Assembly (NCBI GenBank): GCA_947389015.1 | Contig: CANDVA010000019.1 | Location: 1-53,389 of the forward strand | Length of the DNA: 53,389 bases | Direction of reading: 5' to 3' | From: an uncultured Clostridia bacterium | Lineage (GTDB): Bacteria > Bacillota > Clostridia > Oscillospirales > Ruminococcaceae | In this document: positions 1-53,389 of the stretch, piece after piece | Layout: each line of letters starts with the position of its first letter | Numbering within the stretch: position 1 is the stretch's first letter | Made by a program: the position numbers and the translations under genes | Notes under the pieces: model-generated | What the model was told of the DNA's origin: nothing | The model's input: the letters and a program-made list of their open reading frames with translations, nothing else | Database searches by the model: none

Positions 1-190
1 TGGGGCCGCCCATTTGGCCCCCCCCTATGTTCCCCACTAACAAACCGCGGGGGGGGGGCACTCACTGGCGGGGCATCTGCCCCCGCGCCCCCGCCAAAGG
101 GACCTGTCCCTTTGGAATCCCGATTTTTGGCATTTTTTCACAAAGTGCTGTTTGATATTTTTGCTAAAAAAACGATTTTACAAAAAGTAC
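1..190. other. Gene-free left edge with G/C homopolymers
   Basis: No coding frame could be supported here. The stretch has an 8-nt C run (18-25), a 10-nt G run (49-58), a GC-rich hairpin (68-74 with 79-86) and the palindrome at 94-115. It ends at the promoter of the small regulator gene. Long homopolymers are also places where assembly errors occur. Confidence 0.6.
94..115. repeat. Perfect 10-bp inverted repeat, 2-nt loop
   Basis: CCAAAGGGAC at 94-103 and GTCCCTTTGG at 106-115 are exact reverse complements separated by CT. There is no following T tract, so it is not a standard terminator for the + strand. It may be an interspersed palindromic repeat or the end of a mobile segment. No second identical copy was found in the window. 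Confidence 0.75.
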
Positions 191-219
191 TTGACTTTTA
201 GAGTTCCCTGATGTATAAT
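191..219 (+). promoter_or_regulatory. SigA-type promoter of the RHH gene
   Basis: TTGACT (191-196) and TATAAT (214-219) are separated by 17 nt, 31 nt upstream of the ATG of the ribbon-helix-helix gene. An AGAGGTGG ribosome binding site lies just before that ATG. Confidence 0.85.
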
Positions 220-250
220 GATATTGTGAGACCCGAAAAGAGGTGGAAAT

Positions 251-424
251 ATGTCTCCGAGAACAGGCAGACCAAAATCGGATAATCCCAAGGAAATTGA
301 CGTAAAGGTGCGTTTTGACAAAGCTACCAATAACAGGCTGTTGGATTATTGTGAAGAACATAATATCACCAGAGCTGAAGCGATACGCCGCGGGGTTGAT
401 CTCCTTTTGGAGCAAAAAAAATAA
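251..424 (+). CDS. Small ribbon-helix-helix (CopG/Arc-like) DNA-binding protein
   Basis: A 57-residue protein read directly from the sequence. It has a short basic N-terminus (SPRTGRPKSD), a beta strand (EIDVKVRFD), then two helices ending in RAEAIRRGVDLLLEQ. This is the ribbon-helix-helix layout of CopG/Arc-type dimeric repressors, where the beta strand contacts DNA bases. It has its own strong promoter and ribosome binding site, with hairpins directly after the stop. Proteins of this type are common copy-control or regulatory proteins on small mobile elements. The next reading frame appears truncated, so this is probably the left part of a broken element. The target operator is unknown. Confidence 0.8.
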   Translation: MSPRTGRPKSDNPKEIDVKVRFDKATNNRLLDYCEEHNITRAEAIRRGVDLLLEQKK

Positions 425-461
425 GCTGTTGCCCTCCGACCAAAGATTACAACAGCTTATT
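420..461. repeat. 12-bp hairpin after the RHH gene
   Basis: AATAAGCTGTTG (420-431) and CAACAGCTTATT (450-461) are perfect reverse complements around an 18-nt loop, overlapping the stop codon of the RHH gene. No T tract follows, so it may stabilise the mRNA 3' end, act in both directions, or belong to the element's structure. Confidence 0.75.
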
Positions 462-480
462 ATGCCCCGACAGGAAAATC

Positions 481-510
481 CTATCTAAAATCTATTATAC
501 CATTAGATAG
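481..510. repeat. 8-bp inverted repeat upstream of the truncated gene
   Basis: CTATCTAA (481-488) and TTAGATAG (503-510) are perfect reverse complements. Outward, GACAGGAAAATC (starting near 469) and CTTTCTTGTC extend the symmetry imperfectly. With the 420-461 hairpin, this packs two structured motifs into about 100 nt between the RHH gene and the next start codon. Confidence 0.6.
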
Positions 511-547
511 CTTTCTTGTCAAGTATTTTAAGAAAGGAAATTTAAAA

Positions 548-685
548 ATGGGTATTTTAGAGGTAATTTACAACAACTACTGCGAGGGCAGATTCACGGT
601 GAGAATGCCCGAGCACACCGCAAGCGACAATATCAAGATAATGAGTATCGAAAAGATGTTTGATATGTCGCCGCAGCAGATATCA
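548..685 (+). pseudogene. 5' fragment of an unrecognised gene, truncated at the MFS locus
   Basis: An ATG preceded by AAGAAAGGAAATTTAAAA opens a frame beginning MGILEVIYNNYCEGRFTVRM and running to about QQISS. It reads as normal soluble protein for about 46 residues. Near 685 it changes to low-complexity Ser/Phe/Asn residues, which are the reverse complement of the 3' end of the MFS gene. I read this as a truncated gene whose junction lies at about 680-690. The frame stays open to 799, but that tail is antisense to the transporter. I do not recognise the family. It was probably the second gene of the element carrying the RHH regulator. Confidence 0.55.
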
Positions 686-1927
686 TCATTTTTTTCTCCT
701 TTTTCTCCATTTTTCAATTGCAATTGTAACACGGTTTTTATAATCCATTCTATGTTTTCCCGATACTTTCAGCAAAACAAGAGATATTATCAGCACTAGC
801 GGGAATATACAGCCAACAAGCATTCCTCTCTGCAAATTATCGTTTGCACTCTGCGCTGCGCCGCCTACCAAGCCTGGACCGAAAGCTCCTCCAAGGTCTC
901 CCGCCATAGCCAGCAGGGCAAACATTGCCGTACCTCCGGCAGGAATATGTTCCGAACATATGCTTATTGTACCGGGCCACATAATTCCTACCGAGAAACC
1001 GCAGACGATGCAGCCTGCCAAGCCTACTGCGGGCGAGTCCGACAGTGAAGCGGCTATGTAGCACATCAGACAAAGACAGCCCGAGCCAAGCATAAATTTC
1101 ATCAAATTCAGCTTGCCGCCGTACTTTCCGTAAATTGCTCTGCTTATGCCCATTGTTACCGCAAACATGCAGGGACCCGCAAGGTCTCCCGCCGCCTTTG
1201 ACAAACCGAGAGCCGCTTCGGAATACGCAGAAGCCCACTGCGCCATGGACAGTTCCGAAGCCCCCGCGCAGACCATAAGGATAATAGCCAGCCAGAACAA
1301 CGGTATGCGGAGCAGACCGCTTATTTTCATTCCCTCGCCGTTGTCCGTAAGCTTTTCGATAGGGCAGACCGCGAAATTAAACACATTGACAACGGGTATC
1401 ACCGCCCAAACGCAGGCAAGCCATTTCCAGCTTTCTATGCCGAATAACGCGAAAAAAGCGGTTGATATAAGTATTACTCCCACCGAGCCCCAGCAGTAAA
1501 ACGAGTGCAGCAGGCTCATAACCGCATCCTTGTTTTCAAAAGGACACGCCTCGACGATAGGACTGCCCAGCACCTCTATAAGTCCACTGCCTACGGCATA
1601 GACTACAACGCTTGTTATTATCCCGACAAACGGGTCGGACAAAAGCTCGGGTAAAAATGCAAGTCCCACAAGTCCTGCGGCAGAGCATATTTCGGCAGCC
1701 ACAGCGCATTGACGGTATCCTATCCTGTCCGCAAATTTCGCGCACAAAACGTCCGTAATAAGCTGCGTTACGAAAAACACAGAGGATATAAGAGCGATTT
1801 TTCCCAACGGTATACCGTAATCGCTGTGAAATCTAAGAAACAGCAGCGGCGCGAAGTTTGCCGCTATTGCCTGAGTTATAAAGCCCAGATAGCAAGCCGC
1901 CAAAGTTTTTTTATAATTATTTGTCAT
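686..1927 (-). CDS. Major facilitator superfamily transporter
   Basis: A 413-residue integral membrane protein with about 12 predicted membrane spans and a strongly basic cytoplasmic tail (EKWRKRRKK). The loop after the second span has FADRIGYR, matching the MFS motif-A consensus (G-x-x-x-D-R-x-G-R-R). The second half has Gly/Ala/Pro-rich helices typical of the sugar/drug MFS fold. Substrate cannot be read from the sequence. The start is an ATG with GGAGGG 8 nt upstream. The gene is divergent from an AraC-family regulator whose short intergenic region holds its promoter, so regulator and transporter are probably functionally linked. Confidence 0.85.
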   Translation of the reverse strand: MTNNYKKTLAACYLGFITQAIAANFAPLLFLRFHSDYGIPLGKIALISSVFFVTQLITDVLCAKFADRIGYRQCAVAAEICSAAGLVGLAFLPELLSDPFVGIITSVVVYAVGSGLIEVLGSPIVEACPFENKDAVMSLLHSFYCWGSVGVILISTAFFALFGIESWKWLACVWAVIPVVNVFNFAVCPIEKLTDNGEGMKISGLLRIPLFWLAIILMVCAGASELSMAQWASAYSEAALGLSKAAGDLAGPCMFAVTMGISRAIYGKYGGKLNLMKFMLGSGCLCLMCYIAASLSDSPAVGLAGCIVCGFSVGIMWPGTISICSEHIPAGGTAMFALLAMAGDLGGAFGPGLVGGAAQSANDNLQRGMLVGCIFPLVLIISLVLLKVSGKHRMDYKNRVTIAIEKWRKRRKK

Positions 1928-1965
1928 ATTGACTTCCCTCCGATTTATTGTTATAATGTAATTGT

Positions 1966-1994
1966 ATCATATCACAGGTGTGTTGGAAAATCAA
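1966..1994 (-). promoter_or_regulatory. Promoter of the MFS gene
   Basis: On the minus strand TTGATT (1989-1994) and TATGAT (1966-1971) are separated by 17 nt. The element sits in the 118-nt divergent region shared with the AraC gene, so a regulator bound there could affect both genes. Confidence 0.7.
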
Positions 1995-2045
1995 GACACT
2001 ATTTCACAATTTTATTACACAATATCGTAAAGAGGAGGCGCGGCA

Positions 2046-2936
2046 ATGAATGCGGACAACAACTACAGCAGGATAAAAACCGACGAGACTCTGAGAGAAA
2101 CGGTTTATCACGGCAGCGAGGAATATCCTTTCAAATATTATAAGGAGGATATATGGCTGTTTGATTTTCACTGCATTGACTGGCACTGGCATTCCGAGGT
2201 GGAATTTGTATTTATTGAGAAGGGTGCGGCTGAATTTCTTGTCGGAAGCGGCAGACACGTTCTGACCGAGGGTACCGGCATATTTATAAATTCGCAGGTC
2301 ATTCACCGTTTTGAAGCGTCCGAAAGCGTTATTATCCCAAATATCGTATTTTCGCCGTCCTTGATTTCCTCGGAGGACAGCCTGATATACCGCAAGTATA
2401 TCCAGCCCCTGCTTGATTCGTCGATTGAGTGTTTGATATTTTCACCCGAAATTTTATGGCAGAATGACGTTCTGAAAAACTTGCTGTCAGTATTTGACGT
2501 TCAGGAAAGGGCAGCTGTTTGCGAAATAAAGACAGTTGAACTTCTGCTAAAAATATGGGAAAGCATATACGAAAATATAAATATATCGGAAAGCATTCCC
2601 ACAGCAAAAGCGTCCGCCCACACGCAGGCGCAGCTTCAGATAATGATGCAGTACATAAATAAAAATTATGCGGAGCATATAACTCTTGCCGACATAGCGC
2701 AAACCGTGTCTGTCAGCAAAAGCAGCGCGCTGAATATATTCAACAAATATCTGCACATTTCCCCCGTGAGCTATTTGATAAACTACAGACTTAAACGTGC
2801 CGCAAAGCTCCTCGCCTCAACGGACAGCAGTATTTACTCAATTGCTCATGACACTGGCTTTGAAAATGTCGGTTACTTCTGCCGCAGTTTCAAAGATCTT
2901 TTCGGTGTCACACCAAGTGAATACAGAAAAAAATAA
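2046..2936 (+). CDS. AraC-family transcriptional regulator
   Basis: A 296-residue protein. The N-terminal part (about 25-120) is cupin-like, with the His-rich strand WHWHSEVEFVFIEKG and a turn resembling the sugar-binding pocket of AraC-type sensors. The C-terminal 100 residues have two helix-turn-helix units: ITLADIAQTVSVSKSSALN and the conserved closing block SIAHDTGFENVGYFCRSFKD followed by GVTPSEYRKK. The ribosome binding site AGGAGG is 7 nt before the ATG. It is divergent from the MFS transporter, and the usual role of such a pair is effector-dependent control of uptake or efflux. The effector is unknown. Confidence 0.9.
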   Translation: MNADNNYSRIKTDETLRETVYHGSEEYPFKYYKEDIWLFDFHCIDWHWHSEVEFVFIEKGAAEFLVGSGRHVLTEGTGIFINSQVIHRFEASESVIIPNIVFSPSLISSEDSLIYRKYIQPLLDSSIECLIFSPEILWQNDVLKNLLSVFDVQERAAVCEIKTVELLLKIWESIYENINISESIPTAKASAHTQAQLQIMMQYINKNYAEHITLADIAQTVSVSKSSALNIFNKYLHISPVSYLINYRLKRAAKLLASTDSSIYSIAHDTGFENVGYFCRSFKDLFGVTPSEYRKK

Positions 2937-3034
2937 AAAAACGCTGTATTTGTCTTTGATAACGATATTTTGAGAAAACTTCTATATCGCTACCACACTA
3001 TATTCGGGGCGGTTTTCTTTTTTCGCAAATATAC

Positions 3035-3063
3035 TTGAAAATTCCGCTATAAAATGCTATAAT
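3035..3063 (+). promoter_or_regulatory. Promoter of the first ATP-grasp gene
   Basis: TTGAAA (3035-3040) and TATAAT (3058-3063) with a 17-nt spacer, 33 nt before the ATG. A GGGGGAG ribosome binding site follows. Confidence 0.8.
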
Positions 3064-3096
3064 AACAATCGGTAGTAATTTTGGGGGAGCGTTAAA

Positions 3097-4149
3097 ATGA
3101 ACAGGATAAAAATATTTTTCAGGCGGCTTTTCGGCGGCAGCTTCAAGCGTATGTTCAAGCAGATAGAGCTTATACACAAGGAAACGGGCGCTAACCGTTT
3201 CGTGATGTTTTTCGATATGATATGGTGTATTTTCCGCTACGGCGTGGGATATCAGGATTATCACGTTTTCGGGTTCGCGCTGATACGCGGGAAAAAGCGC
3301 CGCACGTTTATGACCATGAACGATAATTCCGCGATATCGCACCTTCTCAATTCGCGCGAGTATTTTCATTATTTCGACGATAAGGCGGAGTTCAACGAAC
3401 GGTTCCGCGAATATATCGGACGTGATTTTATCGACCTGCGCAATGTCGGAGCGGAGGAGCTGAAACGCTTCTGCGAGGGCAAGGAGACGGTATTCGCAAA
3501 GCATACCAACGACTTCGGCGGCAGCGGTATCTCCCGCGAGGAGATAACCGCCGATACCGACTTCGCGGCGCTGTACGAGCGGCTTTGCGGCAACAAGCAG
3601 TACCTTGTCGAGGACGAATTGAAGCAGCACGGGAAGATGGATCTGCTGTCGCCGTCGTCGATAAACACCATACGCATAGTTACGCTTTATTGGAATGATA
3701 CGGCGCATTTTATGTACGCGCTCGTGCGCATGAGCAACGGCGAAAACTGCGTCGACAATATTTGCAGCGGCGGAATGTACGTCTCGATAGGCGGCGACGG
3801 AATTATTCATAAGCCCGCTTTCTGCGACGCGACGGGCGAGTACTACGCCGCGCACCCGTTTACGAAAACGGTATTCGACGGCTTTGAGATACCGCTTTTT
3901 AACGAGGCTGTGGAGCTGTGCAAACGCGCGGCGGCGGTGTATCCGCAGGTCGGATATATAGGCTGGGACGTCGCGATAACGCCCGACAAGCCCGTGCTCG
4001 TCGAGGGGAATACGCTCCCGAGCTATGATATGTGTCAGAACTACGGACATATCGACAACAAGATCGGCGTGCTGCCGAAATTCAAGGCGGTGCTCGGCGG
4101 GGAGTTTTTCAAAAAAGGCAAACAGACACTTTTTGACAAAGAATTGTGA
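3097..4149 (+). CDS. Sugar-transfer-associated ATP-grasp protein, copy 1
   Basis: A 350-residue protein with a basic N-terminus (RRLFGGSFKRMF). ATP-grasp signatures appear in order: the nucleotide-binding strand VFAKHTNDFGGSGI (about 131-144), YLVEDELKQH (about 168-177), SINTIRIVT (about 187-195), and the closing metal-binding strand PVLVEGNTLPSYD (about 307-319). This matches the ATP-grasp group often found with sugar-transfer and capsule genes; the enzymes ligate a carboxylate to an amine or thiol through an acyl-phosphate. No glycosyltransferase or capsule gene is nearby, so the substrate is unknown. A close paralogue follows after 229 nt. Confidence 0.8.
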   Translation: MNRIKIFFRRLFGGSFKRMFKQIELIHKETGANRFVMFFDMIWCIFRYGVGYQDYHVFGFALIRGKKRRTFMTMNDNSAISHLLNSREYFHYFDDKAEFNERFREYIGRDFIDLRNVGAEELKRFCEGKETVFAKHTNDFGGSGISREEITADTDFAALYERLCGNKQYLVEDELKQHGKMDLLSPSSINTIRIVTLYWNDTAHFMYALVRMSNGENCVDNICSGGMYVSIGGDGIIHKPAFCDATGEYYAAHPFTKTVFDGFEIPLFNEAVELCKRAAAVYPQVGYIGWDVAITPDKPVLVEGNTLPSYDMCQNYGHIDNKIGVLPKFKAVLGGEFFKKGKQTLFDKEL

Positions 4150-4378
4150 AGTAAATGTTTCATAATTCTTACATATAAAATACATATTTATTTTCCTTAT
4201 TTTTCAAGTCGGCGATGTATAATTTAAAACGATCCGAAGATAGTGACAAATTATACAAGCCTGCCGATAAAACCGCTCAATTATTTTAAAAGCGTGACTT
4301 TTCCCGTTTTTTCCGTTACTATAAACAGAGGGTCGGAATAGTTTATTTTAGGAACAACGACGGAAATGGGGAAAAGCT

Positions 4379-5389
4379 ATGACGAACAATAAAAGTGTGT
4401 TTTTAAGGAGACTGGCGGGCGGCAGCTTTAGGAGAATGCTCGCGCAGGTAGAACTTGTCCGCGGTGAAACGGGACGAAGCCGCCCGCTGATCTTCGCGGA
4501 TATGGCGTGGTGCATAATGCGCTACGGCGTGGGCTACCGCGATTACAGGGTGTTCGGATTTTCGGAGATACGCGGAAAATATCGCTTGACGTTCCTTACC
4601 ATGAACAAAAATCTCGAGCTGTGCGAGCGTCTGAATTCGCGGGAATTCACGTACCTTTTTGACGATAAGGCGATGTTCAACGCGCGTTTTTCGGAGTATA
4701 TCGGGCGCGATTACACAGACCTCCGCAAGGCGGACAAAAGCGAATTCGCGGAGTTCTGCAAGGGCAGGAGCACCGTATTCGCAAAGCGTGTGAACGATTT
4801 CGGCGGGAGCGGCATTTCCCGCGTGAGGATAGGCGGCGGGACGGATTTCGGAAAGCTTTACGATCATCTTTGCGGCAGGGGTCAATTCCTCGTCGAGGAG
4901 GAGCTGAAGCAGCACGAGCGGATGAAGCTGCTGTCTCCGGGCTCGGTGAACACGCTGCGTATCGTGACCATACGTTACAACGGAAAAGCCGAGGTGCTGT
5001 ACGCGGTGGTGAGAATGGGGGTCGGCGGCTCTTGCGTCGACAATACGTGCAGCGGTGGAATATACGCTCCGATATGCAGCGGCGGCGCGATATCTAGGCC
5101 CGCGTTCCGCGACAGCACGGGCGAGTATTTTGAAAAGCACCCGACAACGGGAACTATTCTCGTCGGCTTTGAGATACCGATGTTCGGCGAGGCGCTGGAG
5201 CTTTGCATACGCGCGGCGGCGGTTGTGCCGCAGGTGGGCTACGTCGGCTGGGACGTCGCGATAACTCCCGACAAGCCTGTGCTTATCGAGGGCAACGCTC
5301 TGCCGAATTACACGCTCTGTCAGAATTTCCGCTACAACGACAACGGCAAGGGGATATTGCCGCGGATAAATGAAATTTTGGGCGAATAA
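4379..5389 (+). CDS. Sugar-transfer-associated ATP-grasp protein, copy 2
   Basis: A 336-residue paralogue of the upstream gene, well over half identical by eye along its whole length (GGSFRRML, YGVGYRDYRVFGF, KRVNDFGGSGIS, SVNTLRIVT, PVLIEGNALPNY). Every ATP-grasp motif is kept, so both copies are probably active. The 229-nt region before it has a TATAAT (4218-4223) without a good -35 box. The ribosome binding site is weak (GGGGAAAAG). The C-terminus is shorter than copy 1, lacking the lysine-rich tail. The tandem arrangement points to duplication followed by divergence; substrate and pathway remain unknown. Confidence 0.8.
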   Translation: MTNNKSVFLRRLAGGSFRRMLAQVELVRGETGRSRPLIFADMAWCIMRYGVGYRDYRVFGFSEIRGKYRLTFLTMNKNLELCERLNSREFTYLFDDKAMFNARFSEYIGRDYTDLRKADKSEFAEFCKGRSTVFAKRVNDFGGSGISRVRIGGGTDFGKLYDHLCGRGQFLVEEELKQHERMKLLSPGSVNTLRIVTIRYNGKAEVLYAVVRMGVGGSCVDNTCSGGIYAPICSGGAISRPAFRDSTGEYFEKHPTTGTILVGFEIPMFGEALELCIRAAAVVPQVGYVGWDVAITPDKPVLIEGNALPNYTLCQNFRYNDNGKGILPRINEILGE

Positions 5390-5392
5390 CGC

Positions 5393-5421
5393 TTGACCTT
5401 TCGGTCAAATAGTGGTATAAT
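5393..5421 (+). promoter_or_regulatory. Promoter with palindromic -35 region
   Basis: TTGACC (5393-5398) and TATAAT (5416-5421) are separated by 17 nt, 38 nt before the HAD gene. The -35 box is one arm of the inverted repeat TTGACC-TTTC-GGTCAA (5393-5408). A regulator binding that symmetric site would cover the -35 box. Confidence 0.8.
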
Positions 5422-5459
5422 GGTTAAAATGTACCGCTGTTTTACCGAAAGGATTTTTT

Positions 5460-6236
5460 ATGTTTTCATATAAACTGATAGTACTCGATCTTGACGGAAC
5501 ACTGTTAAATTCAAAAAAGGAGATATCCGGGGGCGATCTCGCGGCGCTGAAAAAGGCGCGCGGGGACGGCGCTCTCATCGCGTTTTCGACGGCGCGTTCG
5601 GCGGGCGCGATGAGGGAATACATAGCCGCCGTGCAGCCCGACATACTGATATCGAACGGCGGCGCACTGGTCGAGCGTAACGGCGAGGTCATTTTCAGCC
5701 GTCGGCTTTCCGCGGAGAGCGTGCGGCATATTATCAAGCGCTGCTTTGAGCTGTCGGACGGCAAGTGCGAGATAACGATAGAGACCGACCGCGGCTACTT
5801 CTGGAACTACAAGCCCGACTGCGATTTTTCGTGGTATGAGGCTGTTGATAATGTGATCTATGATGATTTTTCGGATTTCCGTCAATCCGCTTATAAGGTA
5901 ACGGCAGAGGTGGAGCGCGGGGAGGACGCGGAGAAGATCGCCGCCGAGCTTCCCGACTGCGGAACGCTCTCGTTCCGCGGCGAGATATGGCGCAGGTTCG
6001 CGCATATCGAGGCGACCAAGAGGAATGCGCTGGAGCATATCTGCGACTGTCTGCGAATTCTGCCAAAGGAGATATTGGCGTTCGGCGACGACCGTAACGA
6101 CCTCGAAATGCTGGAATACTGCACGGGAGTCGCAATGGGGAACGCTCTGGATGAGGTAAAGGCGGCGGCAGCGTTTATAACCGAAACCAACGATAACGAC
6201 GGCGTGGCGAAATTTATAGCCGGAATACAGGGGTGA
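5460..6236 (+). CDS. HAD-superfamily sugar-phosphatase, Cof type
   Basis: A 258-residue haloacid-dehalogenase phosphatase. Motif I is LDLDGTLLNS with nucleophile Asp10 and acid/base Asp12; motif II is in the AFSTARS strand; motif IV is the acidic GDDRNDLEML near residue 206. The large C2-type cap between them is typical of the Cof/YidA group, which dephosphorylates small phosphosugars and nucleotides in the cytoplasm. It has its own promoter, with GAAAGGA before the ATG, and is followed after 4 nt by recO, so the promoter may also serve recO and mutS2. Substrate not assignable. Confidence 0.85.
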   Translation: MFSYKLIVLDLDGTLLNSKKEISGGDLAALKKARGDGALIAFSTARSAGAMREYIAAVQPDILISNGGALVERNGEVIFSRRLSAESVRHIIKRCFELSDGKCEITIETDRGYFWNYKPDCDFSWYEAVDNVIYDDFSDFRQSAYKVTAEVERGEDAEKIAAELPDCGTLSFRGEIWRRFAHIEATKRNALEHICDCLRILPKEILAFGDDRNDLEMLEYCTGVAMGNALDEVKAAAAFITETNDNDGVAKFIAGIQG

Positions 6237-6240
6237 GGAC

Positions 6241-7011
6241 GTGCTTGTAACATACGACGGAATAGTGATAGGCAGGCGCGAGATCGGCGAGAACAGCTGC
6301 TTTATCGACATACTGACCGACGAGCGGGGAGTAGTCGAGGCGACTGCTCACGGCGCGAAGAAGATAAACAGCAGCCTGTTGTCGTCCGCGGCGCTGTTTT
6401 CATATTCGACGTTCTGCCTTAACAAGACAAAGCTGCGGTATACGGTCAATTCCGCAAAGCCGAAATTCGGGTTTCACGAGCTGGGCAGCGATATAGTAAA
6501 GCTCGCGCTCGCGTCGTATTTTGCGCAGGCGGTAAAGTACTGCACGCCCTCGGAGCAGGTACAGTCCGAGAACACGCGCGACAGCGTGGTGCGCTTTTTC
6601 GCGATAGCGCTGTACGAGATACTTCACGCGGGGGAGAGCCGCTCGCTGAACGCGGTCAAGAGCGCCTTTGAGCTCCGTTACAGCTCAATGCTCGGCTTTG
6701 TGCCCAATCTCGTAGCCTGCGACAACTGCGGTCAATACGAGTGCGAGCGCGGAATGTACTTTCTTCTGCGAAAGGCAATGCTTCTCTGCGCGGATTGTAT
6801 AAATTCCGAATACGAGGGGGAGCATATAAAGCTGTACCCCGAAACGCTGTTCGCTATGCGGTGCGCGGTGTTCTCGCCGCTTGAGCGGTGCTTTAAGTTC
6901 ACGGTGAGCCGCGACGCGGAAAAGCAGCTCTCGGCGATAACGGAGGACTATTTTCTGTACAGGACTGAGCGGAGCTTTACCGCGCTGGAATATTATAAGG
7001 GTCTGGTGTAA
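6241..7011 (+). CDS. recO: DNA repair protein RecO
   Basis: A 256-residue RecO. It has the N-terminal OB fold (MLVTYDGIVIGRREIGENSC), a helical middle, and the zinc site formed by CDNC plus a distal CADC pair (about 160-182). RecO acts with RecF and RecR to load RecA on SSB-coated gapped DNA and anneals complementary strands. The GTG start at 6241 is preceded by GGGGTGAGG and lies 4 nt after the HAD stop, indicating co-transcription. In many Clostridia recO is near era and cdd; here it precedes a zinc-ribbon protein and mutS2. Confidence 0.9.
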   Translation: MLVTYDGIVIGRREIGENSCFIDILTDERGVVEATAHGAKKINSSLLSSAALFSYSTFCLNKTKLRYTVNSAKPKFGFHELGSDIVKLALASYFAQAVKYCTPSEQVQSENTRDSVVRFFAIALYEILHAGESRSLNAVKSAFELRYSSMLGFVPNLVACDNCGQYECERGMYFLLRKAMLLCADCINSEYEGEHIKLYPETLFAMRCAVFSPLERCFKFTVSRDAEKQLSAITEDYFLYRTERSFTALEYYKGLV

Positions 7012-7012
7012 A

Positions 7013-7702
7013 ATGGAAAACTATTTTGAAGGGGAGCGGAAAGATTATTTCGCTCTGAAATACTGCGATCAATGCTACGAGATACTTGAAGGAGGCTTTG
7101 ACGGTACCTGTCCCGTATGCGGACAGAAGACCGCGGCGCTGAATATCAACAAGCGCCTGAAATTTGACGGCTCCATTGAAAAAAAGGACAGGAACGCTCT
7201 GAAAAAGGCGGCGGCGATAGCGGGTGCGGCGAGCGTTATCCATCTCGGGTATTCGCTGATAGCTCTGCTTATGCTGACGGGAGTTATCGACGGTGTATTG
7301 AAGAAGTTCGCTGAGGATATCCCTGCGTTTGCTAACGGTCTTGGAATTTTAATCGCGGCGGCATTCGTGTTATTGTCGCTGGTCGGTATCACACTGAGTA
7401 TCGGGGTGCTTGCCGATATGGATTATTCGGTGATCGCGCTGATGTGGTTTCTGGAAAAGTTAGCTCCGTCTGTCATCATATCGGTAAATTTGGTAAGTCT
7501 GGGACTATACATTTACGCATTCGTTTATCTGGATAAACTGAATGCGCGTCTCGGCAGCGATAAGCTGCAAATCGCGCGTATGCGTAACGTTCACAAGGCG
7601 CAAAATCCCGTTGATAAGGGAGATGTGTGGTACTGTGATAACTGCGGATTTATCAACGGCAATCTTGACAATGAATGTAAATCATGCGGAAAATACAAAT
7701 GA
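7013..7702 (+). CDS. Membrane protein with two zinc ribbons, function unknown
   Basis: A 229-residue protein. An N-terminal C4 zinc ribbon (CDQC about 18-21, CPVC about 33-36) is followed by about three hydrophobic segments (about 65-95, 105-135, 145-172) and a C-terminal C4 ribbon (CDNC and CKSC, about 209-227). The ribbons flank the membrane part. The C-terminal one resembles the small RanBP2/rubredoxin-type ribbons of Clostridial proteins of unknown role. It starts 1 nt after the recO stop and its stop is 10 nt before mutS2, so it lies inside a repair operon, but nothing in it shows a repair function. Confidence 0.75.
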   Translation: MENYFEGERKDYFALKYCDQCYEILEGGFDGTCPVCGQKTAALNINKRLKFDGSIEKKDRNALKKAAAIAGAASVIHLGYSLIALLMLTGVIDGVLKKFAEDIPAFANGLGILIAAAFVLLSLVGITLSIGVLADMDYSVIALMWFLEKLAPSVIISVNLVSLGLYIYAFVYLDKLNARLGSDKLQIARMRNVHKAQNPVDKGDVWYCDNCGFINGNLDNECKSCGKYK

Positions 7703-7712
7703 GGTATCAATT

Positions 7713-10082
7713 ATGAATAAATATTACAAAAAATTGGAACTGGATAAAATACTGGAGCTTCTAGCGGAGCAGACGGTGAGCGACGGCTGCCGCGAGAGAG
7801 CGCTGAAATTAAAGCCCGTCACGGATTTTACGACGGTAACGGAGGAGCTTAAAAAGACGGACGACGCGTTCACGCTGTCCTCGAAATTCGGCACGCCCGC
7901 GTTCCGAAAGATAAAGGACGTTTCGGGTTCGCTCAAACGCGCCGAGACGGGGAGTATGCTCTCGTTTCGCGAGCTGCTGGACGTCGCCGCTGTGCTGCGC
8001 GAGACCGCGGCGCTGTGCGACTGGTTCTCGCAGTGCGAGAATATGGAAAGCTCTATCGCGGAGTATTTCCGCGGGCTCGTGCCCGTAAAGCCTCTGGAGC
8101 GGCGCATTTCCGAGAGCATTCTCTCCGAGGAGGAGATGTCCGACGCGGCGAGCGCGGAGCTGGCTTCTATCCGCAAGCGCATTACCCGACAGGGTCTGAA
8201 TATCCGAGAGCAGCTCGACGGCATGATAAAAAACAAGAACACGCGTTCCTATTTGCAGGACGCGGTTGTGACTATGCGCGACGGACGGTACGTCGTACCC
8301 GTCCGCAGCGAGCATAAGAACGACGTTCCCGGTCTGGTCCACGACACCTCGGCGACGGGGCAGACGTTCTTTATCGAGCCTATGAGCGTGGTCGAGGCGA
8401 ACAACGAGATACGCGTCCTGAAAGCGCGCGAACAGGCGGAGATAGAGCGTATAACGCGCGAGATGTCTGCGGAGGTCGGCGCGAACGCGGCGGCTATCGC
8501 GGAGAATTTCAGGTTGTCGCAGATACTCGAGCTGTACTTCGCAAAGGCTAACCTCGGCGCTAAAATGCGCGCGGTCACGCCTAAGATCGTGAACGAGCCT
8601 AAGGTGATACTGAACAACGCGCGTCACCCGCTGCTCGACCGCGACCTCGCCGTGCCGATAAGCATGGAGATAGGCGAAAAGTACGACTGCCTTATCATAA
8701 CGGGACCCAACACGGGCGGCAAGACCGTCGCGATAAAGACGGTCGGTCTGCTTACGTTAATGACGCAGTGCGGACTGATGATACCCGCGCAGGATGGCTC
8801 GGTCATCGGCTGCTTTGACCGCGTTTTCGTCGATATCGGCGACGAGCAGAGCATCGAGCAGAGCCTGTCAACGTTCTCCTCGCATATGACGAATGTCATC
8901 AAAATAATCGACGCGGCTGACGAGAACTCGCTCGTGCTGATAGACGAGCTTGGCAGCGGCACAGACCCCGTAGAGGGCGCGGCGCTCGCGGTGTCAATAC
9001 TCACGCAGCTTAAAGGCTACCGCGCGAAAGTTCTCGCGACCACGCATTACCAAGAGGTCAAGATGTTCGCGCTTGAAACGGACGGCGTGGAGAACGCGTC
9101 GTGCGAGTTCGACGTGGAGACGCTGAAGCCCACATATCGGCTTATAGTCGGCGTTCCGGGCAAGTCAAACGCGTTCGCGATAACGAAAAAGCTCGGTATG
9201 AGCGACTATGTTATCTCCCGCGCGGAGGACTTGGTAAGCACCGAGAACCGCCGTTTCGAGAAGATAATCGACCAGCTCGAGCAGTCGCGCAAGGAGCTTG
9301 AGCAGCTCCGCGAGAGCGTAGCCGTATCCGAGCGCAACGCAAAGCTCACCGAGAGCGAATTAAAGCAGAAGCTCTCCGAGCTGGAGGCTCAAAAGGAAAA
9401 GGAGCTTGAAAACGCCCGTCAGCGCGCTATGTCGATAATCGAGCAGACGAGAACGCAGTCCAATATGCTGCTCAACGAGCTTGAGGAGCTGAAAAAGGTC
9501 AAGGACAGGGAGGAGCTTCGCAGGGGGCTTTCGGACGCTAAGTCCAAGGTCGGCAACAGGCTCAACAAATTGCAGGACGAGGCTAATCCCGTGATAGAGA
9601 AGAAGCTCGAGAATTACGTGCCGCCGCGACCGTTCAAGCAGGGCGACACGGTGAAGCTCGCCGATACGGGCCGCGAGGGAAGTCTGCTCTCCGTGCCGAA
9701 CGTCAAGGGCGAGTGCTTTGTGCAGGTCGGCTCTGTGAGGGTCAAGACCAACGCGAAAAATCTGCGTCTTGTCGAGAAAAAGGAGCCGTCCAAGCCGTCG
9801 GGCAAAATAAAGAAATCCGTCACCTCGAATATGAACCGCCGCGGCGGAATGGAGCTGGATATCCGCGGTTATATGGGCGACGACGGAGTAATGGAGGTCG
9901 AGCGGTTTATCGACGGCGCTATAATGTCGGGACTGTCGCAGGTGGTTATAATCCACGGCAAGGGTACGGGAGCGCTCCGCGAGGCGGTACACGCCGCGCT
10001 GCGCAGAATGCCCGTAAAGAGCTTTCGTCTCGGAGCGTACGGCGAGGGCGAGGCGGGAGTTACCGTAGTTGAACTGAAGTGA
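7713..10082 (+). CDS. mutS2: Endonuclease MutS2 (ribosome rescue / recombination suppressor)
   Basis: A 789-residue protein from the ATG at 7713, chosen over the in-frame upstream start at 7542 because GAGG lies 8 nt before it and the upstream part would overlap the preceding gene. It has the MutS core and lever helices, Walker A GPNTGGKTV (about 335), signature SLSTFSSHMTNV, Walker B LVLIDELGSGTDPVEG, a long coiled coil (about 520-635), and a C-terminal Smr nuclease domain with LDIRGYMGDDG and HGKGTGALR. Length fits the family (about 785). Known MutS2 proteins nick DNA to limit recombination, and in Bacillus also sense collided ribosomes. Confidence 0.95.
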   Translation: MNKYYKKLELDKILELLAEQTVSDGCRERALKLKPVTDFTTVTEELKKTDDAFTLSSKFGTPAFRKIKDVSGSLKRAETGSMLSFRELLDVAAVLRETAALCDWFSQCENMESSIAEYFRGLVPVKPLERRISESILSEEEMSDAASAELASIRKRITRQGLNIREQLDGMIKNKNTRSYLQDAVVTMRDGRYVVPVRSEHKNDVPGLVHDTSATGQTFFIEPMSVVEANNEIRVLKAREQAEIERITREMSAEVGANAAAIAENFRLSQILELYFAKANLGAKMRAVTPKIVNEPKVILNNARHPLLDRDLAVPISMEIGEKYDCLIITGPNTGGKTVAIKTVGLLTLMTQCGLMIPAQDGSVIGCFDRVFVDIGDEQSIEQSLSTFSSHMTNVIKIIDAADENSLVLIDELGSGTDPVEGAALAVSILTQLKGYRAKVLATTHYQEVKMFALETDGVENASCEFDVETLKPTYRLIVGVPGKSNAFAITKKLGMSDYVISRAEDLVSTENRRFEKIIDQLEQSRKELEQLRESVAVSERNAKLTESELKQKLSELEAQKEKELENARQRAMSIIEQTRTQSNMLLNELEELKKVKDREELRRGLSDAKSKVGNRLNKLQDEANPVIEKKLENYVPPRPFKQGDTVKLADTGREGSLLSVPNVKGECFVQVGSVRVKTNAKNLRLVEKKEPSKPSGKIKKSVTSNMNRRGGMELDIRGYMGDDGVMEVERFIDGAIMSGLSQVVIIHGKGTGALREAVHAALRRMPVKSFRLGAYGEGEAGVTVVELK

Positions 10083-10102
10083 TAACCGTTCGGAGATAAA
10101 AA

Positions 10103-10978
10103 ATGTACGAATTGAAGCGGGTCGGAGAGCATGCCTATTACATTGCCGCACCGACCAATATCGGGGTCTATGAGTACGGAGGACGGTGCTGTCTGATAGA
10201 CGCGGGCGGCGACAGCGGCGCGGCGGAGGCGGTACTCAGCCTTATCTCCGAGCGCGGCTGGACGCTCGAAAAGGTGTTCTGTACGCACTCCCACGCCGAC
10301 CACACGGGCGGCTGCTCGACGCTTCGCGAGCGGACGGGCTGCGAGGTATACGCTCCGGGGGTCTGCGCGTCCGTCCTGCGGTATTCCTATTTGCAGCCCG
10401 TCACGCTGTTCGGCGGCTGTCCGATGAGGGAAATGCGCTCCAAATTCGTTACGGCAAAGCCGTGCGAGTGCATGGAGCTGACCGAAAGCGCGCTGCCCGC
10501 GGGTTTGACGTTCGAGCATATTGACGGTCACGATTTCGAGCAGACGGCGTTCGGGACGAGCGACGGCGTGTGGTTTACGGCGGACTGCGCGGTCGACGGG
10601 AGCGTTATCGAGCGGTATAAGATATCGTTTTTGTACGATATCGCCGAGCATCTGAGATCGCTCGAGCGGCTGAAATCGTTCGGGGGCAGACTGTTTATAC
10701 CGTCGCATTCCGAGCCGCTGACGAATATCGCGGAGCTTGCGGAGGAAAATATACGCAACGTGCACGAGGTCGCCGCGGTGATAAAGAGACTGCTTAAAAC
10801 GCCGCTGACCATAGACGGGCTTATTGAAAAGCTGTTCGCGGAATTCGGCATAAAGCTGTATCTTATGCAGTACGAGCTTATCGGCTCGACGGCGCGCAGC
10901 TATCTTTCGTGGCTAAAGGAGAAAGGCGAGGTCGGGTGCGTTTTCGAGGGATGCAAATTGTTGTGGAAAAGTACTTGA
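10103..10978 (+). CDS. Metallo-beta-lactamase-fold hydrolase
   Basis: A 291-residue protein with the zinc motif HSHADH at 62-67 (H62, H64, D66, H67), an upstream Asp (LIDAGG), a downstream TADC Asp and PSHSEP His. It has an extra C-terminal helical region of about 70 residues. Such proteins hydrolyse thioesters, phosphodiesters or cyclic nucleotides, and the exact substrate cannot be read here. It follows mutS2 by 20 nt with CGGAGA as ribosome binding site. Its TGA stop lies inside the -35 box of the pheST promoter. Confidence 0.85.
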   Translation: MYELKRVGEHAYYIAAPTNIGVYEYGGRCCLIDAGGDSGAAEAVLSLISERGWTLEKVFCTHSHADHTGGCSTLRERTGCEVYAPGVCASVLRYSYLQPVTLFGGCPMREMRSKFVTAKPCECMELTESALPAGLTFEHIDGHDFEQTAFGTSDGVWFTADCAVDGSVIERYKISFLYDIAEHLRSLERLKSFGGRLFIPSHSEPLTNIAELAEENIRNVHEVAAVIKRLLKTPLTIDGLIEKLFAEFGIKLYLMQYELIGSTARSYLSWLKEKGEVGCVFEGCKLLWKST

Positions 10979-11003
10979 CAAACGCGGAAAAAGATGTTAT
11001 AAT
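10975..11003 (+). promoter_or_regulatory. Consensus promoter of the pheST T-box operon
   Basis: TTGACA (10975-10980) and TATAAT (10998-11003) with a 17-nt spacer match the SigA consensus exactly. The -35 hexamer contains the TGA stop of the upstream hydrolase. Confidence 0.95.
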
Positions 11004-11009
11004 GCTGAT

Positions 11010-11249
11010 AATGACTGTGAATATGTGTAAGTAGCATTTCGGAAGACCGATTTCAGAGAATGAGCGTCTATGGGCTGAGAGCGCTCTGTCGGGCGAGGTG
11101 TGAATTTCAGCATTGGAGTTGCCTGCGAGAAAGTAAGCAGAGCCGTTTTGCCGCGTTAAGGCTTTCAAGTGCGGAGCGTCCGCTCCGAATTTGGGTGGTA
11201 CCGCGGATTATTATTCCGTCCCAATTTTGGGACGGATTTTTTGTTTTTG
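11010..11249 (+). promoter_or_regulatory. T-box leader (tRNA-Phe sensing) upstream of pheS
   Basis: The core GGGTGGTACCGCGG (11193-11206) is the T-box sequence that pairs with the free acceptor end of uncharged tRNA. A Stem I region precedes it, and a TTTC stretch near 11104-11107 offers a Phe codon (TTT or TTC) as specifier. A terminator follows at 11213-11247. Uncharged tRNA-Phe would stabilise the antiterminator built around the T-box and allow pheST transcription. The specifier position is inferred; the T-box itself is clear. The neighbouring genes encode Phe-tRNA synthetase, as expected. Confidence 0.92.
11213..11247 (+). terminator. T-box attenuator terminator
   Basis: ATTCCGTCCC (11213-11222) pairs with GGGACGGAT (11229-11237) around AATTTT and is followed by a T-rich tract (TTTTTTGTTTTT). 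It is mutually exclusive with the antiterminator formed by the preceding T-box sequence. Confidence 0.92.
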
Positions 11250-11265
11250 GAAGAAAGGGGATACT

Positions 11266-12285
11266 ATGAAAGATTTCAGTGAGATCAAGGAGCAGGTAAA
11301 AGCCAGGATAGGCGAGGTCAAGGACGGCGCTCAGCTGTCGGAATTCTGGCAGAGCTATCTCGGAAAAACGGGAGTTATCTCGGGGCTTATGAAGGAAATG
11401 AAGAGCGTTCCGCCCGAAGAAAAGCCGCTTTTCGGAAAGGCGGTCAACGACGTGCGCGTGTGGGCGCAGGAGCTGTATCAGACGAAGCAGGCGGAGATAA
11501 AGCAGCGCGAGTTGGAGCGCCGCTACGAGCGCGAGACCGTGGACGTGACAATGCCCGCGATGAAACGTGCTCCGGGCAATCTGCACCCTATAACGCTCAT
11601 CAAGCAGGAGATGATCGAGGTCTTCGCGGGTATGGGCTTCGATATCTACGAGGGACCCGAGATCGAGGACGACGATCACAATTTCACGAGACTGAACGTT
11701 GCGAAGGATCACCCCTCGCGAGATATGCAGGACACGTTCTGGCTGACCGAGGACTTATTGCTGAGAACGCACACTTCCCCGGGACAGATACGCACTATGG
11801 ACGCGAAAAAGCCGCCGATCAAGGTGCTTGTGCCGGGCAAGGTGTTCCGTTCGGACAGCGACGCTACACATTCACCGATGTTCTCGCAGATGGAGGGTCT
11901 GGTGGTCGATAAGGGCATTACGCTGTGCGACTTGCAGGGTATGCTGGACAGGTTTGTCCGTCAGATATTCGGCGGCGATACAAAGACGCGTCTGCGTCCG
12001 TCGTACTTCCCGTTTACCGAGCCGTCGGTAGAGGTCGACGTGAGCTGCTTCGAGTGCGGCGGCAAGGGCTGTCCGCTTTGTAAGGGCACGGGATGGATAG
12101 AGGTTCTCGGCGGCGGAGTAGTCAACAAAAAGGTGCTTGAAAACTGCGGTATCGATCCCGAGGAATATTCGGGTCTGGCGTTCGGTATCGGTATAGAGCG
12201 CATTACAATGCTGAAATACGGTATTCCGAATATGGGATTGTTCTTTGAGAATAATCTTGATCTTTTGCAGCAGTTTAAGGGTTGA
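11266..12285 (+). CDS. pheS: Phenylalanine-tRNA ligase alpha subunit
   Basis: A 339-residue class II synthetase alpha subunit. The ATG at 11266 follows AAGAAAGGGG; an in-frame upstream start lies within the terminator and is rejected. Visible are the N-terminal coiled coil (1-90), motif 2 ([20 protein letters not shown], about 190-210), a Cys-rich insert ([17 protein letters not shown]) and motif 3 [19 protein letters not shown]. It joins PheT in an (alpha-beta)2 enzyme that charges tRNA-Phe. Expression is controlled by the T-box. Length agrees with family members (about 340). Confidence 0.97.
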
Positions 12286-12304
12286 TCAAAAGGGGTGAGT
12301 GAAG

Positions 12305-14713
12305 ATGAAAATATTATTTAGCTGGTTAAAGGATTATGTGGATATAGACGTCAAGGCGCAGGAGCTTGAGGACAAGCTCTTCGGCGCGGGCTTCGAGGTC
12401 GAGGAGACGATATATCTCGGCAGGGATATTGAAAAGGTGGTCGTCGGAGAGGTCACCTCTATCGAGAAGTACGAGGGCACTCATCTGTACGTCTGCCACG
12501 TGAACTGCGGAGAATTCGGCGCGGACAACGTTATTCTCACGGGCGCGGACAATGTGTTCAAGGGAGCAAAGGTTCCCGCCGCGGTGGTAGGTGCCGAGCT
12601 CCCGGGCGGGATAAAGATCGCGCCGCGTAAAATGGCTGATATGATGAGCTACGGAATGCTGTGCTCGGGCGAGGAGCTGGGCGTTGACGAAAACTGGATA
12701 AAAGGCGCGGACGTTCACGGCATACTGATACTTCCCGAGGATGCGAAGGTCGGCGAGGACATCAAGACGACACTGGAGCTTGACGATTACGTTTTCGATA
12801 TTTCGATAACCGCTAACCGCCCCGACTGTCAGAGCGTTCTGGGAATAGCGCGCGAGGTCGCGGCATTTCTCGGAAAGCCGCTAAAAGAGCCTGATTACGG
12901 CTATGACTGTACCGACAAGACCGCGCCCGAAACCACGATAACCGTTGAAGCGCCCGACGTGTGCCCGCGTTATCTCGGTCACTACGTGTATGACGTTAAG
13001 CATTTTGAAAGTCCGCAGTGGATGAAGCGCAGACTTTCCGTGTGCGGCTTTTCGGCGATAGATGCGATAGTCGACGTTACCAACTACGTACTTCTCGAGA
13101 TCGGTCAGCCCATGCACGCGTTCGATATGGACACCCTGGAGGGTAGGTCGATAATCGTCCGCCGCGCCAAGGACGGCGAGAAATTGACCACGCTCGACGA
13201 AAAGGAGCGTACGCTAACGCCCGATAATCTGCTTATCTGCGACAAGGCTAAGGCGGTCGGACTGGCGGGAGTAATGGGTGGTCTCAATTCCGAGATCAAG
13301 CCGACCACCTCCGAGGTGTTGTTCGAGTGTGCGAAGTTCCGCCGCGACAGCGTCCGCAAGACCGCGAGAGCGCTCGGTATGCATACCGACGCGGCGGCGC
13401 GTTACGAAAAGGGCGTTGACGAGTACGGAGTGGAGCGCGGAATGGCAAGAGCGCTCAATCTTGTGCAGACGCTCGGAATAGCGACAGTCGGCGCGACCCA
13501 TATCGACGTGAACGCGGGCGAGGACGCGAACAGGACGGTATTCGACGTGACCGTGAGCAAGATAAATTCCGTGCTCGGTATCGAAGTGCCACAGGCGGAT
13601 ATCGTGCGTATCCTGAAGTCGCTGCAATTCGGCGTTGCCGAGAACGGCAAAATAATCACCGTTACCGTGCCGCGCTGGAGAACCGACGTTGAGCATTATC
13701 AGGACATTGCCGAGGAGGTCATCCGCGAGTACGGCTATTCGCACGTCGTGCCGACGTTCCTCGACAGCGCTAAGGTAACCAACGGCGGGCTTTCGTTCCT
13801 CCAGAGCAAGGAGCTTGCCGCGAAGAAATTCCTCTGCACGGAGGGCTATTATGAGGTGCAGACGCTTGCCATGTATTCGCGCCGCGAGCTGGATATGATA
13901 ATGCTCCCCGAAAACGATAAGCGGCGCGCCGTTATCGAGCTGCTCAATCCGATAACCGACAATCTCTCGATAATGCGCACGGTCATGGCGCCGTGTATGA
14001 TAAACGTTATCGCGGATAACGTAAAGACCGACCACGCGGCGGGAAGATTTTTCGAGCTGGCGAACGTCTACATCCCGAAGTCGCTGCCCTTGACCGAGCA
14101 GCCCGAGGAGCAAAAAACGCTCTGCATGGGCGCGTACGGCGCAGACGAGAATTTCTTCACCGTCAAGGAGACCATAGAGAATTTCGCGGCGGTGAACGGA
14201 CTGAAATTCCGTTACGAGCGCGGCGAGTGCAGCTTTATGCACCCAGGCATCTGCGCGGATATCCTCTGCGGCGGCGTTAAGATAGGTCAGCTCGGCAAGC
14301 TGCGTTATGAGATAGTAGAGGGGCTGAACGTCGCCGAGGGCAAAAAGAACGACCTCAATATCATCCTCGCGGAGCTGAATTACTCGGCGATCGAGGACTT
14401 GTACAAGCGCGAGATACGGTTCGTTCCCGATAACGGAAAGGCGGCGGTAAAGCGCGATCTGTCGCTCGTCTGCGACAAGAAAACGCTCTGCGTGGAGATC
14501 GAGGATGAGATCGCAGCGGCGAGCGCCTTGGCGCGCGAGGTTCGGCTCTTCGATCATTTCGAGAGCGAGAAGCTCGGCTTCGGCAAGAAGTCGCTGACGT
14601 TCGCGATAACGTTTGCGGGCAGCGGCGACGTGACCGACGAAATCGCCGACAAGGAAATGGAGAATATCGTTTCCGCGCTCAGGGATAAGCTCGGGGCGGT
14701 TCGCAGAGTATAA
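12305..14713 (+). CDS. pheT: Phenylalanine-tRNA ligase beta subunit
   Basis: An 802-residue beta subunit starting at the ATG at 12305 behind AGGGGTGAG; a GTG six nt upstream is in frame but badly spaced. The tRNA-binding (EMAP-like) domain covers about 40-150, the B3/B4 editing domain about 210-375, the B5 domain about 400-475, the catalytic-like core about 490-690, and the ferredoxin-fold anticodon-binding domain the last 95 residues. B3/B4 hydrolyses Tyr-tRNA-Phe. It follows pheS by 19 nt and ends at a strong terminator. Confidence 0.97.
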   Translation: MKILFSWLKDYVDIDVKAQELEDKLFGAGFEVEETIYLGRDIEKVVVGEVTSIEKYEGTHLYVCHVNCGEFGADNVILTGADNVFKGAKVPAAVVGAELPGGIKIAPRKMADMMSYGMLCSGEELGVDENWIKGADVHGILILPEDAKVGEDIKTTLELDDYVFDISITANRPDCQSVLGIAREVAAFLGKPLKEPDYGYDCTDKTAPETTITVEAPDVCPRYLGHYVYDVKHFESPQWMKRRLSVCGFSAIDAIVDVTNYVLLEIGQPMHAFDMDTLEGRSIIVRRAKDGEKLTTLDEKERTLTPDNLLICDKAKAVGLAGVMGGLNSEIKPTTSEVLFECAKFRRDSVRKTARALGMHTDAAARYEKGVDEYGVERGMARALNLVQTLGIATVGATHIDVNAGEDANRTVFDVTVSKINSVLGIEVPQADIVRILKSLQFGVAENGKIITVTVPRWRTDVEHYQDIAEEVIREYGYSHVVPTFLDSAKVTNGGLSFLQSKELAAKKFLCTEGYYEVQTLAMYSRRELDMIMLPENDKRRAVIELLNPITDNLSIMRTVMAPCMINVIADNVKTDHAAGRFFELANVYIPKSLPLTEQPEEQKTLCMGAYGADENFFTVKETIENFAAVNGLKFRYERGECSFMHPGICADILCGGVKIGQLGKLRYEIVEGLNVAEGKKNDLNIILAELNYSAIEDLYKREIRFVPDNGKAAVKRDLSLVCDKKTLCVEIEDEIAAASALAREVRLFDHFESEKLGFGKKSLTFAITFAGSGDVTDEIADKEMENIVSALRDKLGAVRRV

Positions 14714-14732
14714 TTTTCGTAAAGCAATATGA

Positions 14733-14765
14733 AAAGCCCGTTCGCTGTGTGAGCGGGCTTTTTTT
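14733..14765 (+). terminator. Rho-independent terminator after pheT
   Basis: AAAGCCCGTTC (14733-14743) pairs with GAGCGGGCTTT (14751-14761), allowing one G-T pair, around a 7-nt loop and is followed by TTTTG, closing the pheST operon. Confidence 0.95.
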
Positions 14766-14778
14766 GTGGGTTTGCGGA

Positions 14779-14807
14779 TTGACTTTTGTTGGGAATTGTG
14801 ATATAAT
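14779..14807 (+). promoter_or_regulatory. Promoter of the P-loop kinase gene
   Basis: TTGACT (14779-14784) and TATAAT (14802-14807) with a 17-nt spacer, between the pheT terminator and the kinase gene. A GGAGG ribosome binding site lies before its ATG. Confidence 0.85.
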
Positions 14808-14854
14808 TTTTTTTATCGGAAACTATCCAAAAAACGGAATTTACGGAGGATATT

Positions 14855-15466
14855 ATGATTTTATCATTACAAGGTTGTATGGCAGTTGGCAAAACAACGG
14901 CTGTCAACTATTTACTTCAAAACGCGCCATATATACATATAAGTTATGAAGTCAACAGTGATATAATAGACGAGATCAAGCGCCGTCAATTAGATAAAAA
15001 TAAATACGATGACTATTTGGAAATCCAAAAAATGTGGCTGAACAAAGAAGTGGCTCGTTGGCATGAAGCTATAAAATATCCATGCAGCGTGATGGATTTC
15101 GGAGCGGAAGAAATTGAATTTTATACGCTCAATTATCCAAAGAGCATTGGTATGGAATGGGAGATAGAAAATGCGCTTCATGCCGAATTGGAAACAGTCA
15201 GAAAGTGTATGCCGGCAAGAATATTATTTCTGGACGCGTCAGATGAAGTGCTCAGAAGGCGCAAAGAGAATGATGATACCCGTTCAAGAAATTTTTTTGA
15301 GCACCATTTGAAATACTTATTGCCTTTAAAAAGAGAATGGTTTTTTGGAAGAGCTAATGTTGATATATTACATGTAGATGATTTAGATATTGAAACAGTG
15401 GGAATAAGGGTTAAAGAATGGTGTGACAGGTGCATCGCTGATTTTGATGAAAACAAGTTAAGATAA
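14855..15466 (+). CDS. P-loop kinase-like protein (AAA/dNK fold), AT-rich
   Basis: A 203-residue protein with Walker A GCMAVGKT (7-14), an Asp-rich strand (CSVMDFGAEE, about 76), and an Arg-rich lid (RRRKENDDTRSRNFF, about 132). This is the layout of nucleoside or shikimate-type kinases. Acceptor substrate unknown. Its base composition is clearly AT-richer than the flanking pheT and eno genes, and the gene has its own promoter between a terminator and the enolase leader. That suggests later insertion between two conserved operons. Confidence 0.7.
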   Translation: MILSLQGCMAVGKTTAVNYLLQNAPYIHISYEVNSDIIDEIKRRQLDKNKYDDYLEIQKMWLNKEVARWHEAIKYPCSVMDFGAEEIEFYTLNYPKSIGMEWEIENALHAELETVRKCMPARILFLDASDEVLRRRKENDDTRSRNFFEHHLKYLLPLKREWFFGRANVDILHVDDLDIETVGIRVKEWCDRCIADFDENKLR

Positions 15467-15547
15467 TTTCCAATTTATTCGGTAACTCCAATAAATCGGA
15501 ATGTTCCCATAAACTTTATAGTGCGAACATAATAGATCTTCGCATGA

Positions 15548-16900
<1,353 letters not shown>

Positions 16901-16926
16901 ATTTCAGAAAAAATTTTTGAAAACCC

Positions 16927-16955
16927 CTTGACAAATCAAAATGAATGATGTATAA
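16927..16955 (+). promoter_or_regulatory. Consensus promoter of the infC operon
   Basis: TTGACA (16927-16932) and TATAAT (16950-16955) are separated by 17 nt, a full consensus. Transcription starts a leader of roughly 215 nt before infC. Confidence 0.95.
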
Positions 16956-16960
16956 TATTA

Positions 16961-17141
16961 CGGTAAAGCAGAGCCACCACACTCTCACCCGCCGACGCGG
17001 CGCGTGTTTGCGAGGTCGCCTTATCGGTTGCCGAGCAGCTGCGTATTTCGGACAGTCAGGCGCGGTTGTTTAATGTGAATATACCGTAAAGGTTTTTTAT
17101 GTTAAGCGTGAGTTGTGTGCTCACGCTTATTTTATTTCTTT
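16961..17141 (+). promoter_or_regulatory. L20-type autoregulatory leader of infC-rpmI-rplT
   Basis: The leader is GC-rich and structured (repeated GCGG/CCGC segments, 16990-17070) and ends in the terminator at 17103-17141, just before infC. In Bacillus, excess L20 binds such a leader and promotes termination. The order infC-rpmI-rplT and the position of the terminator match that system. The L20-binding pseudoknot itself was not resolved by eye, so the protein-binding part is inferred. Confidence 0.7.
17103..17141 (+). terminator. Attenuator terminator before infC
   Basis: TAAGCGTGAG (17103-17112) pairs perfectly with CTCACGCTTA (17120-17129) around a 7-nt loop, followed by TTTTATTTCTTT. It lies between the promoter and the infC ribosome binding site, so it can only act as an attenuator. 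Confidence 0.92.
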
Positions 17142-17176
17142 GTGAAAAGGTAATTACAGAAAGGCGGTGCTTCAAA

Positions 17177-17692
17177 ATCGGCACGAAAGAACAGCTCATC
17201 AACGAGGATATTCGCGAAAAGGAGATCCGTGTGATAGGAACCGACGGCGAACAGCTTGGGATTATGTCCTCCGCGGACGCTTTGCAGAAGGCGTTTGACG
17301 CGGACTTGGATCTTGTAATGATCTCTCCGACAGCAAATCCTCCGGTATGCCGTATAATGGATTACGGAAAATACCGTTTCGAGCAGACAAAGCGGGAAAA
17401 GGAAGCAAAAAAGAACCAAAAGACCGCGGACGTTAAGGAGATCAAGATGTCCTTGAATATCGACACCAACGATTTCAATATCAAGGTGAAGAACGCGATC
17501 AAGTTCCTGCAGAACGGCGATAAGGTCAAGGTCACGGTGCGGTTCAGACGTATGCGCGAGCTTACCCATGTCAATCTCGGTGAGGAATTGATGAAGAAGT
17601 TCATGGACGCCGTTTCGGAGTACGGCGGCTCGGATAAGCCCTCTAAGCTTGAGGGCAGGAATTACGCGGTCGTTTTAAGCCCGAAGAAGTAA
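17177..17692 (+). CDS. infC: Translation initiation factor IF-3, apparent ATC start
   Basis: A 171-residue IF3 with the N-terminal domain ([18 protein letters not shown]), the linker ([10 protein letters not shown]) and the C-terminal ribosome-binding domain ([20 protein letters not shown]). The frame has no ATG, GTG or TTG at the right place. The ATC at 17177 is 7 nt after AAGGCGGTG, and IF3 genes in many bacteria start with AUU, AUC or AUA, which lets IF3 limit its own translation. The frame is open upstream to an ATG at 17099, but that would translate the terminator hairpin into a hydrophobic N-terminus and is less likely. IF3 keeps 30S free and checks the initiator codon. Confidence 0.92.
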
Positions 17693-17742
17693 TTTTAAGC
17701 GTTATTGGCGCACTTTGTAAGATAATCAAGGAGGAAAATGAA

Positions 17743-17940
17743 ATGCCAAAGATCAAAACACACAGCGGCGCGAAGAAGCGCTTTAAGCTGACAGGAACAG
17801 GCAAGGTAAAGATGCAGCACTGCAACAAGCGTCACATTCTTACCAAGAAGTCCACCAAGCGTAAAAGAGGTCTCCGTCTGGGCGCGTATGCGGATGATAC
17901 GAACATAGCGCAGGTAAAGAGCCTTATTCCGTACAAATAA
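17743..17940 (+). CDS. rpmI: Ribosomal protein L35
   Basis: A 65-residue, very basic protein ([14 protein letters not shown] and [11 protein letters not shown]) with the exact family length. A 50S component, co-transcribed with infC and rplT. GGAGG is 8 nt before the ATG. Ends YK, without extra domains. Confidence 0.97.
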
Positions 17941-17968
17941 TGTAGAACAGATATAGGAGGAAACCGAA

Positions 17969-18322
17969 ATGGCAAGAATTAAGGGCGCACTTGCTACGCG
18001 CAAGAGAAGAAACAGGACCTTAAAGCTCGCAAAGGGCTACTGGGGCGGCAAGAGCAGACTTTTCAAGACCGCTAAGGAAGCGGTAATGAAGTCCGGTCAA
18101 TACGCGTATGTCGGCAGAAGACTGAAGAAGAGAGATTTCAGACGTCTCTGGATCACGAGAATTTCCGCTGCCTGCAAGGCAAACGGTATGAATTATTCCA
18201 CGTTTATGAACGGTCTGAAGAAGGCAAACGTTACTCTTAACAGAAAGATGCTTTCCGAGATCGCGATCAATGACGCGGCAGGTTTTACCGCTCTTACCGA
18301 AAAGGCTAAGGCGGCGCTGTAA
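17969..18322 (+). CDS. rplT: Ribosomal protein L20
   Basis: A 117-residue basic protein, standard length, beginning [20 protein letters not shown] and containing the [16 protein letters not shown] helix and ending at [11 protein letters not shown]. It binds 23S rRNA early in 50S assembly and, in Firmicutes, represses its own operon through the leader. AGGAGG lies 7 nt before the ATG. It is the last gene before a terminator. Confidence 0.97.
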
Positions 18323-18331
18323 TGACTTTTT

Positions 18332-18364
18332 TCTCACGCCTTGAGCTTCGGGGCGTGAGATTTT
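18332..18364 (+). terminator. Terminator of the infC-rpmI-rplT operon
   Basis: TCTCACGCC (18332-18340) pairs with GGCGTGAGA (18352-18360) around an 11-nt loop and is followed by TTTT, 10 nt downstream of the rplT stop. Confidence 0.9.
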
Positions 18365-18430
18365 CGCTATTTGGAGATAAGACACAGGTGTGTGCTTTGT
18401 TAGTTAAAAAGCGGGAAAAGAGGACGTATT

Positions 18431-19192
18431 TTGGATATAATTTCATCTAAGACCAACAGCGCGGTGAAACTTCTTCGTGAGCTGCTGCGCGAAAAAAAGT
18501 GCCGTGACGAACGTGATATGTTCGTTGCCGAGGGAGATCATCTCTGCGGCGAGGTCTCGGAGCTCGGCGGTGTTGAGCTGTTCGCGTATACCGAGACGGC
18601 GGCGCGGAAATATCCCGAGACCGTGCGCAAAATGCTCGGCTGCGCGGAGAAAACGGTTGTAATATCCGACGCGCTGAGCGAATATATATCCGATACGAAA
18701 ACACCTCAGGGAATGTTCGCCGCAGTCTGTAAGCCCGAGGAGCGGCTGCCCGAAAACGCGCGCAAGCTCGTGGTGCTTGACGGGGTGCAGGACCCGGGTA
18801 ACGTCGGCACGGTGATACGCACCGCGGAGGCTTTCGGGATAGACGGCGCGGTGCTGCTTTCGGGCTGTGCGGACGTGTGGTCGCCGAAAACGCTGAGAGC
18901 GGCAATGGGGAGCGCGTTCAGACTGCCCGTCGTCGGTTGTTCGGCAGGAGAGCTTTCGGGACTGCTCGGCGGATTTTCGTTATACGGGGCAATGCTCGAC
19001 GATACCGCAAAGCGTCTCGGCGAGGTCGAATTCCCCGAAAAGACCGCGATAGTCATCGGCAGCGAGGGCAGGGGGATATCGCCCGAAGCAGCCGAAATAT
19101 GTAATGAAAAGATATACATTCCCATAAGGGGCGCGGAATCGCTGAACGCCGCTATGGCTGCGACTGTTCTGTTATGGGAGCTGTCAAAATGA
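18431..19192 (+). CDS. SPOUT (TrmH/SpoU) RNA 2'-O-methyltransferase
   Basis: A 253-residue protein with the L7Ae/L30-like N-terminal substrate-binding domain (KLLRELLREKKCRDERDMF) and the C-terminal SPOUT knot. The three SpoU motifs are LDGVQDPGNVGTVIRTAEAF (about 117-136), IVIGSEGRGIS (about 213) and IPIRGAESLNAAMAATVLL (about 231). It uses S-adenosylmethionine to methylate 2'-OH of rRNA or tRNA; the site is not predictable. In many Clostridia this gene lies next to the pheST or rplT region. It has a TTG start behind an AAGAGGA ribosome binding site. Confidence 0.9.
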   Translation: MDIISSKTNSAVKLLRELLREKKCRDERDMFVAEGDHLCGEVSELGGVELFAYTETAARKYPETVRKMLGCAEKTVVISDALSEYISDTKTPQGMFAAVCKPEERLPENARKLVVLDGVQDPGNVGTVIRTAEAFGIDGAVLLSGCADVWSPKTLRAAMGSAFRLPVVGCSAGELSGLLGGFSLYGAMLDDTAKRLGEVEFPEKTAIVIGSEGRGISPEAAEICNEKIYIPIRGAESLNAAMAATVLLWELSK

Positions 19193-19211
19193 ACGAAAAG
19201 TAATTGGCAGT

Positions 19212-19242
19212 GCAAAACCATAAGAAATACTTTCGGTTTTGC
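19212..19242. repeat. 8-bp hairpin upstream of topA
   Basis: GCAAAACC (19212-19219) pairs with GGTTTTGC (19235-19242) around 15 nt. No T tract follows. It lies between the methyltransferase stop and the topA ribosome binding site and could affect the shared transcript; no function is shown. Confidence 0.5.
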
Positions 19243-19277
19243 AGTGTCGAATAAAATATAAATTGGAGGAAATACCT

Positions 19278-21416
19278 TTGGCAAATCTGGTCATTCTCGA
19301 ATCGCCGTCAAAGGCGAAAACGGTTAAAAAATATCTTGGGGCAGGATATGATGTCATGGCGTCTACGGGTCATATCATCGACCTCCCCAAATCGAAATTC
19401 GCGGTGGACGTGGAGCACGATTTTCAGCCGCAGTACGTCAATATGAAGGATAAGTCGGAGATTATCAAGGAGCTGAAAAAGCGCGCCAAGGAAAGCGATA
19501 TCATCTATCTTGCGACCGACCCGGACCGCGAGGGAGAAGCGATAGCGTGGCATTTGTCGCATTTGCTGAATATCGACGACAAGGCGAAGGTACGCGTGAC
19601 GTTCAACGAGATAACGAAAACGGGCGTTCAGTACGGAATGAGCCACCCGCGCACTATCGATATGGACGTTGTGAACGCTCAGCAGACGCGCCGTATACTG
19701 GACAGAATTGTGGGTTATAAGCTCTCGCCGTTCCTGTGGAAAAAGGTGCGCAGAGGTCTTTCCGCGGGACGCGTGCAGTCCGTCGCGGTGCGGCTTATCG
19801 TTGACAGAGAAGAGGAGATACGCGCGTTCAAATCCACCGAGTACTGGAGCGTTGACGCTAAGCTTTCCGCAGCATCGTCGAAAAAGGTGTTTGCCGCTAA
19901 GCTGGCGGAGATAAACGGGCAGAAAGCGCAGATAGACAACAAGGAGCAGGCGGATAAAATTCTCGCCGATCTGGAGGGCGCGGATTTTGTCGTTACTAAT
20001 CTGAAAAAATCGCAGCGTAAAAAGCAGCCCGCGCCGCCGTTCACGACCTCGACCCTGCAGCAGGAGGCAAGCCGCAAGCTGTCTTTTCAGGCGCGGAGAA
20101 CCATGAAGACCGCACAGGAGCTGTACGAGGGCGTGGAAGTCGAGGGACAGGGCGCTGTCGGTCTTATCACCTATATGAGAACGGACAGCCTGCGCATTTC
20201 GGACGAGGCTAAGACCGCCGCCGCCGAGGTAATCAAGAACGAATACGGCGCGGAATATCTCCCCGAAAAACCGCGTACCTACAAGTCCAAGAGCAACGCT
20301 CAGGACGCGCACGAGGCTATCCGCCCCGCGAACGTCGAGCTTACGCCGTCAAAGGTGAAGAAATCGCTCACGAACGACCAGTTCAAGCTGTATAAGCTTA
20401 TATGGGAGCGCTTTATGGCAAGCCAGATGGCGAACGCCGTTATGGATACGGTGTCTGTCGATATTTCGGCAAAAAATTATATGTTTAAGTCAAGCGGCTA
20501 TTCGGTGCGGTTTGACGGTTTCACAAAGCTCTACGAGGAGTCGCGCGACAATGAGGAGCAGGGCGGCGCGCTGCCGAAGATAGAAAAGGGCGAAAAGCTG
20601 AAGCCGGTTGAGGTGCTCGGCAATCAGCACTTCACTCAGCCACCCGCGCGTTATAACGAGGCGTCGCTGATAAAGGCGCTCGAGGAGAACGGTATAGGCA
20701 GACCTTCCACCTATGCGCCGACGATATCCACCATTCTCGACAGACATTACGTCGAGCGTGAGAACGGCAATCAGCTCAAGCCCACGCCGCTCGGCGAGGT
20801 CATCACGGGCCTGCTTAAGGAGAAGTTCAACAATATCGTCGACGTGAAGTTCACCGCAAAAATGGAGACGAGCCTTGATAATATCGAAAAGGGCACAAAG
20901 GATTGGGTCGAGACGTTAAGGGGCTTCTACAAAGGCTTTGCGAAGTCGCTTGAAAAGGCGGAGCAGGATATGGAGGGCAAGCACCTCAAGGTGCCCGACG
21001 AGCCTACCGACATCAAGTGCGAGCAGTGCGGAAAGCCCATGGTAATAAAAATCGGACCTTACGGGAAATTTCTCGGCTGTTCGGGATTTCCCGAGTGTAA
21101 GTTCACGAAGAAGATAGTCACCGAGACAAAGGGCTTATGCCCGAAATGCGGCGCGAAAATGCTGCTGAAAAAGTCCAAGAAAGGCAAGCCGTTCTACGGT
21201 TGCGAGAACTTCAAGGACTGCAACTTTATGACATGGGATATGCCGCTCGAGGAGAAGTGTCCCGAGTGCGGCTCGAGCCTGTTCAAGAAAACGGGCAAGC
21301 TTGGCAAGATATACTGCCAGAAGGACGGCTGCGGCTACGAGCGTCCCGCAGACGGCGTCCGTCCCGCAGACGGTGCCCGTCCTCTGGACGACGAAAAGGA
21401 TAAAAATGACAGTTAA
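19278..21416 (+). CDS. topA: DNA topoisomerase I
   Basis: A 712-residue type IA topoisomerase. The TTG at 19278 is chosen because GGAGG is 8 nt upstream and the protein then begins ANLVILESPSKAKTV, the usual Toprim start; an in-frame start 39 nt upstream is rejected. Visible are the Toprim acidic motif (DPDREGEAIAWHL), the active-site Tyr in LITYMRTDS, and three C4 zinc fingers near the C-terminus (CEQC, CPKC, CPEC pairs). It removes negative supercoils during transcription and replication. The last residues are three imperfect RPADGV-type repeats and an acidic tail overlapping trmFO by 11 nt. Confidence 0.95.
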   Translation: MANLVILESPSKAKTVKKYLGAGYDVMASTGHIIDLPKSKFAVDVEHDFQPQYVNMKDKSEIIKELKKRAKESDIIYLATDPDREGEAIAWHLSHLLNIDDKAKVRVTFNEITKTGVQYGMSHPRTIDMDVVNAQQTRRILDRIVGYKLSPFLWKKVRRGLSAGRVQSVAVRLIVDREEEIRAFKSTEYWSVDAKLSAASSKKVFAAKLAEINGQKAQIDNKEQADKILADLEGADFVVTNLKKSQRKKQPAPPFTTSTLQQEASRKLSFQARRTMKTAQELYEGVEVEGQGAVGLITYMRTDSLRISDEAKTAAAEVIKNEYGAEYLPEKPRTYKSKSNAQDAHEAIRPANVELTPSKVKKSLTNDQFKLYKLIWERFMASQMANAVMDTVSVDISAKNYMFKSSGYSVRFDGFTKLYEESRDNEEQGGALPKIEKGEKLKPVEVLGNQHFTQPPARYNEASLIKALEENGIGRPSTYAPTISTILDRHYVERENGNQLKPTPLGEVITGLLKEKFNNIVDVKFTAKMETSLDNIEKGTKDWVETLRGFYKGFAKSLEKAEQDMEGKHLKVPDEPTDIKCEQCGKPMVIKIGPYGKFLGCSGFPECKFTKKIVTETKGLCPKCGAKMLLKKSKKGKPFYGCENFKDCNFMTWDMPLEEKCPECGSSLFKKTGKLGKIYCQKDGCGYERPADGVRPADGARPLDDEKDKNDS

Positions 21417-22731
21417 GGTTATAGGCGCGGGACTTGCGGGCTGCGAGGCGGCAATGCAGCTCGCGGAGCGGGGATATTCGGTGGAGCTGTACGAGATGAA
21501 GCCGAAGAAGTTTTCGCCCGCGCATAAATATGAGGGCTTCGCGGAGCTTGTCTGCTCGAATTCGTTGAAATCGTCGAGAGTGGACAGCGCCTGCGGATTG
21601 CTGAAAGAGGAAATGCGGTGCTTGGGCTCGGTTGTCTGTGCGGCTGCCGAAAAGACCGCCGTACCCGCGGGCGGAGCGCTCGCGGTGAACCGCACGGCTT
21701 TTTCGGATGAGATAACGCGCGTTATCAAATCACACCCGAATATCACGGTAAAATACGAGGAAATTACCGAATTTCCCGATAAAAACGCGATAATTTGCAC
21801 GGGACCGCTTACGAGCGACGGATTGGCCGATAAAATACGCGAACGCTGCGGCGATTATCTCAGCTTTTACGATGCCGCCGCGCCTATCGTGACCGCCGAG
21901 AGCATCGACTTTTCGATAGCGTTTGAGCAGTCGCGGTACGATCACGGCGGCGCGGACTATGTCAACTGTCCTATGACGCGCGAGGAGTACGAGATTTTCT
22001 ATAACGCGCTCGTAAACGCCGAGACCGCGCCGCTTCACGAGTTTGACTTGCCGTCCGAGGCTAAGGGGCTTAAGGTGTACGAGGGCTGTATGCCCGTGGA
22101 AGTCCTGGCGAAGCGCGGCTATGACAGTGTTCGCTACGGCTGTATGAAGCCCGTCGGACTTACCGATCCGCGCACGGGAACGCGCCCGTTCGCGGCGGTC
22201 CAGCTCCGCAAGGAGAACGCCGAGGGAACGCTGTACAATATCGTGGGGTTTCAGACAAATCTTAAATTCGGCGAACAGAAGCGCGTGTTTTCGTTAATTC
22301 CCGGATTGCGGAATGCGGAGTTTGCGCGTTACGGGGTAATGCACCGCAACACGTTTCTGAACAGCCCGCGCTTACTGGACGAGCATTTTATGCTCAAGGG
22401 CTCGGAGAACGTGTTCTTCGGCGGGCAGATAACGGGCGTGGAGGGCTATGTCGAGAGCGCTGCAAGCGGTATTATGGCGGGCAGAGCGCTCGCGGATATA
22501 CTGGACGGAAAAGAACCCGTGACGTTCCCGAGGACGACAATGCTCGGCGCTCTGGCGGATTATGCGGCTCACGCATGGGAGTGCAATTTTCAGCCTATGG
22601 GCAGCAATATGGGGATACTTCCGCCGCTCGACGAGGAGTTCCGCGGCAGAGACGGCAAGCAGAGGAAGTATGCGGCGCTTGCCGAACGCGCATTAAGTGA
22701 TTTAAACAAGATACTTGAGGAGAAGTTATGA
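21406..22731 (+). CDS. trmFO: Methylenetetrahydrofolate-tRNA-(uracil-5-)-methyltransferase
   Basis: A 441-residue FAD/folate enzyme that makes m5U54 in the T-loop of tRNA, using methylene-THF as carbon donor. The FAD Rossmann motif VIGAGLAGCEAA is at 5-16, with the ELYEMKP loop about 27-33. A conserved Cys (ELVCSNSLK, Cys50) and a second one in YEGCMPVEV match the catalytic cysteines of the family. The ATG at 21406, behind AAGGA, overlaps topA by 11 nt; upstream in-frame residues are topA sequence. The topA-trmFO pair is common in Firmicutes. Confidence 0.95.
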   Translation: MTVKVIGAGLAGCEAAMQLAERGYSVELYEMKPKKFSPAHKYEGFAELVCSNSLKSSRVDSACGLLKEEMRCLGSVVCAAAEKTAVPAGGALAVNRTAFSDEITRVIKSHPNITVKYEEITEFPDKNAIICTGPLTSDGLADKIRERCGDYLSFYDAAAPIVTAESIDFSIAFEQSRYDHGGADYVNCPMTREEYEIFYNALVNAETAPLHEFDLPSEAKGLKVYEGCMPVEVLAKRGYDSVRYGCMKPVGLTDPRTGTRPFAAVQLRKENAEGTLYNIVGFQTNLKFGEQKRVFSLIPGLRNAEFARYGVMHRNTFLNSPRLLDEHFMLKGSENVFFGGQITGVEGYVESAASGIMAGRALADILDGKEPVTFPRTTMLGALADYAAHAWECNFQPMGSNMGILPPLDEEFRGRDGKQRKYAALAERALSDLNKILEEKL

Positions 22732-23741
22732 AAATAGTTATTGACGGTTTCGGCGGCGACAACGCTCCCGACGAAATATTAAAGGGCGCGGCGCTCGCGG
22801 TCAAGGGGTTGGGTATCGACGTTGCGGTAACCGGCGAGGTCGACGTGCTGAAGGCGCGTATGGCGGCGTTGAAAATTCCCGAAAACGGGATAGAGCTTGT
22901 GCCCGCACAGGGAGTTATCACCACCGAGGACAACCCTATGTCCGTAGCCAAGCAGAAAAGCGGCACGTCAATGGGCGTGGCGTTTCAGATGCTCGCGGAC
23001 GGCAGGGCGGACGCGTTCATTTCGGCGGGCAGCACGGCGGCTATCGTGGTCGGCGGACGTACTTATGCAAAACGTATCGAGGGAGTGAAAAAAGCCGCGC
23101 TTGTGCCACTTATGCCGTGCTCGGGGGGAAAGCGTTTCTGTGTTCTCGACGGCGGCGCGAACATTAACTGCACGCCCGAAATGCTGCGTCTTTTCGCGAT
23201 ACTCGGCAGCTGCTTTATGAAAACGACGATGGGAGTTGCCGACCCGCGCGTGGGCTTGCTCAACAACGGAACCGAGGACGAAAAGGGACGCGAGCTGGAG
23301 CACGAGACCAAGGCGCTGCTCGAAAAAACTCCCGTAAACTTCGTGGGATATGTCGAGGCGCGCGAGGTGCCGCTCGGCGCGGTGGACGTGCTGATAACGG
23401 ACGGCTTTACGGGCAACGTGTTCCTGAAAGCCTGCGAGGGCATGGGAGTACTTATGAAGGACGCGCTGAAATCAATGTTCTTCGCGAATATAATAACGAA
23501 ACTGGGCGCGCTGTGCGTAAAGTCCAAGCTTACCGAGTTCACGAAACAGATGGACTACAAGGAGATAGGCGGTTCGCCGCTGCTCGGTACGGCAAAGCCC
23601 GTGTTCAAGGCGCACGGCAGCAGCGACGCGAAGGCGTTCTTCGGGGCGTTCAGACAGGCGAAGATGTTCGTCGAGAACAACGCTGTCGAGGAAATGAAAA
23701 AGGCTGTCTCGGCGTTGGAGGGGGTTGCGGAAAATGGCTGA
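22728..23741 (+). CDS. plsX: Phosphate acyltransferase PlsX
   Basis: A 337-residue enzyme that turns acyl-ACP into acyl-phosphate, the first step of membrane phospholipid synthesis in most Gram-positive bacteria. It begins KIVIDGFGGDNAPDEILKG; the conserved strands (TEDNPMSVAKQKSGTSM, about 66-82, and FISAGSTAA, about 95) and NGTEDEKGRE are visible. Its ATG overlaps the trmFO stop (ATGA), so the two are translationally coupled, and it overlaps rnc by 8 nt. In many Firmicutes plsX is followed by fabD or acpP, then rnc; no acpP is here. Confidence 0.95.
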   Translation: MKIVIDGFGGDNAPDEILKGAALAVKGLGIDVAVTGEVDVLKARMAALKIPENGIELVPAQGVITTEDNPMSVAKQKSGTSMGVAFQMLADGRADAFISAGSTAAIVVGGRTYAKRIEGVKKAALVPLMPCSGGKRFCVLDGGANINCTPEMLRLFAILGSCFMKTTMGVADPRVGLLNNGTEDEKGRELEHETKALLEKTPVNFVGYVEAREVPLGAVDVLITDGFTGNVFLKACEGMGVLMKDALKSMFFANIITKLGALCVKSKLTEFTKQMDYKEIGGSPLLGTAKPVFKAHGSSDAKAFFGAFRQAKMFVENNAVEEMKKAVSALEGVAENG

Positions 23742-24432
23742 TATCGCTACGCTTGGCGAGCTTGAGGAGAAGATCGGCTACAAGTTCAGCAATCAGAGCT
23801 ATTTAAAACGCGCAATGACCCATTCAAGCTATTCGGGCGGCAAGAACAACGGCAGCAACGAGCGGCTGGAATTTCTCGGCGACAGCGTGCTGCAAATCAC
23901 CGTGTCGCAGTACCTTTTTACAAATATGACGACGGTTCCCGAGGGCGGGCTGACAAAGCTCCGCGCGTCGATAGTATGCGAGAACTCGCTGTACAATTTC
24001 GCCAAGCGTATCGACCTCGGAAAGTACATCCTGCTCGGAAAGGGCGAGGAGATGACGGGCGGGCGTGACAGGCGCTCGATACTCGCGGACGCGTTCGAGG
24101 CGCTTATCGCGGCAGTCTATCTCGACGGCGGAATGGACGAGGCGGCGCGTATGATATTATCGTTCGTGCCGAGCATCGAGGCTCTTAAATCGGGCAAGGT
24201 AAAGCTCGGCGACTACAAGACGATATTGCAGGAGATAATACAGCAGAACCCCGAGGAGCACATATCCTACAACGTCTCCGAAAACGAGGAGCCGTCGCAC
24301 CACAAAACGTTTTTCGCGGACGTGATGTTGAACGGACAAGTTATAGGCAGCGGCAGCGGTCAATCCAAAAAGGAAGCGGAGCAAGCCGCCGCAAAAGAGG
24401 CTGTAAAGCTTATGGGCTATGAAACAGACTAA
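23734..24432 (+). CDS. rnc: Ribonuclease III
   Basis: A 232-residue dsRNA endonuclease starting at the ATG at 23734, 9 nt after GGAGGGGG (an in-frame TTG at 23725 overlaps the ribosome binding site). The catalytic signature NERLEFLGDSVL and the second acidic motif ADAFEALIAAVYLDGG lie in the N-terminal domain; a dsRNA-binding domain with GSGQSKKEAEQAAAKEA ends the protein. It matures rRNA and cleaves regulatory duplexes. It overlaps plsX by 8 nt and the radical SAM gene by 14 nt. Confidence 0.95.
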   Translation: MADIATLGELEEKIGYKFSNQSYLKRAMTHSSYSGGKNNGSNERLEFLGDSVLQITVSQYLFTNMTTVPEGGLTKLRASIVCENSLYNFAKRIDLGKYILLGKGEEMTGGRDRRSILADAFEALIAAVYLDGGMDEAARMILSFVPSIEALKSGKVKLGDYKTILQEIIQQNPEEHISYNVSENEEPSHHKTFFADVMLNGQVIGSGSGQSKKEAEQAAAKEAVKLMGYETD

Positions 24433-25405
24433 CCTTTCGATATTTATCCCGCACGTCGGCTGTCCGCATATGTGCAGCTTCTGCGATCAGCGAAGCATTT
24501 CCGGCGAGCAGTCCGCTCCGACCGCGGAGCAGGTCAAGACTGTTATCGAGGAGCAGGCGGCGCACCTTGCGGACCGCGGAACGACCGCGGAGATTGCGTT
24601 TTTTGGCGGCAGCTTTACGGCGATACCGCGAGATTATATGCTCGGGCTGCTTGATGCAGCCAAGGCGGCTGTGGAGCGTTTTCCGTGCTATACGGGGATA
24701 CGCTGCTCGACGCGTCCCGATCGTATCGACGAGGAGATAGTCGACATTCTAAGACATTATGGAGTAACGGCGGTCGAGCTTGGAGCGCAGTCAATGAGCG
24801 GCGAGGTCTTATCCGCAAACGACCGCGGACATACCGCAGAGGACGTCCGCAGAGCCTCCGCGTTGATAAAGCAAAGCGGTATCGAATTGGGCTTGCAGAT
24901 GATGACGGGACTGTACAAGGACACCCCCGAACGCTGTCTCGAAACGGCGGACGAGTTTATAAAATTATTGCCCGCGACCGTGCGTATCTACCCGACCGTG
25001 ATACTCAAAAACACGCGGCTCGGAGAGCTTTTTGAGCGCGGAGAATACAGGTCGTTTTCGTTTGACGAAACGATTGACTTATGCGCGGAATTGCTGCGGA
25101 AATTTACCGAAAACGGCGTTCGCGTGATACGTCTCGGACTTCACGCAAGCCCCGACGTTGAGCGCGGAATGCTCGGCGGAGTTTACCACCCCGCGCTTCG
25201 GGAGATCGTAGAGAGCAGAATATTTCTTAACGATATGAAGTCGCGCCTTGCGGAGCTTGGAAAAGGTCGTCATATTATTTACACCGACCCCAAAAACCTC
25301 TCAAAGGCGAAAGGACAGAAGAAGTGCAACGTTAAGGCTCTCGCAGAGCTTGGATATGAAATCGACATATTGCCCTTAGACGGGGAATATTTACTTATAA
25401 AATAA
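24419..25405 (+). CDS. Radical SAM protein, Elp3-like, of the rnc-smc locus
   Basis: A 328-residue protein. CPHMCSFC (about 15-22) supplies the three cysteines for a [4Fe-4S] cluster, and FFGGSFTAIP fits the SAM-binding glycine motif. The order and length resemble the Elp3-superfamily radical SAM proteins found between rnc and smc in many Clostridia. There is no acetyltransferase domain, so it is not full-length Elp3. Its substrate is unknown; a role on RNA is suggested only by its neighbour. It overlaps the end of rnc by 14 nt, indicating coupled translation. Confidence 0.85.
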   Translation: MKQTNLSIFIPHVGCPHMCSFCDQRSISGEQSAPTAEQVKTVIEEQAAHLADRGTTAEIAFFGGSFTAIPRDYMLGLLDAAKAAVERFPCYTGIRCSTRPDRIDEEIVDILRHYGVTAVELGAQSMSGEVLSANDRGHTAEDVRRASALIKQSGIELGLQMMTGLYKDTPERCLETADEFIKLLPATVRIYPTVILKNTRLGELFERGEYRSFSFDETIDLCAELLRKFTENGVRVIRLGLHASPDVERGMLGGVYHPALREIVESRIFLNDMKSRLAELGKGRHIIYTDPKNLSKAKGQKKCNVKALAELGYEIDILPLDGEYLLIK

Positions 25406-25417
25406 AGGCTGGTACAG

Positions 25418-28400
25418 ATGTTATTTAAAACTCTTGAAATACAGGGCTTCAAGTCCTTCGCGGACAAGACCGTGCTGACGTTCGACACGAAAACCACGGC
25501 GGTAGTCGGCTCGAACGGCAACGGAAAAAGCAATATTTCGGACGCGCTGCGGTGGGTAATGGGCGAGCAGGGCGCGAAAACTCTGCGCGGCGAGAAAATG
25601 GAGGACGTTATCTTCCACGGCACCGTGGAGCGCAAGCCCATGGGCTTCGCCAGGGTCGCCTTGACGATTGACAACGCCGACAGAGCGCTTTCGATAGACG
25701 CGGACGAGGTGGTTATTTCGCGCAAGCTGTACCGCTCGGGCGAGAGCGAGTATCTGATAAACGGCAGGAAGTCGCGTCTGCGCGATATTCAGGAGCTGCT
25801 TATGGGCACGGGTCTCGGGCGCGACGGCTATTCGATAATCGGACAGGGCAGGGTCGCGGAGATAATCAACGCCCGCGACACTCAGCGCCGCGAGATATTT
25901 GAGGAGGCGGCGGGAGTTTCGCTGTTCCTCCGCAAGAAAGCGGACGCGGAAAAGCAGCTCGCTCAGGCGGAGGATAATATTATACGTCAGCGCGATCTGA
26001 TACGCGTCGACGAGGAGCGTCTTCCGATACTGAAAAAGCAGTCGGAAAAGGCGATCTTGGCTTCGGAACTGTTGGCTCGGAAAAAGGAGCTTGAGATATC
26101 CGTCTCGGTTGCGAGACTTAACGAAAAGCGTGAGGAGCTAACCAAGCTCAACGACGATCTGCTGCTCAACAGGGGTGAATGCGAGCATTTCGAGCGCGAT
26201 ATCGAAAAGGCGGAGGAGCAGATAGAAAAGCTCGGCGACGATAAGCTGTCTGCGCAGGGTAGACTTGAGCGCGTTCGTTCGGGCATACAGACCGCCAACG
26301 ACGAGCTTGCGGAAAAGCGCTCGGGCATATCTGTCGCTGAAAACGACCTCAAGCACAACGAACAGCGCCGCGAGGAGCTTACCGAGCAGTTAAAGAACGC
26401 GGAGCAGAACAGCCGCACGTTCGATACGCAAATTGAGCTGATAAACGCGGAAATAACCGAAAAGCAGACGACCGCGGACGAACTTGAAAAGCGGTCCGAA
26501 GAGCTGCAGGATAAGTTGGACGAGATATCAAAGCAGAACACCGACGCGGGCGAGGAGTATTCCGCGCTCGAAAGCGAGATCGCCGCGGCGCGCGCCGAGC
26601 AGACCAAGCAGGAGCTTGCCGCGTCATTGGCGAGGCGTACCGCGGACGAGCTCTCCGATCAGAAAAACAGCTTTCTCGCTGATCTTTCCGAGGGCGAAAA
26701 CAAGATAAACGGCTATAAGGACGAGCTTTCCGAGGTTCGGAAAACTGCCGGAAAGAACGCCGAGGAAAAGGCTGCCGCGCAGAATAAATCCGCGGGTATG
26801 GAGCGCCTTGCCGAGGGTAAGAGAAAGCGCCTTAACGAAGCGCGGACGGCTCTCGAGCAGGAGAACTCCAAGCTCGGCGAAAAGCAGCAGCGCTATAAAG
26901 TCCTCTCCGATATCGAGAAGAGCAAGGAGGGGTATTCGCGCGCCGTAAAGGAGATAATCATGGCGGGCGAGCAGGGCAGACTTACGGGCATCCACGGCAT
27001 AGTAGCCGACGTTATCACCGTGCCCGAAAAGTACGTGACCGCGATTGAAACGGTCCTGCAGTCCGTAATGCAGAATATTATCGTCGACAACGAGGAGACT
27101 GCCAACCGCTGCATACGTTTCTTAAAGGAAACGAACGCGGGACGCGCGACGTTCTATCCTCTCACATCCATGAAGGGCAGACGCCTCAACGAGCCGCGCT
27201 TACAGAGCGAGGCGGGCTTTGAGGGCATTGCGAGCGAGCTTGTGGAGTGCGGCGACGAGTACGCGCAGATCATAAGCAATCTTTTGGGTTTGACGGCGGT
27301 AGTCGACGACATCGACACCGCGACCGTTATCGGCAAGAAGTACGGTTACAGGTTCCGGATCGTTACATTGGACGGTCAGCTCGTCAACGCGGGCGGTTCG
27401 TTCACGGGCGGTTCGCGCATAAACAGGGGCGGCATTATCTCGCGCAAGCAGGAGCTGGACGCGCTGTACGGCGAGATAACCAAGCTCCGCGAGAGCGTCA
27501 GGACCAAGAACGAGGAATTCGAGCGTTACAGAGCCGAGGTCGCGAAGTTCACCATCGAGACCGAGGGAATGGCGGACAGAATTCGCGAGCTGGAGCAGGA
27601 GGATATCCGCACAAGCGCGGAGATATCGAGACTTACAAGCCTTATAGAGCAGCTTGAAAATCAAGGTGAAAGCTCCCGTCAGACGCTGCAGCGTTTTGAC
27701 GCGCAGATAAAGCAGCAGACCGACATAATCACCGCCGCTGGAAAGGAAACGGCGGTGCTGTCGGATAAGATAAACGAGCTTGAAAAGAAGCACGAGGAGC
27801 AGAGCGGAGAGCGCTCCGAAGCGGAAAACAAGATCAGGGAGATATCCGAGAGAATACTGAAATTCAACAACGACCGACTTGACGCGCTGCACGAGATAGA
27901 CCTGAAAAAGCAGCAGATAAAGAATATAGAGGATAACCGCAGAACGCTGCTTGAAAACAGCGGCGGCTATCAGCAGGCAATGAACGAGCTTGACGAGAGC
28001 GACCGCGCTATACGCGAGAAGATAGAGCGTATCAAGCGCGAGATAGAGGCGGGCAGCGGCGAGCTCTCCGAGAAGAACGAGGAGATCACTACTCTGACGA
28101 ACGAAATAAACGCGTTCGACAAGCGTATCAGCGAGCTTCACCAAGACATTGCCGAGGCTAACCGCAGCAAGGAAAAATTCACACGGGAGGTCGCGAGGCT
28201 TGACGAGCGGCAGGTGGCGCTGCAAAAGGAGTACGACAAGATAGTCGCGCTGCTTTTCGACAGCTACGAGCTCACCGTGTCGCAGGCGGCAGAGCAGGCG
28301 GAACTGCCCGAGAATCTCCTTGCTGCCGAGAACGACCTCACCGAGCTTTCAAAGCGCATATCCGCCATGGGTATGGTCAATATGGAGAGTATCGAGGAGT

Positions 28401-28987
28401 ACGAGATCGTATCGCAAAGGTATGAATTCCAGTCGGAGCAGCTGCGCGATATCGAGGACGCGAAGCGCGAGCTTGAAAAGCTGATAGAACAGCTTACGGG
28501 CGACATCAAAAAGCAGTTCCTCGAGAGCTTCTACGACATCAACAAGCACTTCAAGGAGATATTCGTGCAGATATTCGGACCGGGCGCGCACGCCGAGCTG
28601 GAGCTTACCAACCCCGACGACGTGCTCAACTCGGGTATCGAGATAAACGCCGCGCCTCCGGGAAAGGTAATAAAGAACCTAATCTCGCTGTCGGGCGGCG
28701 AGCAGACCATGGTAGCTATCACGATCTACTTCGCGATACTTATACACCGTCCCACGCCGTTCTGTATGCTGGACGAGGTTGACGCGGCGCTCGACGTGGT
28801 CAACGTCGAGAAGTACATCGGTTACTTAAACCGTTTCAGTCGCCGCACACAGCTTATGATTATCTCTCACCGCCGCGGCACTATCGAGGGTTGCTCGGTG
28901 CTGTACGGCGTATTTATGCAGGAAAAGGGCGTATCGCGTCTGTTAAGGCAGGAGCTTACCGACGAGCTGGACGGTGTTACAAACTAA
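25418..28987 (+). CDS. smc: Chromosome partition protein SMC
   Basis: A 1189-residue SMC ATPase. Walker A GSNGNGKSN is near residue 32; coiled coils cover about 170-500 and 670-1010; the hinge is about 515-640 (GIHGIVADVITVPEKYVTAI); the C-terminal head has LSGGEQTMVA and Walker B FCMLDEVDAALD. Homodimers with ScpA and ScpB compact and segregate the chromosome. No scpAB gene is nearby. Length is standard. It follows the radical SAM gene by 12 nt and precedes ftsY, the usual Clostridial order. Confidence 0.96.
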   Translation: MLFKTLEIQGFKSFADKTVLTFDTKTTAVVGSNGNGKSNISDALRWVMGEQGAKTLRGEKMEDVIFHGTVERKPMGFARVALTIDNADRALSIDADEVVISRKLYRSGESEYLINGRKSRLRDIQELLMGTGLGRDGYSIIGQGRVAEIINARDTQRREIFEEAAGVSLFLRKKADAEKQLAQAEDNIIRQRDLIRVDEERLPILKKQSEKAILASELLARKKELEISVSVARLNEKREELTKLNDDLLLNRGECEHFERDIEKAEEQIEKLGDDKLSAQGRLERVRSGIQTANDELAEKRSGISVAENDLKHNEQRREELTEQLKNAEQNSRTFDTQIELINAEITEKQTTADELEKRSEELQDKLDEISKQNTDAGEEYSALESEIAAARAEQTKQELAASLARRTADELSDQKNSFLADLSEGENKINGYKDELSEVRKTAGKNAEEKAAAQNKSAGMERLAEGKRKRLNEARTALEQENSKLGEKQQRYKVLSDIEKSKEGYSRAVKEIIMAGEQGRLTGIHGIVADVITVPEKYVTAIETVLQSVMQNIIVDNEETANRCIRFLKETNAGRATFYPLTSMKGRRLNEPRLQSEAGFEGIASELVECGDEYAQIISNLLGLTAVVDDIDTATVIGKKYGYRFRIVTLDGQLVNAGGSFTGGSRINRGGIISRKQELDALYGEITKLRESVRTKNEEFERYRAEVAKFTIETEGMADRIRELEQEDIRTSAEISRLTSLIEQLENQGESSRQTLQRFDAQIKQQTDIITAAGKETAVLSDKINELEKKHEEQSGERSEAENKIREISERILKFNNDRLDALHEIDLKKQQIKNIEDNRRTLLENSGGYQQAMNELDESDRAIREKIERIKREIEAGSGELSEKNEEITTLTNEINAFDKRISELHQDIAEANRSKEKFTREVARLDERQVALQKEYDKIVALLFDSYELTVSQAAEQAELPENLLAAENDLTELSKRISAMGMVNMESIEEYEIVSQRYEFQSEQLRDIEDAKRELEKLIEQLTGDIKKQFLESFYDINKHFKEIFVQIFGPGAHAELELTNPDDVLNSGIEINAAPPGKVIKNLISLSGGEQTMVAITIYFAILIHRPTPFCMLDEVDAALDVVNVEKYIGYLNRFSRRTQLMIISHRRGTIEGCSVLYGVFMQEKGVSRLLRQELTDELDGVTN

Positions 28988-29007
28988 CTGAATGATATGG
29001 AGACTTT

Positions 29008-30126
29008 ATGGGATTATTTGATAAATTCAAGAGAAAAAAGATAGTTGATACCCTTGGTGATGAGGAAAACGTTCAAGTAACGGAAAGCTCGGAAAACGCC
29101 GAAACCGAGGACAACGGCGGGCGGGCTTCGCTGCTGGAGCGTTTGCAGGGCGGCACACCGATATTCACCGACCACGAATCGGATATCGAGTATATGGAAG
29201 AGTACGAGGCTCAGCAGAAGGAAGAGAGCCTGTACCGTCTCCGCGAGGGTTTGAAAAAGACCAAGGACGGCTTTGTGAGCAAGGTCGAGCTGTTGATAAA
29301 CTCATTCACCAAGATAGACGAGGACTTCTTCGACGAGCTTGAGGAAACGCTGATACTTTCCGATATCGGCGCGGAAACGAGCGAGGATATCTGCGACAAG
29401 CTTCGCGCCGAGGTCAAGCGTACGGGCACTACCGAGCCCACGGACGTGAAACAGATGTTAAAGAACATCATCTCGGAGATACTCACGGGCGGCAACGAGA
29501 TGAAGCTCGAGACAAAGCCGTCGGTGATAATGGTAATAGGCGTGAACGGCGCGGGAAAGACCACTACTATCGGCAAAATGGCGGCGCGTTTCAAGGCGGG
29601 AGGCAACAAGGTGATCGTGGCGGCGGCGGATACGTTCCGTGCGGCGGCGATAGATCAGCTCAACGTCTGGACGGAACGCGCGGGCGTGGAGATCGTCAAG
29701 CACGGCGAGGGCAGCGACCCCGCGGCTGTGGTGTTCGACGCGATATCGGCGGCAAAGGCGCGCGGCGCGGACATAGTGCTGTGCGATACCGCGGGTCGTC
29801 TGCATAACAAGAAGAACCTCATGGAGGAGCTGAAAAAGATCGCGAGGATAATCACGCGCGAGCTGCCCGAGGCGAGCGTGGAAACGCTGCTCGTCCTCGA
29901 CGCGACCACGGGTCAGAACGCGGTAAATCAGGCGCGGCTGTTCAACGAGACCGCCGACATCACGGGAATAGTTTTAACAAAGCTCGACGGCACGGCAAAG
30001 GGCGGCATAATAATCCCGATAAAGAACGAGCTCGGGCTGCCCGTAAAGCTGGTGGGCGTGGGCGAGAAGATAGAGGACTTGCAGGAGTTTATCCCCGAGG
30101 ATTACGTCAACGCGCTGTTTGATTAA
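29008..30126 (+). CDS. ftsY: Signal recognition particle receptor FtsY
   Basis: A 372-residue SRP GTPase with an acidic N-terminal region (1-80), the four-helix N domain and the G domain: GVNGAGKTTTIGKMA (G1, about 176-190), DTFRAAA, DTAGRLHNKKNLMEEL (G3, about 258) and TKLDGTAKGG (G4, about 325). It docks SRP-ribosome complexes at the membrane for co-translational insertion. It starts 20 nt after smc and is probably in the same transcript. A fused acetyltransferase/nucleosidase gene follows by 14 nt. Confidence 0.95.
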   Translation: MGLFDKFKRKKIVDTLGDEENVQVTESSENAETEDNGGRASLLERLQGGTPIFTDHESDIEYMEEYEAQQKEESLYRLREGLKKTKDGFVSKVELLINSFTKIDEDFFDELEETLILSDIGAETSEDICDKLRAEVKRTGTTEPTDVKQMLKNIISEILTGGNEMKLETKPSVIMVIGVNGAGKTTTIGKMAARFKAGGNKVIVAAADTFRAAAIDQLNVWTERAGVEIVKHGEGSDPAAVVFDAISAAKARGADIVLCDTAGRLHNKKNLMEELKKIARIITRELPEASVETLLVLDATTGQNAVNQARLFNETADITGIVLTKLDGTAKGGIIIPIKNELGLPVKLVGVGEKIEDLQEFIPEDYVNALFD

Positions 30127-30140
30127 GGATTGGAGGAAAA

Positions 30141-31361
30141 ATGTCTCAAGAACAGAACAAACCGATTATTATTCGGGCAAAGGAAGATTTGGCACCGGAG
30201 ATATATGAATTGGTTCACGGGACGATCGAGGAGATATACACCAAATATTATTTCGGTGAAGCGGTCGGATTTTTCTTGGAACTTCATAATGAAGAGAGTA
30301 TTTTAAAAGATATCTCGGAAGAAAAAGTATATGCTGTCACTCTTGAACAGGAGGTCATAGGAACGGGAACGCTTGACGGAGATCATATCAGGTGTTTGTT
30401 TGTATCGCCTCAATTTCAGGGACGGGGGATCGGTACGCTTCTTATGGACTTCTTTGAAAGTGAGATCATAAAAACTTATGGCGCCGTATATTTGGATTCT
30501 TCGCTTCCCGCCGGAAAATTCTATAACAGCCGCGGATATGCCGTCAAGGAATACAAGGAGCATAGGCTTGAAAATGGCAAGGTGTTGGCGTATGAGATCA
30601 TGTGCAAGAATAATTTTCCGATCGATCCGAACGAATATAACGCGCCTTTGCAGCTTGTAAGACGCGAAATGGAATTGCAGGGTATAGATTTGGATGAAAT
30701 GAGGAAAGTTTTTCCCGAAAGATTGTATCTCCTTGCGGACAGCTTGTACGACGCTATGTTGGCGAAAAACGTCGGAACGCTTACCTACCATGTGGGAGGT
30801 GAGGTATATGTTATGAACAGTAACAGTAAGGTCGGATTTGTGAAAGGCGAAATGTGCTCCCCGGGAATTGCGACGCAGGCTGAGGACTTGATCGCTGCGG
30901 GAGCGCAAGAACTGATTCACGTCGGTTTTGCGGGAGGACGTGTCGGAACAAAAATCGGGGACGTGGTAATCACGGACGGAGCATTTAACGATACGGCGGT
31001 CGCCGGCTTGTACGGCTGCAGCGGCGAGATCGTTGAAACGTCAAAGGAACTTACTGATCTGCTCTGCAAGGAAATGAACTCAAAAGGAATTTCGTATCAC
31101 AGAGGACATCATTGGACTACCGACGCAGGATATGTCGAAACGAATTGGCGCATAAAATATTTTGAGAACAAGGGCGCTCTCTGCGTTGAAATGGAGGGAG
31201 CGGGTCTGTTTTCGGCAGCCAAATTCCGTTCCTGCCGCGCAACCGGAATATATGTAATATCGGATTCCGGCTGCGGTGATGATTGGGATCTCGGGTGGGG
31301 CGAAAAGGTTCTGGAAACAAGCATAAACAAGGTGATCGACGCAATTGCAGATAATGGATAA
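30141..31361 (+). CDS. GNAT acetyltransferase fused to a nucleoside phosphorylase-like domain
   Basis: A 406-residue two-domain protein. Residues about 8-155 are a GNAT fold with an acetyl-CoA loop QFQGRGIG (91-98) and FYNSRGY at the end. Residues about 165-406 resemble the PNP/UDP-phosphorylase fold: CSPGIATQAEDLIAAGA (239-255), HVGFAGGRVGT (260-270), the ribose-contacting CVEMEGAGLFSA (348-359) and YVISDSG. No frameshift or stop separates them, and TGGAGG lies before the ATG. The combination is unusual. It may acetylate and cleave a nucleoside-like compound, but this is inference. The gene sits between ftsY and rdgB, is less GC-rich than they are, and is likely an insertion. Confidence 0.8.
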   Translation: MSQEQNKPIIIRAKEDLAPEIYELVHGTIEEIYTKYYFGEAVGFFLELHNEESILKDISEEKVYAVTLEQEVIGTGTLDGDHIRCLFVSPQFQGRGIGTLLMDFFESEIIKTYGAVYLDSSLPAGKFYNSRGYAVKEYKEHRLENGKVLAYEIMCKNNFPIDPNEYNAPLQLVRREMELQGIDLDEMRKVFPERLYLLADSLYDAMLAKNVGTLTYHVGGEVYVMNSNSKVGFVKGEMCSPGIATQAEDLIAAGAQELIHVGFAGGRVGTKIGDVVITDGAFNDTAVAGLYGCSGEIVETSKELTDLLCKEMNSKGISYHRGHHWTTDAGYVETNWRIKYFENKGALCVEMEGAGLFSAAKFRSCRATGIYVISDSGCGDDWDLGWGEKVLETSINKVIDAIADNG

Positions 31362-31404
31362 AATGCTATTCTATTATCGTGCACCATAGCAGCTGTTCAA
31401 GGTA

Positions 31405-31433
31405 TTGACATCTTGAAGATTTTGTGATATAAT
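31405..31433 (+). promoter_or_regulatory. Promoter of the rdgB operon
   Basis: TTGACA (31405-31410) and TATAAT (31428-31433), 17-nt spacer, full consensus, 39 nt before the likely ATG of rdgB. It starts a new transcript for rdgB-yhbY-nadD-yqeK-rsfS. Confidence 0.92.
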
Positions 31434-31472
31434 AAAAGGTAACAATTTTTGATGAAAGGATCATTTTCAATC

Positions 31473-32141
31473 ATGGAACATCACCGATCGAGTGAAGAAC
31501 AAGGCACTGTACCCGAACCGACGGGCAGCTCCTGCCCCGGGGACAGTCGAAAACGTCTGATAATCGCATCAAACAACGCGGGAAAGATTCGCGAGTTCAG
31601 GGAGCTGCTCAGCCCGTTCGGGTTTGAGGTCGTATCAATGCGTGACGCTGGCTTTACCGACGAGATAATCGAGGACGGCGATACGTTCGAGGAGAACGCG
31701 CACATCAAAGCGCGCGCGGTTTGGGAGGCTACAAAGACCCCGACTATCGCAGACGATAGCGGTCTGGAGATAGACTTTCTGGACGGCGCTCCCGGAGTGT
31801 ATTCGGCGCGGTACGCGGGCGAGGGAGCGGACGATAAGGCGCGCTGCCAAAAGGTTCTGGACGAGATGCACGGCGTTGCGAGGGAGCTTCGCGACGCGAG
31901 GTTTGTGTGCTCGATTTATTTCATATACGCCGAGGACGATGAGTATTCCGTAAACGGAGAAGTCCGCGGCTACATAGGCGAGAAGCCCAAGGGTAAAAAC
32001 GGCTTCGGCTATGACCCGATCTTTATGCTGAACGACGACGACAGCATGGCGACTATCGGCGACGAGGAAAAAAACAAGATATCCCACCGCGCAAACGCGT
32101 TCGGACAGCTTTCTAAGATACTGGAGGAGAAATTTTTGTAA
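31473..32141 (+). CDS. rdgB: dITP/XTP pyrophosphatase (RdgB/HAM1)
   Basis: A 222-residue house-cleaning enzyme that hydrolyses dITP, dXTP and ITP to monophosphates. The conserved motifs are LIIASNNAGKIREFRELL (normally the N-terminus), TFEENAHIKARAV, ADDSGLEIDFLDGAPGVYSA, GFGYDPIF and ISHRANAFGQLSKILE. It has about 27 extra residues before the usual start. They include 14 codons matching the 42-bp inverted-repeat segment at 31506-31547. The start is inferred: ATG at 31473 with AAAGGA 12 nt upstream; an ATG at 31452 is a weaker alternative. Confidence 0.9.
   Translation: MEHHRSSEEQGTVPEPTGSSCPGDSRKRLIIASNNAGKIREFRELLSPFGFEVVSMRDAGFTDEIIEDGDTFEENAHIKARAVWEATKTPTIADDSGLEIDFLDGAPGVYSARYAGEGADDKARCQKVLDEMHGVARELRDARFVCSIYFIYAEDDEYSVNGEVRGYIGEKPKGKNGFGYDPIFMLNDDDSMATIGDEEKNKISHRANAFGQLSKILEEKFL
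31506..31547. repeat. 42-bp inverted-repeat segment within the rdgB 5' coding region
   Basis: ACTGTACC (31506-31513) and GGACAGT (31541-31547) are near-complementary ends, and GGGCAG (31523-31528) pairs with CTGCCC (31532-31537) inside. The segment is exactly 42 nt, 14 codons, and adds GTVPEPTGSSCPGD-type residues in frame. This looks like a small palindromic repeat that inserted without breaking the frame. The GGGAC/GTCCC theme recalls the palindrome at 94-115 but the two are not the same sequence. Confidence 0.6.
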
Positions 32142-32438
32142 ATGCTGACAAGTAAACAAAGAGCGCACCTGCGTTCGATTGCGCAGAGCTATAATCCGAT
32201 ATTCTATATCGGAAAGCTCGGTATTACCGATGAGATAATAAATCAGCTTGAGCACGCTATCAACGCACGTGAGCTTATCAAAATAGGGGTTCAGGAAAGC
32301 TGCGAGTACAACGCCCGCGAGGCTGCGGACATCATCGCGCCGCAGCTCGGGGCAGAGACAGTCGCCGTTATCGGACGGAAGTTCGTGCTGTGGCGCAGGA
32401 GCCGCGATCCGAAAAAGAGGGTGATCGAGCTTGATTAA
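32142..32438 (+). CDS. yhbY: YhbY-family RNA-binding protein
   Basis: A 98-residue CRM-domain protein. LTSKQRAHLRSIAQ and GKLGITDEIINQLEHAI, with LIKIGV, match the family throughout; length is standard (about 97). It binds pre-50S ribosomal particles. The ATG follows the rdgB TAA directly, and its end overlaps nadD by 8 nt, so expression is coupled with the NAD and ribosome-related genes downstream. Confidence 0.93.
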   Translation: MLTSKQRAHLRSIAQSYNPIFYIGKLGITDEIINQLEHAINARELIKIGVQESCEYNAREAADIIAPQLGAETVAVIGRKFVLWRRSRDPKKRVIELD

Positions 32439-33039
32439 GACGGGAATTTTCGGCGGCGCGTTCAATCCCGTGCATAACGGTCATGTCAATCTCGCGAAAG
32501 AGGCGATAGAGCAGCTTAAGTTAAGGAGATTGCTGATTATCCCGACCTTCGAGTCGCCGCATAAGGCGACGAAGCTGTTGCCGTTCGAGACGCGGGCAGA
32601 GATGTGCCGTCTGGCTTTTGAGAGCATATCGGACAAATGCGAGGTCACGGTGAGCGACATAGAACGGCAGATGGGCGGCGTGAGCTATACGATAAACACG
32701 ATACGCGAGCTGTCCAAGCGGCTTCCCGGCGAGCAGCTTTTTCTGCTTATCGGAGGCGATATGCTGTTTTCGTTCAGGGAATGGTATAAGTACGAGAACA
32801 TACTCAAGGAGAGCAAGGTCTGCGCGGTAGCTCGCGGCGGCGACAGCTTTACGGATATGCTTGAATTCGCGGCGGAAATGGGCAGGGTAAAGGTGCTGCC
32901 GACAAATATCGTCGACGTTTCATCAACGGAGATACGTGAAAAGCTTGCCGCGGGCGCGGATATCTCACAGCTTGTGCCGCAAAAGGTCGCGGAGTATATC
33001 GCAAAAAACGATTTGTACAGAGGTTTGGAAGTTGAGTAA
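32431..33039 (+). CDS. nadD: Nicotinate-nucleotide adenylyltransferase
   Basis: A 202-residue enzyme that makes deamido-NAD from nicotinate mononucleotide and ATP. GIFGGAFNPVHNGHVNLA carries the HxGH motif of the nucleotidyltransferase fold (residues 5-22), and VSSTEIREKL is the C-terminal ISSTxxR motif. It starts with TTG, overlaps yhbY, and has AAAGAGGG upstream. The grouping nadD-yqeK-rsfS is one of the best conserved gene orders in Firmicutes. Confidence 0.95.
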   Translation: MIKTGIFGGAFNPVHNGHVNLAKEAIEQLKLRRLLIIPTFESPHKATKLLPFETRAEMCRLAFESISDKCEVTVSDIERQMGGVSYTINTIRELSKRLPGEQLFLLIGGDMLFSFREWYKYENILKESKVCAVARGGDSFTDMLEFAAEMGRVKVLPTNIVDVSSTEIREKLAAGADISQLVPQKVAEYIAKNDLYRGLEVE

Positions 33040-33625
33040 GTATGTTGATTACGATCAATACGAGGACTTGCTGAAGGAGCGGCTGTCAAAAAAGCGCTTT
33101 CAGCACAGTATGAACGTAGCGGAGGAGTGCTTCAGGCTCGCGGAGAGGTTCGGCGCGGACAAGCGGCGCAGCTATCTCGCGGGAATGCTGCACGATATAA
33201 TGAAAGAGGATCTGCCAGACAGGCAGAAGCAGTACACGGTTGACAGCGGACTTTCACCCGATCCCGCTGAGCTTGCCACAAAGGCGCTCTGGCACGGCGT
33301 AGCGGGAGGATATTATGTCCGCGAGATACTTCATATCGACGACGATGAGGTGATACGCGCGATACGCTATCACACCGTAGGCTGCGCGAGAATGAGCGCT
33401 CTGGAAAAGATCGTGTATCTCGGCGATATGATCTCGGAGGAGCGCAGCTACAAGGGCGTTGACAAGATGCGCGAGTACTGCTACAAAGACCTCGATCTCG
33501 CGATGTCCGTGGCGCTTATCTATCAGATAAGCTGCGTGTGCAATAAATGCGGCGTGCTGCCGCTTTCAACGTTTGAAGCGTATAACTATTATCTGCAATT
33601 CAATAAAAATAAGGAGAGCCTATGA
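33032..33625 (+). CDS. yqeK: Bis(5'-nucleosyl)-tetraphosphatase, YqeK-type HD hydrolase
   Basis: A 197-residue HD-domain protein with His25 (FQHSMNVAEE) and the HD pair at 54-55 (LAGMLHDIMKED), a later H (KALWHGVAG) and an Asp (YLGDMISEERSY). The known YqeK enzymes cleave Ap4A to two ADP. The start is the TTG at 33032, 8 nt after GAGG, overlapping nadD by 8 nt; the longer upstream frame is nadD sequence. The stop overlaps rsfS (ATGA). Confidence 0.9.
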   Translation: MSKYVDYDQYEDLLKERLSKKRFQHSMNVAEECFRLAERFGADKRRSYLAGMLHDIMKEDLPDRQKQYTVDSGLSPDPAELATKALWHGVAGGYYVREILHIDDDEVIRAIRYHTVGCARMSALEKIVYLGDMISEERSYKGVDKMREYCYKDLDLAMSVALIYQISCVCNKCGVLPLSTFEAYNYYLQFNKNKESL

Positions 33626-33984
33626 CCGACAGAGAAGAATTAGAGATCGCCGTTAAGGCGCTTGACAGTAAGAAAGCAACAAAGATCACCGCCCTAAAAG
33701 TCGGCGATCTGACGATACTCGGCAATTATTTTGTGATAGCATCCGCGTCCTCGACCACGCAGGTCAAGGCGCTTGCCGACGAGGTGGAATACCGTATGCA
33801 GCAGGCAGGCGTTACACCCAAGAGCATTGAGGGAGCGCAGAGCAGAAACTGGATAGTGCTGGATTATATCGACATTATCGTGCATATCTTCCTCGAGCAA
33901 ACACGCGAGTTTTATCAGCTCGAGCACCTTTGGGCGGACGGCGAGCCTGTTGATATTTCCGAAATAATATCCGAGCAAAGTTAA
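33622..33984 (+). CDS. rsfS: Ribosomal silencing factor RsfS
   Basis: A 120-residue protein with the family features: ITALKVGDLTILGNYFVIAS, the A-S-S-T-T-Q-V-K helix start, and WIVLDYIDIIVHIF near the end. It binds L14 on the free 50S subunit and blocks joining with 30S in starved cells. It is the last gene of the rdgB operon. A small gene-free region of 160 nt with a strong promoter follows. Confidence 0.95.
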   Translation: MTDREELEIAVKALDSKKATKITALKVGDLTILGNYFVIASASSTTQVKALADEVEYRMQQAGVTPKSIEGAQSRNWIVLDYIDIIVHIFLEQTREFYQLEHLWADGEPVDISEIISEQS

Positions 33985-34042
33985 GAGATTTTGGTTAAAA
34001 GTGCCAAAAAATGAAAAGTGTATAAATTTTTTGAATAAACTC

Positions 34043-34071
34043 TTGACAAATCGTATGTTATGTTGTATAAT
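34043..34071 (+). promoter_or_regulatory. Consensus promoter of rpsU
   Basis: TTGACA (34043-34048) and TATAAT (34066-34071) with a 17-nt spacer, in an AT-rich stretch. The 5' leader is about 65 nt and ends with GGGAGGG. Confidence 0.93.
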
Positions 34072-34144
34072 AACACATATACTCTATGTATAACTACTAC
34101 TTGTAGATAACCTATGCCCGATGGCAAAGGGAGGGAAAATATAG

Positions 34145-34318
34145 ATGGCAGAAATTCGTCTTGGAAAAAATGAATCTCTTGATACCGCTCTGAAGCGTTT
34201 CAAGCGTTCATGCGCAAGGGACGGCGTTCTTGCTGAAGTTCGTAAAAGAGAGCATTACGAAAAGCCTTCGGTAAAACGTAAAAAGAAGTCCGAAGCTGCT
34301 CGCAAGCGTAAGTTTTGA
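34145..34318 (+). CDS. rpsU: Ribosomal protein S21
   Basis: A 57-residue basic protein read from the sequence: [19 protein letters not shown] at the start, [20 protein letters not shown] in the middle and ARKRKF at the end. Length and sequence fit S21 of Firmicutes, a late 30S component near the mRNA exit that affects initiation. It has its own consensus promoter, a GGGAGGG ribosome binding site and its own terminator, so it is a single-gene unit. Confidence 0.96.
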
Positions 34319-34346
34319 TTGCGCTTATTAACAGAAAAAACGGTTG

Positions 34347-34370
34347 AAGCGGGCAGTTTTTGTCCGCTTT
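34347..34370 (+). terminator. Terminator of rpsU
   Basis: AAGCGGGCA (34347-34355) pairs with TGTCCGCTT (34361-34369), with one G-T pair, around a 5-nt loop, 28 nt after the rpsU stop; the T tract is short (TTAATTGCTTT). Confidence 0.7.
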
Positions 34371-34427
34371 AATTGCTTTATACGGGTATTTTCCCTTTCA
34401 TATCATTATCGTTTTTGGGGAGGAAAT

Positions 34428-34841
34428 ATGAGCTTTAAAATGTATAGGCTGGACTTCGGCTGGGAGATAGCAGTGCCGGAGGGATGGATAATGGAAAAAA
34501 AGGAAGCGGGCAGTTGTATCTTCTATCCGGAGGATCCCGAGGACGAAACTACGATATACGCGTCCGCGTTACATTCAGAGGATCACAAGCTGCTCACGCC
34601 GGAGCGTCTGATGAAGAGCGCGTTTGAACGGAGCATTCCCGAAAATTCCGAGGAGCTGGAAATTCCGACAAGCCTGCACTGTATGGCGTTTACACAGCGC
34701 GGTTCGGACGGGGTCTATCGTATCGGCGCGGGTTTTTTCACCGAGGGTGACCTGTTGTCGCTGAACGTCTACGCAAAGGATCGGGAAAAGGCGAACGAGG
34801 CGGCGGCGGGCTTTTCGCGAACCAAGTTCGCGCGGGGGTAA
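34428..34841 (+). CDS. Uncharacterised protein upstream of yqeG
   Basis: A 137-residue soluble protein starting at the ATG at 34428 with GGGGAGG upstream; an in-frame upstream extension covers the rpsU terminator and is rejected. No signal peptide, metal site or enzyme motif can be seen. WEIAVPEGWIME and CIFYPEDPED, with alternating acidic strands, suggest a small beta-rich domain. It is followed by yqeG after 2 nt, probably in the same transcript. I do not recognise a family. Confidence 0.65.
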   Translation: MSFKMYRLDFGWEIAVPEGWIMEKKEAGSCIFYPEDPEDETTIYASALHSEDHKLLTPERLMKSAFERSIPENSEELEIPTSLHCMAFTQRGSDGVYRIGAGFFTEGDLLSLNVYAKDREKANEAAAGFSRTKFARG

Positions 34842-34843
34842 TA

Positions 34844-35344
34844 ATGCTTTTTAAACCGACTTTCTGGCTGAAAAACGTGCTTATGATAGACGAGAATTTT
34901 CTATACGAGCACAATGTTTCGGCAATGGTCCTCGATATGGACAACACTTTGTCCATGCACGGAAATCCCGCGGCGGAGGACGGCGTTTTGGAGTGGCTGG
35001 ATAAAATGCGCGGTCTGGGAATTAAAATGCGCGTTGTATCCAACAATAATACAAAGCGCGTCGCGCCGCTCGCAGAGATACTCGGGCTGCCGTTCACCGC
35101 GAACGGGGCTAAGCCGCTGACTTTCGGAGTAAACCGTGCCGTAAAGGCAATGAACGCGAAAAAATCCGAAACGCTGGTTATCGGCGATCAGATATTCACC
35201 GACGTTATGGCGGGCAATCTGGCGGGGATACGCACGGTTCTGGTAGAGCCGTTTCATCTGGAAAAGACTTGGACGTTCCGCCTGAAAAGGCGGATAGAGA
35301 GCCTTGTGTTCCACAGAAATTACGATGATCTGGAGTTGAAATAA
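34844..35344 (+). CDS. yqeG: YqeG-family HAD-IIIA phosphatase
   Basis: A 166-residue protein. MVLDMDNTLSMHGN carries the two HAD Asp residues, VVSNNNTKRV the Ser/Thr motif II, LVIGDQIFTDVMAGN the acidic motif IV. Length agrees with the YqeG family, conserved near aroE/aroQ and ribosome-associated genes in Firmicutes. It overlaps the endonuclease IV-like gene by one nt (TAATG). Substrate not established. Confidence 0.9.
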   Translation: MLFKPTFWLKNVLMIDENFLYEHNVSAMVLDMDNTLSMHGNPAAEDGVLEWLDKMRGLGIKMRVVSNNNTKRVAPLAEILGLPFTANGAKPLTFGVNRAVKAMNAKKSETLVIGDQIFTDVMAGNLAGIRTVLVEPFHLEKTWTFRLKRRIESLVFHRNYDDLELK

Positions 35345-36183
35345 TGATTACATTCGGACCGGGCGGTAATTCCGTCAGCTGGGGAAAGCGCAGGTTTCCG
35401 GCGGATCTGCCGCAGTATCTTAAGGAACTTGGACTTAACGGCTATGAAATAGAATGCGGGCGCGGCGTTCGCATAAGCGAGGCTGCCGTGCGCGACTTGC
35501 CGAAGCTCGCGGAGGAGCACGGGATATACGTCACGCTGCACGCTCCGTATTTTATATCGCTGTCGTCCGTGGAGGAGGAAAAGCGCATTAACAGCGTGAA
35601 TTACATTCTCGAATCGGCAAAGGCGGCAAAATCTGTCGGAGCGCGGAAGATAGTGGTACATTCGGGGTCGTGTTCGAAAATGACGAGAGCCGAGGCGACA
35701 TATCTTGCAAAGCAGACCTTGAAGCTCGCGCAGAAGTCCCTTGACGATAACGGGCTTTCCGATATTATCATCTGTCCCGAGACTATGGGCAAGATAAATC
35801 AGCTCGGCACGCTCGAGGAGGTGTTGGAGTTGTGCACCGTGGACGAGCGTTTCCTGCCGACGGTCGATTTCGGACACCTCAACGCGCGAACTCTTGGCGG
35901 CATAAAGTCGCGTGAGGATTACGCTAAAATGCTTGATCTTATCGAGAACGAGCTGGGTCACGAGCGTATGTCGAATATGCACGTGCATTTCAGTAAGATA
36001 GAGTACACAAACGGCGGCGAAAAACGCCATTTGACGTTTGCGGACAAGCAGTACGGACCGCAGTACGAGTTTCTTATGGAGGAAATACACAAGCGCGGGC
36101 TTGAGCCGTCGATAATTTGCGAGAGCGACGGCACACAGGCTGAGGACGCCGCCGAAATGAAAAAATATTTTGAGAGTTTATAA
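35344..36183 (+). CDS. TIM-barrel endonuclease IV-like (AP endonuclease 2 family) protein
   Basis: A 279-residue protein with zinc-ligand motifs like those of endonuclease IV: YVTLHAPYF, VVHSGS, ICPETMG, TVDFGHLNA, MHVHFSKI and ICESDGTQAEDA. All nine positions appear to have plausible His/Glu/Asp residues, so it may cleave apurinic sites or act as a related isomerase. Family members near yqeG and aroQ are annotated as AP endonuclease-like; biochemical assignment is uncertain. It starts directly on the yqeG stop. Confidence 0.8.
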   Translation: MITFGPGGNSVSWGKRRFPADLPQYLKELGLNGYEIECGRGVRISEAAVRDLPKLAEEHGIYVTLHAPYFISLSSVEEEKRINSVNYILESAKAAKSVGARKIVVHSGSCSKMTRAEATYLAKQTLKLAQKSLDDNGLSDIIICPETMGKINQLGTLEEVLELCTVDERFLPTVDFGHLNARTLGGIKSREDYAKMLDLIENELGHERMSNMHVHFSKIEYTNGGEKRHLTFADKQYGPQYEFLMEEIHKRGLEPSIICESDGTQAEDAAEMKKYFESL

Positions 36184-36201
36184 ATATATACGGAGGAAAT
36201 T

Positions 36202-36642
36202 ATGAAAATTCTGGTTATAAACGGTCCGAATTTAAATCTTCTTGGCGAGCGCGAGCCCGCCGTTTACGGCGGCGATTCGCTCCAGGCGATAAACGACGAG
36301 CTGTTCACGAGGGCGAAAAGAATGGGCTATGATATGGCGTTTTTTCAGAGCTCGAACGAGGGCAGCATTATCGACCGTCTGCACGATTCGCGTCTGGATT
36401 GCGCGGGCGTGATACTCAACGCGGGCGCGTACACGCATTACAGCTACGCGATACGCGACGCGATTGCGGCGATAAATATCCCCGTTATCGAGGTTCACCT
36501 CAGCAATATCAACAACCGCGACGAGTTCCGCAAAACGAGCGTTATCGCGCCCGTATGCCGCGGCAGTATCGCGGGCTTCGGAAAGATCAGCTATATGCTC
36601 GCGCTGAACGCGCTTGATTATCTTTTCGGTGAACAGAAATGA
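36202..36642 (+). CDS. aroQ: 3-dehydroquinate dehydratase, type II
   Basis: A 146-residue enzyme of the shikimate pathway. The N-terminus ILVINGPNLNLLGEREPAVY, the LNAGAYTHYSYAIRDA helix with the catalytic His, and EVHLSNINNRDEFRK are all present; length is standard. It dehydrates 3-dehydroquinate to 3-dehydroshikimate as a dodecamer. GGAGG is 8 nt before the ATG, and its stop overlaps the following M24-like gene (ATGA). Confidence 0.97.
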   Translation: MKILVINGPNLNLLGEREPAVYGGDSLQAINDELFTRAKRMGYDMAFFQSSNEGSIIDRLHDSRLDCAGVILNAGAYTHYSYAIRDAIAAINIPVIEVHLSNINNRDEFRKTSVIAPVCRGSIAGFGKISYMLALNALDYLFGEQK

Positions 36643-37700
36643 GCCGTGTGGACGATATCGTTGAGTGGCTTCCCGATGAGCGCAGCGCAGCGCTGATAAC
36701 CTCGCCGCTTTCGCTGAGGTATATATGCGGCTTTCCTATTGAGAACAGCATTCTGCTCGCGTTTCACGAGCGGAGCATTCTTTTTGTGATGGCGCGGGAT
36801 TTCGAGGAGGCGACCGAGAAAGCAGACGGCTTTTCAGTGCAGGTGCTCAGCAGCGGAAGACAAATGCTCGAGCTGCTGATAAAGTACAGCGTAAAGCGAA
36901 TTTACACCGAGGCGGATAAGATCACCGTCGCCGAGTTCAACACCTATAAGGAGCAGCTCCATTACGCGAACGTTCTCGCGTCGGAGGAGCTTTCGGACAA
37001 GCTTGTGCAGATGCGGACGGTGAAATCCGACGAGGAGATCGTCGCCATACTTAACGCGCAGAAGATATGCGACAAGGCGTACGAGCGAATACTCGGCACC
37101 GCGCGCAGGGGAATGACCGAGCGACAGATCGCGGCGCTGCTGGGCTTTTATATAATGGACTACGGCGCGGAGGAGATCGCGTTCCCGACGATAGCGCTGT
37201 CGGGCGAGAACACCGCAAATCAGCGCGCCAAGCCGTCCGACAGGCAGATACGCGACGGCGACTTCCTTGTCCTGGAATTCGGGGCGCGGTATAACGGTTA
37301 TTGCGCGTCCATGTGCAGGACGGTCGCTGTCGGCTCGATAGATTCGACGCGCGACAATATGTACAACGCGGTATCGTGCGCGCTGCAGGACGGGCTGAAG
37401 TCGCTGCGCGCGGGAATAGGCGGCAAGGTCGCCGACAGCGTGGCAAAGGCGACGCTCAACGCGTGGGGCGCGGACAAGTACTGTTCGGTGAATTTTGCTC
37501 ACGGAATAGGTCTTGAGGCTGTGGAGCCGCCGTTTTTGCGGCAGGGGAGCAGCGTTATGCTTAAAGCTAAGACCGCGCTCTCGACCGCGTGTGGGGTAAG
37601 CATGGGGCGTTACGGCATTAAAATGGGCGATATGGCCGTGCTTACGGAGGAGGGCTGCGCGGACCTCACCGCCGCGACAAAGAGCCTTGTTCACATCTGA
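36639..37700 (+). CDS. M24B (Xaa-Pro aminopeptidase-like) protein with degenerate metal site
   Basis: A 353-residue creatinase/prolidase-fold protein in the usual place of the aminopeptidase P homologue between aroQ and efp. The fold is kept, but the metal ligands are altered. The first Asp is Glu213 (FLVLEFGARYNGY), the second Ser224 (YCASMCRT in place of SDxTRT). His288 is kept (FAHGIGLEAVE). The two Glu ligands are Ala317 (STACGVS for T-x-EPG) and Gly330 (IKMGD for RIED). The substrate His of PHG appears to be Arg196. It is therefore likely to be catalytically dead and act by binding, possibly a proline peptide or EF-P. Confidence 0.85.
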   Translation: MSRVDDIVEWLPDERSAALITSPLSLRYICGFPIENSILLAFHERSILFVMARDFEEATEKADGFSVQVLSSGRQMLELLIKYSVKRIYTEADKITVAEFNTYKEQLHYANVLASEELSDKLVQMRTVKSDEEIVAILNAQKICDKAYERILGTARRGMTERQIAALLGFYIMDYGAEEIAFPTIALSGENTANQRAKPSDRQIRDGDFLVLEFGARYNGYCASMCRTVAVGSIDSTRDNMYNAVSCALQDGLKSLRAGIGGKVADSVAKATLNAWGADKYCSVNFAHGIGLEAVEPPFLRQGSSVMLKAKTALSTACGVSMGRYGIKMGDMAVLTEEGCADLTAATKSLVHI

Positions 37701-37707
37701 CTGTGAG

Positions 37708-37735
37708 CGAAAATGAAATAATTTCGAGTTTTTTT
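37708..37735 (+). terminator. Weak terminator after the M24-like gene
   Basis: A 5-bp stem (CGAAA 37708-37712 with TTTCG 37722-37726) followed by AG and a 7-nt T run. The T tract is good, the stem short. Confidence 0.4.
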
Positions 37736-37745
37736 AAAAAAGTGC

Positions 37746-37774
37746 TTGAAATATTCGCCGAAATTTGGTACAAT
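37746..37774 (+). promoter_or_regulatory. Promoter of efp
   Basis: TTGAAA (37746-37751) and TACAAT (37769-37774) with a 17-nt spacer, 78 nt before the efp ATG. GGAGG follows 8 nt upstream of the ATG. Confidence 0.8.
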
Positions 37775-37852
37775 ATAAAACGAGATGTGTTTTCCCGAGT
37801 TTTGGTTATCGGGTCAATATAATTATTATTAAAAACTATTTGGAGGTTCGCT

Positions 37853-38413
37853 ATGATTACAGCGGGAGATTTCAGAAACGGAATGACATTTGAAGAGGAC
37901 GGAAACGTAATGCAGATCATCGAGTTCCAGCACGTTAAGCCCGGCAAGGGCGCTGCGTTCGTCCGCACTAAGGTAAAGAACGTTATCACGGGGTCGGTGG
38001 TTGAAAAGACCTACAACCCGTCCGCAAAGTTCCCCACGGCTTTTGTGGAGAGAAAGGATATGCAGTACTCCTACTCCGACGGCGAGCTGTATCACTTTAT
38101 GGATCAGGAGACCTACGAGGATGTTCCCGTTAACGCGAGTGAGGTCGGCGATAATTTCAAGTTCGTCAAGGAAGAGATGATGTGCAAGGTTTTGTCCTAC
38201 AAGGGCAAGGTGTTCGGCGTTGAGCCGCCCAACTTTGTTGAGCTTCAGGTAACTCAGACCGATCCCGGTTTCGCCGGAAATACGGCTACAAATGCGACCA
38301 AACCCGCAACTCTCGAGACCGGCGCAGAGATCCGTGTTCCGCTGTTCATCAACGAGGGCGAGGTCATCAGGATCGATACTCGTACAGGCGAGTATATGGA
38401 GCGCGTAAAGTAA
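37853..38413 (+). CDS. efp: Elongation factor P
   Basis: A 186-residue EF-P with three beta-barrel domains. The loop [15 protein letters not shown] holds the conserved Lys tip that enters the ribosomal A-site side of the peptidyl-transferase centre. It relieves stalling at polyproline stretches. The C-terminus ends [15 protein letters not shown], as usual. Modification enzymes for the tip Lys are not in this window. It has its own promoter and lies after the M24-like gene. Confidence 0.97.
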
Positions 38414-38446
38414 AATCATAAAAAGCATCAATATTTTAGTGGAGTG

Positions 38447-38509
38447 AGAATTTCAAAAAGTGTCGGCCGGAGCGAAGCTTAGGGGAATCGGTCAAGATTT
38501 TGAAATTCT
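38447..38509 (+). promoter_or_regulatory. Long inverted repeat in the leader of the CD1247-type gene
   Basis: AGAATTTCAAAA (38447-38458) and TTTTGAAATTCT (38498-38509) are perfect 12-bp complements, closing a 39-nt loop that is itself GC-rich (TCGGCCGGAGCGAAGC). It lies in the 115-nt gap between efp and the next gene, ending 19 nt before its ATG. It may be a structured 5' leader or a mobile repeat. No known riboswitch consensus was recognised. Confidence 0.55.
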
Positions 38510-38528
38510 TTATAGATAGGAGTTAAGT

Positions 38529-38927
38529 ATGACTATTGGTGAAAAGGTTTCTTATTTGAAGGGTTTGGCAGAGGGTCTGAATACCGATGATAAGATCGTC
38601 AACGGTATTCTTGACGTGCTCGCGGATATTGCTGAGAACCTTGCGGAGGTAGACGAGGAGCTTGACGACGTGGCTTCCGTAATGACCGACGTTGAGGAGA
38701 GCCTTGCGGATCTGGAGGACGAGGTCTACGGCGTTGACGACGAGGACGACGATTATTACGACGATATCGACGAGGAGCTTGCCGATATGTATGAGACCGT
38801 CTGCCCGAACTGCGGAAACGCGATCCGCTTTGACTACGAGCAGGCAAACGCGGGCGGAATGGACTGTCCGAACTGCGGAAAGCACCTTGTTTTCGAGCTC
38901 GACGAGGACGAGTCGGAAGAGCTGTAA
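38529..38927 (+). CDS. CD1247-type zinc-ribbon acidic protein
   Basis: A 132-residue protein. The N-terminal helical part (SYLKGLAEGLNTDDKIVNG) and a long acidic, coiled-coil region (about 30-85, with runs of Asp and Glu) precede a C4 zinc ribbon with CPNCG (about 93) and a second CPNCG pair (about 113). The arrangement fits the CD1247 N-terminal domain proteins common in Clostridia after efp. Its function is unknown. GGAGTT serves as ribosome binding site and a strong terminator follows. Confidence 0.8.
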   Translation: MTIGEKVSYLKGLAEGLNTDDKIVNGILDVLADIAENLAEVDEELDDVASVMTDVEESLADLEDEVYGVDDEDDDYYDDIDEELADMYETVCPNCGNAIRFDYEQANAGGMDCPNCGKHLVFELDEDESEEL

Positions 38928-38965
38928 TTGGTTGATTGCGCGGTTTTCTGCGCGGAAATTGACAT

Positions 38966-39002
38966 AAAGCCTGCTCTTGCGTTAGAACAGGCTTTAATTT
39001 TT
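38966..39002 (+). terminator. Terminator between the CD1247-type gene and the aminotransferase
   Basis: AAAGCCTG (38966-38973) pairs with CAGGCTTT (38988-38995), followed by AATTTTT. It ends only one base before the GGAGG of the next gene, so any read-through into that gene must pass it. Confidence 0.88.
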
Positions 39003-39014
39003 GGAGGTATAAAG

Positions 39015-40076
39015 ATGAGCTGGCGGGATAATTTGATAAAGATCGAACCGTATGTCGCGGGCGAACAGCCGAATAAAACGGATTTTATAAAGCTGAACGC
39101 GAATGAAAATCCATATCCGCCGTCACCCAGGGCAATAGCCGCGATTCGCGGATACAACGCGGAAAATCTGAAAAAGTACCCCAGTGCGAACGCCGTGCCG
39201 CTTGTAAACGCGATAGCGAAGCGGGAGGGCTTGCAGCCCGAGAACGTGTTTGCGGGGAACGGCACCGACGACGTTCTGTCGCTGTGTTTCCGCGCATTCT
39301 TCAACTCGGACAAGCCGATAATCTTCCCCGATATTACATACTCGTTCAATACGGTGTGGTGCGATATTCTGAATATTCCGTATAAAACGATACCCGTTGA
39401 CAAGAATTTCAGTATAGACCCTGCGGACTACGCGAGACCGAACGGCGGCGTTGTTATCGCAAATCCGAACGCGCCCACCTCTATCGGGCGCGGACTTGAT
39501 TTTATACGGGCTATACTCGATAGTAACCGCGACAGCGTGGTAATCGTCGACGAGGCGTATGTGGACTTCGGCGGCGTGACAGCCGTGCCATTGCTTAAAG
39601 AGTATGATAATCTAGTCATAACGCGGACGTTCTCGAAATCGCGGAGCATGGCGGGAATGAGGCTCGGCTGGGCAATGGGCGGCAAGGAGGTAATTTCGGC
39701 GATATACGCGACCAAGGACAGTATGAACAGCTATCCCGTGGACAGCATAGCGCAGGCGGCGGGAGTTGCGTCTATCGAGGACGAGGAGTACTTCCAAGCG
39801 ACCCTGAAACGCGTTATAGCGACGCGCGGCAGGCTCACGGCGGAGTTGCGTTCAATGGGCTTTTTGCTCCCCGACAGTCAGACGAATTTCGTGTTCGCAA
39901 GTCACCCGAGGTATTCCGCAAAGGATATCTTCGAGTTTCTGAAAACGCGCGATATCTATGTGCGGTGGTTCAACAAGCCGCGTATCGACAATTATCTGCG
40001 GATAACCGTCGGCACGGACGGGGAGACGGATATGTTGGTTTCGGCGTTAAAGGAGGTTATGAATTTATGGAATTGA
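39015..40076 (+). CDS. hisC: HisC-like pyridoxal-phosphate aminotransferase
   Basis: A 353-residue fold-type I aminotransferase. LNANENPYPPSP, NPNAPTSIG, the Asp of VIVDEAYVDF and the PLP Lys in RTFSKSRSMAGMRLGW (near Lys208) match the histidinol-phosphate aminotransferase group. The ATG at 39015 follows GGAGG and excludes a 29-residue upstream extension that covers the terminator. The family is broad (His, Tyr/Phe and other products), and no his operon is nearby, so the exact substrate is uncertain. It overlaps the next gene by 10 nt. Confidence 0.85.
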   Translation: MSWRDNLIKIEPYVAGEQPNKTDFIKLNANENPYPPSPRAIAAIRGYNAENLKKYPSANAVPLVNAIAKREGLQPENVFAGNGTDDVLSLCFRAFFNSDKPIIFPDITYSFNTVWCDILNIPYKTIPVDKNFSIDPADYARPNGGVVIANPNAPTSIGRGLDFIRAILDSNRDSVVIVDEAYVDFGGVTAVPLLKEYDNLVITRTFSKSRSMAGMRLGWAMGGKEVISAIYATKDSMNSYPVDSIAQAAGVASIEDEEYFQATLKRVIATRGRLTAELRSMGFLLPDSQTNFVFASHPRYSAKDIFEFLKTRDIYVRWFNKPRIDNYLRITVGTDGETDMLVSALKEVMNLWN

Positions 40077-40426
40077 TTATGCAGCCAAACGGTTCGGCAT
40101 GCGGTCAGGCGTGCATTGCCATGATCTCCGGAAAGAGCGTTGAAGAAGTGATAAAAGATATGAGAACTGACGGTCCGACAAGTATCGGTCAGCTTATGGA
40201 TATACTCGATATATATGGCATAGGACACGCAGAACGGAATAAGCGAATATCCAAAAAGAATCCCGTTCCCTATAAGTATTCGATTTTGACGATACATACT
40301 AATGCGGGATATACGCATTGGGCGTTGCTGTATAGCAATAAATATTATGATCCGGAGTTCGGTTTGATCGACGGGGAATATACGTATGGGAAGATAACGT
40401 CTTTTTTGGAAATATACAGTGAGTAA
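40067..40426 (+). CDS. Small C39-like cysteine peptidase domain protein
   Basis: A 119-residue single-domain protein starting at the ATG at 40067 behind AAGGAGG. GSACGQACIAMISG has Cys12 in the position of the C39 nucleophile. GYTHWALLYSNKYYDPEFG provides His84 and Asp95, with the DP that C39 domains usually share. There is no signal peptide, membrane part or ABC domain, so it is not a bacteriocin exporter. It may be a free-standing peptidase, an immunity-type protein or a degenerate one. Translationally coupled with the aminotransferase. Confidence 0.65.
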   Translation: MELIMQPNGSACGQACIAMISGKSVEEVIKDMRTDGPTSIGQLMDILDIYGIGHAERNKRISKKNPVPYKYSILTIHTNAGYTHWALLYSNKYYDPEFGLIDGEYTYGKITSFLEIYSE

Positions 40427-40465
40427 CTGTTATAATTAAAAATTTGTGATTAGCGGTAAGAAATT

Positions 40466-40993
40466 ATGAAGATCGAAACAGAACGCTTGCTTTTGAGAGA
40501 GTTCTCATTACAGGATTTTGACGCGCTGTATGAGATAATGTCCGACCCCGAAACAATGCGGCACTATCCCGAGCCTTTTGACATGGAGCGTGTCAGAGGG
40601 TGGATAGAATGGAATCTGCAAAATTATAAGGAATACGGCTTCGGACTGTGGGCGGTCGTTTTGAAAGAAACGGGAAAATTTATAGGCGACTGCGGCATTA
40701 CGATACAGAATATTGACGGGGAATTTTTCCCCGAGATCGGCTACCATATTCACAGGAAATATTGGCGGAGAGGCTTTGGCAGCGAGGCGGCAAGAGCGGT
40801 CAGGGACTGGGCATTCAAAAATACGTCATACGACTGCTTGTATTCCTATATGAAATACACAAATGTCGGGTCATACTCAACTGCCGTTGCGAACGGCATG
40901 AGGAAGATAAAGGAATATCCCGACGAAAAGAACGGTATTTCATACGCTTATGCCATAACGCGTGATGAATGGGAAAGGGAGTTTGCGGAATGA
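40466..40993 (+). CDS. GNAT acetyltransferase, RimJ/RimL type
   Basis: A 175-residue acetyltransferase starting MKIETERLLLREFSLQDF, the usual RimJ/RimL-like opening, with the acetyl-CoA loop RKYWRRGFGSEAARAVRDW (about 95-113). The ribosome binding site is weak. The acceptor (an N-terminal amine of a protein, an antibiotic or another small amine) is unknown. It overlaps the next small gene (ATGA). Confidence 0.85.
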   Translation: MKIETERLLLREFSLQDFDALYEIMSDPETMRHYPEPFDMERVRGWIEWNLQNYKEYGFGLWAVVLKETGKFIGDCGITIQNIDGEFFPEIGYHIHRKYWRRGFGSEAARAVRDWAFKNTSYDCLYSYMKYTNVGSYSTAVANGMRKIKEYPDEKNGISYAYAITRDEWEREFAE

Positions 40994-41274
40994 CATACAA
41001 TGACTTGATAGGCAAAACAATGCTTGCGGGTATCACCTATATGCGCGGAGATGAGGTTGAGGATACCGTTCGGTTTTTCGGAACGGTCATTTCCGCGGAC
41101 GCCGAGGAGATCGCCGTAGAGCTTGCGGACGGAAAGGTATGGACGCTGCCGCCCGATCTGTCGGCGGTACAGCCCGCGAAAAAGGGCGTTTATCGCCTGA
41201 AAGATACGGGAGAGGAGATAGAAAATCCCGATTTTACTTCCGTATGGACTTGTTACTTAAATAATGATCAATAA
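40990..41274 (+). CDS. Uncharacterised 94-residue protein
   Basis: Begins MTYNDLIGKTMLAGITYMRG at the ATG overlapping the GNAT stop. Beta-rich and acidic, with VWTLPPDLSAVQPAKKGVYR, but no cysteine cluster, membrane span or enzyme motif. The coupling suggests it is expressed with the acetyltransferase. I do not recognise a family. Confidence 0.65.
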   Translation: MTYNDLIGKTMLAGITYMRGDEVEDTVRFFGTVISADAEEIAVELADGKVWTLPPDLSAVQPAKKGVYRLKDTGEEIENPDFTSVWTCYLNNDQ

Positions 41275-41287
41275 GGAGATGTTTATT

Positions 41288-42553
41288 ATGAAAATCGAAA
41301 CCAAATGCTTACACGAGGGCTACGCGCCCAAGAACGGCGAACCGCGCGTTATGCCGATAGTACAGAGCACGACCTACGTCTACGACAGCACCGACGACGT
41401 TGCGGCGGTGTTCGACGACCCCACCAAGTCGCTTATCTACTCGCGCTTTGAGAACCCGACGACGGACTGCGTCGAGAAGAAGATCGCGGCGCTCGAGGGC
41501 GGAGCGGCGGCTATGTGTACGTCGAGCGGACAGGCGGCTTCGCTGCTGTCGATACTGAACATCTGCGAGGCGGGCGACAGCTTTATCGCGAGCGCGTCCA
41601 TCTATGGCGGCACGATAAATCTTTTCGGCGTAACGCTGAAGCGAATGGGTATCGAATGCATATGGGTCGAGCACGACGCGACCGAGGAGCAGCTTAACGC
41701 GGCGTTCAAGCCGAACACAAAGGCTGTTTTCGGTGAAACGCTGGCTAACCCTGCGCTGACCGTTCTCGATATCGAGATGTGGGCTAAGGCGGCTCACGCG
41801 CACGGAGTTCCGCTGATAATCGACAACACGTTCGCGACGCCGATACTTTGCCGCCCGATAGAGTGGGGAGCGGATATCGTCGTACACTCTACCTCAAAGT
41901 ATATGGACGGTCACGCGGTTCAGGTAGGCGGCGTTATCGTCGACAGCGGAAAATTTGACTGGACTAACGGTAAATTCCCGTGCATGACCGAGCCGGACGA
42001 GAGCTATCACGGCATAGTATATACCGAGAAGTACGCGTTTGCGCCGTATATTGTCAAGGCGAGAATGCAACTTATGCGCGACTTCGGCTGTTATCCCGCG
42101 GCGAATTCGTCGTTCCTGCTCAATCTCGGACTTGAAACGCTTGCGGTTCGCATGAAGCAGTACTGCGAGAACGCGTTGAAAGTCGCAAAGTATATCCAAG
42201 ACACGGGCAAGGTGGAGTTCGTAACATATCCCGCGCTGGAGGGCATCAAGGGTCACGAGCTTGCGAAGAAGTACCTTCCGAACGGCACGAGCGGCGTGAT
42301 TTCGTTCTCGATAAAGGGCGGCAGAAGCGTCGCGGTCAAGTTTATGGACAGCCTTAAGCTCGCGAGCAACGAGGTTCACGTCGCGGATATCCGTACCTGC
42401 GTGCTCCACCCCGCGAGCGCGACGCACCGTCAGCTCACCGACGAGCAGCTTGTCGCGGCGGGTATTGACGGCGGGCTTATCCGCTTGTCGGTGGGTCTGG
42501 AGAACGTCGGGGATATTCTCGACGACCTTAAACAGGCGTTCGCGAATATCTGA
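41288..42553 (+). CDS. metY: O-acetylhomoserine sulfhydrylase (MetY-type)
   Basis: A 421-residue PLP enzyme of the Cys/Met metabolism family. YSRFENPTTDCVEKKIAALE, TSSGQAASLL, IIDNTFATP and VVHSTSKYMDGH (Schiff-base Lys) are in order; the C-terminus has RTCVLHPASATHRQL. It makes homocysteine from O-acetylhomoserine and sulfide, or can use other thiols. The ATG at 41288 lies 9 nt after AAGGAG; an ATG 24 nt upstream overlaps the previous gene and is rejected. No SAM, T-box or S-box riboswitch was seen before it. Confidence 0.9.
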   Translation: MKIETKCLHEGYAPKNGEPRVMPIVQSTTYVYDSTDDVAAVFDDPTKSLIYSRFENPTTDCVEKKIAALEGGAAAMCTSSGQAASLLSILNICEAGDSFIASASIYGGTINLFGVTLKRMGIECIWVEHDATEEQLNAAFKPNTKAVFGETLANPALTVLDIEMWAKAAHAHGVPLIIDNTFATPILCRPIEWGADIVVHSTSKYMDGHAVQVGGVIVDSGKFDWTNGKFPCMTEPDESYHGIVYTEKYAFAPYIVKARMQLMRDFGCYPAANSSFLLNLGLETLAVRMKQYCENALKVAKYIQDTGKVEFVTYPALEGIKGHELAKKYLPNGTSGVISFSIKGGRSVAVKFMDSLKLASNEVHVADIRTCVLHPASATHRQLTDEQLVAAGIDGGLIRLSVGLENVGDILDDLKQAFANI

Positions 42554-42569
42554 TTTTTGGAGGCAGAAT

Positions 42570-43085
42570 ATGGAAAGAAGAATCGAAACCGAGCGCCTTA
42601 TTCTTCGACCGCTGACGGCGGCTGACGCGGAGGACGTATTTGAATGGGTCGGCGATCCCGTTGTTAATCGCTATATGCCGTATGCGCTGTATGATAATGT
42701 CGGGCAGGTCAGGGAGTGGATAAGTACGATCACGAATGATTACAATCATTTCGGATTTGAGTTGAGATCGACCGGAAAGGTGATCGGCTCGGGCGACGTC
42801 GGTTTTGATTCGGAGCGCGGCGCTTACGGATTGGGATATAATATCAACCGTGAGTTCTGGGGGCAGGGCTACGCTACGGAGGCGTCCAAAGCAATGATAC
42901 AATGGGCGCACGAAACTCTGGGAGCGTGCAGCTTTATCGCGTGTCACGCGCTTGCCAATCCCGCTTCGGGAAAGGTAATTCAAAAGTGCGGATTTCGTTT
43001 TGAAAAATATGAGCAATATTCAAGGCTTGACGGAAGTGAGACCTTTGAAGCGGCGTTTTACTCTCTGCATTTGGAAAACGGATAA
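42570..43085 (+). CDS. GNAT acetyltransferase, RimJ/RimL-like (second)
   Basis: A 171-residue acetyltransferase starting MERRIETERLILRPLTAAD, with the acetyl-CoA loop NREFWGQGYATEASKAMIQW (about 92-111) and NPASGKVIQKCGF. The ATG at 42570 follows TTTTGGAGG; the frame open upstream belongs to metY sequence. It is clearly related in fold to the GNAT at 40466, but not a close copy. Substrate unknown. Confidence 0.85.
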   Translation: MERRIETERLILRPLTAADAEDVFEWVGDPVVNRYMPYALYDNVGQVREWISTITNDYNHFGFELRSTGKVIGSGDVGFDSERGAYGLGYNINREFWGQGYATEASKAMIQWAHETLGACSFIACHALANPASGKVIQKCGFRFEKYEQYSRLDGSETFEAAFYSLHLENG

Positions 43086-43188
43086 AAGATTCGGTTTCGG
43101 AGAAAGCCGATAAAATTTGCCTATCGATAAGAAAAAAACGACTTAATCGGTGTTCACCCAAATAAAGTTTGAAGGGATATGATATGAT

Positions 43189-43551
43189 ATGAAAATCAGG
43201 ATAGTTGAAAAAAACAATATCCGCTGCGCCGTTATAGCCGACGACGAAAAGGTGATCAAGGACGCGCAGTCCGCTCTGGACTTGCTTATGAGCGCGAAAT
43301 ATGAAGCGGACACAAAGAATATCGTTATTGACAAGCGATTGGTATGCGGTGACTTTTTCATTCTCAGTACGGGTCTTGCGGGCGAGATACTTCAAAAATA
43401 CGTCAACTACGGAGGGCGGATCGCCGTTTACGGCGATTATTCGCGTTATACAAGCAAGCCGCTCAAGGATTTTATTTACGAAAGCAATAAAGGAAGAGAT
43501 GTGTTTTTCGTTTCCTCCGAGGAGGAAGCGGTGGATATGCTGACGCGATAA
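43189..43551 (+). CDS. DUF4180-family protein
   Basis: A 120-residue protein resembling DUF4180: KIRIVEKNNIRCAVIADDE, KNIVIDKRLVCGDFFILS, GRIAVYGDYSRYTSKPL. No catalytic residue can be named. It has GAAGGGA before the ATG and lies alone with 103 nt before and 40 nt after. Such genes are scattered in Firmicutes and often sit beside transporters or acetyltransferases. Confidence 0.7.
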   Translation: MKIRIVEKNNIRCAVIADDEKVIKDAQSALDLLMSAKYEADTKNIVIDKRLVCGDFFILSTGLAGEILQKYVNYGGRIAVYGDYSRYTSKPLKDFIYESNKGRDVFFVSSEEEAVDMLTR

Positions 43552-43591
43552 AATCATTTTTAATGGTATTTCGGAACAAAGCGAGGTAATA

Positions 43592-44080
43592 ATGAACAAA
43601 CAGGAAATATACGACTACCTGAAAAGCAAAGGCGTCCGGTACGAGATAACGGAGCACAAAGCCGTTTACAATATGGCGGAGATTGGCGATATCGAGATAC
43701 CGTACCCCGAAGCAGACGCAAAAAACCTTTTTGTCCGCGACGACAAAAAGCGGAATTATTATCTCATCACGATAAAGGGCGACAAGCGCGTAGACCTTAA
43801 AGAGTTTCGCCAAAAGAACGGTACGCGGGCGTTGAGCTTTGCGTCGGAGAGCGATCTGGAGAATATTCTGAAGCTGAAAGCGGGTTCGGTTACTCCGCTA
43901 GGAGTGCTGAACGACGAGGAATGCCGCGTAAAGGTGTTTCTGGACGCGGATTTTCTGAAAGAGCCGAAACTCATTGGCGTTCACCCTAATGACAACACCG
44001 CTACGGTGTGGCTGAATACGGACGACCTTATTGAAATTATCAAAGGACACGGCAGCATTTTTTGCGTTGCGGAGATTTGA
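43592..44080 (+). CDS. Prolyl-tRNA editing protein, ProX/YbaK-like
   Basis: A 162-residue protein of the YbaK/aminoacyl-tRNA deacylase fold. IYDYLKSKGVRYEITEHKA, NLFVRDDKKRNYYL, and GSVTPLGVLNDEE, with HPNDNTATVWL near the end, match the ProX group that clears mischarged Ala-tRNA-Pro. The conserved Lys in this fold (KRNYYLITIKGDK) is present. No prolyl-tRNA synthetase is nearby. It starts after CGAGGTAATA and is followed after 13 nt by the RidA-like gene. Confidence 0.85.
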   Translation: MNKQEIYDYLKSKGVRYEITEHKAVYNMAEIGDIEIPYPEADAKNLFVRDDKKRNYYLITIKGDKRVDLKEFRQKNGTRALSFASESDLENILKLKAGSVTPLGVLNDEECRVKVFLDADFLKEPKLIGVHPNDNTATVWLNTDDLIEIIKGHGSIFCVAEI

Positions 44081-44093
44081 CGGAGGACGAGAT

Positions 44094-44462
44094 ATGATTG
44101 AAAGATATGACGTAAACGAAGATTGGGCGCATACGGGAATAATCAAAGCAGGAGATTATTGCTTTTTAAGTTATTGCGTCGGCAATATCGGCGGAGCGGT
44201 CGAGGAACAGATCAACGGCGCGTTTGATGAAATGGAAAGACGTCTGGCTCTTGTGGGGCTTACGCTTGAAAACGTCGTGCAGATGGATTGCCTGTTCAGA
44301 GACGTATGGAATATTCCGGTTATGGAAAAGGTGATAAGGGAACGGTTTAACGGCAAATATCCCGTTCGCAAGTCTATTCAGACCAACTTCGCTCATACGG
44401 GCGGCGAAAAAGGACTGCTGTTCCAAGCGGACGCGGTCGCGTACTGCGGTATGGCAAATTGA
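44094..44462 (+). CDS. RidA/YjgF-family protein
   Basis: A 122-residue protein starting at the ATG at 44094 behind GGAGGACGA; the longer upstream frame is the deacylase. It has the RidA fold pattern YCFLSYCVGNIGGAVEEQ and NVVQMDCLFRD, and keeps the Arg of YPVRKSIQTNF that binds the carboxylate in active RidA. The last strand differs from the classic VEIEAIA end. RidA proteins remove reactive enamine intermediates; the partner may be the nearby PLP enzymes metY or the aminotransferase. Confidence 0.8.
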   Translation: MIERYDVNEDWAHTGIIKAGDYCFLSYCVGNIGGAVEEQINGAFDEMERRLALVGLTLENVVQMDCLFRDVWNIPVMEKVIRERFNGKYPVRKSIQTNFAHTGGEKGLLFQADAVAYCGMAN

Positions 44463-44487
44463 GATATTTAGAATAGGAGACAACGAT

Positions 44488-46101
44488 TTGATTACGGTTA
44501 GCGATGTAAATGTCAGCTTCGGCGGACAGGTTTTGTTCAAGGACGTGGACTTAAAGTTCACCAACGGCAATTGCTACGGCGTTATCGGCGCGAACGGCGC
44601 GGGTAAATCGACGTTTTTAAAGGTGCTGTGCGGCGAGCTTGAGCCGACAAAGGGCACGGTAACGCGCCCGCCCGAAATGCGTATGAGCGTGCTGCGGCAG
44701 GATCATTACGCGTTCGACGAGTTCACCGTGCAGGACACGGTAATAATGGGCAACAAAAAGCTTTATGACATTATGCAAGAGAAAGACGCGCTTTATGCGA
44801 AAGAGGATTTCTCGGACGAGGACGGCGAGCGCGCAAGCGTTCTCGAAGCGGAGTTCGCCGAGCTGAACGGCTGGGAAGCCGAAAGCGACGCATCCAAGCT
44901 GATACAAGGTCTGGGACTGCCCGAGGAGATTATGTACAGTCAGATGTCGAGCCTTACGGGTAACGAAAAGGTCAAGGTGTTGCTTGCGCAGTGCCTGTTC
45001 GGCAACCCCGAAATTATCCTCATGGACGAGCCTACAAACCACCTCGATGTTGAGGCAGTGAGCTGGCTGGAGGACTTCCTCGCGGACTATTTCGGCACGG
45101 TCATAGTCGTATCGCATGACCGTCATTTCCTGAATAATGTGTGTACGCATATCGTCGATATCGATTATGGCAAGATAAAGATGTACGTCGGCAACTACGA
45201 GTTCTGGTACGAGAGCTCGCAGCTTATTCAGCGTATGATCAAGCAGCAGAACAAGAAAGTCGAGGAGAAGATCAGGGAGCTGCAGAATTTTATCGCGCGC
45301 TTCTCCGCGAACAAATCCAAATCAAAGCAGGCGACCTCGCGCCGCAAGCTGCTCGATAAGCTGACCGTCGAGGAAATGCCCGCAAGCTCGAGAAAATACC
45401 CGTATATCGGCTTCGATATGGAGCGCGAGGCGGGCAAGGATATCCTCCAAGTTACGGGCTTGTCGAAAACGGTCGACGGCGTTAAAGTCCTCAACAACGT
45501 GAGTTTCACTGTCGCAAAGGGCGACAAGATCGCGTTCGTAGGCGCGAACGAGATCGCCGTGACGACGCTGTTCCGCATACTCACCGAGGAGCTCGGGTCC
45601 GACGAGGGAACGTTCAAATGGGGCGGCACGATAACCACAAGCTACTTCCCGAACGATAACAGCGCGTTTTTCAACGACTGCGAGCTGTCGATAATCGACT
45701 GGATGCGGCAGTACTCGACCGACGAGACCGAGAGTTTTCTGCGCGGATTTCTCGGGCGTATGCTGTTCAGCGGTGACGACGTGTACAAGCCCGTCAAAGT
45801 GCTGTCGGGCGGTGAAAAGGTGCGCTGTATGTTCTCTAGAATGATGCTGTTCCACAGCAACTGCCTTATCCTCGACCGTCCCACTAACCACCTCGACCTC
45901 GAGAGCATAACCGCGGTCAACAACGGGCTTTCCGAGTTCAAGGGCAACGTGCTGTTCGCTTCGCACGACCACGAGATACTCGATACCGTGCCGAACCGCA
46001 TTATCGAGATCACCGAGGACGGCTGCTTCGACCGTCAAGGCAACTACGACGAGTACGTAGAGTGGCGCAAAGAGAATGTCGGAGGGGCGCTGTCTATTTG
46101 A
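44488..46101 (+). CDS. ABC-F ATPase with one degenerate ATP site
   Basis: A 537-residue protein with two ABC domains in tandem and the linker coiled coil (about 240-300, KQQNKKVEEKIREL), the layout of YkpA/YbiT-type ABC-F factors. NBD1 has GANGAGKST (34-42) and ILMDEPTNHLD (178-188), intact, but its signature is LTGNE (156-160). NBD2 keeps LSGGE (439-443) but its Walker A reads GANEIAVTT (352-360, Val at the Lys position) and its Walker B has Arg464 where the catalytic Glu should be. The Val seems usual in this subgroup; the Arg is the notable change. ABC-F factors act on the ribosomal E site. TTG start. Confidence 0.9.
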   Translation: MITVSDVNVSFGGQVLFKDVDLKFTNGNCYGVIGANGAGKSTFLKVLCGELEPTKGTVTRPPEMRMSVLRQDHYAFDEFTVQDTVIMGNKKLYDIMQEKDALYAKEDFSDEDGERASVLEAEFAELNGWEAESDASKLIQGLGLPEEIMYSQMSSLTGNEKVKVLLAQCLFGNPEIILMDEPTNHLDVEAVSWLEDFLADYFGTVIVVSHDRHFLNNVCTHIVDIDYGKIKMYVGNYEFWYESSQLIQRMIKQQNKKVEEKIRELQNFIARFSANKSKSKQATSRRKLLDKLTVEEMPASSRKYPYIGFDMEREAGKDILQVTGLSKTVDGVKVLNNVSFTVAKGDKIAFVGANEIAVTTLFRILTEELGSDEGTFKWGGTITTSYFPNDNSAFFNDCELSIIDWMRQYSTDETESFLRGFLGRMLFSGDDVYKPVKVLSGGEKVRCMFSRMMLFHSNCLILDRPTNHLDLESITAVNNGLSEFKGNVLFASHDHEILDTVPNRIIEITEDGCFDRQGNYDEYVEWRKENVGGALSI

Positions 46102-46148
46102 CTATGACCGTACTTTGATTGTGAATTAGTATGAAAGGCGGCGACAAT

Positions 46149-46571
46149 ATGAAACCGTTACGGACAATAGAATTTCAATTTGACTATGAGTGCGCTCCTA
46201 TCTGGCTGTGCGGCGACGAATTCGGACCTTGGCTCATAAGCAGTGAGGGATATTTTGTTGATAGCCTTGATGACCCATCTATAAAGGTACATGAGGAGCG
46301 CTTGAAAGGCGAAGTCAAGTTGGAGCAAAAAGTAAAGCTTATTGATGAGATATACCTTAAACTTTGGGATATAAACGAATTCCCCGACGGCGAGCCGTAT
46401 CTCGGTTTTGAGGACGAACGGGAGAAAAAGGATTTCTTTGACGCGTGCGATTACGTTATCAAGCGAATGAAAGAAATCTTCGGCGAAGAGTTTTCGGTGC
46501 ACGAATCTACTAAACGGTTAATTAATGAACGGTCTTGGGGCTGTAAAACAACAGAAAGAATGATCATATGA
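46149..46571 (+). CDS. Uncharacterised 140-residue protein
   Basis: Begins MKPLRTIEFQFDYECAPIWL; the ATG at 46149 has AAAGGCGG about 7 nt upstream. An in-frame ATG 18 nt upstream is less likely. Acidic with helical stretches (KDFFDACDYVIKRMKEIFG), no signal peptide or membrane span. It overlaps the exonuclease (ATGA), so the two are probably co-translated. No family recognised. Confidence 0.65.
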   Translation: MKPLRTIEFQFDYECAPIWLCGDEFGPWLISSEGYFVDSLDDPSIKVHEERLKGEVKLEQKVKLIDEIYLKLWDINEFPDGEPYLGFEDEREKKDFFDACDYVIKRMKEIFGEEFSVHESTKRLINERSWGCKTTERMII

Positions 46572-47521
46572 ACTACATTATAATGGACTTGGAGTGGAAT
46601 CAGGCGCTTAACCCGTCGAAAACGGTGCGCGAGCCCGTTCTGCTGCACGGCGAGATCATACAGATCGGCGCGGTCAAAACGGACGATAAATTCAACCTTA
46701 TCGACAAGATAAAGATAAACGTCCGCCCGAAATACTACAAAAAAATGAACCCGCACGTCGCGCAGATAACGGGTATTACCGATATGCAGCTCACCTCGGG
46801 CGAGACGTTTCCGCAGTCGTTCAGACGTTTCAAGGAGTGGTGCGGAAGTGAATTCCGTTTCATCACATGGGGCTTTGACGACCTGAATATGCTCGCCGAT
46901 AATCTCACACTGCACGGTCTCGACCCAAGCTTTGGCAGCGACTACATAAATCTGCAGCTCATCTACAACCGCCAGATGAAGAGCGAGCATTTGCAGTGTG
47001 CGCTTTCAACGGCGGCGGAGAGCCTTGAAATTCCGCTTGACGTACAGGTTCATGACGCGTTCAACGACGCTTACCTCACCTACGAGGTGTGCCGAAAGCT
47101 TGATATGACGCTGGGACTTGCGGAGTATTCCGAGTACACCGCCGCGATGCCTCAGCCGCTTTTTAAGGACGCCGTGAACGATATCGGGAACTTGAAGAAA
47201 ATGGTGTCCGACAGCCGCGTTACAGACCTGAAATGCCCGCAGTGCGGCGGAGCGCTTACGCTGCGTCAATGGCTTTTCGGCAACGGAAAGTCCTGCAAAA
47301 CCATAGCCGAATGTCCCGAATGTAAGGAAAACTTTCTTGTGAAATTAAAAGCGTGTATGATCTCAGAGCATAATTACACGGTAATACGGACGATATTCGC
47401 CGCAAGCGACGAGGACGTAACGTCATACGAAAACAAGCTGAAAAAGCGCGAAGAGCGCCGCAAATTGGCAGCGGAGAGAAAGAAAGCGGAGGAGAAGAAT
47501 GATAAAAACGGTAATGTTTGA
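46568..47521 (+). CDS. DEDDh 3'-5' exonuclease with zinc ribbon
   Basis: A 317-residue protein with an Exonuclease domain at 1-180: IIMDLEWNQ (Asp7, Glu9), WGFDDLNML (Asp) and the final HDAFNDAYLT (His and Asp) form the DEDDh set. A C4 zinc ribbon (CPQC about 224 and CPEC about 247) and a basic coiled tail (KKREERRKLAAERKK) follow. Family members act on RNA or DNA 3' ends (KapD/ERI-1-like). It overlaps the HAD gene by 23 nt; the ribosome binding site of that gene is inside it. Confidence 0.85.
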   Translation: MNYIIMDLEWNQALNPSKTVREPVLLHGEIIQIGAVKTDDKFNLIDKIKINVRPKYYKKMNPHVAQITGITDMQLTSGETFPQSFRRFKEWCGSEFRFITWGFDDLNMLADNLTLHGLDPSFGSDYINLQLIYNRQMKSEHLQCALSTAAESLEIPLDVQVHDAFNDAYLTYEVCRKLDMTLGLAEYSEYTAAMPQPLFKDAVNDIGNLKKMVSDSRVTDLKCPQCGGALTLRQWLFGNGKSCKTIAECPECKENFLVKLKACMISEHNYTVIRTIFAASDEDVTSYENKLKKREERRKLAAERKKAEEKNDKNGNV

Positions 47522-48212
47522 CCTTGACGGCACGCTGCTGCCGTTCGTTCAGGACGAGTTTATAAAGTACTATTTCGGCGGCTTGTGCAAAAAGCTCGCG
47601 CCGCTCGGCTACGATCCCGACGGCGTTGTCAAGAACGTCTGGAAGGGCACGGGCGCGATGATAAAGAACGACGGTTCGCGGACGAATAGCGAGGCGTTCT
47701 GGGAGACGTTCCGCGCGGCGTTCCCGGACAAGCCCGACGCGAAAGCGTTCTGCGATGAGTTCTATACCGGCGAATTTGATGCGTTGAAGCAGTGCTTAAT
47801 GCACGTACCCGACCACAAGCCGATGATAGAGCGGCTGAAAAGCGCGGGTGCGGAGCTTGTGCTTGCCACAAACCCGATCTTTCCCGAGTGCGCCGTCGCG
47901 ACAAGGCTCGCGTGGGTGGGTCTGTCCTTAAACGATTTCGCGTTCGTTACCCATTACGACAACAGCACGTTCTGCAAGCCCAACCCGAAGTATTTCGAGG
48001 AGCTGCTTAAAAAGCTCGGCAGACAGCCCTCGGAGTGCGTGATGATCGGCAACAGCGTCGGCGAGGATATCCTCCCGACAAAGTCGCTCGGCATTGAGAG
48101 CTTTCTTGTGAATGAGTTTATCGAGAATCCCGACAACGTCGACGTTTCCGAATTCAACCGCGGAACGATTGAGGACGCGGTTAAATTCGCTGTTGATAAA
48201 CTTTCCGAATAA
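47499..48212 (+). CDS. HAD-superfamily hydrolase, subfamily IA
   Basis: A 237-residue phosphatase: MFDLDGTLL (Asp8, Asp10), VLATNP (motif II) and CKPNPKYFEELLKKLG, then MIGNSVGEDILPTKS (acidic motif IV). A helical cap covers about 15-90. GGAGGAG is about 5 nt before the ATG, inside the exonuclease gene. Substrate not predictable; phosphoglycolate-type enzymes have the same layout. Confidence 0.85.
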   Translation: MIKTVMFDLDGTLLPFVQDEFIKYYFGGLCKKLAPLGYDPDGVVKNVWKGTGAMIKNDGSRTNSEAFWETFRAAFPDKPDAKAFCDEFYTGEFDALKQCLMHVPDHKPMIERLKSAGAELVLATNPIFPECAVATRLAWVGLSLNDFAFVTHYDNSTFCKPNPKYFEELLKKLGRQPSECVMIGNSVGEDILPTKSLGIESFLVNEFIENPDNVDVSEFNRGTIEDAVKFAVDKLSE

Positions 48213-48217
48213 CTGTT

Positions 48218-48643
48218 ATGGAATACACGATAAAGCAGATCTCCGACGAGCCCACGCTTCGGGCGGTGCTGAATATGTGCTACTCAATACTGGGCGAGCA
48301 TTACGAGGGCCTGTACTCCTACGAAGCGTGGGTCAGACGGCTCGACAGGGGATACCTTATGCTGTACGCGGAGCATGGCGGCAAGCCGATAGCGGCGGTG
48401 CTCGGCAGGGCGGAAAGTCCGGACAGCGTTGTGATAGGCTTTGCGGCGTGTGTAGAGAAGTATCGGGGGCGAGGCGTTACAAGGTCGCTTATGAGTTCAT
48501 TCGAGCGCAGCGTCCGACTTCATGATTATTACAAGATAACGCTTACAAGCTTTAACGGCGCGTGGGGATTTTACGAGAAATGCGGCTATGAGGTCACGGA
48601 GGAGAAATTCGGGAAACGTATTTACTGCAAATATCTGGGTTAA
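48218..48643 (+). CDS. GNAT acetyltransferase, tandem copy A
   Basis: A 141-residue acetyltransferase: YTIKQISDEPTLRAVL at the start, the acetyl-CoA loop VEKYRGRGVTRSLMSSFERS (about 79-98), and GAWGFYEKCGYEV near the end. The ATG has no clear ribosome binding site and starts 5 nt after the HAD stop, so it depends on translation from upstream. The next gene is a close paralogue. Confidence 0.85.
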   Translation: MEYTIKQISDEPTLRAVLNMCYSILGEHYEGLYSYEAWVRRLDRGYLMLYAEHGGKPIAAVLGRAESPDSVVIGFAACVEKYRGRGVTRSLMSSFERSVRLHDYYKITLTSFNGAWGFYEKCGYEVTEEKFGKRIYCKYLG

Positions 48644-48656
48644 GGAGCGGGCTTAA

Positions 48657-49088
48657 ATGGACTATACAATAAAGCGGATATCCGACAAATCGGAGCTGAA
48701 AGCAGTATTGGAGATGTGTTGGGATATCCTGGGACAGTCGAACACGGATATCTATTCCGAAGAGGCGTGGCAGTCGCGGCTTGACAACGGCTGCCTTTTG
48801 CTGTACGCGGAGCTGAACGGTAAGCCCGTTGCGGCGGCATTGGGCAGAGCGGAGAACAGCGAGAGTGTTGTGCTTGGATATTGCTGCTGTCGTGAGAAAT
48901 ATCGGTGTCGGGGAATTACCCGCGCGCTGCTTGCCGCACTTGAGCGCAGCGCCGCAGATAACGGATATAAGTACGTCACGCTCGGAAGTGACGACGGCGC
49001 TTGGGGCTTTTACGAAAAGTGCGGCTACGTTTTAATTAACGAAATTCACGGGCAGCGCATATATCAGAAGCTGCTTAATACTTTTTAA
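48657..49088 (+). CDS. GNAT acetyltransferase, tandem copy B
   Basis: A 143-residue paralogue of the gene before it, about half identical by eye over its full length (YTIKRISDKSELKAVLEMC, RLDNGCLLLYAELNGKP, GAWGFYEKCGYVL). The acetyl-CoA loop CREKYRCRGITRALLAALER has Cys where copy A has Gly in the first position of R-G-R-G. It has its own AAGGAG ribosome binding site. It is the last + strand gene before the decayed region. Confidence 0.85.
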   Translation: MDYTIKRISDKSELKAVLEMCWDILGQSNTDIYSEEAWQSRLDNGCLLLYAELNGKPVAAALGRAENSESVVLGYCCCREKYRCRGITRALLAALERSAADNGYKYVTLGSDDGAWGFYEKCGYVLINEIHGQRIYQKLLNTF

Positions 49089-49185
49089 TTGTATTTCGGG
49101 TTTTGCCTTTGCATAGGGAACGTTGCAGCTGTTCTGTATAGTTAGATTATTCATTCACATTTCGTTTAATGTGGATATGTCCCGA

Positions 49186-49494
49186 TTAAATAATATTGTC
49201 GACAGAATAGAGTCTGCGGTTTTTTCGACAATCTTTAGCAGGCATCGACTTGTTTGTAAGCGATACTTGAATAAGTGTTTTGGCAGTATCGGTAACACAC
49301 GGATGATTTAAAGCGTCGGATATATTCATAAATACAACATCCTCGTTTTCGGATAAATTAACACGCGGTTCGCCTTTAATGTATTCCGCCTTTAATACCA
49401 AATACCATTCTCCGTTTTGGCAGCGAATTGCTATCATTCCCATAGGTTTGATTTTAATGCCTGTTTCCTTTAACCTGCTTAAAAATCATACCCT
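49186..49494 (-). pseudogene. 5'-truncated coding remnant, possibly from a NUDIX-like gene
   Basis: On the minus strand the frame is open from 49494 and reads GYDFLSRLKETGIKIKPM before the first ATG at 49443, continuing as normal protein (NGEWYLVLKAEYIKGEPR). There is no ribosome binding site at the ATG, and the coherent residues upstream of it end at a TGA, so the true N-terminus is missing. The end (DALNHPCVTDTAKTLIQVSL) vaguely resembles the last helix of NUDIX hydrolases, but the NUDIX box is absent. I treat it as a decayed gene fragment. Confidence 0.45.
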
Positions 49495-49681
49495 CATATC
49501 TGTTCGAGTCAGCCGTGAAATATCTGCTTTATTCTCCTGCAATTAGCTCTGCGGAACTCCCTGCTCAAACTCGCGCAGAAACGGCTCAAATTTCGCTTCG
49601 AATTTGCTTGGCGAGGTGTTACCCTACTCGGCGGTCAGGCTTTGCACAAATCGACGCACACACTCTCACCTGCTCCCAAAA
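49495..49681. other. Gene-free stretch next to the repeat cluster
   Basis: No supported gene, and it is AT/GC balanced with scattered stop codons. It carries GCTC/CGCAG-rich segments and lies just left of the GTTACCGTCACC repeats. Short frames here have no ribosome binding site and look like chance. Confidence 0.5.
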
Positions 49682-49830
49682 GTTACCGTCACCTGTTTGG
49701 CGTTTCTACTGTCACCTGAAATGTTACCGTCACCCGCCAAATCCGTATTGCAAAAGGATTTTTTAAGATCGGGTGACGGTAAGTCGGTAAAATTTAAGGG
49801 GCAGGATTTTTAATGTCATTACCGTCACCC
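49682..49830. repeat. Cluster of GTTACCGTCACC repeats (iteron-like)
   Basis: Copies of the 11-mer TTACCGTCACC lie at 49683-49693, 49724-49734, 49820-49830 (approximately; last with ATTACCG) and, inverted, at 49771-49782 (GGGTGACGGTAA); a shorter copy (ACTGTCACC) is at 49708-49716. Further, TTTGGCG (near 49697) and CGCCAAA (near 49735) are complementary. The last copy lies within the 3' end of the ATPase gene. Spaced direct and inverted repeats beside a RepA-like ATPase resemble iterons or a protein-binding array of an integrated plasmid or element. Not a CRISPR: no uniform spacers. Confidence 0.65.
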
Positions 49831-50798
49831 GACAGCAGCTCCAACCGAATTCTTCTTGCTCCATGGCTGCGTTCGGAGGAGAATTTAATTCCGTATCCCG
49901 TCAGTTCATAAGCGTTCTGAACCAGATCTCTGGTCAGCCTGTTCGGAAATATTTCCGTATCAAACCGCGGCGCTATCAGATTGGCAAGTTCGGTTGCTGT
50001 TCCAATGAAATTTTTTCTTTCAACCATAAAATCAAATATCTTCTCGTTAAAAATTTTGCTTTTATTTTCTTTCTCGGAAAAAGTTTCGTCGGAAATCCAT
50101 CTGTGCCTTTCGCCGTCAAATTTCAATTCGATCTCGCGGTTTTCTATGTCGCGTCCTACACAGTAGAGCGTGGCGTTCCGCGAACCTCGCTTGGACTCCG
50201 AAAGAACAAAGCTACCGTCGACACAACCACTGAGTCCCGTCGTTCCCGAGATCATATTGAACGGATCGACATCTTTTGTCTTTCGTAAGTGGTGCACCAG
50301 AACGATTGCGACCGAACGCTTGTCCGCGATAGATTTCAGAACGGATAGCTCCTTGTAATCGGTCGCGTAGGTACTGTCCGGGGAGTTGGAGCGAATCTTC
50401 TGAAGCGTGTCGATGAAGATTATTTTTGTGTTGCGGTGTTCAGAAATGAAATTCTCAATCTGTTCCTCCAGTCCGCTGCCGATTGAGTTGGCAAGCAGTG
50501 CGAAGTGCAGATTCTCCGTCGGTTCGTCTGTCATTTCATACAGCCGATTTTGAACTCGTATCCTGCTGTCCTCTAAGCAGAGATAGAGTGCCGTACCTTG
50601 CGTGGTTGCGGCGTTCAAAACAGATTCTCCTTTGGCTACGCTTAGGCAGATGTCCAATGCTAGCCATGACTTCCCAATCTTCGGCGCTCCCGCCAGAATG
50701 AACAGACCCTGCGTGACGAGGTTGTCCACCACAAATTCGATTGGCTTCAGCGGTTCGGTCATGAGTTCTTCGCAGTTGATCGTGTTTAATTTTGTCAA
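49794..50798 (-). CDS. RecA/RepA-like AAA ATPase (element replication type)
   Basis: A 334-residue protein. Walker A is GAPKIGKSW (about 36-44), Walker B KIIFIDTLQ (about 145), and a central VHHLRKTKD matches the sensor His region of RepA/KaiC-like helicases. The C-terminal part (about 230-330) is a winged-helix-like region. The start is a TTG (50796-50798) with AAAGGAG 8 nt upstream. Such proteins, hexameric helicases or loaders, are carried by plasmids and integrative elements of Firmicutes. A GTTACCGTCACC copy lies in its 3' end. It is divergent from the DUF6076 gene. Confidence 0.8.
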   Translation of the reverse strand: MTKLNTINCEELMTEPLKPIEFVVDNLVTQGLFILAGAPKIGKSWLALDICLSVAKGESVLNAATTQGTALYLCLEDSRIRVQNRLYEMTDEPTENLHFALLANSIGSGLEEQIENFISEHRNTKIIFIDTLQKIRSNSPDSTYATDYKELSVLKSIADKRSVAIVLVHHLRKTKDVDPFNMISGTTGLSGCVDGSFVLSESKRGSRNATLYCVGRDIENREIELKFDGERHRWISDETFSEKENKSKIFNEKIFDFMVERKNFIGTATELANLIAPRFDTEIFPNRLTRDLVQNAYELTGYGIKFSSERSHGARRIRLELLSGDGNDIKNPAP

Positions 50799-50834
50799 TA
50801 AAATTTCTCCTTTCGGCTTCGAGTGATGATATTC

Positions 50835-50864
50835 ATCTTAACACATCTTCTCCACTAAAGTAAA
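50835..50864 (-). promoter_or_regulatory. Promoter of the RepA-like ATPase
   Basis: On the minus strand TTTACT (50859-50864) and TAAGAT (50835-50840), spacer 18 nt. The -35 box directly adjoins one arm of the 14-bp inverted repeat. Confidence 0.6.
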
Positions 50865-50907
50865 TATGGAATGGATTTCCGCATAAAACGCAAAAATCCA
50901 TTCCATA
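50865..50907. repeat. 14-bp perfect inverted repeat between divergent promoters
   Basis: TATGGAATGGATTT (50865-50878) and AAATCCATTCCATA (50894-50907) are perfect reverse complements around 15 nt. The repeat lies between the minus-strand promoter of the ATPase and the plus-strand promoter of the DUF6076 gene. Its position suits a shared operator for both genes; a hairpin in RNA is less likely because neither transcript would contain it. Confidence 0.75.
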
Positions 50908-50919
50908 CAAAATTTCATA

Positions 50920-50948
50920 TTGATTTTTCTTTTCGATAATGCTAAAAT
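50920..50948 (+). promoter_or_regulatory. Promoter of the DUF6076 gene
   Basis: TTGATT (50920-50925) and TAAAAT (50943-50948), spacer 17 nt, 21 nt before the ATG, which has GGTGGGGGG as ribosome binding site. Confidence 0.75.
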
Positions 50949-50969
50949 GTAGGTGGGGGGTTGAATAGA

Positions 50970-51968
50970 ATGACTGACAAAAACGGGATATACTTATCTG
51001 TGGACGGCGATAACGCGGTTCGGGTTATCGTTGGAAACGGCACGAAAATCCAAACCGATAAAATAAAAATCTCCGAGGAACTGATCGGCGAACTGGAATA
51101 CGATATGTCGAATTATGAAGTTGTGCTTGAACATATTTCCGAAAAGACGGAGCCGCTTGATGATATCGGAGCGTACTCGGAGGAGCAGTTTACCGATGTA
51201 TCCGATGCAGCTTTGGAACTTGCCGACGGTGTTCGCGAAAACGATTTGGCTTCGGGTGTCCTGTTGCGGGCAGCCGTAAACAAACTGCTTGATTTTAAGG
51301 ACGACGGCACGGCAATGTGTCTGATGATGGTGATGAGTCATATTGTTGACGCATTGCGCGAACCGCTGGACACACGGTATATTTTGTACAAATATCTTAA
51401 GTCGCGAAGTGAATTTGACACACATGATAAATGGCTTGAAACAAATGTGCTCCCCGAGGGTTACTTCTTCCGTCGAGATTACCCATGCGAAATTATAAAC
51501 TACGATTTGTTTACCAATGAGCCAAAGCTGTCGCAAGTTTTCTTTTTCGACAACTATACCGATTACTTTGTGTTCCTTTTCCTGAAGTTTGCGGAACAGC
51601 AAAAGCGCGTGTTGGAATGCCCGTGCTGCGGCAAGCTGTTTGTTCCAAAATCTAATCGTGCTGAGATGTACTGTGACAGGGTTCTCATAGACGGTAAGAC
51701 CTGTAAGCAGATCGCGCCGAAGCTGGCGAGGAAACTCAAACAGCGAAACGATCCTCTTCTTGAGGAGTATGAGAAAGCAAAAAACAGGAACTACAAACGG
51801 GTGGAGCGTTATGAGAACGCCGATGGAAACAGCGGTGTTATGCGGCTGACGTTCAACGAGTACAAGGCTTGGCTCGACAAAGCGAGCGAAATGAAACGGC
51901 TGTATTTGCAGGGGAAGATGTCTGCGGAGGAGTTTGGAATAGCGATTCAAAAGATAAATCAAAATTGA
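50970..51968 (+). CDS. DUF6076-family protein
   Basis: A 332-residue protein starting at the ATG at 50970, 9 nt after GGTGGGGGG. The N-terminal two thirds are helical and acidic, without signal peptide. The C-terminal part has a Cys-rich motif CPCCGKLFVPKSNRAEMYCD with a further Cys in GKTCKQI (zinc-binding, about 218-252), followed by basic helices (YEKAKNRNYKRVERYENADG). This resembles the DUF6076 proteins of gut Firmicutes mobile regions. Function unknown; the zinc knuckle and basic helices suggest nucleic-acid binding. It is divergent from the RepA-like ATPase. Confidence 0.75.
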   Translation: MTDKNGIYLSVDGDNAVRVIVGNGTKIQTDKIKISEELIGELEYDMSNYEVVLEHISEKTEPLDDIGAYSEEQFTDVSDAALELADGVRENDLASGVLLRAAVNKLLDFKDDGTAMCLMMVMSHIVDALREPLDTRYILYKYLKSRSEFDTHDKWLETNVLPEGYFFRRDYPCEIINYDLFTNEPKLSQVFFFDNYTDYFVFLFLKFAEQQKRVLECPCCGKLFVPKSNRAEMYCDRVLIDGKTCKQIAPKLARKLKQRNDPLLEEYEKAKNRNYKRVERYENADGNSGVMRLTFNEYKAWLDKASEMKRLYLQGKMSAEEFGIAIQKINQN

Positions 51969-51993
51969 CACATTAGACAGCGTATGGGATTAT
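51965..51993 (+). promoter_or_regulatory. Possible promoter of the sigma factor gene
   Basis: TTGACA (51965-51970) overlaps the DUF6076 stop codon; GATTAT (51988-51993) follows after 17 nt. The -35 is perfect, the -10 matches 4 of 6. An ECF-type promoter for autoregulation was not recognised. Confidence 0.5.
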
Positions 51994-52023
51994 TATGTTT
52001 AAAAGCAAAGGAGCGAAAAGTTA

Positions 52024-52551
52024 ATGCTGCAAATATATTTAGCCGCGACTGACAGTGCGGAAGACAAATCACTTATTGAATTTCTGTACACAGAATATAA
52101 GCAGATCATGTATAAAACTGCCGTTTCGATTTTACATAACAACGAGGATGCGGAAGACGCTGTTCATGAGGCTTTTCTTCGGGTATTAAAAAATATTTCT
52201 AAATTCCGAAAATATTCATGCAATGAAAATGTGTCTTATCTTGTTATTATAGTGAGGGGTATCGCTTTAAATATGCTTGCCGCTAAAAACAACAAAACAG
52301 AATTGCCCGATGACATACCGTCAGTAGAGGATGTTGAGAAAACCACCGAGATCAACTTAACGTATGAGCAGGTCGTAGAAAATATAAACAATTTATCGCC
52401 TTCATTAAAAAACATCGCAACCTTAATGTGGGTAAATCAACTGTCTGAAAAAGAAATATCACAGTTGCTGGATATGAATATAAACACAGTCCGATCTTCT
52501 GTTTCAAGGGCAAAGGCAATATTAAATAAAATAAATAAGGAGGATAAGTGA
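52024..52551 (+). CDS. ECF-like RNA polymerase sigma factor
   Basis: A 175-residue sigma-70 family protein. Region 2 reads FLYTEYKQIMYKTAVSILHN and DAEDAVHEAFLRVLKNISKF; region 4 has the helix-turn-helix LSEKEISQLLDMNINTVRSS followed by VSRAKAIL. Regions 1 and 3 are absent, as in ECF factors. AAAGGAG is 10 nt before the ATG. It is AT-richer than the core genes. The next gene encodes a membrane protein overlapping the control unit, the usual sigma/anti-sigma pairing, but a direct interaction is inferred. Confidence 0.85.
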   Translation: MLQIYLAATDSAEDKSLIEFLYTEYKQIMYKTAVSILHNNEDAEDAVHEAFLRVLKNISKFRKYSCNENVSYLVIIVRGIALNMLAAKNNKTELPDDIPSVEDVEKTTEINLTYEQVVENINNLSPSLKNIATLMWVNQLSEKEISQLLDMNINTVRSSVSRAKAILNKINKEDK

Positions 52552-52553
52552 TC

Positions 52554-53249
52554 ATGTCAATGAGTAACAACGAAATCATTTCAAGAGCGCTGTGGGAAGC
52601 ATTGCAATCAGATATATTGGTGTATGAAAAACTGCCGGATCATAAATTTTCACGTCGGTTTAAATCTAAAATGAAAAAAATGATCTCCAATTATCTTTCA
52701 CCCTTAACCAAATCGTCTGAAAAAAGCATACCTTTAAAAAGAAAGATTACATTAGTCTTTCTTGCCATTATACTGATGCTGTTTATGATGGGGGCTGCTC
52801 TTACGGTATATAAGTTGTGGAACTATTACCATTTTGAAGATTTTAGTCTGTATTCAATATTAAATATCGACAGCAGCGGTAATTTTCCCGCCGAGTTGGT
52901 AGAACGTTATGAGATTGGCGCAGACATGAGCGGGTTTACCAAAAACGTTTATTTAGACGAGTTTTTCAGCTATTGTGTAGAGTATAAAAGCCTTGACGGA
53001 ACAGTTCAAATAAATTTTGAACAGAATGTCAAGGATGCTATTCAAAATATGCTTCTAAATACTGAAGACGCAAATGTGATGCCAACAGAGGTAGAGATAA
53101 ATGGCTGTCGCGGCATATTTTTTGAAACCCGTTATGAAACAATGGTGCTTATTTGGGATGTGGGTGATTACATCATATATCTATCGTCATTCGGAGTTGG
53201 TAAAAATGACCTGTTTTCGCTTGCAAAAACTGTGCAAAAAGTAGAATAA
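52554..53249 (+). CDS. Membrane protein partnered with the sigma factor (anti-sigma-like)
   Basis: A 231-residue protein: a cytoplasmic N-terminus of about 65 residues (HKFSRRFKSKMKKM), one membrane span (about 67-87, ITLVFLAIILMLFMMGAAL) and an extracellular domain of about 140 residues ending VEINGCRGIFFETRYETMVL, resembling DUF4367-type sensor domains. The ATG at 52554 has AAGGAGG 10 nt upstream; a GTG at 52548 is in frame but too close. The pair with the upstream sigma factor suggests an anti-sigma or surface sensor. A zinc-binding anti-sigma (ZAS) motif is not visible. Confidence 0.7.
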   Translation: MSMSNNEIISRALWEALQSDILVYEKLPDHKFSRRFKSKMKKMISNYLSPLTKSSEKSIPLKRKITLVFLAIILMLFMMGAALTVYKLWNYYHFEDFSLYSILNIDSSGNFPAELVERYEIGADMSGFTKNVYLDEFFSYCVEYKSLDGTVQINFEQNVKDAIQNMLLNTEDANVMPTEVEINGCRGIFFETRYETMVLIWDVGDYIIYLSSFGVGKNDLFSLAKTVQKVE

Positions 53250-53253
53250 CAAG

Positions 53254-53289
53254 AATTTCGACAAAACATTGCAATGTTTTGTCGAAATT
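53254..53289. repeat. Perfect 36-bp palindrome
   Basis: AATTTCGACAAAACATTG at 53254-53271 is followed directly by its exact reverse complement (CAATGTTTTGTCGAAATT). No T tract extends beyond the stem, but the stem itself is AT-rich and lies 5 nt after the stop of the anti-sigma-like gene. It could be a terminator acting in both directions, or the edge of a mobile segment. A second, unrelated promoter follows. Confidence 0.85.
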
Positions 53290-53353
53290 TACTGTTTACA
53301 TTATAAAGAGCAATCTTATAATTCAAAAAAGAAGTGATGTTGTATAATAAAAC

Positions 53354-53383
53354 TTGACACAATCCATGTAATAGAATTATAAT
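53354..53383 (+). promoter_or_regulatory. Promoter pointing out of the window
   Basis: TTGACA (53354-53359) and TATAAT (53378-53383) with an 18-nt spacer. The gene it serves starts beyond the right edge. The stretch before it (53290-53353) is AT-rich and holds no gene. Confidence 0.75.
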
Positions 53384-53389
53384 GAAAAG

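Follow-up and report, generated by a model that had tools for sequence, protein, structure and literature searches.

Why would a bacterium keep, beside efp, a relative of aminopeptidase P that has lost most of the residues with which such enzymes bind metal? The question is raised by one gene in the window, that is, the whole 53,389-nt stretch of DNA that was analysed. The gene, its domains and its two neighbours, which, following the first-pass annotation, we take to be aroQ and efp, are as follows:

36202..36642, + strand: aroQ, the upstream neighbour
36639..37700, + strand: yqhT-type M24B protein with an apparently dead metal site (P0001, 353 aa), from the open reading frame, domain matches and alignments
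36639..36998, + strand: its N-terminal Creatinase_N domain, residues 1-120 (rounded; Pfam match at residues 16-119)
36999..37697, + strand: its pita-bread domain with the ruined metal site, residues 121-353 (rounded; Pfam Peptidase_M24 match at residues 137-337, AlphaFold2 and fold matches)
37853..38413, + strand: efp, elongation factor P (P0003, 186 aa), the downstream neighbour

The order aroQ - yqhT - efp is that of YqhT in the loci of the genus and of the family, as the first-pass annotation had supposed; in the window, the start of yqhT overlaps the stop of aroQ by 4 bases, and 152 bases separate the end of yqhT from the start of efp. The two Pfam matches place P0001 by sequence and fold among the M24B aminopeptidase P/prolidase proteins, and the solved structures nearest to it are those of X-Pro peptidases about 350 residues long. 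An AlphaFold2 model has a mean pLDDT of 95.7 and a pTM of 0.91, although it is no proof of the fold because its input alignment of 103 locus sequences comprised 28 dead and 75 intact copies (by which we mean copies without and with the metal site). The proposal that the creatinase/prolidase fold is kept agrees with both the domain matches and the model. We found no RNA element within the aroQ-efp stretch of the window at the Rfam gathering threshold; elsewhere in the window there is a T-box leader at 11008-11226 (Rfam RF00230, 102.6 bits). In some species of the genus, an additional small gene lies between dead yqhT and efp, encoding either a SUKH-1 (SMI1/KNR4) protein (L025:2726-3103) or a DUF6194 protein (L009:912-1361). 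Gaps of 528-714 bases between yqhT and efp also occur in L011 and L027-L029, and an Rfam scan of those in L011, L027 and L029 gave no match.

The five metal ligands of the family, D, D, H, E and E, read E213, S224, H288, A317 and G330 in P0001, such that four of the five are changed, one of them conservatively (Asp to Glu213), and His288 is the only classical ligand kept. Three further positions, 196, 284 and 295, are His in intact relatives and read Arg, Val and Val in P0001; we take these to be the catalytic/substrate histidines, and we assign their roles and those of the ligands from knowledge of the family. The codons concerned, placed by alignment, are:

37224..37226, + strand: Arg196 (His in intact relatives)
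37275..37277, + strand: Glu213 (metal ligand Asp in intact relatives)
37308..37310, + strand: Ser224 (metal ligand Asp in intact relatives)
37488..37490, + strand: Val284 (His in intact relatives)
37500..37502, + strand: His288, the sole classical ligand kept
37521..37523, + strand: Val295 (His in intact relatives)
37587..37589, + strand: Ala317 (metal ligand Glu in intact relatives)
37626..37628, + strand: Gly330 (metal ligand Glu in intact relatives)

The D51-x-R53-Y54 motif of the N-terminal domain of intact relatives is also altered, reading M-A-R-D (51-54) in P0001, with Met51, Arg53 and Asp54. The first-pass annotation had listed the same ligand changes, all of which were borne out, together with Arg196 and Val295; its list of substrate losses was correct as far as it went but missed Val284 and the changes in the N-terminal motif. 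We considered the possibility that the ligands are present but shifted, and rejected it: pairwise alignments to 2zsg, 3q6d, 1wn1 and 4rgz and multiple alignments with intact relatives all agree on a single register, in which the flanking motif residues F214-G215-A216, R227-T228, G289, G291, E296, P298 and D331 are in place. P0001 thus resembles the YqhT/PapA-type Xaa-Pro aminopeptidases of Firmicutes (2zsg, 3q6d, 5cnx) in fold, length, domain order and position next to efp, but differs from them in four of five ligands and in lacking the three histidines. In the accessible text of PMC10377022, changing Asp260, Asp271 or His243 inactivates the E. coli enzyme; by our own mapping these residues correspond to positions 213, 224 and 196. 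Neither the five-ligand set nor the histidine set of an active M24B metallopeptidase is found in P0001, and it is very unlikely, judged by the sequence, that the protein works as an M24 peptidase, so the description of its metal site as dead appears apt.

The dead site is not confined to the window. Among 43 genomes of the genus, 30 have a dead copy, nine an intact copy, one both (G015) and three neither; of these last three, two (G016 and G018) gave no match to efp at 1e-30, and the third (G014) has efp at the start of a contig. Some copies are partial (intact in G010 and G027; dead in G024 and G039, at contig ends). All 29 genus loci found by name are MAG records. We reject an assembly or sequencing artefact, which is very unlikely given dead copies in 30 genomes with records from several MAG projects. 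The full-length dead set of 28 includes the G015 contig. D224, E317 and E330 are absent from all 28, whereas an acidic residue (Asp or Glu) is kept at 213 in 27 and His288 in 23. The residue at 224 varies among S, K, R, E, V and Q, and that at 317 among G, K, A, H, N, S and V; Lys224 occurs in nine of the 28 copies and Lys317 in six, and both are combined with Glu213 in five. In L039 and L049, which are the first branches of the dead clade in the YqhT and RpoB/RpoC trees described below, Cys is found at 196 and 295, with Cys or Ser replacing His at 288. The G015 bin contains complete efp loci of both kinds (L050 dead, L034 intact). Since its RpoB and RpoC group with intact species, and since it lacks the long M24 frame discussed below, G015 is probably a mixed bin of two species in which the dead contig is contamination. 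Elsewhere in the family, in a set of 127 proteins taken one per genome among the matches listed, 123 have the seven-residue motif intact; of the other four, one is truncated and three (G102, G142 and G223) carry alterations. G102, the sole genome of its genus in the sample, has a second, independent dead YqhT adjoining efp (L209, L228), which also lacks D51, R53 and Y54. G142 (L201) and G223 (L202) have YqhT-like copies whose sites are partly altered and whose fetched stretches gave no efp hit; G142 has an additional intact copy beside efp (L263).

YqhT trees built under two models group all included dead copies together, nested among the intact YqhT proteins of the genus. These trees left out the fragments L041-L046, and hence G027 and G010; the mixture-model tree, with 40 rows, is also without L028, L030, L052 and L060. 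A tree of RpoB and RpoC from 40 genomes places 24 dead-copy species together with G016 and G018 in one clade (SH-aLRT 99.1, bootstrap 99), with the intact G027 as its sister (100/100) and the remaining intact species outside. Grouping of the dead sequences as an artefact of their fast evolution was considered and rejected, since the mixture model and RpoB/RpoC both give one dead clade. A single loss of the metal site would fit these three of the four trees. By contrast, a tree of the neighbouring genes (AP endonuclease, aroQ and efp) nests intact species among dead ones, with branch supports of 79-97; if right, this topology would imply more than one loss, or a regain. We trust this tree less because support at the root of the genus is 40 and the alignment has fewer columns, but we count it as evidence against a single loss, and the number of losses is less sure than the nesting of the dead copies.

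The genome from which the window comes has two other M24 genes, one a 302-aa frame of the size of methionine aminopeptidase, the other encoding a long enzyme of 586 aa (P0002) with Creatinase_N, Creatinase_N_2, Peptidase_M24 and Peptidase_M24_C domains. Because these are the only other PF00557 matches in the genome, we reject the idea that the dead copy accompanies an active YqhT paralogue there. The best solved match of P0002 is Xaa-Pro aminopeptidase 1 (3ctz; E 2.8e-123), and the ligands are in place in this XPNPEP1 alignment, which covers the window genome's copy only; for the genus as a whole, we counted as the long enzyme any PF00557 match in a frame of more than 500 aa. An M24 frame of 516-701 aa is present in all 30 dead-copy genomes (the match in G024 is partial) and in all three genomes without a copy, and in none of the nine intact genomes or G015. 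Completeness is 90% or more for five of the nine intact genomes and 73-83% for the other four, such that absence of the long enzyme is less certain in these. Within the genus, this association between dead copy and long enzyme counts as one evolutionary event.

Of 194 family genomes outside the genus, 57 have the long enzyme (cut-off E 1e-40), 124 an intact YqhT, three both and 16 neither, a table that leaves aside the intact M24B paralogues of G149 and G211, which have no efp in the stretch (Fisher value 1.2e-29, not corrected for kinship). The long enzyme is found in none of the 97 genomes whose intact YqhT is efp-linked, meaning that efp is present in the fetched stretch; counting the G142 copy beside efp as intact raises the totals to 125 intact YqhT and 98 efp-linked. 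The three genomes with both enzymes have no M24 frame beside efp. Indeed, 54 of 55 efp loci from the 57 long-enzyme genomes lack an M24 frame beside efp, the exception being the dead copy of G102; G068 (no efp match) and G159 (efp split) were left out. Switches in the same direction occur within pairs of one genus in g30, g70 and g101: in g101, the efp-linked YqhT of G142 is intact and the long enzyme absent, and in G223 the long enzyme is present and efp has no yqhT beside it, although other M24B copies are kept elsewhere. At the level of the order, 18 of 255 genomes have the long enzyme, and 12 of these 18 belong to three families other than this one. At a cut-off of E 1e-40, YqhT went unmatched in nine of the 12, and the matches in the remaining three were weak (3.8e-43 to 2.9e-49); among the 237 order genomes that lack the long enzyme, 217 have a YqhT match (counts uncorrected for kinship). 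The simplest reading of this complementary distribution is that the two enzymes serve the same purpose and that genomes with the long enzyme have usually lost yqhT. Long-enzyme genomes can also hold intact M24B paralogues away from efp, so other sources of the activity exist.

If the peptidase activity of YqhT is gone, is the protein still needed? Omega across the 28 dead genes is 0.143, about twice the 0.066 of eight intact genes; the codon work left out G001 (frameshift), G024 and G039. Control genes compared between dead-clade and intact species gave 0.084 versus 0.057 for AP endonuclease, 0.115 versus 0.065 for aroQ and 0.025 versus 0.045 for efp, the dead-set aroQ value and both efp values being rough because kappa was extreme in these fits (35, 47 and 10). 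In two shallow dead subclades omega is 0.097 and 0.117, and omega = 1 fits worse by 220 and 374 log units, with tree shape and kappa held fixed. NG86 estimates covered 13 pairs, some with dS above 1. The dead proteins are under purifying selection, with omega about 0.10-0.14, and are thus very likely needed for something; this selection, together with the loss of catalytic residues, is what identifies a pseudoenzyme. What is preserved can be read from the alignment columns. Forty-five columns are conserved in dead and intact proteins alike (28 dead, 15 intact), and 22 are conserved in intact proteins and lost in dead ones, 18 of them between 185 and 330, among the metal-site motifs, and four in the N-terminal domain (26, 51, 54 and 58). 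Positions 196, 284 and 295 are nearly invariant in intact relatives and lie at the 100th, 88th and 90th percentiles of variability within the dead clade; much variability has also been gained at the positions of P195, D51, R53 and Y54. Of the metal positions, 288 and 213 are the least variable (41st and 47th percentiles) and 317 is the most variable (80th). Invariance of the intact proteins at the seven sites is partly by construction, since the intact conservation set (131) was chosen by motif. These patterns suggest that the scaffold has likely been kept, that function of the old substrate pocket is unlikely given the variability at the histidine positions, and that the acidic residue at 213 and His288 may bind one metal weakly.

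We propose that this is a pseudoenzyme retained after the long enzyme displaced its activity, and now a non-catalytic scaffold or binder, a history that we consider probable. It draws on what can be seen by sequence, namely loss of the metal site, purifying selection, the kept place at the locus, the complementary distribution and, according to three of the four trees, a single origin of the dead copies. A YqhT/PapA-type aminopeptidase P would have become a pseudoenzyme, most likely once, in the ancestor of a clade inside the genus, at about the time when the long XPNPEP1-type aminopeptidase P appeared in that clade. X-Pro cleavage most likely passed to the long enzyme, and YqhT would then no longer have had to keep its metal site. 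The clade kept the YqhT protein, whereas most long-enzyme relatives have no yqhT at efp, and the dead protein would most likely serve through its conserved fold rather than through the old proline pocket.

Dead M24 proteins of eukaryotes can be compared with P0001. One of them is Spt16, whose N-terminal domain (FACT) is a fold match to P0001; another, EBP1 (PA2G4), is linked to the ribosome. In the accessible text of PMC11266112, the ligand positions of EBP1 are D109, N120, H188, D227 and K320, so it resembles part of the dead clade as an M24 protein that has lost ligands, retains the His and has Lys in place of an acidic ligand, but it is eukaryotic and belongs to the methionine aminopeptidase branch (M24A). 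A domain of C. elegans PID-5 is described in the available part of PMC10377022 as an aminopeptidase P relative with lost ligands, possibly a "pseudo-APP"; PID-5 is a relative of APP-1, which that genome keeps, unlike P0001, which is the locus's own YqhT in a genome whose remaining long enzyme is of another subfamily. We take all three likenesses as analogy because P0001 scores closer to YqhT-type proteins from the same locus and to active prolidases. It is conceivable, though rather unlikely, that the dead YqhT is a bacterial counterpart of the ribosome-linked eukaryotic pseudoenzymes, recruited for EF-P-dependent or proline-related translation after its displacement, with G102 having followed the same course independently. 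We consider it improbable that it is a regulatory heterodimer partner of the long enzyme, as PID-5 may be of APP-1, a precedent discussed in the accessible text of PMC10377022. The dead copy and the long enzyme do co-occur in all 30 dead-copy genomes, and G102, with its independent dead YqhT, has the long enzyme as well; however, displacement alone also predicts co-occurrence, the domain architectures differ, and the 54 other long-enzyme efp loci of the family without yqhT indicate that the long enzyme does not generally need a partner of this kind.

Still less probable is the role favoured by the first-pass annotation, in which a dead proline-peptide-binding protein acts as a sensor that reports on or regulates EF-P-dependent translation. 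In support, efp is in the fetched stretch for 25 of the 28 full-length dead loci, the other three ending at contig edges; a single table of sporulation mutants lists both yqhT and efp of B. subtilis (in the accessible part of PMC4703394); and the accessible text of an S. aureus EF-P paper suggests a link between polyproline stalling and the enzyme next to EF-P (PMC7327921). In the parts available of PMC7327921 and PMC4993169 the active efp neighbour is proposed to help clear proline-rich products of stalled translation. Against this, the histidine positions of the old pocket are among the most variable in the dead clade, which does not support proline-peptide binding, and coupling to EF-P would rest on a gene order that is ancestral and shared with intact YqhT, while efp persists without yqhT in nearly all long-enzyme efp loci of the family. 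Hence, of the binding or regulatory role envisaged for P0001, the non-peptidase part stands, and a binding or structural role is likelier because a working peptidase is very unlikely and the protein is kept; the proline-peptide and EF-P parts are not supported by these data.

It is highly improbable that the remodelled site has taken on a new catalytic or metal-binding function, for example with one metal on 213 and His288 or through the chemistry of gained cysteines. Retention of these two positions in most dead copies and the recurring combination of Glu213 with Lys224 and Lys317 would be consistent with it, as would cysteines that are frequent in dead copies and absent or rarer in intact ones (C247 in 27 of 28, C144 in 25, C318 in 22 and C282 in 14). 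Nonetheless, we found no conserved new active site in the dead clade, where residues at the old catalytic positions such as 224 and 317 are scattered substitutions and no new catalytic set accompanies the gained cysteines. Least probable of all is a decaying gene with no function left, since the doubled omega and the single frameshifted copy (L052 in G001) are outweighed by the rejection of omega = 1 in both shallow subclades and by the finding that, of the 29 dead copies that do not run into a contig end, 28 have an uninterrupted frame.

In the titles and abstract openings of the open-access literature, among the matches listed, there was no report of a bacterial YqhT pseudoenzyme, and among the matches listed there was likewise none of mutual exclusion between YqhT and XPNPEP1-type enzymes. 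Dead M24 proteins are known in eukaryotes; the bacterial YqhT case stands out by how clearly its history can be read. Duplication is the origin of many pseudoenzymes, and the active parent that remains then obscures the time and the cause of the copy's death. In this case the locus's own enzyme seems to have died in place, with intact sister species, a branch on which it would have died, a plausible cause in a second enzyme that would do the same job, and many relatives that have lost the gene under this condition as a natural control. The question of why a dead enzyme is kept thereby becomes directly testable, and with it arises the question of what role YqhT might have beside efp other than cutting peptides.
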